The notes beneath the pieces were generated by a model. The model saw only the letters and a program-made list of their open reading frames with translations. It was not told the DNA's origin and ran no database searches. A program made the translations under genes and the position numbers. Below are positions 1-34,701 of a stretch of DNA of 34,701 bases, in pieces; the stretch's first letter is position 1, and each line of letters opens with the position of its first letter. Source of the DNA: Deltaproteobacteria bacterium (lineage in GTDB: Bacteria; Desulfobacterota; Syntrophia; Syntrophales; JAAYKM01); the NCBI GenBank assembly GCA_012522415.1, contig JAAYKM010000087.1:1-34701 (forward strand), in the 5' to 3' direction.

Positions 1-1032
1 AACCAGGTAGTTCTTGATGGCATCGACTCGGCGCTGGGAAAGCTTCTGGTTATATGCGTCGGTGCCCCTGCTGTCCGTGTGCCCTTCCAGGGTGGCCTTC
101 TCCCAGGCATAGGCGTTCATGTAATCCGCCACCCTCTTGATCTCGCTGTGATATTTCGGTTTTACATCGGACTTGTCGAAGTCGAAAAGCACGTTGAGAT
201 TGATGGTGACCCTTACGGGACAGCCGTCCTTGTCCACTTTCAATTCAATGGGTGTATCCGGGCACTTGTCCAGATAGTCGGGAACCCCGTCCCTGTCCGT
301 GTCTATGGGACATCCCACTTCGTCGACTATCACACCGGCGGGTGTATCGGGGCACTGGTCAAGGCGATCGATGACCCCGTCCCCATCGCTGTCGGGCTCA
401 ACGAAAGAAGCCGGTTCCGGCTTGGGGGGCGGAGGGGGCGGAGGCAGTTCGGCCTTCGGTTTTTCACACCCGAAGAAAAAAGACAAGCCCAGGGTAAATT
501 CAAAATTGTTGTTGTTTTCATCCGTTATAAAGATGTGTCGGGCATCGCCGCGTAATGCGATGTTATCCATAAAAAACCACTTGAATCCGAGACCGTAATC
601 CAAGGCGAAGTCATGACCATCCGCGCTGTTTTGGCTTCCCTTGTCGTAATCAAGCTTTCTTCCCCCGATACCAGCGGCGATAAACAGGACGACGTCAGTG
701 TCAGGCAGGAAGTTGTAGAGGCCTTCCAGACGATAACCCAGCATTTTTGCATCATTCTTGTAAGAACTTCCATTGCCCCTGTACACCCGATCGTCTCCAT
801 CCGCCGTGGAGTAATCGACTGCGGCCTCGATTGACCATTCCTTGGTGATGTTATATCCGATTCTCAGTCCATACACCGGGGCGGGATCAAGATTTTCATC
901 GTCATCAAAAGCATACCCACCGGCATAAGGGGTAATGGACCACGCTTTGGCCAGATTGGCCGCCATTGAAGGTGTAGACAGAATTGCCACCGCCAACATG
1001 CCGCACAAGCAAAACAACAGTTTTTTCTTCAT
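1..1032 (-). CDS. OmpA family outer-membrane protein (3' end beyond window)
   Basis: Outer-membrane beta-barrel protein that anchors the envelope to peptidoglycan through an OmpA C-terminal domain. An N-terminal signal peptide (MKKKLLF, hydrophobic stretch, SMA-A cleavage near residue 24) is followed by an eight-strand-like barrel to about residue 188. A proline-rich linker (about 196-207) leads to two thrombospondin type-3 calcium-binding repeats (DSDGDGVIDRLDQCPDTP and DTDRDGVPDYLDKCPDTP, about 213-270). The OmpA domain begins near 275, and its peptidoglycan-binding motif (EGHTDSRGTDAYNQKLSQRR) is visible. The frame is still open at base 1, so the last residues are missing. The ATG at 1032 has a strong GGAGG upstream. 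It follows aguA by 293 bp on the same strand and probably has its own promoter. The family is clear; the individual function is not. Confidence 0.9.
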   Translation of the reverse strand, partial: MKKKLLFCLCGMLAVAILSTPSMAANLAKAWSITPYAGGYAFDDDENLDPAPVYGLRIGYNITKEWSIEAAVDYSTADGDDRVYRGNGSSYKNDAKMLGYRLEGLYNFLPDTDVVLFIAAGIGGRKLDYDKGSQNSADGHDFALDYGLGFKWFFMDNIALRGDARHIFITDENNNNFEFTLGLSFFFGCEKPKAELPPPPPPPKPEPASFVEPDSDGDGVIDRLDQCPDTPAGVIVDEVGCPIDTDRDGVPDYLDKCPDTPIELKVDKDGCPVRVTINLNVLFDFDKSDVKPKYHSEIKRVADYMNAYAWEKATLEGHTDSRGTDAYNQKLSQRRVDAIKNYLV

Positions 1033-1325
1033 CCTCCTTCTCCCTTAACCATCTTTTATATTTTGAAATACCTTAAGGAGTCGCCGTCAAGGTGTCAGGC
1101 AGTCGACGACTCACAACCCTTTTATTATCCTCTTTTATCATCCCCGGTGTTTTTCTCGAAAAAATGAAACACACAACGGAGCGACAATGTTATCCGACCC
1201 GCCTTGTAACTTCAAGAGATAAAAGAGAGCATACGGAGCGCACCCGCGATACGGTTGTCCTGTTTGCAATATTTCCGAAAAAGCACTGTCGCCGTTTTTC
1301 ATCCACAAATCTGAATCCGTGCCAT
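1033..1325. other. Intergenic region, ompA upstream / aguA downstream
   Basis: This 293-bp stretch holds no convincing gene. On the minus strand it is the 3' flank of aguA and the 5' flank of the OmpA-family gene. A TTGACG and an A/T-rich TATAAA lie upstream of ompA, but they are about 24 bp apart, too far for a standard sigma-70 promoter. I saw no clear rho-independent terminator. Confidence 0.5.
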
Positions 1326-2393
1326 TTACGACACCTTTTCCACTTTCACCAGTGGTTCCTGCTGGCTGATACAGTGCAGTGTCCCCAGGCCCCAGACCAA
1401 GTCATAACAGTCGATACCGATTACCCGTCTTGCGGGAAAGAGATCCTGCAGCACGGACAATGCGAAATCATCATTCCGATCGCGAAACGTCGGTACCAGC
1501 ACAACGCCGTTTGCAATAAGAAAATTGGCGTAACTTGCAGGGACTCTCTGCCCATCAAATTCAAGCAAACGAGGCATGGGGAGTTCCACGATTCGAAACA
1601 GTCTCCCCGAAGGGTCTGTCATTTTTTTTAGTTGCCTGAGATTTTTCTGCAGGGGTAGATAGTTTTCATCTTTCCGATTGTCCTCCACCACGGCCACGAT
1701 TGTATCCGCGCTGACAAAACGGGCAGAATCATCAATATGGCCGTCCGTGTCATCCCCGGCAATGCCTTCTTCCACCCAAAGAATTTTTTCCACATTGTAA
1801 TACTCACGCAGGTACCATTCAACCTGAGATTGCGACAGATGGGGATTGCGGTTCGGGTTCAGGAGGCAGGGGGCGCTGGTTAAAAGGCATCCGGCTCCGT
1901 TTACATCAATCGCACCTCCCTCCATAATGATTCCCGGATAAAAAAGGGGCACTTGACGATATTCGGCAATTCGGGTGGGGACCATATCATCCAGATCATA
2001 GGGGGGATATTTCCCGCCCCAGGCATTGTAATCCCAGTCGATTATCGCCAAGGGTTCTTCGGCTTCGGGGTTGACCACGAAGGCCGGACCATGATCCCGG
2101 CACCAGGCATCATTTGTCGGAATCGGGAAAAGAGAAAACCTCCCGCTGTCAACCCCCGCTTTGATCAGCCTGGTCATGACGTCATCGTGCATGTGCCGGT
2201 CAATAACATTGATATTTACGTGTTGAAACCCTGCCAGAATCTTGACGATTTCCGTGAATACTGCCGGTATCGGTGCGAAACGCTCCGGCCATGAATCTTC
2301 TTTGTGGGGCCATGAGAACCATGTTGCGGCCTGTGTTTCCCATTCTGCGGGGAAGCGATAACCCAGTTGTCGTGGAGTTTCCCGGAAAATCAT
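1326..2393 (-). CDS. aguA: Agmatine deiminase
   Basis: Hydrolyses agmatine to N-carbamoylputrescine and ammonia, the second-last step of the arginine-decarboxylase route to putrescine. The 355-residue protein spans the whole peptidylarginine-deiminase-like (PAD_porph) fold. Visible active-site elements are the substrate-binding NDAWCRDHGP near 94-103 (Asp95, Asp100), Glu158 in IMEGGAID, His219 in DGHIDDSARF, and the nucleophile Cys341 in GLGTLHCISQQEP. Length is typical. The ATG overlaps the stop of the upstream aguB by 4 nt, a translational-coupling arrangement that pairs the two consecutive enzymes. No ADC or SpeA gene is in the window. Alternative: another guanidino-deiminase, but the aguB partner strongly supports this call. 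Confidence 0.93.
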   Translation of the reverse strand: MIFRETPRQLGYRFPAEWETQAATWFSWPHKEDSWPERFAPIPAVFTEIVKILAGFQHVNINVIDRHMHDDVMTRLIKAGVDSGRFSLFPIPTNDAWCRDHGPAFVVNPEAEEPLAIIDWDYNAWGGKYPPYDLDDMVPTRIAEYRQVPLFYPGIIMEGGAIDVNGAGCLLTSAPCLLNPNRNPHLSQSQVEWYLREYYNVEKILWVEEGIAGDDTDGHIDDSARFVSADTIVAVVEDNRKDENYLPLQKNLRQLKKMTDPSGRLFRIVELPMPRLLEFDGQRVPASYANFLIANGVVLVPTFRDRNDDFALSVLQDLFPARRVIGIDCYDLVWGLGTLHCISQQEPLVKVEKVS

Positions 2394-3277
2394 GTATCGG
2401 AGCCAGAATCGAGAAAGCGCCGGGTGATGCCGTCGTAAGCATCAATGCGGCGGTCACGCAGAAAAGGCCAGTGTTGACGGGTGGTATCGGATTTAGCGAG
2501 GTCAACCTCGAAAACGGCGATATCGTCGCGGTCATGCGGAGACTGATGGATCAGCTCGCCCAGGGTGTCGACGGCAAAAGAGCCGCCCCAAAAGACGATA
2601 TTACCTTCTTTTCCAATCCGGTTGATTGAAACGACCGGTATGCCGTTGGCAATAGCATGGGCACGCTGAATTGTCCGCCAGGCATCATACTGATTACGGC
2701 AAACCCGTGGATCTTCTCCCTCCGCCCAGCCAATGGCCGTCGGATAAAAAAGCATTTCGGCTCCCATTAGGGTTGTCAACCGTGCCGCCTCCGGGTACCA
2801 CTGGTCCCAGCAGATCAATACGCCGATGACGCCGAAGCGGGTCTTGAAGACCCTGAAACCCAAATCGCCAGGTGTAAAGTAGAATTTTTCATAGAAGGAC
2901 GGATCGTCAGGGATGTGCATCTTTCGATACTTTCCAAGGTATGTGCCATCCGCATCAATCACGGCGGCGCTGGTGTGATAAAGCCCCGCTGCTCTTTTTT
3001 CAAACAGGGAGGCCACAATCACGACACCCAGGTCGGCTGCCAGGGATTTCAGATTCTCGGTCGTGGGGCCGGGGATGGGCTCAGCCAGATCAAAAGGAGC
3101 ATAATTTTCGGTAACACAGAAATACAGAGAGCGAAAAAGCTCCTGAAGGCATACGATGTTAGCGCCGCGAAGCGCCGCATGACGGATCGCTTCTTCAGCA
3201 CGGGCCATGTTTTGCGTGGTATCTGCAACACAGCTCGTCTGGACGATTCCGATTTTAACTTTCCGCGTCTCTACCAC
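2390..3277 (-). CDS. aguB: N-carbamoylputrescine amidase
   Basis: Nitrilase-superfamily amidase that cleaves N-carbamoylputrescine to putrescine, CO2 and ammonia, directly downstream of AguA in the pathway. The catalytic triad is visible: Glu46 in CLQELF, Lys119 in YRKMHIPDD and Cys156 in LICWDQWYPEAAR. The protein has 295 residues, the normal size. The start is a GTG preceded by GGAG with 7-nt spacing; no better ATG lies upstream. It is the first gene of the aguB-aguA operon, read away from the tRNA-Thr. Some members of this nitrilase branch act on beta-ureidopropionate, but adjacency to agmatine deiminase settles the assignment. Confidence 0.93.
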   Translation of the reverse strand: MVETRKVKIGIVQTSCVADTTQNMARAEEAIRHAALRGANIVCLQELFRSLYFCVTENYAPFDLAEPIPGPTTENLKSLAADLGVVIVASLFEKRAAGLYHTSAAVIDADGTYLGKYRKMHIPDDPSFYEKFYFTPGDLGFRVFKTRFGVIGVLICWDQWYPEAARLTTLMGAEMLFYPTAIGWAEGEDPRVCRNQYDAWRTIQRAHAIANGIPVVSINRIGKEGNIVFWGGSFAVDTLGELIHQSPHDRDDIAVFEVDLAKSDTTRQHWPFLRDRRIDAYDGITRRFLDSGSDT

Positions 3278-3442
3278 AATACGGCTCCGCTCCCGGAAGG
3301 ATATTTTGATCTAGCTAGGACGATCATCGGAAATATACGGAATACCTGCACTGCTGTCAACATGTTTGGGTTTTTTGAGCGGACACGGACTCCGACGGAT
3401 TTTTCGTTGATTTAACCGGGACTTGAGGGTCTTTTAAACTGC

Positions 3443-3471
3443 TTGACAAGGTAAAATGCTTCGGATAATAG
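3443..3471 (+). promoter_or_regulatory. Sigma-70-type promoter of tRNA-Thr
   Basis: A perfect TTGACA at 3443-3448 is followed 17 bp later by TAATAG (3466-3471); GATAAT at 15 bp is an overlapping alternative. It lies about 32 bp before the tRNA 5' end, as expected for a tRNA promoter. Confidence 0.6.
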
Positions 3472-3502
3472 AGGAACTCCTGTTGAGGAAAACAAGGAAA
3501 GG

Positions 3503-3578
<76 letters not shown>

Positions 3579-3588
3579 GATTTCCCGA

Positions 3589-3619
3589 GTCTCTCGATCT
3601 TTACAGCGAGAGACTTTTT
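3589..3619 (+). terminator. Rho-independent terminator after tRNA-Thr
   Basis: GTCTCTCG (3589-3596) pairs perfectly with CGAGAGAC (3607-3614) across a 10-nt loop and is followed by five Ts. It ends the tRNA transcript 11 nt after CCA. Confidence 0.85.
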
Positions 3620-3689
3620 GCGTTATGACCCGGAATGGGCTGTTTTGTTTCAAGATGCAATTAAGCTGAACAATCATGAGGACTGAAGA

Positions 3690-4553
3690 ATGACGGAAGA
3701 AAAAAAATCATGCGATAGTTGCGAAAGCACCCAAGGTCAGCCGAGTGGCTTTCAGGAGTTTCTCGAACAGGAAGCGCTCAAGGACAGGATGGAGAAGGTC
3801 AAGCACAAGATCCTGGTCTTGTCCGGAAAAGGAGGTGTAGGAAAGAGTACGGTTGCCACGAATCTGGCGGTGGCTCTGTCCAAGGCGGGGAAGGCCGTGG
3901 GGCTTCTGGATGTTGATTTTCATGGACCCAGCATTCCCACGTTGCTAAATCTTGAGGGAAAACCAGTATACCAGCATGATGAGGGGTTGATTCCCGTTGA
4001 ATTTGCCTCAGGCATCAAGGTTATGTCGGTGGGTTTCCTGTTGCGTGATCAGGATGAAGCTGTTATTTGGCGGGGACCGATGAAAATCAGCTTTCTCAAG
4101 CAGCTCCTTAAGGACGTGATCTGGGGCGATTTGGATTATCTGGTTATCGATTTCCCCCCCGGTACGGGAGACGAACCCTTGTCCATTGCTCAGATGATAC
4201 CGGAATGCGACGGTGCGGTCATCGTTACGACGCCGCAGAATCTGTCACTAAATGATGTAAAGAAATCGATCAATTTCTGCCGGCGGATCAAGATTCCTGT
4301 CCTGGGCGTCATTGAGAACATGAGTGGTTTGATGTGTCCCCATTGCGGGCAAATGATCGATTTGTTCAAGAGCGGTGGTGGCGAGGCAATGGCGAACAAA
4401 ATGGATGTGCCCTTCTTGGGCCGGATTCCTATCGATCCTCGTGTTGTGGAAGCTTCCGACCTCGGTGAACCCTTTATCGAGCGTCACGCCGACAGCGAAG
4501 GTGCGGCGGCATTCGCTCGGATCGTCCGGCAGTTGATAGACCCAAAAGCATAA
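3690..4553 (+). CDS. Mrp/NBP35-family Fe-S carrier ATPase (ApbC-like), first copy
   Basis: P-loop ATPase of the Mrp/NBP35/ApbC family, members of which carry and transfer Fe-S clusters as dimers in the cytoplasm. Visible are the deviant Walker A GKGGVGKST (residues 46-54), DVDFHGPSIP (switch region, about 74-83), the Walker B-like DFPPGTGDEP (154-163) and the cluster-binding CPHC (216-219). The short N-terminus carries an extra CDSC pair (8-11). Length 287 is typical. A GAGG ribosome site precedes the ATG. A close paralogue sits at 30661-31548 in the ORP-like cluster. This copy is next to a tRNA and a DHH phosphoesterase, so it is the better candidate for the housekeeping carrier. The client proteins are unknown. 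Confidence 0.9.
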   Translation: MTEEKKSCDSCESTQGQPSGFQEFLEQEALKDRMEKVKHKILVLSGKGGVGKSTVATNLAVALSKAGKAVGLLDVDFHGPSIPTLLNLEGKPVYQHDEGLIPVEFASGIKVMSVGFLLRDQDEAVIWRGPMKISFLKQLLKDVIWGDLDYLVIDFPPGTGDEPLSIAQMIPECDGAVIVTTPQNLSLNDVKKSINFCRRIKIPVLGVIENMSGLMCPHCGQMIDLFKSGGGEAMANKMDVPFLGRIPIDPRVVEASDLGEPFIERHADSEGAAAFARIVRQLIDPKA

Positions 4554-4647
4554 TATACTTGACTAGAAATGCATTTGGGGTTTCCGTGGTTTTCCGTAAA
4601 GGCGTGAAGAGTTGGTATATGCACTCTGCTGACCTTGAGGAATGTTG

Positions 4648-5709
4648 ATGAAACGGGTAGAGTCGCTTCTCGTTACAGAAGAAACCATTTCCAATCTTTT
4701 CAGACTGATCGGCATGCTCCGGGAGCACGATTCTCTGGCGGTTCTCATGTATGGTGCCCCTGATCCCGATGCCATCTCTTCCGCCATGGCCCTGCGGGAA
4801 ATAATCGAACAAAAGGCCGGTCTGTCCCGTTGTGTTTTTGCGGCAACCCACCCCTTCATCCGGCAACAGAATCTTGAATTCGCCCATGCCATGGGCGTTG
4901 ATATTTCAATCATCGATGGGATTGATCTGGCCGATTACCGGTTGATCGCTCTGGTAGACAGTCAACCTCCTCTTTTTGGTGAAGTGCTTGAACGATACCG
5001 TCCGCATATTGTTTTCGACCACCATCCCCGTACGCCGGGCTGGCATGCTGAACTGGAAGACGTTCGGCCGAGGTACGGCGCCCTGTCCACCATCATGACG
5101 GGGTATCTTTTGGCGGCCCGCGTAAGGATTACACGGATGCTTTATACGGCCCTTTTGTACGGTATCCGGAGCGACACGAATAATCTGGAAAGGGATGCGT
5201 GCCTGGAAGATATCGGCGCGTATTATTTGAATTTTGCCCGTGCGAACCGGGGATTGATCCGGCGCATTGAATTGAACCAGATTCCGGAGCGTTACCTGAA
5301 GTATTTTGATTTTGCCTACAGACACAGGCATCGGCAACGCGAGAAAATAATCTGTTTTCTGGAAGCGGTGGAGAACGCTGATGTTTGTGTGCAAGTCGCG
5401 GATTTTCTTCTGCGCATTATCCAGATCTATTTTGTTGTGGTGGGGGGGATCGTCGGGAACCGCTTGATTGTTGTTTTCCGGGGTGATGGTTACCGGATGA
5501 ACTGCGGAGACATTGCGTCCAGAACCTTCGGTCATTTGGGAAGTGCTGGAGGGCACCGGAGTGCCGCCCGGGCGGAAATTCATCTTGAAAAACTCAAGGA
5601 AATTTTAGCGGGGGATCTCTCCTGCAGGAATATGGAACATTTTCTCCTGCAGAGCCTGGAGGTCAAGCGCCAACGCCTCCGGGGAGACGGAACAAAGGAA
5701 AAGGGGTGA
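4648..5709 (+). CDS. DHH/DHHA1 phosphoesterase (NrnA/RecJ-like)
   Basis: Member of the DHH phosphoesterase superfamily, which contains nanoRNases, pAp phosphatases and cyclic-dinucleotide phosphodiesterases acting with Mn2+. Metal-binding motifs are present: DPD (Asp39, Asp41), VDSQ (Asp104) and DHH (124-126). A C-terminal DHHA1 part carries the substrate-binding GSAGGHRSAAR. The 353-residue length fits NrnA-like enzymes; there is no transmembrane, PAS or GGDEF part as in GdpP. I place the start at ATG 4648, where GAGG has 7-nt spacing, rather than ATG 4642, which abuts it. It lies 94 bp after mrp, possibly co-transcribed. The exact substrate (oligoribonucleotide, pAp or other) cannot be read from sequence. 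Confidence 0.82.
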   Translation: MKRVESLLVTEETISNLFRLIGMLREHDSLAVLMYGAPDPDAISSAMALREIIEQKAGLSRCVFAATHPFIRQQNLEFAHAMGVDISIIDGIDLADYRLIALVDSQPPLFGEVLERYRPHIVFDHHPRTPGWHAELEDVRPRYGALSTIMTGYLLAARVRITRMLYTALLYGIRSDTNNLERDACLEDIGAYYLNFARANRGLIRRIELNQIPERYLKYFDFAYRHRHRQREKIICFLEAVENADVCVQVADFLLRIIQIYFVVVGGIVGNRLIVVFRGDGYRMNCGDIASRTFGHLGSAGGHRSAARAEIHLEKLKEILAGDLSCRNMEHFLLQSLEVKRQRLRGDGTKEKG

Positions 5710-5725
5710 TGAAACATCACCCCTT
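5701..5725 (-). terminator. Convergent terminator hairpin (DHH gene / fmdB)
   Basis: AAGGGGTGATG (5701-5711) pairs perfectly with CATCACCCCTT (5715-5725) over a 3-nt loop. Read on the minus strand it is followed by TTCCTTT, so it ends the fmdB-side transcript. On the plus strand it contains the stop codon of the DHH gene but lacks a clean T-run. Confidence 0.7.
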
Positions 5726-5748
5726 CGCTGGTTTGATCCCGGCTGCCG

Positions 5749-6006
5749 TTATGCGTCCGTTTTTTCCGGACTCGTCGTGTCTTTCGTCGGAGTATGAGCC
5801 GGCTTCTCTTCGCTACCGGAAGGCTTCTTCCCGCCATAATCCGTAACGTACCAGCCGCTACCCTTCAGGTGAAACGATGAGAGTGACAGAAGTTTGTCCA
5901 CGCGCCCCTTGCAGAAACGGCAGCGTGAAATGGCAGGTTCGGTAATGCCTTGAAATTCTTCAAATTCTTTTCCACACTTCCGGCATTTATACTCATAAAT
6001 TGGCAT
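5749..6006 (-). CDS. FmdB-family zinc ribbon protein
   Basis: Small 85-residue zinc-ribbon protein that begins with the family signature MPIYEYKCRKCG. Cysteine pairs C8/C11 and C29/C32 should bind one zinc. The C-terminal third is a hydrophilic, disordered-looking tail rich in K, P, T and E. FmdB-type proteins are widespread and are often called putative regulators; the role is not established. It is the last gene of the minus-strand run starting at mobB, 24 bp after the HExxH protein, and ends at a convergent hairpin. Confidence 0.85.
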   Translation of the reverse strand: MPIYEYKCRKCGKEFEEFQGITEPAISRCRFCKGRVDKLLSLSSFHLKGSGWYVTDYGGKKPSGSEEKPAHTPTKDTTSPEKTDA

Positions 6007-6030
6007 AATGCAAAAACCTCCTGATAAAAC

Positions 6031-6606
6031 TTAATGGAAGAGCACTTCCAGATTATAGCGTTTGCTGAAACAGTCGAGAACGAGGTCTAGGTGCGGATAA
6101 TCCATCGGTTTCAAGATGTCCTGTGTGATGTTGTTGACGGTTTGTTCTTCCAGTTCTCTCCGTTTACCCTCCATGTCGAAATCCGCCTGCCCTTTGGTGA
6201 AACGTACAACATGCACCAATTCGTGGGCGGCAATATACAGAAGAAGCGGTGACAGTCGGACGAAGGAACCCGCCCGTTCCACGGCGTCAAGAATCCGATG
6301 GTCGTGAAGACAGATCCGGTAAAAATCGAAACCGTTTTCGTTGCCGTCTTTATGATAGCCATATTTGCAAAGATGGGCGAAAACGCCGTCGTTGATCTCG
6401 TGGTTTTCCAAGTTGACCAGGGTTCTGACATCATAGCGCCAGGAACGCATCCTGGCGAGGGACAGACGATAATGACGGGAGACCATTTTTTCCGCTAGAC
6501 AAAAAGACCGGCCAGCCTGAGCGATCTCATTCGCATTGAAATAACGATCCACGATACGCTCTCCATCACACTCGTTCCCATCGAAATTCGGGGTTAGTAT
6601 AGGCAT
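6031..6606 (-). CDS. Hypothetical HExxH-containing protein (putative metallopeptidase)
   Basis: I do not recognise a named family. The protein (191 residues from ATG 6606) carries a clear zinc-protease motif HELVH (residues 128-132) inside a hydrophobic helix (LLLYIAAHELVHVVRF). A glutamate-rich helix with EEQTVN about 20 residues later could give the third metal ligand, gluzincin-style. No signal peptide or membrane segment is seen, so it is probably cytoplasmic. The frame stays open upstream to GTG 6648 and TTG 6657. None of the three starts has a good Shine-Dalgarno sequence, so the N-terminus is uncertain by 17 residues. It lies between the cell-wall precursor genes and fmdB on the same strand. 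Peptidase activity is inferred from the motif only. Confidence 0.65.
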   Translation of the reverse strand: MPILTPNFDGNECDGERIVDRYFNANEIAQAGRSFCLAEKMVSRHYRLSLARMRSWRYDVRTLVNLENHEINDGVFAHLCKYGYHKDGNENGFDFYRICLHDHRILDAVERAGSFVRLSPLLLYIAAHELVHVVRFTKGQADFDMEGKRRELEEQTVNNITQDILKPMDYPHLDLVLDCFSKRYNLEVLFH

Positions 6607-6712
6607 GAACCGGTGTTTGTCAAATATTTTGTGGATCCAAAATCGCACGGACTGCAAGAGTAAAAACGCGGTTATTTCTGAGTGGGTTCCGGAAGAGGTG
6701 ACAGGTCCTGGC

Positions 6713-7780
6713 CTATAGAGGCCCCTTTTTCGTGCTGTGTGCTCTCAGGGCTGCCGTGATGATGAGATCAATCAGACCGGCTTGGGTCATATCCATGGCT
6801 GCGGCCTGATGGAAAAGAACCGTAGAGGGCGTCATGCCTGGCAGGGTATTGGCTTCCAGAACGACGATCCGTCCGTCGGGCAGAACGAACATGTCAATTC
6901 TGGCGTAACAACGGAGATTCAAGGCCGTAAAAGTTGCCAAGGCTGTTTCCTGTATTTTTTTCAGACTGGTTTCCGGCAACCGGGCTGGGGTCTTATTTTC
7001 ACCTTTTCCGTAAAGGAACTTGTCTTCCAGGGAGAGAATACTGTTCCTGTCTGTCGGAATGGTTTCGGACGGAATCAAAGGAAAGGGTCTGTCTCCTTCC
7101 AGAATCCCGCAGGTTACCTCCATGCCGGTCAAAAATTCTTCGATCAGGGCGGTATTGTCCCACAAAAACGCGTTGGTCAGGGCAGGATTTACATCTTCAC
7201 GCGAAACGGCCTTGGTCACGGCGGTGCTGCATCCTTCCCGGGCGGGTTTGATCACACAGGGGAAACCAATTTCGCTTTCGATTCGATCCGCTGTGGTGGC
7301 CTGCACGTCCGACGTCCAATCCGGTTTCGTGACAGCAATGGTTTTGGGCACATCAATCCCTGAGGCCGCCAGGAACTGACGACAAAAATGTTTGTCCATG
7401 CCCAGGGCCGATGCAAGCACGCCTGATCCCGTATAGGGCAGGCCAAGCAATTCGAGGAGTCCTTGCAGACAGCCGTCCTCACCGTATTTGCCGTGAAGGG
7501 CCAGAAAAGCTAAGTCGATGCGGGCCTTCAAATCTTCGTATCGAAGGGGTTTCGCCTCTTCCCGGAGGTCCTCCCCGATATCCTTCGTACTGTTGCGCAT
7601 CAGGAGTTTCAGCGGAATCTCCCACAGGGAGGCGTTGTCATCCATAAAGATCGGAAGCGGATCATATTTTTTCCGATTGATCTTGCTGAAAATATTCCGT
7701 CCGCTTTCCAGTGAAATATCCTTCTCGGATGAAAGCCCCCCCAAAATGATGCCGATCTTCATTTTTGTCATGTCTGCCAT
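6713..7780 (-). CDS. ddl: D-alanine--D-alanine ligase, canonical copy
   Basis: ATP-grasp ligase joining two D-alanines for peptidoglycan precursor synthesis in the cytoplasm. Family blocks are visible: GGLSSEKDISL (14-24), HGKYGEDGCLQGLLELL (96-112) and YTGSGVLASALGMDK (116-130). Further on are the ATP-binding VIKPAREGCST (177-187), ARID (Asp296) and the metal-binding LEANTLPGMTPST (Glu309, Asn311). Length is 355, like the long DdlA type. The preferred start is ATG 7780 with GAGG 8 nt upstream; TTG 7804, just after the previous gene's stop, is possible. It directly follows a second ddl paralogue with 33 bp between them, downstream of alanine racemase, so substrate production and use are grouped. 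Both paralogues end in a similar S-x-K-x-GPL tail, consistent with tandem duplication. Confidence 0.92.
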   Translation of the reverse strand: MADMTKMKIGIILGGLSSEKDISLESGRNIFSKINRKKYDPLPIFMDDNASLWEIPLKLLMRNSTKDIGEDLREEAKPLRYEDLKARIDLAFLALHGKYGEDGCLQGLLELLGLPYTGSGVLASALGMDKHFCRQFLAASGIDVPKTIAVTKPDWTSDVQATTADRIESEIGFPCVIKPAREGCSTAVTKAVSREDVNPALTNAFLWDNTALIEEFLTGMEVTCGILEGDRPFPLIPSETIPTDRNSILSLEDKFLYGKGENKTPARLPETSLKKIQETALATFTALNLRCYARIDMFVLPDGRIVVLEANTLPGMTPSTVLFHQAAAMDMTQAGLIDLIITAALRAHSTKKGPL

Positions 7781-7813
7781 GCCTATATCCTCAATATCAA
7801 ACAAATTTATTCC

Positions 7814-8869
7814 TTACAGAGGCCCAATTTTTGCGCTATGGATTTGTATCGCGTTCTCTATGAGATGTGAGATGATCATGGATGGCAACATCCCCGAACA
7901 AGCGGCCTGTTCAAAGAAGAACGAGGATGGCGCCATGCCTGAAGAAGAATTGGGATCCGTGATCAGGATTCGTCCATCCGTAAGCAGAAAGCCGTCCATT
8001 CGCCCATAGGACCGAAAGCCCAGTGCAAGAAAAGCCCGCACCGCCGCTTCTTTGATTTTTTCAACAACGTCAGGAGGTATCGTCTTGGGGGGAGTAAACT
8101 TGCGGCAGCGTCCGGGCATGTACTTGTCATCGTAGGTGTAGAATTCGCTTTGCGGATGAATTTCTGTGACTTCCAGAGCCCGAATGTGCCCCTCTTCCTC
8201 CAGAACGATGGATGAGAATTCTGTTCCGTTCAGATATTCTTCAAGCAAAACCGAACTGTCCCATTGAAGGGCATTTTGGATGCCGTCTGCGAGCTCTTCA
8301 GAATCCTGAATAATGGTGACACCGGTACTCGAACCCTCCCGTGTAGGTTTGACCACAAGGGGAAAAGAGAAGCGCGACAGGATGTTGTCCCACACAGTTT
8401 TCGGATCCCTTACCCAGTCTCGTTCCGGGATGACCATGCTGGACGGTACGTCGAGACCCGCCGCCTTCAGAAAAATCAATTGGACGTGCTTATCCATACC
8501 AAGCGCGGAAGCCAGAACGCCCGATCCCGTGTATGGAATCCGAAGCAGTTCCAACAACCCCTGGATACAACCATCATCACCGTATTTACCATGAAGACAA
8601 ATAAAGACGAAGTCAACTTTTTCTCCCAAGTCTTCGTAAGCCAGCCGTTGCCCTTCCCGTTCAAGGCGGTCCATGATGTCGACGGTCGTATTCTGGGAAA
8701 CCAGCTGCCAGGGGATGCACCATAGGTTTCCACCATGGTCCATAAAGAGAGGTACACCTTCATAAAGTTCATTGTCCAAGTGATCATAGACATTTCTGCC
8801 GCTGTTCAAAGAGACTTCACGCTCAGAGGACAGCCCCCCCATGATGATGCCGATTTTCATTTTTTGCAT
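7814..8869 (-). CDS. D-Ala-D-Ala ligase-like ATP-grasp protein, divergent copy
   Basis: Second Ddl paralogue (351 residues), aligned with its neighbour over its whole length. It keeps GGLSSEREVSL (11-21), HGKYGDDGCIQGLLELL (93-109), YTGSGVLASALGMDK (113-127), VVKPTREGSST (172-182) and GRMD (Asp292). The C-terminal metal and substrate loop differs: the canonical LEANTLPGMTPST reads ITDPNSSSGMAPSS here. The Mg-binding glutamate is replaced by Asp305, and the TLPG segment by SSSG. The second carboxylate position and Asn307 remain, so activity is possible, but metal geometry or the C-terminal substrate may have changed. Ligases making D-Ala-D-Lac or D-Ala-D-Ser are known in this family; nothing here proves such specificity. 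It lies 60 bp downstream of alr. Confidence 0.85.
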   Translation of the reverse strand: MQKMKIGIIMGGLSSEREVSLNSGRNVYDHLDNELYEGVPLFMDHGGNLWCIPWQLVSQNTTVDIMDRLEREGQRLAYEDLGEKVDFVFICLHGKYGDDGCIQGLLELLRIPYTGSGVLASALGMDKHVQLIFLKAAGLDVPSSMVIPERDWVRDPKTVWDNILSRFSFPLVVKPTREGSSTGVTIIQDSEELADGIQNALQWDSSVLLEEYLNGTEFSSIVLEEEGHIRALEVTEIHPQSEFYTYDDKYMPGRCRKFTPPKTIPPDVVEKIKEAAVRAFLALGFRSYGRMDGFLLTDGRILITDPNSSSGMAPSSFFFEQAACSGMLPSMIISHLIENAIQIHSAKIGPL

Positions 8870-8929
8870 AGAATGATCCGTTCCGTAATGTGGACAGCTT
8901 TCATTGATGATCGTTTGTCATGAGAGGGC

Positions 8930-10900
8930 TTACCCTTTTCGTGAACTTTTTTCAATATCCCAGATGAAAGTCACGCCACTGTTGGGGAAAATCCACTCCC
9001 GATTATCAACTTTCAATTCGATCGATTTGCCGCGTTCCCTGACAACTTCCGGATAGGGATTCTTACCGGCGAAAAAGGCCACTTCACGGACGTTCTGCAA
9101 ATTCGTCCCCTCGTAGTCGAATGTAATGTTCAGACCTCGAGTGGGATAAATCAGGTAAACGGAAAACGTATTGCTGTTTTTGGGCTTCTTGGTGACGATT
9201 TCGATTTCCAGTTTAACGGGTTGATTACGTTTTCCCTTGAGGGTATCGCCGCCGCACCACACTTCATATCCTCTTTCCGTATGGTCCGACCGGATCAGGG
9301 GAATGGCATCCCCGTCTATGGCAACCCGAACAAACCGGAAATCCGGCTCCGTGGACTGATTGTCTCCTCGGCTGAAGAGCCAGCGGTACTCGCAGGCGGG
9401 ATCGTTAAATAACGCTTCGAGTTGTTCGTTGTTGCGAGCGCAGCCGATAAAAAAAATTTCACTGCGAATGGCTTTATAATATTCGATGTGGGTCGTGACC
9501 TTGTAATATTTCTCCTCTTGGGGATCTGCCTGCCGTTCATCACCGGTAAAGTCGGCAATTCTGATATCGTAGCGGAAATCTGTTCGAAGTTCGAGCTGCC
9601 GGTCACCCTTGCCGAAGAGCGTTTCGAACATTTCATAATAAATGGCATCCCCCAACTCTGTGCTTTTCGCTCTGGCTTGAAAGCATTGGCGGATAATATT
9701 ATCGATCCGCGAAAATGATTTCTCATCCTCCGGAATATAGATCCGCCGCAATCGGGGCTCAATGGCCCCGGCCTGACCCCTGTGGAGAAAAATCCGCGGT
9801 GCTCTTTTCCCGAGCATACAAAGGATCTCGTAATGAATGGTGTTGAGCCTTGCCGCAATATCGTTGACCGTGATTTCTTCCTGTTCGTCCTTTCCCAGGA
9901 GCGTGACGATATCCCCAATGGAGCAGCCGGGGATATGGGACACGTCAACCGTACACATATCCATGGAAATACGGCCGATGATGGGGGCCCGCTTCCCCCG
10001 GATCAGGACTTCACCCTGGTTGGAGAGGATCATCCCATATCCGTCACCGTAGCCGACGGGGATCGTCGCAATCCGGGTCGGCCGGTTCGTTATGTAGGAT
10101 CGCCCGTAACCGATACAGTAGCCTTTGGCAAACCTTTTGACCAGAACCACCCGGGTCTTAAAACTCATGACCGGCTCAAGTTTTGCTCGTTCCTGCGTGT
10201 CCGGGGAGGGATGGATGCCGTAGGTCATCAGACCCGGTCGGACCATGTCGAAATGAAATTCCGGATAATTCAAAATACCGGCGCTGTTTCCCATATGTCG
10301 GAGGGGAAAGACCCTTCCTTCTCGACGAAGTTTTTGCAGGAGCCCTATGAAAAAGCGTCCTTGTGCATTGCTGTAATCGTTAATCTGCTCGGCGGAAGAG
10401 AAATGGGTAAAGATGCCTTCGAGAATCAAATTGGGATGCTGAGCAATCTCGCGGATAACCCGCATGGCTTCTTTGTGCATGGTGCCGCCGCGTCCCATGC
10501 CCGTGTCGATTTCAATATGAACAGGGCCTGAGATTCCCGCTTGTGCATATTGTTCCTGCAACACGTGGGCAAAGTGTGTGTCGGAAACGGATGGAATAAG
10601 ACGATATTTAATGATTTCACGAATTTCCGAGTCCATGGAGGGACTGAGGATCAGGATCGGTGCGGCAATACCGCTGACCCGCAACTGGACTCCCTCGTCG
10701 GCGTTCGCGACCCCGAGCCAAGAGGCTCCGTTTCTCAAGGCCATGTTGGAAATTTCAATGGCGCCATGGCCGTAGGCATCCGCCTTCACCACCTGGAGAA
10801 TGCGAACGGATGAACCGACCAATCGCTTCAGTTCTTCCCAGTTATGGGTAAAATGATCCAGATCGACTTCGACCCAACTTCGGTACTGTTCTTCTTTCAC
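8930..10900 (-). CDS. alr: Alanine racemase with large C-terminal extension
   Basis: PLP enzyme interconverting L- and D-alanine for cell-wall synthesis. Residues 1-375 form a complete racemase: the PLP lysine is Lys39 (VVKADAYGHG), the opposing catalytic tyrosine is Tyr265 (GYGRSY), and VGYGDGY, ISMDM and the terminal ILCMLGKRAPRIF are present. A further ~280 residues (376-656) follow in the same frame. They start with a helical segment (DNIIRQCFQARAKSTELGD) and continue as alternating beta-type sequence ending PNSGVTFIWDIEKSSRKG. I do not recognise this domain. The start is GTG 10900 with AAGGGGG 5 nt upstream; the frame is open further upstream but there overlaps mobB without coding character. 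It sits between mobB and the two ddl genes. The racemase call is firm; the extension's role is unknown. Confidence 0.92.
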   Translation of the reverse strand: MKEEQYRSWVEVDLDHFTHNWEELKRLVGSSVRILQVVKADAYGHGAIEISNMALRNGASWLGVANADEGVQLRVSGIAAPILILSPSMDSEIREIIKYRLIPSVSDTHFAHVLQEQYAQAGISGPVHIEIDTGMGRGGTMHKEAMRVIREIAQHPNLILEGIFTHFSSAEQINDYSNAQGRFFIGLLQKLRREGRVFPLRHMGNSAGILNYPEFHFDMVRPGLMTYGIHPSPDTQERAKLEPVMSFKTRVVLVKRFAKGYCIGYGRSYITNRPTRIATIPVGYGDGYGMILSNQGEVLIRGKRAPIIGRISMDMCTVDVSHIPGCSIGDIVTLLGKDEQEEITVNDIAARLNTIHYEILCMLGKRAPRIFLHRGQAGAIEPRLRRIYIPEDEKSFSRIDNIIRQCFQARAKSTELGDAIYYEMFETLFGKGDRQLELRTDFRYDIRIADFTGDERQADPQEEKYYKVTTHIEYYKAIRSEIFFIGCARNNEQLEALFNDPACEYRWLFSRGDNQSTEPDFRFVRVAIDGDAIPLIRSDHTERGYEVWCGGDTLKGKRNQPVKLEIEIVTKKPKNSNTFSVYLIYPTRGLNITFDYEGTNLQNVREVAFFAGKNPYPEVVRERGKSIELKVDNREWIFPNSGVTFIWDIEKSSRKG

Positions 10901-10934
10901 AGGGGCCCCCTTGCTTTTCCGTATTGCCGCGCCC

Positions 10935-11435
10935 CTATGGTGACGGTTTGGGGAATCGCTGTATGATGATTTCCGCCAAAGCGGCGGCATCGTTGATATC
11001 CACGCAGGGTACACCCAGATTGAAGGAGCGGTCGCTGGCAATGGCCAACAGATCATCGGTCTGTGAACAGAGGAGTTCGTGGTTCGTCGCTGAGCGGAAT
11101 ACCTCGATTTTGGGGTGATTATTTCCTTTATATCCTTCAGAAAGGACAAGATCCACATTACGAACGTAACGCTTACGGATTTCCGAGAGTTCGTGGTCCC
11201 GGTCTACGTCTTCAACAAGACCGACCTTCCAGGGGGACGAAATGATCGATATGCTGGCACCGGCCTTTTTATGACGCCAGCTGTCTTTGCCTTCGTGGTC
11301 TATGTCGAACCCATGAACATCATGTTTGATCGTGGCGACACGATACCCCCTTTTCACCAGTTCGGGAATGAGTTTCTCCATGAGGGTTGTCTTGCCAGAA
11401 TCGGACCTGCCGACAATGGAAACGATCGGTATCAT
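10935..11435 (-). CDS. mobB: Molybdopterin-guanine dinucleotide biosynthesis protein MobB
   Basis: P-loop GTP-binding accessory protein of molybdenum-cofactor maturation, assisting MobA in adding GMP to molybdopterin. Walker A GRSDSGKTT (residues 9-17) sits directly after the first strand. It is followed by TIKHDVHGFDIDHEGKDS (about 36-53), the MobB signature in which the phosphate-side chain differs from ordinary GTPases, and by VLSEGYKG. Length 166 is typical. It is the first gene of the minus-strand run, 34 bp upstream of alr, an arrangement with no obvious pathway logic. MobA is not in the window. Presence implies bis-MGD enzymes such as formate dehydrogenase elsewhere in the genome (inference). 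Confidence 0.92.
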   Translation of the reverse strand: MIPIVSIVGRSDSGKTTLMEKLIPELVKRGYRVATIKHDVHGFDIDHEGKDSWRHKKAGASISIISSPWKVGLVEDVDRDHELSEIRKRYVRNVDLVLSEGYKGNNHPKIEVFRSATNHELLCSQTDDLLAIASDRSFNLGVPCVDINDAAALAEIIIQRFPKPSP

Positions 11436-11747
11436 GCTATAATATCCCTAAAGTCAATCATCATTGCTTTTAATTGGTGCCCCACGCGGGGAATACCCTC
11501 TGCGTTGACACGTGTCCCGTCTCCAAGTGATTGAGGCAGCAACATACGCAATGGCCCGGATTGTGTGTGTCAATCCTGTCTGCGTTCTGTGGAATACGAC
11601 GCCTCGAACGGCTGTTTCATAACACAGGAGTGATGACCGGTGCAAACACTGTATTTTCACGAACAGATATTTGTAATATTACATTATTTATGCTACAAAC
11701 CGCGCATTATTTCTGGCAGGGTTGCCGAAAGAACAGGGAGGTAGGTT
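11436..11747. other. Divergent intergenic region mobB / htrA
   Basis: This 312-bp region separates divergent mobB and the HtrA gene and holds no gene I can support. It contains a perfect 12-bp palindrome TGTAATATTACA (11672-11683). A weak sigma-70-like pair on the plus strand, TTGTAA (11671-11676) and TACAAA at 17-bp spacing, overlaps that palindrome. The palindrome could be an operator for htrA; no regulator can be named. Confidence 0.4.
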
Positions 11748-13229
11748 ATGGCCTTGGGGCAGAAAAACCGCAAAACATTTTTTATATTTCTTTTGGCTTT
11801 TTTGATCGCGTCATTCATCGTATCGGCCGTTGAAGTCATTCGGTCTTCTTTTTTTCGAGATCCGGGCCCGGATATTAAGACGGCCGGTGCCGTTTCCGTG
11901 GCCGACCCTTCCCAAGCTCCGACGTCGTTTGCGGATATCGTGGAAAAGCTTAAACCGGCAGTGGTCAACATCAGCACCACAAAGACCGTTCGCTCCGCTG
12001 GTCGATACCGCTCTCCTTTGAGAGATCAGAGTCCTTTCGATCGCTATTTCGGCGGAGATGATTTCTTTGAAAGATTTTTCGGTGATATTCCACAGCGTGA
12101 ATTCAAGCAGAAAAGTTTGGGATCTGGATTCATCATCAGTCATGATGGCTATATTTTTACCAACAATCACGTTGTCGAGCAGTCGGAAAAAATCCGTGTC
12201 AAGCTTTCCGATGGCCGGGAATACGATGCCCGAATCATCGGTAAAGATGCAAAAACGGATATTGCATTGATCAAGATAAAACCATCGGACAGTCTTCCCG
12301 TAGTGGAAATCGGCGATTCGGAAAAACTGCGTGTCGGTGACTGGGTTTTGGCAATCGGCAACCCGTTCGGCCTGGAACAAACCGTGACAGCGGGTATCGT
12401 CAGCGCCAAAGGACGTGTGATCGGTGCGGGGCCATACGATAATTTTATCCAAACCGATGCGTCGATCAACCCCGGCAACAGTGGTGGACCCCTTTTCAAT
12501 CTCGAAGGCAGGGTAATCGGTATCAATACGGCAATCGTCGCCCATGGACAGGGTATCGGCTTTGCCATTCCCATAGGGATGGCAAAGGACATGCTTCCAG
12601 ACCTCAAGGCAAAGGGAAAGGTCACCCGCGGCTGGATGGGTATCTCTGTTCAGGATATCACAGAAGACATGGCGCGCTCTTTCAAGCTGCGGGACACCAA
12701 CGGGGCTATTGTGGCGGAGGTATTTGCCGGGGACCCGGCGGACCGGGCGGGATTGCGAGCGGGAGACGTGATTGTGGCGGTCGGAGACAAGGCGGTGAAA
12801 GACACGCACGAACTGCTGATGATGATCGCTTCTTTTCGGGTTGGGGATGCTGTGAGAGTCAAGGTGCTTCGTGACGGCCAGGAAAAATGGTTTCGTGTGA
12901 TCGTCGGCGAAAGGAAGGACCAGCCGGAAGTCGCAATGTCTCCGAGGGGAGCCTCGGATTTGGGATTGAGCGTTCAGGAACTGACACCTGAGCTTGCCCG
13001 TTACTTGGGAATCAGGGAAAACAGGGGTATTATCGTCGTGGATGTTGAGCCGGGCAGTCCTGCTGATAACGTGGGTATCCAGCCACAGGATATCATCCTG
13101 CAGGTCAATCGTGTTCCTGTATCCACGTTGGGGGAATATAATCGTGAAATGGCCAAGAAGACGTCAAACACCAGCATTCTGCTGCAGGTTAAAAGAGGGC
13201 GTACGACATTTTTCGTGCCTGTCAGGTAA
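11748..13229 (+). CDS. HtrA/DegQ-type periplasmic serine protease
   Basis: Envelope protein quality-control protease and chaperone. An N-terminal hydrophobic segment (residues 11-29) acts as signal peptide or membrane anchor. The trypsin-like domain carries the triad His141 (TNNHVV), Asp171 (KTDIALIKI) and Ser245 (NPGNSGGPLF). Two PDZ domains follow, roughly 275-365 and 395-485; the first contains DPADRAGLRAGDVIVAVGDK and the second GSPADNVGIQPQDIIL. Length 493 is usual for DegP/DegQ/MucD. A GGGAGG ribosome site lies upstream. The next gene begins 12 bp after the stop, so it heads a probable five-gene operon through the PHP gene. Two PDZ domains favour DegP/DegQ/MucD over DegS; which of these is not resolved. 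Confidence 0.93.
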   Translation: MALGQKNRKTFFIFLLAFLIASFIVSAVEVIRSSFFRDPGPDIKTAGAVSVADPSQAPTSFADIVEKLKPAVVNISTTKTVRSAGRYRSPLRDQSPFDRYFGGDDFFERFFGDIPQREFKQKSLGSGFIISHDGYIFTNNHVVEQSEKIRVKLSDGREYDARIIGKDAKTDIALIKIKPSDSLPVVEIGDSEKLRVGDWVLAIGNPFGLEQTVTAGIVSAKGRVIGAGPYDNFIQTDASINPGNSGGPLFNLEGRVIGINTAIVAHGQGIGFAIPIGMAKDMLPDLKAKGKVTRGWMGISVQDITEDMARSFKLRDTNGAIVAEVFAGDPADRAGLRAGDVIVAVGDKAVKDTHELLMMIASFRVGDAVRVKVLRDGQEKWFRVIVGERKDQPEVAMSPRGASDLGLSVQELTPELARYLGIRENRGIIVVDVEPGSPADNVGIQPQDIILQVNRVPVSTLGEYNREMAKKTSNTSILLQVKRGRTTFFVPVR

Positions 13230-13241
13230 TCCGCCTCTTAC

Positions 13242-13985
13242 ATGAAGAAGAGTCTGCAGAACGAGCCTGCATTCGTTCCGGCTGTTCCGGTGTCGGATCC
13301 GTTGATTCGGCTTTACGAGGTCATGAACGAACATTTCGGCGCTCTCCATTGGTGGCCGGGGGATTCGACTCTTGAAATCCTTATAGGGGCTGTATTGACC
13401 CAGAATACGGCTTGGCGTAATGTTGAAAAAGCCATCGAAAATCTAAAGCGAAAAAAGCTCATCGACATCGGTCGCCTTCTCGAGACCACTCCACAAATTT
13501 TACAGAGCTTTCTACGGCCGGCCGGGTGCTTTCGTGTCAAGGAGGAACGGCTGCGCTGCTTGCTGCAATTCATCGCAGATAATTATGAGGGTGACCTGGA
13601 TCGTATGTTCAAGGAGGAAACCTGGTCATTGCGCAACAAACTGCTGGGGATCCGGGGTATTGGCGAAGAAACCGCCGACTGCATTTTGCTTTACGGGGGA
13701 TTGAAAAATATTTTTGTGGTTGATGCCTACACACGGAGAATTCTGGGTCGGCACGGGCTCATCGATGCAAAGATGTCGTACGGGACAATACAGCACTATT
13801 TCATGGACCGTCTTGTCCATGATCAAGCCATGTTCGGACAATATCATGCCTTGCTGGTAGAGGTGGGGAAAACATTCTGCAAAAAGGAGCCGCAGTGTGA
13901 ATCCTGCCCTTTGAGAAGATTCCTTGTGGCAGTTAACCCGGTTGACGGTGTGAAAGAAAGGAATGGAGAGAGGAATGTTACTTGA
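13242..13985 (+). CDS. Endonuclease III-like HhH-GPD DNA glycosylase (MagIII-like)
   Basis: Base-excision-repair glycosylase of the helix-hairpin-helix GPD superfamily. The hairpin reads LLGIRGIGEETADCILLY (134-151), and the catalytic aspartate is Asp161 in FVVDAYTRRIL. The position of the lysine used for AP-lyase chemistry in Nth (GRKTAN) is glutamate (Glu143 in GEETAD), as in monofunctional 3-methyladenine glycosylases such as MagIII. The C-terminal loop has Cys213, Cys219 and Cys222, but the fourth cysteine of the Nth [4Fe-4S] pattern is absent. A repair glycosylase for alkylated purines is therefore likelier than a pyrimidine-damage Nth. It is 12 bp after htrA, and its last 11 nt overlap smsC. 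It has no functional tie to its neighbours that I can see. Confidence 0.83.
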   Translation: MKKSLQNEPAFVPAVPVSDPLIRLYEVMNEHFGALHWWPGDSTLEILIGAVLTQNTAWRNVEKAIENLKRKKLIDIGRLLETTPQILQSFLRPAGCFRVKEERLRCLLQFIADNYEGDLDRMFKEETWSLRNKLLGIRGIGEETADCILLYGGLKNIFVVDAYTRRILGRHGLIDAKMSYGTIQHYFMDRLVHDQAMFGQYHALLVEVGKTFCKKEPQCESCPLRRFLVAVNPVDGVKERNGERNVT

Positions 13986-14700
13986 AATCAGAGATTTGAC
14001 GGTTGAAGTAGCGGATCGGATTGTACTGAAGGATATCCGTATCGCCATTGATTACGGACAAACCCATATTCTTTTTGGGCGAAACGGAAGTGGAAAAACA
14101 TCGCTTCTCATGGCCATCATGGGTTTCAGCGGATACAAGGTGAAATCCGGGTCAATCCATTTCAAGGGAGAGGATATTACGTTTCTGCCGGTTCACGAGA
14201 GGGCAAAAAGGGGAATCGGCATGTCCTTTCAGCGTCCTCCCACCATCCGGGGACTTAAAATCCGAGATCTTATAAGAACGTTTGGACGGGATGACGCCTC
14301 GGTGGAGCAAGTCGTCGACGCCCTTGATTTTTCTTCTTTTATGGACCGGGGTGTCAATCTTGGATTCTCCGGCGGAGAGATCAAAAAATCGGAACTGGTC
14401 CAACTGGTTCTTCATAATCCTGATCTTGTTCTGTTGGACGAACCCGAGTCGGGAGTCGATCTCGAAAACATCAAGACAATCGGGCGGGGTATAAGAAAAC
14501 TCCTGCAGAAAAATCTCCATCGTCAACGAACGAAGTCAGGATTGATCATCACACATACAGGCCTGATTTTAAACTATTTGGAAGCGGATAACGGCTATCT
14601 GTTGCTGGACGGGGTGATCCGCTGTGAGGGTAATCCGCGGGAAATGTTCGAATCCATACAATACGCCGGGTACGAGGAGTGTGCCAGATGTCAGAGATAA
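13975..14700 (+). CDS. smsC: SmsC (SufC-type) Fe-S assembly ATPase
   Basis: Soluble ABC ATPase of the SUF/SMS Fe-S cluster scaffold. Walker A GRNGSGKT is at residues 35-42, the signature FSGGE at 131-135 (GFSGGEIKKSEL, SufC-like), Walker B LVLLDEP at 151-157 and the H-loop histidine at 194. Length 241 fits SufC. ATG 13975 has GGAG 6 nt upstream and overlaps the previous gene; ATG 13963 is less well placed. The last 13 nt overlap smsB. The two-gene smsC-smsB arrangement without SufS, SufE/U or SufD matches the minimal SMS system described for anaerobic bacteria and archaea. That makes it the presumed core Fe-S scaffold here. Confidence 0.88.
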   Translation: MLLEIRDLTVEVADRIVLKDIRIAIDYGQTHILFGRNGSGKTSLLMAIMGFSGYKVKSGSIHFKGEDITFLPVHERAKRGIGMSFQRPPTIRGLKIRDLIRTFGRDDASVEQVVDALDFSSFMDRGVNLGFSGGEIKKSELVQLVLHNPDLVLLDEPESGVDLENIKTIGRGIRKLLQKNLHRQRTKSGLIITHTGLILNYLEADNGYLLLDGVIRCEGNPREMFESIQYAGYEECARCQR

Positions 14701-15902
14701 GGGAAAAGGCGGAAGCCGCGCGTGATAAGCGGGCTGTCTACGGAGAAGATATCGATTTGGAGGCTTTTGAAGCGGATGTTCCGGTTTACACGGCAGATCC
14801 TGCTTTGGAGAGATTGTCGGAGGAAGAAAAGCGCCATGTGTTGGAGGTGGGTATCGACGTAAGCGAAAGCGGCCGGACGGGCAGCTTCTTTCTCAGGGAC
14901 CATTCGCCCATACAATGTATGGTCGGGCAGGATGGGGTGGAATTGCTTCCCATTGCTGAAGCCCTGACCCAGTATAAGGACCTGGAACAATACTGGTGGA
15001 AGGCCGTAGATGTAGGAACGGATAAATATACCGCACAGGCAGAAATGGATCCGCACAGTGGTTATTTTCTCCGGGTGAAAGCCGGGGTCAGCGTCTGTTT
15101 GCCTGTTCAGGCCTGTCTCTATTTAAGCGAAGAGGGGGTTGCCCAGAAGGTCCACAATCTGATCATTGCGGAAGAAGGTGCGGAAATACACATGATTACC
15201 GGATGTACGACGGCACCCCACCTGAAGCGGGGTCTGCATATCGGGGTGACGGAAATCTATGTCGCGAAGGGGGCAACCGTCACCTCCACGATGCTCCACA
15301 ATTGGGGAGAAGCCGTGATTGTCCGTCCTCGCACGGCCGTCTGGGTGGAAGAAGAAGGCAGATATATGTCCAACTACGTGTGCTTCAAGCCCGCCAAGTC
15401 GGTGCAAATGTATCCGTCGGTGCGACTGAAGGGGAAAAATGCTGTTGCGCGGTTGAATACGATTCTACTGGCCGGGCCGGGCTCCATGCTGGATATCGGC
15501 GGCAAGGTATCACTGGAAGCGGAGGGGTGCAAAGCCGAGATTATCTCGAGAGCAATCACCACAGGGGGTAAAATTATATCAAGGGGAATGTTGGTTGGTC
15601 AGGTTCCGGGTGTCAGAGCCCATTTGGAGTGCAGTGGCCTGATTCTCTCAAATGAGGGACGGATCCACGCTATACCGGAGTTGGATGGCTGGGTGAACGG
15701 CGTGGATATGTCTCATGAAGCGGCTGTTGGAAAGATTTCCCGGGAAGAAATAGAATATCTCATGGCCCGTGGTCTGACGGAGCAGGAAGCGACGGCTCTC
15801 ATCGTAAGGGGGTTTTTAAATGTGAAAATGGAGGGTCTTCCCAAAGAGCTCCAGGCCGAAATCGAAAGAATGATCGCTGAAACCGAAGCATCGGTTCTCT
15901 GA
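14688..15902 (+). CDS. smsB: SmsB (SufB/SufD-family) Fe-S scaffold protein
   Basis: Beta-helix scaffold protein of the SufB/SufD family, expected to bind SmsC and assemble clusters in the cytoplasm. The last third shows the family core: CKAEIISRAITTGGKIISRG (281-300), HLECSGLILS (312-321) and VDMSHEAAVGKI (339-350), which matches SufB VEHEATTSRI. The SufC-binding C-terminus follows (EEIEYLMARGLTEQEA, IVRGFL). The stretch equivalent to E. coli SufB NCGAHTFP, with its key cysteine, reads NEGRIHAIP, so that cysteine is missing; Cys315 is nearby. Length is 404, SufD-like. ATG 14688 has GAGGAG 8 nt upstream and overlaps smsC. I prefer SmsB over SufD because it is the only SufBD protein beside SmsC. 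Confidence 0.87.
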   Translation: MSEIREKAEAARDKRAVYGEDIDLEAFEADVPVYTADPALERLSEEEKRHVLEVGIDVSESGRTGSFFLRDHSPIQCMVGQDGVELLPIAEALTQYKDLEQYWWKAVDVGTDKYTAQAEMDPHSGYFLRVKAGVSVCLPVQACLYLSEEGVAQKVHNLIIAEEGAEIHMITGCTTAPHLKRGLHIGVTEIYVAKGATVTSTMLHNWGEAVIVRPRTAVWVEEEGRYMSNYVCFKPAKSVQMYPSVRLKGKNAVARLNTILLAGPGSMLDIGGKVSLEAEGCKAEIISRAITTGGKIISRGMLVGQVPGVRAHLECSGLILSNEGRIHAIPELDGWVNGVDMSHEAAVGKISREEIEYLMARGLTEQEATALIVRGFLNVKMEGLPKELQAEIERMIAETEASVL

Positions 15903-15911
15903 GTACCGAAT

Positions 15912-16991
15912 ATGACCTGTTTCGACTATTCCGGCGTCATTCATTTTCATTCCGCTTATTCTTTTGACGGGACGACACCTTTGTCGGAAATAATTGAAGC
16001 AGCGAAGGACAATGGCCTGGATTTTTTGATGCTGACGGACCATTCGACGCTGAAAGCGAGAACGGATGGATACGAGGGATGGCACGGTAACGTGCTGCTC
16101 ATTGTGGGGCAGGAAGTTTCACCGCGCTTCAATCATTTGCTGGCTTTTGAAACCCGAACACCGATTATCGTGGACAAGGATGATGAAGAAATCAGCCCCC
16201 AATCCTACATTGACCGGGTCAATGCGGAAGGGGGCATTTCTTTTTTGGCCCACCCGGATCATGAGGGAACCAAGCTGTTTCACGTGAAACACTACCCTTG
16301 GCGGGACTGGACTGTGGAGGACTACACCGGGATCGGGGTTTGGGATTTCATGACGGATTGGCAGAGTTCGCTCCAGGGATACACTCGAGCCTATATGAGT
16401 TATTTGTGGCCGGGATTGTTTTTGCGGGGTCCTCATCCTGCCACACTGAGGAAATGGGACGAGCTGAATCGACATCGAAGGGTGGTTGGAATTGCAGAGT
16501 GCGATAATCACGCTACCACGAAGCGTTTCTGGGGTCTTTCGTTCTCCGTCTTTTCATTCCGTAAAGCCTTTCGATTTCTGCGAACCCATATCCTGACCCG
16601 GTGCCCTTTGAGCGGGGATGGGGTCAAAGACAAAATCCTCCTGATCGACGCATTGAGACGAGGGAATGCCTACTTCGCTCAGGAATCATTCTTTCCGGCA
16701 CAAGGATTCCGTTTTTCTGTAGGGGAAGGGGACCATGAGGCGATTATGGGGGATATCTTTTCGCTTGACCAAATATCCCGACTTATCGTAACGGTACCAG
16801 GTAACGGTCACATCCGTGTCGTCAGAGACGGCGTTCTTTATTACGAAACAATCGGTCAGTCGGCATCGTGTTCTATCGTACAGCCCGGAGCGTATCGGGT
16901 TGAGGTATTTGTGAAGCGTCACGGCAAATACCGGCCTTGGATCTTTTCAAACCCCATTTATGTAAACCGTTTACAAACATGTTCAGAATGA
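15912..16991 (+). CDS. PHP-domain metal-dependent phosphoesterase
   Basis: PHP-superfamily protein with the trinuclear metal-site ligands in order: HFH (His11, His13), TDH (Asp43, His44), Glu68 in GQEVS, His75, His114 in LAHPDHEG, and Asp198/His200 in ECDNH. PHP proteins hydrolyse phosphoesters such as 3',5'-nucleoside bisphosphate or histidinol phosphate. The N-terminal half fits the YciV/TrpH-like group, but the C-terminal ~150 residues differ and end in a beta-rich part (RVVRDGVLYYETIGQSA). The 359-residue protein lacks a signal peptide. It starts 9 bp after smsB and closes the htrA-nth-smsC-smsB operon. Substrate unknown. Confidence 0.83.
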   Translation: MTCFDYSGVIHFHSAYSFDGTTPLSEIIEAAKDNGLDFLMLTDHSTLKARTDGYEGWHGNVLLIVGQEVSPRFNHLLAFETRTPIIVDKDDEEISPQSYIDRVNAEGGISFLAHPDHEGTKLFHVKHYPWRDWTVEDYTGIGVWDFMTDWQSSLQGYTRAYMSYLWPGLFLRGPHPATLRKWDELNRHRRVVGIAECDNHATTKRFWGLSFSVFSFRKAFRFLRTHILTRCPLSGDGVKDKILLIDALRRGNAYFAQESFFPAQGFRFSVGEGDHEAIMGDIFSLDQISRLIVTVPGNGHIRVVRDGVLYYETIGQSASCSIVQPGAYRVEVFVKRHGKYRPWIFSNPIYVNRLQTCSE

Positions 16992-17166
16992 TCCGGGATA
17001 TTTGCCGGTGTCAGAGAGATAGTGTGTCTCGCTCCTTCCTTCGTATTTCAGGATATATTTTAGACGAAAAACGGCACGCCTCTCCATTGCGCGATTTTGT
17101 GCGCGTCTGGTGCCATTGAACCAGGAATGTGTTTCGGTTGGTCAAGTATTTGTACAGGGAGGTTTT

Positions 17167-18567
17167 ATGGAGGCAAGAGAAGCTGTTCGAAAAAAAGTTC
17201 GTATTCAGGATAACACCTTTCGGGATGGGCACCAATCCATCCACGCCACGCGAATGAAAACAGAAGATATGATCCCCATAGCCGAAAAAATGGACGAGGC
17301 GGGTTTCTGGGCGATGGAAATCTGGGGTGGTGCGACATTTGACACCATGCACCGGTTCCTTGGCGAGGATCCCTGGGCGCGGCCCAAGATTCTGAAGAAA
17401 TATGTCAAGAAAACACCCTTTTCCATGTTGCTGCGGGGTCAGAACCTTGTGGGATATCGAAACTATGCGGACGATGTTGTCCGTGCTTTCGTGGATAAAT
17501 CCTGTGAAATCGGGATTGATGTTTTTCGCGTTTTTGATGCACTCAATGACGCACGAAATTTCCAGACTTGTGTTGAACGCATCAAGGCAAATGGCAAGCA
17601 TTTTGAAGGGGCCATCTCCTACTCCCTGACCGAGCGACGTATGGGGGGAGATGTGTACAGTCTGAATTATTACGTCAACAAAGCCAGGGAACTGGTTGGG
17701 CTGGGGGCCGATTCGATCTGCATCAAGGATATGGCAGGTATTCTTTCGCCCTACGATGCCTTTGAACTGTTTTCAACCCTGAAGCAACACGTGGAAGTTC
17801 CTCTGCATCTGCATACGCACTACACAAGCGGTATGGCGTCCATGACCTATATCAAGGCTATCGAGGCGGGGGTGGATATTGTTGATACATGTCTCGCGCC
17901 CTTTGCCATGAGGACCTCCCAGCCGGCCGTCGAACCATTGGTCGCGACCTTGGAGGGTACCCCCTGGGATACGGGTCTCGACTTGGGGCTTCTTATGGAT
18001 TTGGGTGCCCATCTGGAAACCATTGCGCCGAAATACCACGATTTTTTGGCGGCCAATACCCTGTCAGTCATTGATACGGGCGTGCTGGCGCACCAGATAC
18101 CGGGAGGTATGATTTCAAATCTGATCAGCCAATTGAAAGACATGAAAGCCCTGGACCGGCTGAACGAAGTGTACGCCGAGGTGCCGATCACCAGAAAGGA
18201 ACTGGGAACGGTGCCCCTTGTTACGCCGACCTCTCAGATCATCGGGTCCCAGGCGGTGATGAATGTCCTGTTCGGAAAATACAAAATGGTTACGAACCAG
18301 ATCAAGGACTTGGCTTATGGTCTCTACGGTAGAACGCCAACCCCTATTGATCCAGAGGTTCAGGAAAAGGTACTCAAGGGTTACCCCAGGGGTTCAACAC
18401 CAATCAATGCGCGTCCCGCGGATGTGCTGGATCCAGAACTCGAGGCTGCCAAGAAGAAGATTGGTGATTTGGCCAGGACGGCCGAAGACCTGCTGACCTA
18501 CGCCCTGTACCCGCAGACCGGTGAAGAGTATCTGAGAGTGAAATATAACGTGCCCAAGGAGGCGTGA
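17167..18567 (+). CDS. Carboxyltransferase subunit (pyruvate carboxylase B / oxaloacetate decarboxylase alpha type)
   Basis: TIM-barrel carboxyltransferase that moves CO2 between carboxybiotin and pyruvate/oxaloacetate. Seen are RIQDNTFRDGHQS (12-24, a variant of DTTLRDAHQS), FRVFDALND (120-128), IKDMAG (Lys187, the carboxylated lysine), LHLHTH (metal-binding His215 and His217) and DTCLAPFAMRTSQP. The 466-residue protein stops after the conserved PYC/OADA helical domain and has no biotinyl (MKM) domain. ATG 17167 follows GGGAGG with 4-nt spacing. Neither a biotin carboxylase nor a biotin carrier gene lies nearby, so its partners must be elsewhere. An anaplerotic pyruvate carboxylase, a Na+-pumping decarboxylase or a transcarboxylase 5S subunit are all possible. 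Confidence 0.85.
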   Translation: MEAREAVRKKVRIQDNTFRDGHQSIHATRMKTEDMIPIAEKMDEAGFWAMEIWGGATFDTMHRFLGEDPWARPKILKKYVKKTPFSMLLRGQNLVGYRNYADDVVRAFVDKSCEIGIDVFRVFDALNDARNFQTCVERIKANGKHFEGAISYSLTERRMGGDVYSLNYYVNKARELVGLGADSICIKDMAGILSPYDAFELFSTLKQHVEVPLHLHTHYTSGMASMTYIKAIEAGVDIVDTCLAPFAMRTSQPAVEPLVATLEGTPWDTGLDLGLLMDLGAHLETIAPKYHDFLAANTLSVIDTGVLAHQIPGGMISNLISQLKDMKALDRLNEVYAEVPITRKELGTVPLVTPTSQIIGSQAVMNVLFGKYKMVTNQIKDLAYGLYGRTPTPIDPEVQEKVLKGYPRGSTPINARPADVLDPELEAAKKKIGDLARTAEDLLTYALYPQTGEEYLRVKYNVPKEA

Positions 18568-18613
18568 CATCCCATGGGCTTCTTCCTCGCTGACGGATCG
18601 GTAATTTCTGGCC

Positions 18614-18664
18614 GCCTGTGATCATTCTCGTTTATTTGGGGAATGCCACAGGCTGCTTTGTTTT
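18614..18664 (+). terminator. Candidate terminator after the carboxyltransferase gene
   Basis: GCCTGTG (18614-18620) pairs with CACAGGC (18647-18653), and inside it CATTC pairs with GAATG, making an interrupted stem. It is followed by TGCTTTGTTTT. It lies between convergent genes. Confidence 0.45.
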
Positions 18665-18715
18665 CCACGCATCGGAGAAAATCTGGGGAGGATTTCGTGA
18701 TCAGGGGACTGACAA

Positions 18716-20086
18716 TCATTCCTTGCGCAGACCGTACTTGATCATTTTCAGCTGCAGTCCCTTTCGGCTGAACCCGAGCTGCTGAGCAGTTCGGGTGACA
18801 TTCTGCCCGCACTCGTCGAGGACTTTGGCAATCAGATGCTTTTCCATTTCCTCCGTGTGGTCTTTCACCAGGGCCTTCAGAGGTCTGTCGGTGGAGATGT
18901 CCGCCGTCAATGCGGTCGTATCCAACGCATATTTGATTTCGGTGGGAATGTCCTCCATGTGAATTTGACTGTCTTTCGATACGAGCACCAAACGTTCGAT
19001 GATGTTTTCCATCTCCCGGACGTTGCCGGGCCAGGCGTACTGCTGGAACATTTCATTTATCCGTGGATCTTCTTGGCGCACGTTACGCTCCAGTTTGTGG
19101 TTGCACTTGTCCAGAAAGTACTCCATCAGCGGCAAGATGTCGTCCGGGCGTTCTCTCAAAGGGGGCAAATGAATCGGAAACACATTCAGGCGGTAAAAAA
19201 GATCTTCCCGGAAACGGCCTTCTTTGACTTCCTGAAGCAGATTCCGATTCGTGGCGGCGATAATGCGTACGTCGATTTTGATTGTTCGAATTCCCCCCAC
19301 TCGTTCGAATTCCTGATTCTGCAGAACATGCAACAGCTTGACTTGATTGTCTCGCGGCAGTTCGCCGATTTCGTCCAGAAATAAAGTGCCCGTGTGCGCG
19401 AGTTCAAAACGACCCGGTTTGGTGACGGCGGCACCGGTGAAGGCCCCTTTTTCGTAACCAAACAGTTCGCTTTCAACCAGATGTTCCGTAATAGCGCCGC
19501 AATTGATTTTGATGAAAGGATTCTCTCTTCGGGGACTGTTTCGGTGGACTGCATGGGCGATCAATTCCTTGCCCGTGCCTGTTTCCCCGCTGATCAGGAC
19601 TGCAGTCGTTGTTGGAGCGACTTGGCGGATGGTTTCATAGATTTCCATCATTTGAGGACTGGAACCAATGATCCCATAGCGGTCGATTTCTTCATCGTTC
19701 AACAAAACCTCATCCTGGTTTAACTCCCGGGTACGAATGGCTTTTCGAATGACATTGCGAAGGTCGTCCTGATCGAAAGGTTTCGTAATGTAGTCGAAAG
19801 CGCCTTTTTTCAAGGCGTCAACAGCGGTATTCACGGTGCCGTAAGCGGTGATGATGATGATCGGGATAGACGGATATTCCTTGGCCACTCGATTCAAAAG
19901 CCCCATGCCATCAAGTCGGGGCATTTTGAGATCCGTTACAATGGTTGCAATATCGTTGCTTTTAAGAATCTCGAGAGCGGAAAGACCATCTTCGGCAAGG
20001 AGAACCTCGTACCCCTCCTTGGTCAGCATGGCCTTCAGGACCAAGCGCATATTCAATTCGTCGTCGACAATGAGGATACGATGCAT
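18716..20086 (-). CDS. Sigma-54-dependent response regulator, NtrC family
   Basis: Two-component activator of sigma-54 promoters. The receiver domain (1-120) has the acidic pair in VDDE (8-10), the phospho-acceptor Asp52 (TDLKMP) and Lys102 (YITKPFD). The AAA+ domain shows GETGTGKE (167-174), the intact sigma-54 contact loop GAFTGA (214-219) and Walker B LFLDEI (235-240). The last ~45 residues form a Fis-type helix-turn-helix (TRTAQQLGFSRKGLQLKM). Length 456 is standard. It lies 46 bp downstream of the histidine kinase on the same strand and is its evident partner. The start lacks a strong ribosome site, suggesting coupling to the kinase. Target genes cannot be assigned. Confidence 0.93.
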   Translation of the reverse strand: MHRILIVDDELNMRLVLKAMLTKEGYEVLLAEDGLSALEILKSNDIATIVTDLKMPRLDGMGLLNRVAKEYPSIPIIIITAYGTVNTAVDALKKGAFDYITKPFDQDDLRNVIRKAIRTRELNQDEVLLNDEEIDRYGIIGSSPQMMEIYETIRQVAPTTTAVLISGETGTGKELIAHAVHRNSPRRENPFIKINCGAITEHLVESELFGYEKGAFTGAAVTKPGRFELAHTGTLFLDEIGELPRDNQVKLLHVLQNQEFERVGGIRTIKIDVRIIAATNRNLLQEVKEGRFREDLFYRLNVFPIHLPPLRERPDDILPLMEYFLDKCNHKLERNVRQEDPRINEMFQQYAWPGNVREMENIIERLVLVSKDSQIHMEDIPTEIKYALDTTALTADISTDRPLKALVKDHTEEMEKHLIAKVLDECGQNVTRTAQQLGFSRKGLQLKMIKYGLRKE

Positions 20087-20132
20087 GAGTTTGTTTTATT
20101 ATGATTGAGAACCCTTGTCAAGGGGGGCCGTT

Positions 20133-21659
20133 TCAGTTGCCCATTGTGTGTAACCGGATGACAAAGGTTGTCCCCTTGCCTGGAGCGGATTCGACCCGAA
20201 TAGATCCACCATGGTTTTTGATGATGCGCTGGCAGATGGAAAGGCCAAGCCCAACACCCCGTTCTTTGGTGGTGAAAAAGGGCTTGAAAATCTGTTTCTG
20301 GTCTTTTCTGGTCATACCCGGTCCTGAATCACGTATATAGATCCCGACAGAGGCTTCTTCCGCGTTATCAATTTGTTTTGTCCGGAAAGACAAGGTGCCC
20401 TCGCCCGCCATGGCTTCCACCGCGTTGTGCGCAATATTCAGGATGACCTGAATCAACTGTTCGGAATCGGCAAGAATCGGCGATAAATCCGGCTCCAAGT
20501 CCGCTTGGATTGTTACTTTTTCCGTGACGGCGTCGGCCTGCATGATGGAGATGACCTTTTGAATGATCCGGTTGATTTCTTCCGGTCGCGGCTCAGTATG
20601 ATAAGGTTTTGCATAGTCGAGAAACTGAGATACGACTCGGTTTAAGCGATTGACTTCCTCGATGATGACATTCAAAAGTTTCCGATGTTCGTCGGAATGC
20701 GTATCGCCGCTTAAATATTGAGCCGCCCCCTTTATAGATCCCAGGGGGTTGCGGATTTCGTGTGCCAATACAGGCGCCATTTCCTCTAAAAGCAAGATCT
20801 TCTCCCGTTCAAGTTTTTCATCGAACGCGTAAAGCGATTGAAAAATGTCGACACTTTCCGGATAAAAATGCGAAAAAATCCGCTTTACGATTATTTTTAG
20901 CGGCGTAACGGAGATGACAATAAGAAAAGAGGATGTCAGAACATGTGTGAAGGGCAAGTGAATATTTTCACCGAGCAGGCCCAGCACGAAATAAAAAATA
21001 ACGGTCGCGGAGGAGGTCAGAATTAATATCATGAGTGATTTCGCCAGAAGTTCATACAGTTTTGTCAGATGAGGGTAGGCGATGATCAGAAGAATGAAAT
21101 AAAGCAGGGCCGCAATGATGATATTGGAGAGGGAAGGCATGGGGAAGCCGGAGTAGGAGAAGAGGTCAAAGCAGCTCAGGATGGCCGCCACCACACAGGC
21201 AATGGCCAGATACATCATCCGTATTTTTTCCGCTCCCGGTCGCTTGCGGTAAATAAAAAGCAAAAAGGAAAAAAAAGCACCTCCTGTGATTAACAGGGGA
21301 TAAAGGTAGGTCAGAAAATGAAAATATGACGATTCATGGACGGGAGTGAAAAGAAGAGCGGCCATGAGCACGCTGAAACCGCCAGTCAGGACAATGTCAC
21401 GGCGCCTTATAACCAGTCTGCTCCGGGTTAAATTGCGTGTAAAAAACAGTACGAGTGGAGGCAGGGCCAGGAGGCCTCCGTATTCGGACACACGCCAGAC
21501 GGATTGCTGCAATGTTGCGAACAAGAAAACGCCGGCCCGGTTCAAAAAAAGGGCCAAACATACCATAGCAAAAGCACGCATGACGGCATCTTTATGTCGG
21601 GTGATGATGAGGGATACCGAGATGATCAGGCTGACTGCAGCAAGAATAAACGTTTCCAT
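20133..21659 (-). CDS. Membrane histidine kinase (NtrB-like output)
   Basis: Sensor kinase of 508 residues. The first ~260 residues contain about eight hydrophobic membrane-spanning segments with short loops and no large periplasmic domain. This suggests sensing within the membrane or through small ligands, as in 7TM-type or PrsK-like kinases. The cytoplasmic part has HisKA with His300 (LAHEIRNPLGSIKG), the N-box Asn412 (NIAHNAVEA), G1 DSGPGM (444-449) and G2 GVGLGL (468-473). It phosphorylates the NtrC-type regulator encoded immediately downstream. It is divergent from clpS across 150 bp. The stimulus is unknown. Confidence 0.9.
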   Translation of the reverse strand: METFILAAVSLIISVSLIITRHKDAVMRAFAMVCLALFLNRAGVFLFATLQQSVWRVSEYGGLLALPPLVLFFTRNLTRSRLVIRRRDIVLTGGFSVLMAALLFTPVHESSYFHFLTYLYPLLITGGAFFSFLLFIYRKRPGAEKIRMMYLAIACVVAAILSCFDLFSYSGFPMPSLSNIIIAALLYFILLIIAYPHLTKLYELLAKSLMILILTSSATVIFYFVLGLLGENIHLPFTHVLTSSFLIVISVTPLKIIVKRIFSHFYPESVDIFQSLYAFDEKLEREKILLLEEMAPVLAHEIRNPLGSIKGAAQYLSGDTHSDEHRKLLNVIIEEVNRLNRVVSQFLDYAKPYHTEPRPEEINRIIQKVISIMQADAVTEKVTIQADLEPDLSPILADSEQLIQVILNIAHNAVEAMAGEGTLSFRTKQIDNAEEASVGIYIRDSGPGMTRKDQKQIFKPFFTTKERGVGLGLSICQRIIKNHGGSIRVESAPGKGTTFVIRLHTMGN

Positions 21660-21736
21660 GGAGGATCAGACTCCGGGATGATTAGAACACGTTGCAAACG
21701 TCCCGCGGGCACTGCAAAGCGTTTCTTTTCATTTCA

Positions 21737-21765
21737 TTGACACGAGACTGGTCGCATCATATATT
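21737..21765 (+). promoter_or_regulatory. Sigma-70 promoter of clpS-clpA
   Basis: A perfect TTGACA (21737-21742), a 17-bp spacer and TATATT (21760-21765, 5 of 6). It lies 44 bp before the clpS start and is the best sigma-70 match in this divergent region. Confidence 0.75.
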
Positions 21766-21809
21766 GTAGAACAAGAGACAAACAAAAAACACAGGGCACG
21801 GGAAAAATC

Positions 21810-22133
21810 ATGCCGGAGCGTCCGAGCCGAGAACGGGATCCGGGTTTGTCCGAGGAAACCGAGGACAAACCTGAACTGCGGCAACCGAAAATGTACAGAG
21901 TTATTCTTCACAACGATCATTACACGACCATGGATTTTGTTGTCGATGTGCTGGTAAAAGTCTTTCATAAACCGGCGGTTGAGGCAACAAAAATCATGCT
22001 TGACGTGCATCGGAGGGGACGGGGTGTCTGCGGCACATACACGTATGACATAGCCGTGACCAAGATTAACCGGGTTCAGACCATGGCAAGGATGCGAGAG
22101 TATCCCCTCCGTTGCACCATGGAAGAGGAATAG
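21810..22133 (+). CDS. clpS: ATP-dependent Clp protease adaptor ClpS
   Basis: Adaptor that delivers N-end-rule substrates to ClpAP. The 107-residue protein has a disordered hydrophilic N-terminal tail (1-25) and then the ClpS core. YRVILHNDHYTTMDFV holds the N-degron pocket, HRRGRGVCG is the conserved turn, and the core ends in the usual MARMREYPLRCTMEEE. It lies 9 bp before clpA, the standard pairing, so both should be translated from one mRNA. Confidence 0.95.
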   Translation: MPERPSRERDPGLSEETEDKPELRQPKMYRVILHNDHYTTMDFVVDVLVKVFHKPAVEATKIMLDVHRRGRGVCGTYTYDIAVTKINRVQTMARMREYPLRCTMEEE

Positions 22134-22142
22134 ATTCATCTC

Positions 22143-24470
22143 ATGAAAATAAGCGAAACATTGAATCAAATCATCATGGCCGCTTACGCGGAAGCCAATA
22201 TAAGGCGGCATGAATATATTACGCCGGAGCATCTGTTGTATGCGGCTCTCTTCTTCGAGGAGGGGGTTGACATCATCGAAAATTGTGGCGGCGATCCCCA
22301 GCATTTGAAAGAACTCCTTGATCAACATTTGCAAGAAACACAGGTTGCGGTGGGCGTTCGAAAAGTAACTCAGTCGTCCGGTTTTCAAAACATCCTGGAG
22401 AGAGCCGTTTGGCATTCGACTTCCTCCCAAAAAGAAATACTGGAATTGGGTGATGTCATGGTTTCCCTGTTCGATGAAAAGGAATCCTATGCGGCTTTTT
22501 ATCTTCGAAAGGAGGGTATGACAAAGCTCATTCTCCTGAGCTATATTTCCCACGGCCTCTCGGTGTTCCCCGCATCGGCGATGGATGGAGAAGGGCGGGA
22601 TGAAGCGGGTAAGGAGTCCGGTCACGCGGAAAGAGACGTTGTTGAAAATCCAGCCAAGTTCCTCGGGATGTTTACAACAGACTTGACCGACAAGGCTCTT
22701 AAGGGGGAACTCGACCCGGTCATTGGTCGAGAAGAGATCCTCGAAAGGACCCTGCAGGTTCTTTGCCGGAGGTTGAAGAACAATCCCATCCATGTGGGTG
22801 ATCCGGGTGTCGGGAAAACGGCGATTACGGAAGGCCTGGCCCAACTGGTGGCTGCCGGCAAGGTTCCCAGGAAGCTCTCGGGATCGAAAATCTACGCCCT
22901 CGATATGGGCGCCATGCTGGCCGGGACACGTTATCGGGGTGATTTTGAAGAGCGGATGAAACGGGTCATCGCGGAATTACAGAAGCAGAAAAAGGTTATT
23001 CTTTTCATCGATGAGATACACAACATAGTCGGCGCCGGCGCCGTTTCTGGTGGGGCCATGGATGCATCCAACATTCTGAAGCCCGCCCTGTCAGCGGGTA
23101 AACTACGCTGCATCGGTTCGACGACTTATGATGAATACCGAAAATATTTTGAAAAGGATGGCGCCCTGTCACGGCGATTTCAGAAAATCGAAATCTCCGA
23201 ACCAACGGTCGGTCAGACCGTCGATATTCTCCATGGACTACGCGATAAATACGAAATGTACCATCATGTCGTCTACACAGAGGACGCCTTCCAGGCGGCG
23301 GCGGAATTATCAGATCGCTATATCAACGATCGTCGCTTGCCCGACAAAGCCATCGACGTGATTGATGAGGCGGGAGCTCTGATTTCGATGCGATGTGTCG
23401 GTGACAGTGATTTTTCTCTCATCGGCCGCGAGGAAATCGAGGCCGTGGTGGCGAAAATAGCGCGTATTCCGGAAAAAAATGTTTCGTCTTCCGATGTCGA
23501 AAAGTTGCTGAATTTGGAAAGCGATTTAAAAGCGCAAATTTTTGGGCAGGACGAAGCTGTCGAGAAGGTTGTGGATGCGATTAAACGGGCTCGGGCAGGA
23601 TTTCGCGAACTTGGGAAACCTATTGCATCGCTCCTGTTTGTCGGACCCACCGGCGTTGGAAAGACTGAATTAGCAAGACAGTTGGCGTACTCGATGGGAA
23701 TCCCCCTGCACCGCTACGATATGGGCGAATATCAGGAGAAACATTCTGTCGCCAAACTGGTGGGCGCTCCTCCTGGCTATGTCGGTTATGAAGAGGGCGG
23801 CCTTTTGACGGAGGCTATCCGGAAAACACCGTATGCGGTCCTGTTGCTTGACGAGATCGAAAAAGCGCACGGGGATGTTTTCAACGCCCTGTTGCAGGTT
23901 ATGGACTACGCGACTTTGACAGATAACACGGGCAAAAAAGCAGATTTCAGAAACGTCATCATTTTGATGACTTCAAATGCGGGTGCCCGGGAGATCGGCC
24001 GCCCGACGATCGGTTTTGAGGGGAAAGTCGTTGATCGTATGGCCGTCTTTGATGCGGTGGAGCGAATTTTTTCACCCGAATTCAGAAACCGCCTGGATGG
24101 TGTCGTCAATTTCAACAGCCTGGGCGATAAAGAGATTCTCCGCATCGTCAACAAGGCGATCGGCGTGTTCCGCCTTCAGCTTGAGGAAAAAGGGGTGCAA
24201 TTTGATGTGACGGAGGCCTGTTCAGCATGGTTGGCAAAGAAAGGTTATTCCTATGAATTCGGCGCTCGGGAAATCGGACGGTTGATTCAGGATAAGATCA
24301 AAAAATTCTTTGTGGACGAAGTGCTCTTTGGAAGATTGAAATCCGGTGGTTTGGCTGTCGCGGATGTTGAAAACGACGATGTGGTGATTCGCATCGCTGA
24401 AGCCAAGCAAACGGCGCTCCTGGTCCCAGGAATTGCGGGAAGCTTGGTGTCCCCCGCCGAAGGGCATTGA
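22143..24470 (+). CDS. clpA: ATP-dependent Clp protease ATP-binding subunit ClpA
   Basis: Hexameric AAA+ unfoldase that feeds substrates to ClpP in the cytoplasm. Order of parts: N-domain with double Clp repeat (1-145, ClpS-binding), first AAA+ module with GDPGVGKT and FIDEIHN, second AAA+ module with GPTGVGKT and LLLDEIEKAH, and the sensor-2 GAR motif in YEFGAREIGRLIQ. The IGF tripeptide in ARE-IGRPTIGFEG matches the ClpP-docking loop, so a ClpP partner is expected; clpP is not here. The first Walker A has Asp in place of the usual Glu (GEPGVGKT), a mild change. Length 775 matches ClpA, without the middle coiled coil of ClpB. It is paired with clpS. Confidence 0.95.
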   Translation: MKISETLNQIIMAAYAEANIRRHEYITPEHLLYAALFFEEGVDIIENCGGDPQHLKELLDQHLQETQVAVGVRKVTQSSGFQNILERAVWHSTSSQKEILELGDVMVSLFDEKESYAAFYLRKEGMTKLILLSYISHGLSVFPASAMDGEGRDEAGKESGHAERDVVENPAKFLGMFTTDLTDKALKGELDPVIGREEILERTLQVLCRRLKNNPIHVGDPGVGKTAITEGLAQLVAAGKVPRKLSGSKIYALDMGAMLAGTRYRGDFEERMKRVIAELQKQKKVILFIDEIHNIVGAGAVSGGAMDASNILKPALSAGKLRCIGSTTYDEYRKYFEKDGALSRRFQKIEISEPTVGQTVDILHGLRDKYEMYHHVVYTEDAFQAAAELSDRYINDRRLPDKAIDVIDEAGALISMRCVGDSDFSLIGREEIEAVVAKIARIPEKNVSSSDVEKLLNLESDLKAQIFGQDEAVEKVVDAIKRARAGFRELGKPIASLLFVGPTGVGKTELARQLAYSMGIPLHRYDMGEYQEKHSVAKLVGAPPGYVGYEEGGLLTEAIRKTPYAVLLLDEIEKAHGDVFNALLQVMDYATLTDNTGKKADFRNVIILMTSNAGAREIGRPTIGFEGKVVDRMAVFDAVERIFSPEFRNRLDGVVNFNSLGDKEILRIVNKAIGVFRLQLEEKGVQFDVTEACSAWLAKKGYSYEFGAREIGRLIQDKIKKFFVDEVLFGRLKSGGLAVADVENDDVVIRIAEAKQTALLVPGIAGSLVSPAEGH

Positions 24471-24763
24471 AACCCGATTTGATTTGATCTGCCTTCTGGA
24501 CCGGCATCTTTCCCAATATGGCCATGAGGCTGTGCAAGCTGTGCACAATGTCTAATGTTTTCTCTGTCCTTTCGGTGCGGGAAGCGGATCCTTCCGTTAT
24601 ATGCGCTGTCCGGATTTTGTCCCCGTAAGCTTCCCGAAGGTCGTCTGGGAATGCGCTTCGGTCGAATTGCTGTCGCAAGATTAAACCTATTCAAAAATAT
24701 ATTGACAATCCTCTTTTCCTGTCGTATGGCAGCAGGCAAAATTAAATGTTTTTGGAAAAATGT
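24471..24763. other. Intergenic region clpA / ilv leader
   Basis: This 293-bp stretch after clpA ends in the ilv promoter. I saw no convincing terminator for clpA. A minus-strand open frame crosses it (24298-24678) but begins at TTG and runs into clpA, so I do not accept it as a gene. Confidence 0.45.
24702..24730 (+). promoter_or_regulatory. Sigma-70 promoter of the ilv leader and operon
   Basis: A perfect TTGACA (24702-24707), a 17-bp spacer and TATGGC (24725-24730). The weak -10 is compensated by the consensus -35. Predicted transcription start is near 24737, about 27 nt before the leader ATG. Confidence 0.65.
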
Positions 24764-24856
24764 ATGAAGAATCAAGAGAGTAGGGCCGGAAACGGTGTCA
24801 TTCAGGGCTTGGTCGCCGTAGTTATCGTACTCAAGGGGACTGTAGCTCGGAAATAA
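24764..24856 (+). CDS. ilvL: ilv operon leader peptide (attenuator)
   Basis: A 30-codon open frame whose middle reads LVAVVIVL, with VI before and V after. Ten of 30 codons are Val, Ile or Leu, the end products of the operon that follows. The stop TAA (24854-24856) lies 23 nt before the terminator stem. GGAAA upstream can act as ribosome site; an in-frame ATG at 24746 is too near the predicted transcription start. Ribosome stalling at the Val/Ile/Leu codons should free GGGGACTGT (24835-24843) to pair with the terminator's 5' arm. Such leader-peptide attenuation is well known for ilv operons in Proteobacteria. Assignment rests on composition, position and foldability. Confidence 0.8.
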   Translation: MKNQESRAGNGVIQGLVAVVIVLKGTVARK

Positions 24857-24904
24857 AGAAAAAATTTAAAATAACCAAGCCGCGGTCCCCCAGAAGCACC
24901 GCGG
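24806..24904 (+). promoter_or_regulatory. Transcription attenuator of ilvBNCD
   Basis: Mutually exclusive pairings can be read. GGCTTGGT (24806-24813, inside the leader codons) is the exact complement of ACCAAGCC (24874-24881). GGGGACTGT (24835-24843) pairs with GCGGTCCCC (24882-24890, two wobbles), the antiterminator. CCGCGGT (24880-24886) pairs with ACCGCGG (24898-24904), the terminator. Translation through the leader would cover 24835-24860 and favour termination; stalling would favour antitermination. Confidence 0.72.
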
Positions 24905-24910
24905 TTTTTT
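24880..24910 (+). terminator. Attenuator terminator 1
   Basis: CCGCGGT / ACCGCGG perfect 7-bp GC-rich stem, 11-nt loop, six Ts (24905-24910). It lies between the leader peptide and ilvB. Confidence 0.88.
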
Positions 24911-24920
24911 GTCCAGAAAG

Positions 24921-24948
24921 GCCGCTGAGGATTATTCGCGGCTTTTTT
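24921..24948 (+). terminator. Attenuator terminator 2
   Basis: GCCGC (24921-24925) pairs with GCGGC (24938-24942) and is followed by six Ts. Its 5' arm repeats the GCCGC at 24879-24883 of the first terminator, so the two hairpins could exchange partners. Confidence 0.7.
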
Positions 24949-25064
24949 GTTTGTACAACAGGCAAACGGAGGGAACCCCGGTAAAACATTGGGATTCCGG
25001 GAGAGAATAGAGCCGGTATGTTCGGGTGAACGGGGCGCCATTACACAGCACAGGAGGTACGACA

Positions 25065-26771
25065 GTGAAAATGAAGGGAACGGAGATCCTTTTCCGAATT
25101 CTCGAGCAAGAAAAAGTGGATGTCATCTTCGGTTATCCGGGCGGTGCGGTGCTGGATATTTACGATGAGTTGTTCAAGACGAAAATGAAACACATTTTGG
25201 TCCGCCACGAACAGGGGGCTGTGCATGCGGCAGACGGATATGCCCGGGCGTCCGGGCGGACGGGGGTATGCCTGGTCACATCGGGTCCGGGGGCGACCAA
25301 CACGGTTACGGGATTGGCCACAGCCAACATGGATTCCATTCCGTTGGTTGTATTTACCGGCCAGGTTGCCACGCATCTGATTGGAAACGACGCGTTCCAG
25401 GAATGCGATATTACGGGTATCACCCGTCCCTGCACGAAGCACAATTTCTTGGTTCGTAACATTGAGGATTTGGCTGAAACGGTGCGCAAGGCCTTCTGGA
25501 TCGCCCATTCCGGGCGGCCCGGTCCTGTGCTCGTCGATTTACCGAAAAATGTCATGGCTTCGGAAACGGAGTTTATCGCCGAACCGCCTAAACGCCGAAA
25601 AATCGACGTGGCCTATGAACCCACAATGGAAACCTACGAGAAAATCCTGGATTTGATCAGAGAGGCAAAAAGACCCGTTCTCATGATCGGTGGCGGCATT
25701 ATTCTTGGCGGCGCGTCATCGGAGCTGACGGACTTTGCCCGAAAATTGCAAATTCCGGTCACGGGGACCCTCATGGGGCTGGGCGCTTTCCCCGGAACAG
25801 ACCCTTTGTGGCTGGGAATGGTGGGCATGCACGGCACCTACTATGCGAACATGTCCGTCTGTGGGACCGATCTTCTGATTATCATCGGTGCCCGTTGCGA
25901 TGACCGCGTCACCAGCAAGATTGATTGTTTCGCTACGGGCGCGAAGATTATTCATGTCGACGTGGATGAATCATCCATTGAGAAAAATGTGACGGTGGAT
26001 CTGGCCTTGGTCAGTGATGCAAAGCGGGCTCTTGGACATTTGAATCAGTTGATTGATGAAAGGCATTTCCATATCGATATTGGCGAAAGGAAAGACTGGT
26101 TGAATCAGATCGAAGACTGGAAACACCAGGAGCCGTTGCGCTATGAACCCAGTGACACGATCATCAAGCCCCAGTATGTGATCGAAAAGCTCTACGAAAT
26201 CACCAAGGGAGAGGCCATCATTACGACGGAGGTGGGGCAAAACCAAATGTGGGCGGCACAGTTCTATCATTTTGACCGACCCCATACCTTCATATCGTCC
26301 GGCGGGCTGGGAACCATGGGCTACGGTTTGCCCGCCGCCCTCGGCGCCCAGTGTGCCCTGCCGGATAAATTGGTTGTTGACATCGCCGGTGACGGAAGTA
26401 TCCAAATGAACATCCAGGAGATGGCCACGGCAATTCAAAGTAACCTGCCCGTGAAGATTGTACTTTTGAACAATGGTTTTCTGGGAATGGTGCGGCAATG
26501 GCAGGAGCTCTTCTACGACAGGAGATATTCTCAGACCGACATGACGTATCAGCCCGATTTTGTCAAATTGGCAGAGGCCTACGGTTGGGTCGGCCTCCGA
26601 ACCGATTCACCCGCGGAAGTGGAATCGATTCTAAAAGAGGCCATCGCCACACCCGGACCGGTTTTAATCGATTTTCATGTGGACCGGGAAGAAGGTGTTT
26701 ACCCCATGGTAAGACCTGGCGCCGGGATCGATGAAATGACCCTGTGTCCTTGGCGAAAGAGCGATACATAA
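25065..26771 (+). CDS. ilvB: Acetolactate synthase, large (catalytic) subunit
   Basis: ThDP-dependent enzyme condensing pyruvate with pyruvate or 2-oxobutyrate, the first common step of valine, leucine and isoleucine synthesis. Seen are YPGGAVLDIYDEL (24-36), the catalytic Glu49 in RHEQGAVHAADGYA, FAD-binding central-domain sequence and the ThDP motif GDGS (442-445) to NN (469-470). The 568-residue length is standard. The start is GTG 25065, with AGGAGG 7 nt upstream; ATG 25071 would be 13 nt away. The regulatory subunit follows 28 bp later. Anabolic rather than catabolic, because it is in ilvBNCD behind an attenuator. Confidence 0.95.
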   Translation: MKMKGTEILFRILEQEKVDVIFGYPGGAVLDIYDELFKTKMKHILVRHEQGAVHAADGYARASGRTGVCLVTSGPGATNTVTGLATANMDSIPLVVFTGQVATHLIGNDAFQECDITGITRPCTKHNFLVRNIEDLAETVRKAFWIAHSGRPGPVLVDLPKNVMASETEFIAEPPKRRKIDVAYEPTMETYEKILDLIREAKRPVLMIGGGIILGGASSELTDFARKLQIPVTGTLMGLGAFPGTDPLWLGMVGMHGTYYANMSVCGTDLLIIIGARCDDRVTSKIDCFATGAKIIHVDVDESSIEKNVTVDLALVSDAKRALGHLNQLIDERHFHIDIGERKDWLNQIEDWKHQEPLRYEPSDTIIKPQYVIEKLYEITKGEAIITTEVGQNQMWAAQFYHFDRPHTFISSGGLGTMGYGLPAALGAQCALPDKLVVDIAGDGSIQMNIQEMATAIQSNLPVKIVLLNNGFLGMVRQWQELFYDRRYSQTDMTYQPDFVKLAEAYGWVGLRTDSPAEVESILKEAIATPGPVLIDFHVDREEGVYPMVRPGAGIDEMTLCPWRKSDT

Positions 26772-26799
26772 TAATTCATACTCTCAAGAGGGAACAATT

Positions 26800-27279
26800 A
26801 TGGAAAAAAAGGAACATATTATTTCACTTTTGGTCAAAAACGAACCGGATGTTCTGGCGCGGATTGCCGGAGCACTTGGAGGAAAAGGCTATAATATCGA
26901 GAGTTTGTGCGTTAATGTCACAGCGGACTACCGTATATCAAAAATCATCCTGGCCACCCGGGGCAATGCGGCAACGTTGAACAGAATCGAAAAATTGCTT
27001 AACAAACTGATCGACGTGATTCAGGTGGATGTCGTCAAGTTGGATCGGTTTTCTCAGAAAGAACTGGCCTTGGCAAAAATCAAAATTTCCGATGAATTCC
27101 GGGCAAAACTTGCCGTGGATATTGACAATTACAAATGGAAAGTTGTATGGTTAGACGGTAATTATCTGATTATGGAAGTGACGGCAGACAAAGACGAAAT
27201 GGATAACATTCTGTCCCATCTGGCCGAATTGGGTATGGTGGAGTACACCCGGACAGGAACCATCGTGATTGAACGCTGA
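26800..27279 (+). CDS. ilvN: Acetolactate synthase, small (regulatory) subunit
   Basis: Regulatory subunit that binds IlvB and confers valine feedback inhibition. The N-terminal ACT domain covers residues 4-77 (SLLVKNEPDVLARIAGALGG, then KGYNIESLCV), and the C-terminal domain runs 78-159 (ALAKIKI, then MDNILSHLAELGMVEYTRTG). Length 159 is the usual long IlvH/IlvN form. GAGGGA precedes the ATG. An 86-bp gap separates it from ilvC. Confidence 0.94.
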   Translation: MEKKEHIISLLVKNEPDVLARIAGALGGKGYNIESLCVNVTADYRISKIILATRGNAATLNRIEKLLNKLIDVIQVDVVKLDRFSQKELALAKIKISDEFRAKLAVDIDNYKWKVVWLDGNYLIMEVTADKDEMDNILSHLAELGMVEYTRTGTIVIER

Positions 27280-27365
27280 GGGGACCGGTTGACAGAAAGA
27301 CAGCCGGAATTTTTTAAAGATAGAAAATAGCTTATTGATATCGATCAGGACAAGGAGGCGTAAAT

Positions 27366-28415
27366 ATGGCAAAGATCAATTTCGGGGGCATTTGGGAGGA
27401 CGTAACGACTCTGGAGGAATTTCCCCTGGCCAAGGCGAAAGAAGTCCTTAAAAATGAAACAATCGCTGTCATTGGATACGGCATTCAGGGACGCGGACAG
27501 TCCTTGAATATGCGGGATAACGGTTTTCATGTCATCGTCGGAGAAGGAGAGTATAACTGGAACAAGGCTGTTGAAGAAGGTTTCATTCCCGGCGAGACGC
27601 TTTTTTCACCCTTTGAGGCGGCCAAAAAGGGCACCATCATCCAGCTACTGCTTTCGGATGCCCAACAAAAGGAAATGTGGCCGGAATTCAAGGCCTGCCT
27701 CAACGAAGGCGATGCCCTCTATTTTTCTCATGGCTTCTCCATTGTCTACAAAGAACAGACCGGTGTCATTCCCCCGGCCAACGTGGATGTCATTCTGGTG
27801 GCCCCAAAAGGTTCAGGGAGAACGGTCCGGACGAACTTCCTAGATGGCAGCGGCATCAATTCCAGTTTTGGCGTCTTCCAGGATTACACGGGCCGTGCCC
27901 TGGAGCGCACTCTGGCGGTCGGCATTGCCATCGGTTCCGGCTATCTTTTTCCCACCACTTTTGAAAAAGAGGTTTACAGTGACCTGACGGGGGAGCGGGG
28001 CGTTCTCATGGGGTGTTTGGCCGGCGTTATGGAAGCTCAGTATAATGTCTTGCGAGCTAACGGTCACAGTCCCTCCGAAGCTTTCAACGAGACGGTGGAA
28101 GAACTGACCCAGAGCCTGATCCGTCTGGTGGCGGAGAATGGCATGGACTGGATGTATGCCAATTGCAGCACCACGGCCCAGCGGGGCGCCCTTGACTGGA
28201 AGGACCGTTTCCGCGATGCGGTGGCACCGGTCTTCGATCAACTTTATAAAAGCGTGTTGACCGGTGAAGAGACTCGCATCGTTTTGGAAGCGGGTGCTTC
28301 TCCGGATTACAGGGCGCGTCTCCAGAAGGAACTGGAAACCATTCGTGACAGCGAAATGTGGCAGGCAGGCGCCGCCGTCCGGGCGTTGAGACCTGAGCGG
28401 AGAAAGAAGGATTAA
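27366..28415 (+). CDS. ilvC: Ketol-acid reductoisomerase (class I)
   Basis: Converts acetolactate and acetohydroxybutyrate to the dihydroxy acids with Mg2+ and NAD(P)H. The Rossmann motif is [17 protein letters not shown] (37-53). The cofactor-specificity loop after strand 2 reads [11 protein letters not shown] (58-68), where NADPH-type enzymes have VGLR-x-GS-x-S. That lacks the phosphate-binding Arg and Ser and carries acidic residues, suggesting NADH use. The knotted C-terminal domain (about 190-325) has the metal-binding [11 protein letters not shown] and the ETVEELTQ region. Length 349 is that of short class I enzymes. AGGAGG lies 8 nt before ATG. Confidence 0.94.
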
Positions 28416-28438
28416 ATCAGTCCGGAAGGGGGAAGAGC

Positions 28439-30103
28439 ATGCGCAGTGATATGATGAAAAAGGGTCTTGAACGGGCTCCTCATCGATCCTTGTTGAAAGC
28501 GATGGGTTATACGGATGAAGAGATTGCCCGGCCCCTGATCGGGGTGGTTAATGCCGCCAATGAAATTGTTCCGGGCCACGTTCATCTCAATACGATTGCG
28601 GAGGATGTCAAGGCCGGGATTCGTCTGGCCGGAGGTACCCCCATCATGTTTCCGGCCATCGGGATCTGTGACGGTATTGCCATGGGGCACATGGGAATGA
28701 AATACTCTCTGCCCAGCCGTGAGTTGATTGCCGATTCGACGGAGGCGATGGCCATGGCCCATCCCTTTGACGGTCTGGTTATGGTTCCCAATTGCGACAA
28801 GATCGTTCCGGGACTCCTGATGGCGGCGTTACGCCTCAACATTCCAGCCATTTTTGTCAGCGGAGGTCCCATGCTGGCAGGCGTTCGTGTGGATGGCACG
28901 GAGGCGGATCTGATCAGCGTATTTGAAGGGGTCGGGGCCGTCAAGGCGGGCAGGTTGACAAAACAGAAATTGAAGGATCTGGAGGATTATGCCTGTCCGG
29001 GCTGCGGCTCCTGTTCAGGGATGTTCACCGCCAATTCCATGAACTGTGTAACTGAAGCCCTCGGTTTGGGACTGCCCGGCAACGGTACCATTCCCGCGGT
29101 GGAGGCGGCCAGGCGGCGCCTCGCCAAACAGGCGGGTATGAAGGTGATGGAACTTGTGAAAAAACAGATCCTTCCTCGGGATATTGCAACTCTGGCCGCC
29201 TTTCAAAACGCCCTGGCGGTGGACATGGCTCTGGGTTGCTCAACCAACACAGTACTCCATCTTCCGGCCATTTCTTATGAAGCCGGAATCAGGCTGGATC
29301 TGGATTTGTTCAATGCGATTAGTAAAAGGACCCCGAATCTTTGTCATATCAGTCCGGCGGGAGCACATCATGTTCAGGATCTTCATCGTGCGGGAGGCAT
29401 CCCGGCGGTGATGAAACGGATTGCCCCTCTGGGAGTCATCCGGGAAGATGTCCTGACCGTAACAGGAAAGACCGTCGGAGAAAACATACGCCGAGCAAAA
29501 GTCTACGACGATGAGGTGATCAGGCCTTTGGATCGTCCATACGGGAAAGAAGGGGGCATTGCCATTCTTCGGGGTAACCTTGCACCGGATGGTGCGGTGG
29601 TCAAACAGTCGGCTGTTGCAAAGGCCATGCTGGTCAACGAAGGAACCGCCCGGGTGTTTGATGGGGAAGAAGCGGCGATTGCCGCCATTCTGGAGGGAAA
29701 AATCAGGTCCGGCGATATTGTGGTGATTCGTTACGAAGGGCCCAAGGGGGGACCCGGTATGCGGGAAATGCTTTCTCCAACCTCGGCCATCGCTGGTATG
29801 GGGCTTGACACGTCGGTGGCGCTCCTGACGGATGGACGTTTCAGTGGGGGAACCCGTGGGGCGGCCATTGGCCATATTTCCCCGGAAGCGGCCGAAGGCG
29901 GTCCCATCGCATTTGTCCGTGAAGGCGACCGAATCGCCATCGATATTCCGGCCCGGAAGATAACCCTGAAAGTCAGCGATGCGGAACTCAAGATGCGACG
30001 GAAAGGGTTTGTTCCCCCGGAACAGGAAATCCGGTCGGTCTACTTGTCCCGTTATGCCAAACAGGTTACATCGGCCAGTACGGGAGCCATTTTCAAGGAG
30101 TAA
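28439..30103 (+). CDS. ilvD: Dihydroxy-acid dehydratase
   Basis: Fe-S dehydratase making 2-oxo acids for valine and isoleucine. Motifs: [10 protein letters not shown] (41-50), [11 protein letters not shown] (Cys77), NCDKIVPG (Cys119) and [18 protein letters not shown] (cysteines at 186, 189, 192 and 203). VPGHVHL replaces the PCN of [2Fe-2S] enzymes, as in E. coli IlvD, so an oxygen-labile [4Fe-4S] cluster is expected. Length 554 is standard. It is the last gene of ilvBNCD, 23 bp after ilvC, and is closed by a strong terminator. No leu or ilvE genes follow. Confidence 0.95.
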
Positions 30104-30114
30104 AAAATGCGTTG

Positions 30115-30153
30115 AAGGACGCACCCTCTTCAGGCAAGGGTGCGTCCTTTTTT
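30115..30153 (+). terminator. Terminator after ilvD, bidirectional with cspA
   Basis: AAGGACGCACCCT (30115-30127) pairs perfectly with AGGGTGCGTCCTT (30137-30149), with T-run 30148-30153. On the minus strand the same stem lies just after cspA and is followed by TTTTTT a few bases on. Confidence 0.93.
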
Positions 30154-30158
30154 CATGT

Positions 30159-30359
30159 TTACAGGAATTTTACATTGACCGCTGCCAGGCCCTTCTGGCC
30201 TTTTTCGACGTCGAAGCTTACGCGCTGCCCTTCCTGCAGGGTTTTGAATCCGCTGCTCTGAATGGCGCTGAAGTGAACGAAAACATCGCCGCCTTCATCT
30301 TTTTCGATGAAACCAAAACCCTTCTTCTCGTTGAACCACTTTACCTTTCCTTCTGACAT
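30159..30359 (-). CDS. Cold-shock-domain RNA-binding protein (CspA family)
   Basis: A 66-residue single cold-shock domain. The nucleic-acid-binding motifs RNP1 KGFGFI (13-18) and RNP2 VFVHF (26-30) are intact. Such proteins melt RNA secondary structure and act as RNA chaperones; not all are cold-induced. AAGGAGG lies 7 nt before ATG. A consensus promoter about 185 bp upstream and a terminator hairpin inside the leader suggest control of read-through. It shares a convergent terminator with ilvD. Confidence 0.95.
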
Positions 30360-30423
30360 GTCTGCATCCTCCTTTCTTCAGTTTTCAGTATGCAAGTCGG
30401 ATTACAACCACGCAGAAAGAAAA

Positions 30424-30456
30424 AACCACCAGTATCCCGAAGAATACTCGGTGGTT
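30424..30456 (-). terminator. Terminator between the mrp paralogue and cspA
   Basis: On the minus strand AACCACC pairs with GGTGGTT, continued by an inner 5-bp stem (AGTAT/ATACT) with a bulged base, then a T-run and TTTC. It lies about 65 nt upstream of the cspA start and 205 nt downstream of the mrp stop. Confidence 0.75.
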
Positions 30457-30536
30457 CATTTTACTGCCCAGAACGTTTACATCCAACCCTTGCTTATCCT
30501 CCCATTCGGCAGACCCGAATGGTTCTCAACAAAATT
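30424..30536 (-). ncRNA. Putative cspA leader RNA or small RNA (~115 nt)
   Basis: From the predicted start near 30536 to the terminator, the minus-strand transcript would contain a perfect 8-bp hairpin (CCATTCGG/CCGAATGG, 30502-30522), GGA motifs and the terminator stem. Without read-through it is a free RNA of about 115 nt; with read-through it is a ~177-nt cspA 5' leader. I recognise no known RNA family. The rest of the 30360-30660 interval holds no gene I can support. Confidence 0.4.
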
Positions 30537-30542
30537 TGGAGG

Positions 30543-30571
30543 CTTATACAGAGCATTTCAATGGTTGTCAA
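30543..30571 (-). promoter_or_regulatory. Sigma-70 promoter upstream of cspA
   Basis: Minus strand TTGACA (30571-30566), a 17-bp spacer and TATAAG (30548-30543, 5 of 6 matches). Predicted start is near 30536. Confidence 0.72.
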
Positions 30572-30660
30572 TCAATATTATCATGACGAACCCGCTCAAT
30601 CCATTACCCAATCCGGTTGTGGGGTATAACGTAAAAAGAAATGATCTTCTGTATCTGTGT

Positions 30661-31548
30661 TTATCCTTTCCGGTCGATTTTTTCGATTAACTTGTCAATG
30701 ATACCGGAAAATATACGGGAGACCTCGGCATCCTGATGCTTTTCAACAAAAGGACTTCCTTCATCCGAAGCCTCGACAACCAAGGTCGTCATGGGAATGC
30801 GCCCCAGGAAGGGGACACCCATTTTTTCCGCCATTTTTTCCCCGCCCCCTTTTTTGAAGATATCGACCACTTCGTGGCAGTGAGGACAAATAAATCCGCT
30901 CATGTTCTCTATGACCCCCAGAACAGGAACCTTTACCTGCCTGCAGAAATTGATTGATTTGCGCACATCATTGAGAGACAGGTTCTGCGGCGTGGTCACG
31001 ATGATTGCCCCATCAATATCCGGAATCAATTGGGCGATGGACAGAGGTTCATCTCCCGTTCCCGGTGGGAAATCCATTACGAGATAGTCGAGTTCCCCCC
31101 ACAGAACATCTTGCAGCAGTTGCTTCATCACCTGCATTTTTAACGGCCCGCGCCAGATTACCGCATCGTCCTGATTCCTCAAAAGAAAACCCAGCGACAT
31201 CACCTTCAGGTAAGGATTGTAGTCGATAGGTACCAGGCCCTCGGAGTCGGAGTAGACAGCCCGACCCTCCAGGCTAAGGAGCGTAGGAATGCTGGGACCG
31301 TGAAAATCAACGTCCAGCAAACCGGTTTGAAGTTCCCGCAGGGCCAATGAACTTGCCACATTGGCCGCAACCGTGCTTTTCCCGACACCACCCTTCCCGG
31401 ACAGGACCAAGATTTTATGCTTTATTTTACTGAGGCGGTGCAGCAATTTTTGATCATCTTCTTTTTCCACCGTTTCGGGATGGATTTCCGTTCCAGACGA
31501 AGCGCAGCCTCCAGAAGGACAAGAACCATTATCTTTTGAACAATCCAT
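30661..31548 (-). CDS. Mrp/NBP35-family ATPase, second copy in the ORP-like cluster
   Basis: Close paralogue of the ATPase at 3690-4553, sharing long identical stretches. Walker A GKGGVGKST (51-59), DVDFHGPSIPTLL (79-91), DFPPGTGDEPLS (159-170) and the cluster-binding CPHC (221-224) are all present. The N-terminus carries cysteines (Cys3, Cys10, Cys15). Start ATG 31548 has GGAG 6 nt upstream; ATG 31560 overlaps that site. It is the last gene of the run that includes two NifX/ORP-like proteins and a MoaD-like protein. Mrp/MinD ATPases accompany ORP genes in Desulfovibrio. A role in delivering or loading a metal-sulfur cluster to these proteins is inferred. Confidence 0.88.
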   Translation of the reverse strand: MDCSKDNGSCPSGGCASSGTEIHPETVEKEDDQKLLHRLSKIKHKILVLSGKGGVGKSTVAANVASSLALRELQTGLLDVDFHGPSIPTLLSLEGRAVYSDSEGLVPIDYNPYLKVMSLGFLLRNQDDAVIWRGPLKMQVMKQLLQDVLWGELDYLVMDFPPGTGDEPLSIAQLIPDIDGAIIVTTPQNLSLNDVRKSINFCRQVKVPVLGVIENMSGFICPHCHEVVDIFKKGGGEKMAEKMGVPFLGRIPMTTLVVEASDEGSPFVEKHQDAEVSRIFSGIIDKLIEKIDRKG

Positions 31549-31585
31549 TGGTTTCTCCATTGATTGGGGTTTTTTATATCGTCTT

Positions 31586-31675
31586 TTACAGTGATTTCAT
31601 GTGCACGACGACCTTGACCCGTTTTGTCAGTATCTTCTCAGTTACCGCCGCAGTTTCCCGTGAAATATCAACCAC
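31586..31675 (-). CDS. Possible 29-residue small protein
   Basis: A short frame that overlaps the end of the MoaD-like gene by 8 nt and ends before the mrp paralogue. It starts at GTG 31675, immediately beside GGAG, and has mixed helix- and strand-like sequence (ETAAVTEKILTKRVKVVVHM). The ribosome-site spacing is too short for a normal start, and no family is recognisable. It may be chance. Confidence 0.2.
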   Translation of the reverse strand: MVDISRETAAVTEKILTKRVKVVVHMKSL

Positions 31676-31964
31676 CTCCGGGAATGCTGCGCAACAGTAC
31701 GATTTTATCCCCGTCGTTCAATTGGAAATCCAGATTATCTTTTTTTACAAACTGTTTTAAATTGTACCAGACGATTGCATTCGAAATCACGCCGGTATCG
31801 CCATTTGTAAAGCGTTCAAAGAAGGAACGCCCATCGGCTGTAGAAATCTGTTTCATAAAATCCCCTAACGTACCACCCGAAAAATCGAGGACTTCCTCAC
31901 TTTTTCCTTCCCAACCGATTTCCTTTCTGATTGTGGCACACTGTACCGCTAACGTTATTGCCAT
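31668..31964 (-). CDS. MoaD/ThiS-like beta-grasp protein ending in GGG
   Basis: A 98-residue protein that looks like a MoaD/ThiS-type sulfur carrier. It has strand-rich ends, TLGDFMKQI as the central helix, LNDGDKIVLLRSIPGGG at the C-terminus and a terminal di-glycine tail as used for thiocarboxylation. Family members are usually 70-95 residues. ATG 31964 has GGAGGG 5 nt upstream; the frame is open further but without coding character. No MoeB/ThiF-type activating enzyme is in the window. It lies between a NifX-like gene and an Mrp ATPase and has its own sigma-54-like site 44-59 bp upstream. A sulfur-donor role for a Mo-S or Fe-S cluster is plausible but unproven. BLAST/HMM assignment would decide. 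Confidence 0.65.
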   Translation of the reverse strand: MAITLAVQCATIRKEIGWEGKSEEVLDFSGGTLGDFMKQISTADGRSFFERFTNGDTGVISNAIVWYNLKQFVKKDNLDFQLNDGDKIVLLRSIPGGG

Positions 31965-32007
31965 GACCACCCTCCTTTTGTGGATTTCTATCAATATTTT
32001 CCAGCAT

Positions 32008-32023
32008 ATCAAAACACATACCA
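32008..32023 (-). promoter_or_regulatory. Sigma-54-like promoter before the MoaD-like gene
   Basis: Minus strand TGGTATGTGTTTTGAT. It has GG and G at the right distance for -24/-12, but the consensus GC at -12 is GA. It matches the site at 32985-33000 at 13 of 16 bases. It lies 44 bp before the MoaD-like ATG. Confidence 0.5.
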
Positions 32024-32125
32024 TTTTTAGGCGGCAACAGCAACGGGGCCCCTTTTTAACAGCTTGTTTTTACGCGCAGAAAATCTTGAAAGTGTTATCT
32101 CCTTATTTTGAACAACCCGCTTCTT

Positions 32126-32506
32126 TCAGTGGCCGCAGCCCCCGTGCATATTGTGCTGGCCGCAAGCGTTACGCACCGTCAATTCCTCCAGTTTCTGGTC
32201 ATTCAAAGCCTCGATATTATTTCGTACCGTTCCGGCTGTCGCCATGTAAACCTTGATTCCCATGGCATTCAACATTTCAATGGCCCGTGCGCCCATACCA
32301 CCTGTCAGCACGACATCGACGGTCTCGCCCATCAATTTTTGAGCAGGGTTGCATGTCCCGTCACCGTGGTGCTGGTTATTGTTGTCAAGAAACTTGGTCT
32401 CACCCGTATCGGTGTCGTGGATGATAAAAGCGGGGGCAGAGCCGAAATGTGGATACACGCCGCTATCCAAACCGCGATTTTCATGAGTTGGGACACAAAT
32501 AATCAT
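32126..32506 (-). CDS. NifX/ORP-like metal-cluster-binding protein
   Basis: A 126-residue protein of the dinitrogenase iron-molybdenum cofactor biosynthesis family (NifX, NafY and the 'orange protein' ORP). The family core is clear: IICVPTHENRGLDSGVYPHF at the start, GSAPAFIIHDTDTGE, VVLTGGMGARAIEML and the helix near ALNDQKLEEL. It is rich in potential metal ligands: HHGDGTC near 46-52 and a Cys/His tail CGQHNMHGGCGH. ORP of Desulfovibrio carries a Mo-Cu-S cluster; which metal is bound here cannot be seen. GGAG precedes the ATG. It is 42 bp downstream of the other NifX-like gene. Confidence 0.85.
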   Translation of the reverse strand: MIICVPTHENRGLDSGVYPHFGSAPAFIIHDTDTGETKFLDNNNQHHGDGTCNPAQKLMGETVDVVLTGGMGARAIEMLNAMGIKVYMATAGTVRNNIEALNDQKLEELTVRNACGQHNMHGGCGH

Positions 32507-32548
32507 ATGTTTCTCCTTCGTAATGGTTTTTTCCCCGTATCCGGTGTC

Positions 32549-32962
32549 TCAGAGCAAATCCTTTTTATCCCGTGGCTTCAACCCTTTACTGCGACATCGC
32601 TTTCTTTTATTTCCAGGGCATACGGTCAGGGCAGTTCCCGGTAACCGAAAACAGTCGCCCTGAAGCGTCCCATTCAGATAAGCCTGCAAGACCACATCTT
32701 TCATACCCCTTAGACCATATACCAAATCGATGCCGCTGTCTTCCAGCATAATTTGCAGTGGTTTAGAAACCGCACCGCAAAGAAGAACTGAAACTCCCTC
32801 CTCCGTTAGCAGGGAAATTTTCATGATATCGTTACATAATGACCAGTTGATGCAGGTTTCTCCGACAACCGTTCTTTCCTTAATATCGGCAATCAGAAGA
32901 TTATCCGAGAAGTCCAGGACGGTCGAAACACGATTTTCCCAGATCGGCATGGCCACCCTCAT
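32549..32962 (-). CDS. NifX/NifB-family metal-cluster-binding protein, first gene of the ORP-like cluster
   Basis: A 137-residue member of the same iron-molybdenum cofactor-binding fold, more divergent than its neighbour. MRVAMPIWENRVSTVLDFS and the LLIADI strand match the family start, and VLLCGAVSKPLQIMLEDSGI matches the central helix-strand. The tail is basic and has CPGNKRKRC. Seven cysteines are scattered through the protein. ATG 32962 follows GGAGGG by 4-5 nt; the upstream ATG 32974 would lie at the predicted transcript start, so I reject it. It is directly downstream of a sigma-54-like promoter. It resembles the second small protein encoded with ORP in Desulfovibrio (from memory). Confidence 0.78.
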   Translation of the reverse strand: MRVAMPIWENRVSTVLDFSDNLLIADIKERTVVGETCINWSLCNDIMKISLLTEEGVSVLLCGAVSKPLQIMLEDSGIDLVYGLRGMKDVVLQAYLNGTLQGDCFRLPGTALTVCPGNKRKRCRSKGLKPRDKKDLL

Positions 32963-32984
32963 ATTACCCTCCATGAAAGGTTAA

Positions 32985-33000
32985 AACAAAATACATGCCA
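32985..33000 (-). promoter_or_regulatory. Sigma-54 promoter of the ORP-like cluster
   Basis: Minus strand TGGCATGTATTTTGTT against the consensus TGGCACG-N4-TTGCW. It matches 6 of 7 in the -24 box and keeps TTG in the -12 box, with correct spacing. Transcription would start near 32975, just before the first NifX-like gene. Confidence 0.68.
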
Positions 33001-33080
33001 TCATTACCGCTATCTCTAAACAGGATATAACTAGCTGTATTGGTGTACGTTATAAGCATATCGTATTGGTTTTACCGTTT

Positions 33081-33106
33081 TTATAAATCCGGGAAGGGGT
33101 TTATAA
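33081..33106. promoter_or_regulatory. Inverted repeat, candidate activator binding site (UAS)
   Basis: TTATAAATCC (33081-33090) and GGGTTTATAA (33097-33106) form arms that match at 9 of 10 bases across a 6-bp spacer. It lies 81-106 bp upstream of the sigma-54 site, the usual distance for an enhancer-binding activator. The remaining 32975-33148 interval holds no gene. Confidence 0.55.
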
Positions 33107-33127
33107 TGCTACCTTTATATGGATTGA

Positions 33128-33145
33128 AGTCGCGTTTATGCGACT
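33128..33145 (-). terminator. Weak hairpin after the sigma-54 activator gene
   Basis: AGTCGC pairs with GCGACT across 6 nt just downstream of the activator stop. There is no clear T-run, so termination is uncertain. Confidence 0.3.
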
Positions 33146-33148
33146 CTT

Positions 33149-34492
33149 CTAGTGAGAGCGTTTGTGATTCGGCAGGACGATACCGAGGGATTTGATTTTC
33201 CGGAACAGGGTGCTTTTGTGGATACCCAGTTCTTTTGCTGTTTGGATGCGATTCCATTGATTCCGGCGCAGGACATTGGTCAGGAAAATGGCTTCCACAT
33301 CCTTGAAAGTCATCACTTCCGAATATTTCGAGGAATGCGGCGGGGGGACCTGCCGGACGGATTCCGGCAGGTGTTGCCGTTCGATAAGGTCCTTTTTGCA
33401 GAGAATGAAGGTGTGTTCGATAATGTTTTTCAGCTCGCGAATGTTACCGGGAAAATCATACGACATCAGGCAGGCCAGGGCATCGTCGGTCATGCCTTGA
33501 ATCTGTTTGGTCTGAAGGAGATTGAAATGCGTGATGAAATGTTCGATCAGGAGAGGGATATCCTCTTTCCGTTCCCGCAGGGGGGGTAATTCAATGCGCA
33601 TGACATTGATCCGGTAATAGAGATCCTCCCGAAATTTTCCTTCCCGCACCAGATCCTGCAAATGACGATTGGTTGCCGTGATCACACGAACATCGGTTCT
33701 GCAACTTTCCACACTGCCCAGGGGTTCATAGGTGCCCTCCTGCAATACCCTCAGAAGGCGGATCTGGAGGGCCGGGGAAATATCCCCGATCTCGTCGAGG
33801 AAGATGGTTCCTTTGTCCGCCAGTTTGAATCGTCCCGGATTATCCCGCTTGGCATCCGTGAAAGCCCCTGCCTTGTAACCGAAAAATTCCGATTCCAGCA
33901 GGGTGTCTGGTAACGCGCCGCAATTCACCACAACAAGGCGTTTGTTTTTTCGCAAACTGAGCTGATGGATGGCTTTGGCCAAAAGCTCCTTGCCTGTACC
34001 GCTCTCGCCTTCAATGAGGATCGTTGCGTTACTCTGCGAAATATCGGGCAGAATTTTGAACAGATCATGCATACGGTGGTTTTTGGAGATGAAATCCTCA
34101 AACCCGTAACTTCTCGATATCTCTTTTTTCAACGTCTCAACGACACTGATGTCACGAAATGTTTCCACCGCGCCGACAACGTTTCCCGAACGATCTTGCA
34201 AAACAGCCGTGGAAATACTGATGGGAATACGTTGTCCTTCAGCATTGACAATATGAACGGTTTTGTTGACGACGGGCTGTCCCGTTGTCAGGGTTTGCCT
34301 TATGGCGCAATCCTTTTCGCATATCTCCGCTTTCAGGACGTCCTTGCACAACTGCCCGATGGCCTCGCTTCGCTCGACTCCCGTAATCATTTCCGCAGCA
34401 TGATTGAATGAAGTGATTCGCCAATCATGGTCAACCGTAAACACACCATCCGCAATGGAATCCAGAATGAGATCACGTTTCTTTTCCACCAT
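33149..34492 (-). CDS. Sigma-54-dependent activator with cysteine-rich PAS domain
   Basis: Enhancer-binding protein of 447 residues with no receiver domain. The N-terminal PAS domain (8-115) contains three cysteines in the pattern C-x8-C-x3-C (Cys49, Cys58, Cys62), which could bind an Fe-S cluster or sense redox state. The AAA+ domain has GESGTGKE (162-169), a GAFTDA variant of the sigma-54 contact loop (209-214) and IFLDEI (230-235). The C-terminus is a Fis-type helix-turn-helix (IQTAKELGIHKSTLFRKI). ATG 34492 or TTG 34498 could start it; AAGG fits either. It lies upstream of the ORP-like genes on the same strand, and a cognate sigma-54 activator is known for Desulfovibrio orp operons. It is therefore the probable regulator. 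Confidence 0.9.
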   Translation of the reverse strand: MVEKKRDLILDSIADGVFTVDHDWRITSFNHAAEMITGVERSEAIGQLCKDVLKAEICEKDCAIRQTLTTGQPVVNKTVHIVNAEGQRIPISISTAVLQDRSGNVVGAVETFRDISVVETLKKEISRSYGFEDFISKNHRMHDLFKILPDISQSNATILIEGESGTGKELLAKAIHQLSLRKNKRLVVVNCGALPDTLLESEFFGYKAGAFTDAKRDNPGRFKLADKGTIFLDEIGDISPALQIRLLRVLQEGTYEPLGSVESCRTDVRVITATNRHLQDLVREGKFREDLYYRINVMRIELPPLRERKEDIPLLIEHFITHFNLLQTKQIQGMTDDALACLMSYDFPGNIRELKNIIEHTFILCKKDLIERQHLPESVRQVPPPHSSKYSEVMTFKDVEAIFLTNVLRRNQWNRIQTAKELGIHKSTLFRKIKSLGIVLPNHKRSH

Positions 34493-34664
34493 TTTCAAGA
34501 TACCTTAAGCGTATTTGCTTTCTGTTTTGAGGGCGGGGGGTTGTGTTCCCGCTGAATGCTGTTTCCTGCCGTATCTAGTCGGTTCTGAAAAAGTCTATTT
34601 TGATAAAGCGTCACCGTAAGAGATGGTTCTTTGATAATTAGAAAGCCATTGGAAAATTAGACGC

Positions 34665-34688
34665 AAAAAAGCGGCTGCCCACCGCAGC
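34665..34688 (-). terminator. Terminator of a gene beyond the right edge
   Basis: On the minus strand GCTGC (34688-34684) pairs with GCAGC (34678-34674); an overlapping GCGG/CCGC alternative exists. Six Ts (34670-34665) follow shortly after. It separates the activator gene from whatever lies to the right. The remaining 34499-34664 holds no gene. Confidence 0.5.
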
Positions 34689-34701
34689 AGCTTGGCAAAG
34701 T

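Follow-up and report, generated by a model that had tools for sequence, protein, structure and literature searches.

In Syntrophales, an order of anaerobic bacteria, alanine racemase (Alr) carries a conserved C-terminal extension of about 283 residues that belongs to no known family. Alr, a drug target, is a standard example of an essential enzyme, and its architecture varies very little. The enzyme itself is known, but the combination of alr and this extension is in no resource searched, nor in the open-access papers searched. The extension may be a non-catalytic regulatory or docking domain, a reading to which we give an even chance because of the constraint on the sequence, the polar residues that are invariant within a predicted beta-sandwich, the lack of an enzyme homologue and the operon setting. 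A whole order has replaced Alr with a version bearing a conserved domain of no known family, a well-delimited and testable example of how the synthesis of peptidoglycan precursors can acquire a new module. With about 100 sequences, the domain also makes up an unclassified family, and it marks the lineage of Syntrophales, including the syntrophs Syntrophus and Smithella.

The DNA analysed, a stretch of 34,701 nucleotides from a member of this order (the window), encodes the 656-aa protein in one gene on the minus strand, from 10900 to 8930, with a GTG start. The frame from 8930 to 11158 (minus strand) is free of stops throughout. Translation probably begins at the GTG at 10898-10900, which has the purine-rich AAGCAAGGGGGCC ahead of it, and the gene comes after mobB (10935-11435). 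The extension comprises residues 374-656 (window 9781-8933), with no stop between it and Alr. The parts of the gene are as follows.

8930..10900, minus strand: alr with C-terminal extension, 656 aa (open frame, start context, Pfam and NCBIfam matches, fused likewise in relatives)
10208..10867, minus strand: Alr N-terminal PLP barrel, residues 12-231 (PF01168, E 6.4e-66; VKADAYGHG motif)
9791..10171, minus strand: Alr C-terminal domain, residues 244-370 (PF00842, E 6e-48)
9587..9781, minus strand: extension part 1, a conserved helical connector, residues 374-438 (predicted helices; identity)
8954..9586, minus strand: extension part 2, a predicted all-beta sandwich, residues 439-649 (AlphaFold model; no sequence family)

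An earlier, sequence-only reading of this DNA had described an in-frame continuation of some 280 residues past a complete racemase. This continuation is present, and its coordinates were right. Residues 1-373 are Alr in full, every catalytic motif included, and match PF01168 (Ala_racemase_N) at 222.6 bits (cut-off 24.1), PF00842 (Ala_racemase_C) at 162.1 bits (cut-off 25) and the TIGR00492 alr model at 370.9 bits (cut-off 168). The catalytic Lys39 (10784-10786), located in VKADAYGHG, is invariant in 48 relatives, as is Tyr284 (10049-10051) in GYGDG, the equivalent of Tyr265. Both catalytic residues named in that reading are therefore confirmed, its tyrosine number being the canonical one. The PLP-site arginines, Arg137 and Arg221, are 100% conserved in the same 48 relatives. 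In a set of 60 genomes, a single Alr C-domain occurs wherever there is an Alr match, and it is co-located with the extension except at contig or frame breaks. Judging from its family and from its being the sole Alr in the genome, the protein presumably racemises L- and D-alanine.

The fusion recurs across the order. The extension is present in 58 of the 60 relatives, where complete copies are 46-66% identical and nearly always in the same frame as Alr, and in all 48 relatives that are near-complete (at least 90% completeness and at most 5% contamination). A wider draw, made from the class and containing only members of Syntrophales, has it in 109 of 119 genomes; seven of the ten misses gave no Alr, and the other three have an Alr that runs off the contig end. 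For a wider draw, a tally of 90 of 92 was also obtained, both misses being contig-end cuts. Fifteen genomes were rechecked (the ten misses, two same-genus genomes with no match and three with partial matches), of which nine had no detectable Alr and six had an Alr cut by a contig end. In none of the 15 does an Alr stop at its ordinary end, and the order yielded no Alr without the extension. In two genomes, G045 (L073) and G119 (L074), the frame is split within the Alr part into two overlapping frames, with the extension still joined to the C-terminal part of Alr; since alr should be essential, these are probably frameshift or assembly errors. A scan of 84,980 genomes, whose reach is limited to close relatives, gave eight loci, so that distant homologues may exist in other phyla. 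Where loci come from named members, these are MAGs of Syntrophaceae, Smithellaceae and Syntrophus, all from the order Syntrophales.

The trivial explanation for such a gene would be a sequencing or assembly join of two neighbouring genes, or a chance frame past the alr stop, and the assembly of the window is fragmented (158 contigs). However, the fusion is in-frame in about 100 other assemblies, including the single-contig genome G036 (3,179,300 bases), and purifying selection runs through the extension. Recurrence on this scale excludes a join, and we regard an artefact of any kind as vanishingly improbable. The earlier reading had itself named a sequencing error joining two genes, with an internal start and ribosome site at the junction, as a possible refutation, and had proposed looking for the fusion in related genomes; such an error is ruled out by the recurrence, and inspection of the junction revealed no ribosome site and start.

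Mean pairwise identity across 48 sequences is 67% for the Alr N domain, 75% for the Alr C domain, 75% for the helical connector (374-438) and 57% for the beta part (about 439-650). In 20 close pairs, differences at codon positions 1+2 were divided by those at position 3, giving 0.14-0.31 for Alr and 0.16-0.34 for the extension. The similarity of these ratios indicates that the extension is constrained about as strongly as Alr. Part 2 contains the near-invariant motifs CEYRW, YPTRG and WxFPxSG, while the extension as a whole has three near-invariant cysteines (Cys406, Cys487 and Cys503) and a series of near-invariant polar or aromatic residues (K476, Q493, E504, Y505, R506, E546, Y585, R588 and W636). 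These polar and aromatic residues favour a binding surface over a bare spacer. No internal repeat was found within the extension.

Part of this pattern could also be produced by an extension that is purely structural, steadying the Alr dimer or a higher oligomer without any regulation. Conservation within the extension is highest in the connector that adjoins Alr, and no search turned up the extension without Alr, a stand-alone form being what the earlier reading had suggested looking for. However, a beta-sandwich of about 210 residues with near-invariant polar motifs exceeds the usual need for dimer stabilisation, and ordinary Alr dimers are stable without any extension. A purely structural role is doubtful.

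The domain had been described as one of no recognisable family, and this has been borne out. The extension has no match in Pfam, NCBIfam, PADLOC or the PDB sequences, including when 21 members were scanned one by one. PHROGs gave only scattered weak matches (the best, 0.0046, in two of the 21 members), on which the members disagree. Nor was any account of such an Alr extension found in the open-access papers searched, so that a match to an already described extension, which could have refuted the earlier reading, is absent from all of these resources.

An AlphaFold2 model of the extension was built from nine sequences and has a pLDDT of 73 and a pTM of 0.73, with the five models spanning pLDDT 73 down to 43.5. 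It places helices, at low confidence, at extension residues 23-37 and 41-56, while part 2 is a beta-sandwich with short helices, mostly at pLDDT 70-92. The predicted fold of two helices and a beta-sandwich is moderately supported, and its secondary structure agrees with the helical stretch followed by beta-rich sequence that had been read from the letters. In a full-length model, for which the alignment was too shallow, strands and helices follow one another along the extension much as in the separate model; this model failed (pLDDT 51), and thus the packing of the extension on Alr is unseen.

When the pLDDT 73 model was compared with the PDB using Foldseek, all 50 among the matches listed were M1 aminopeptidases or LTA4 hydrolase. 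The best E-value is 6e-7 (Foldseek probability 1.00), yet the TM-score is only about 0.38 (by query length), the rmsd about 6 A and the identity 4-10%. The matches may point to a beta-sandwich layout related to the saddle-like one of the M1 N-terminal domain. Unlike in M1 enzymes, no peptidase domain follows the extension. Homology to Peptidase_M1_N (PF17900) is unsupported, as there is no Pfam match and a comparison by hhalign of the extension profile with 17 M1 N-terminal domains gave a probability of 0.2% (E 0.31, 28 columns). The likeness is weakly indicated, and is best taken as a resemblance, not as membership.

A second catalytic domain, with D-alanine or a wall precursor as the compound used or modified, would make the protein bifunctional and account for the same residues: the invariant polar and charged positions and the three near-invariant cysteines would suit an active site. 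There is also a precedent among Alr fusions, since MurF-Alr (NF008897) is bifunctional, and a long, N-terminally extended Alr frame occurs in the genome G225. However, no enzyme family is matched by sequence, and no metal or nucleotide motif was recognised in the extension. The fold matches are M1-family chains, and the part matched, which the fold output omits, is presumably their non-catalytic N-terminal domain. We consider a second enzyme unlikely.

Ordinary Alr ends at about residue 370-390, as do most outgroup frames, whereas Syntrophales Alr has its further 283 or so conserved residues. The closest known parallels are MurF-Alr and the membrane serine racemase VanT (NF033132), in which Alr likewise has an added domain and is tied to cell-wall precursor synthesis. 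In both of these the partner is N-terminal and of a known type (a Mur ligase or a membrane domain, respectively), while the domain added in Syntrophales is C-terminal and of no known family. Identity with either was rejected, because the scores stay below the curated cut-offs and there is no N-terminal Mur ligase or membrane domain. The NF008897 model scores 340.9 bits against a cut-off of 804, with only its Alr part matched (454-821 of 822), and no Mur ligase family was found by Pfam in the 656-aa protein. The vanT models also fall under their cut-offs (349.2 against 460, and 226 against 900 for NF033132), and Alr homology starts near residue 5.

Outside the order, a 19-sequence profile of the extension was run against 395 sampled genomes of the phylum (E up to 1), and no convincing copy was found, fused or alone. 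The two best non-Syntrophales matches are fragments of 32-34 residues; the best of them (E 0.007) spans 34 residues and is taken as chance. Beyond Syntrophales, most Alr frames have 370-500 aa. The one much longer frame, unusual within the phylum sample, is that of G225 (L072:1-2481), which is extended at the N-terminus; it has 866 aa and ends with Alr, MurF-Alr-like by position.

A phage, plasmid or viral source of the extension was rejected, since 50,697 phage records, 72,556 plasmid records and the viral contigs yielded no match. No stand-alone source gene was seen beside alr at 20 outgroup alr loci, where no profile match was better than E 2.2. When 26 extended Alr domains were placed in a tree with 20 ordinary ones from the outgroup, the extended enzymes formed one clade (support 0.94), which is consistent with a single gain. 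The best reading is that the extension was gained once, in the ancestor of Syntrophales, and then inherited vertically.

The gene neighbourhood links alr to envelope functions. In relatives with a complete neighbourhood, the usual order is CHASE2-adenylate cyclase, alr-extension, ddl1, a gene for an outer-membrane-like protein, ddl2, mlaE, mlaF and mlaD; the outer-membrane-like label is a reading of the sequence of a protein with no Pfam match. The order in the window is mobB, alr-extension, ddl1, ddl2 and an unknown gene, with no mla genes adjoining. In several other families of the phylum, alr of ordinary length is followed by mlaE, mlaF and mlaD (L120, L124, L125, L126, L128, L131 and L139), and the sister-lineage genome G181, with an ordinary Alr, has cyclase-alr-mlaEFD. 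The linkage of D-alanine synthesis and phospholipid transport is apparently old. Since ordinary alr is found with mlaEFD in sister lineages, the envelope operon is probably the older of the two, with the extension added to it in place.

In most Syntrophales the gene immediately upstream of alr encodes the cyclase (adenylate/guanylate), for example at L078:4763-7018, L032:2571-4814, L035:412-2727 and L080:2680-4923. A close homologue of the CHASE2-cyclase is found in 32 of the 48 near-complete relatives; the remaining 16, as well as the window genome, lack it and all bear the tail. Of the 39 genomes with a close homologue, 36 have it on the contig that bears alr, by comparison of coordinates. 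Its position next to alr suggests that cyclic-nucleotide signalling is linked to envelope genes. The shared contig raised the idea that the extension might sense the cyclase product, but this was not adopted: many tail-bearing genomes have no close cyclase homologue, and in at least one outgroup the cyclase is found by an ordinary Alr, which together indicate that the tail is not tied to the cyclase. The locus L120, from another lineage, has a CHASE2-cyclase beside an ordinary alr.

Two ligase-like genes lie next to alr in the window, ddl1 probably being in the same operon as alr-extension.

7814..8869, minus strand: ddl1, D-Ala-D-Ala ligase-like, with an altered metal-site motif (PF07478, 1.1e-43; order kept in relatives)
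6713..7804, minus strand: ddl2, D-Ala-D-Ala ligase-like, differently altered (PF07478, 1.1e-41; order kept in relatives)

The product of ddl1 has TDPNSSSGMAPSS in place of the canonical Ddl motif (approximately LEVNTLPGMT), a change of the metal-ligand Glu to Asp. The product of ddl2 has LEDKFLYG, in which the loop Tyr is changed to Phe (as in D-Ala-D-Lac ligases), and REGCST, in which Ser is changed to Cys. This pair of divergent paralogues is conserved at L034-L036, L078, L079, L100, L104-L106, L109, L111-L113 and L117-L119, and no PF07478 protein other than its members was found in the window genome or in G036. Ddl1 and Ddl2 could be a heteromeric ligase or one of altered specificity, and the odd pair may be as interesting as the racemase next door. 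Dependence of the extension on this pair was rejected, because G015, G020 and G021 keep the extension with no pair beside alr; they have a strong-scoring Ddl instead. The tail is thus kept both without the cyclase and without the odd pair, so that neither can be its sole partner.

On the best reading, the ancestor of Syntrophales gained the module, helical connector and beta-sandwich together, once at the C-terminus of its sole housekeeping alr, and strong purifying selection on the only Alr of each genome has kept it. If the extension is a regulatory or docking domain, the connector would pack on the Alr dimer and the beta-sandwich would bind a ligand or partner. In this way, D-alanine production may be tuned or localised with the envelope pathway of the same operon, namely the cyclase, the Ddl-type ligases, the outer-membrane-like protein and Mla. 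We infer, rather than observe, the fold beyond its secondary structure, the packing on Alr, the ligand, the partner and the regulatory or docking role. A more specific version, in which the extension would be a new ligand-sensing domain that gates the sole Alr of Syntrophales in a lineage with a largely rebuilt D-Ala/Ddl branch, is rather improbable. To our knowledge, such direct control of D-alanine supply has been described for no Alr enzyme. The rebuilt branch would consist of the extended Alr and, in most members, a complementary pair of non-canonical Ddl proteins.

A further gene recurs in this region. A conserved protein of about 200 aa with no Pfam match (window 6031-6657, minus strand) is encoded near the alr cluster both in the window and in several relatives, with homologues at L081:1962-2558, L079:11573-12121 and L032:11147-11716.
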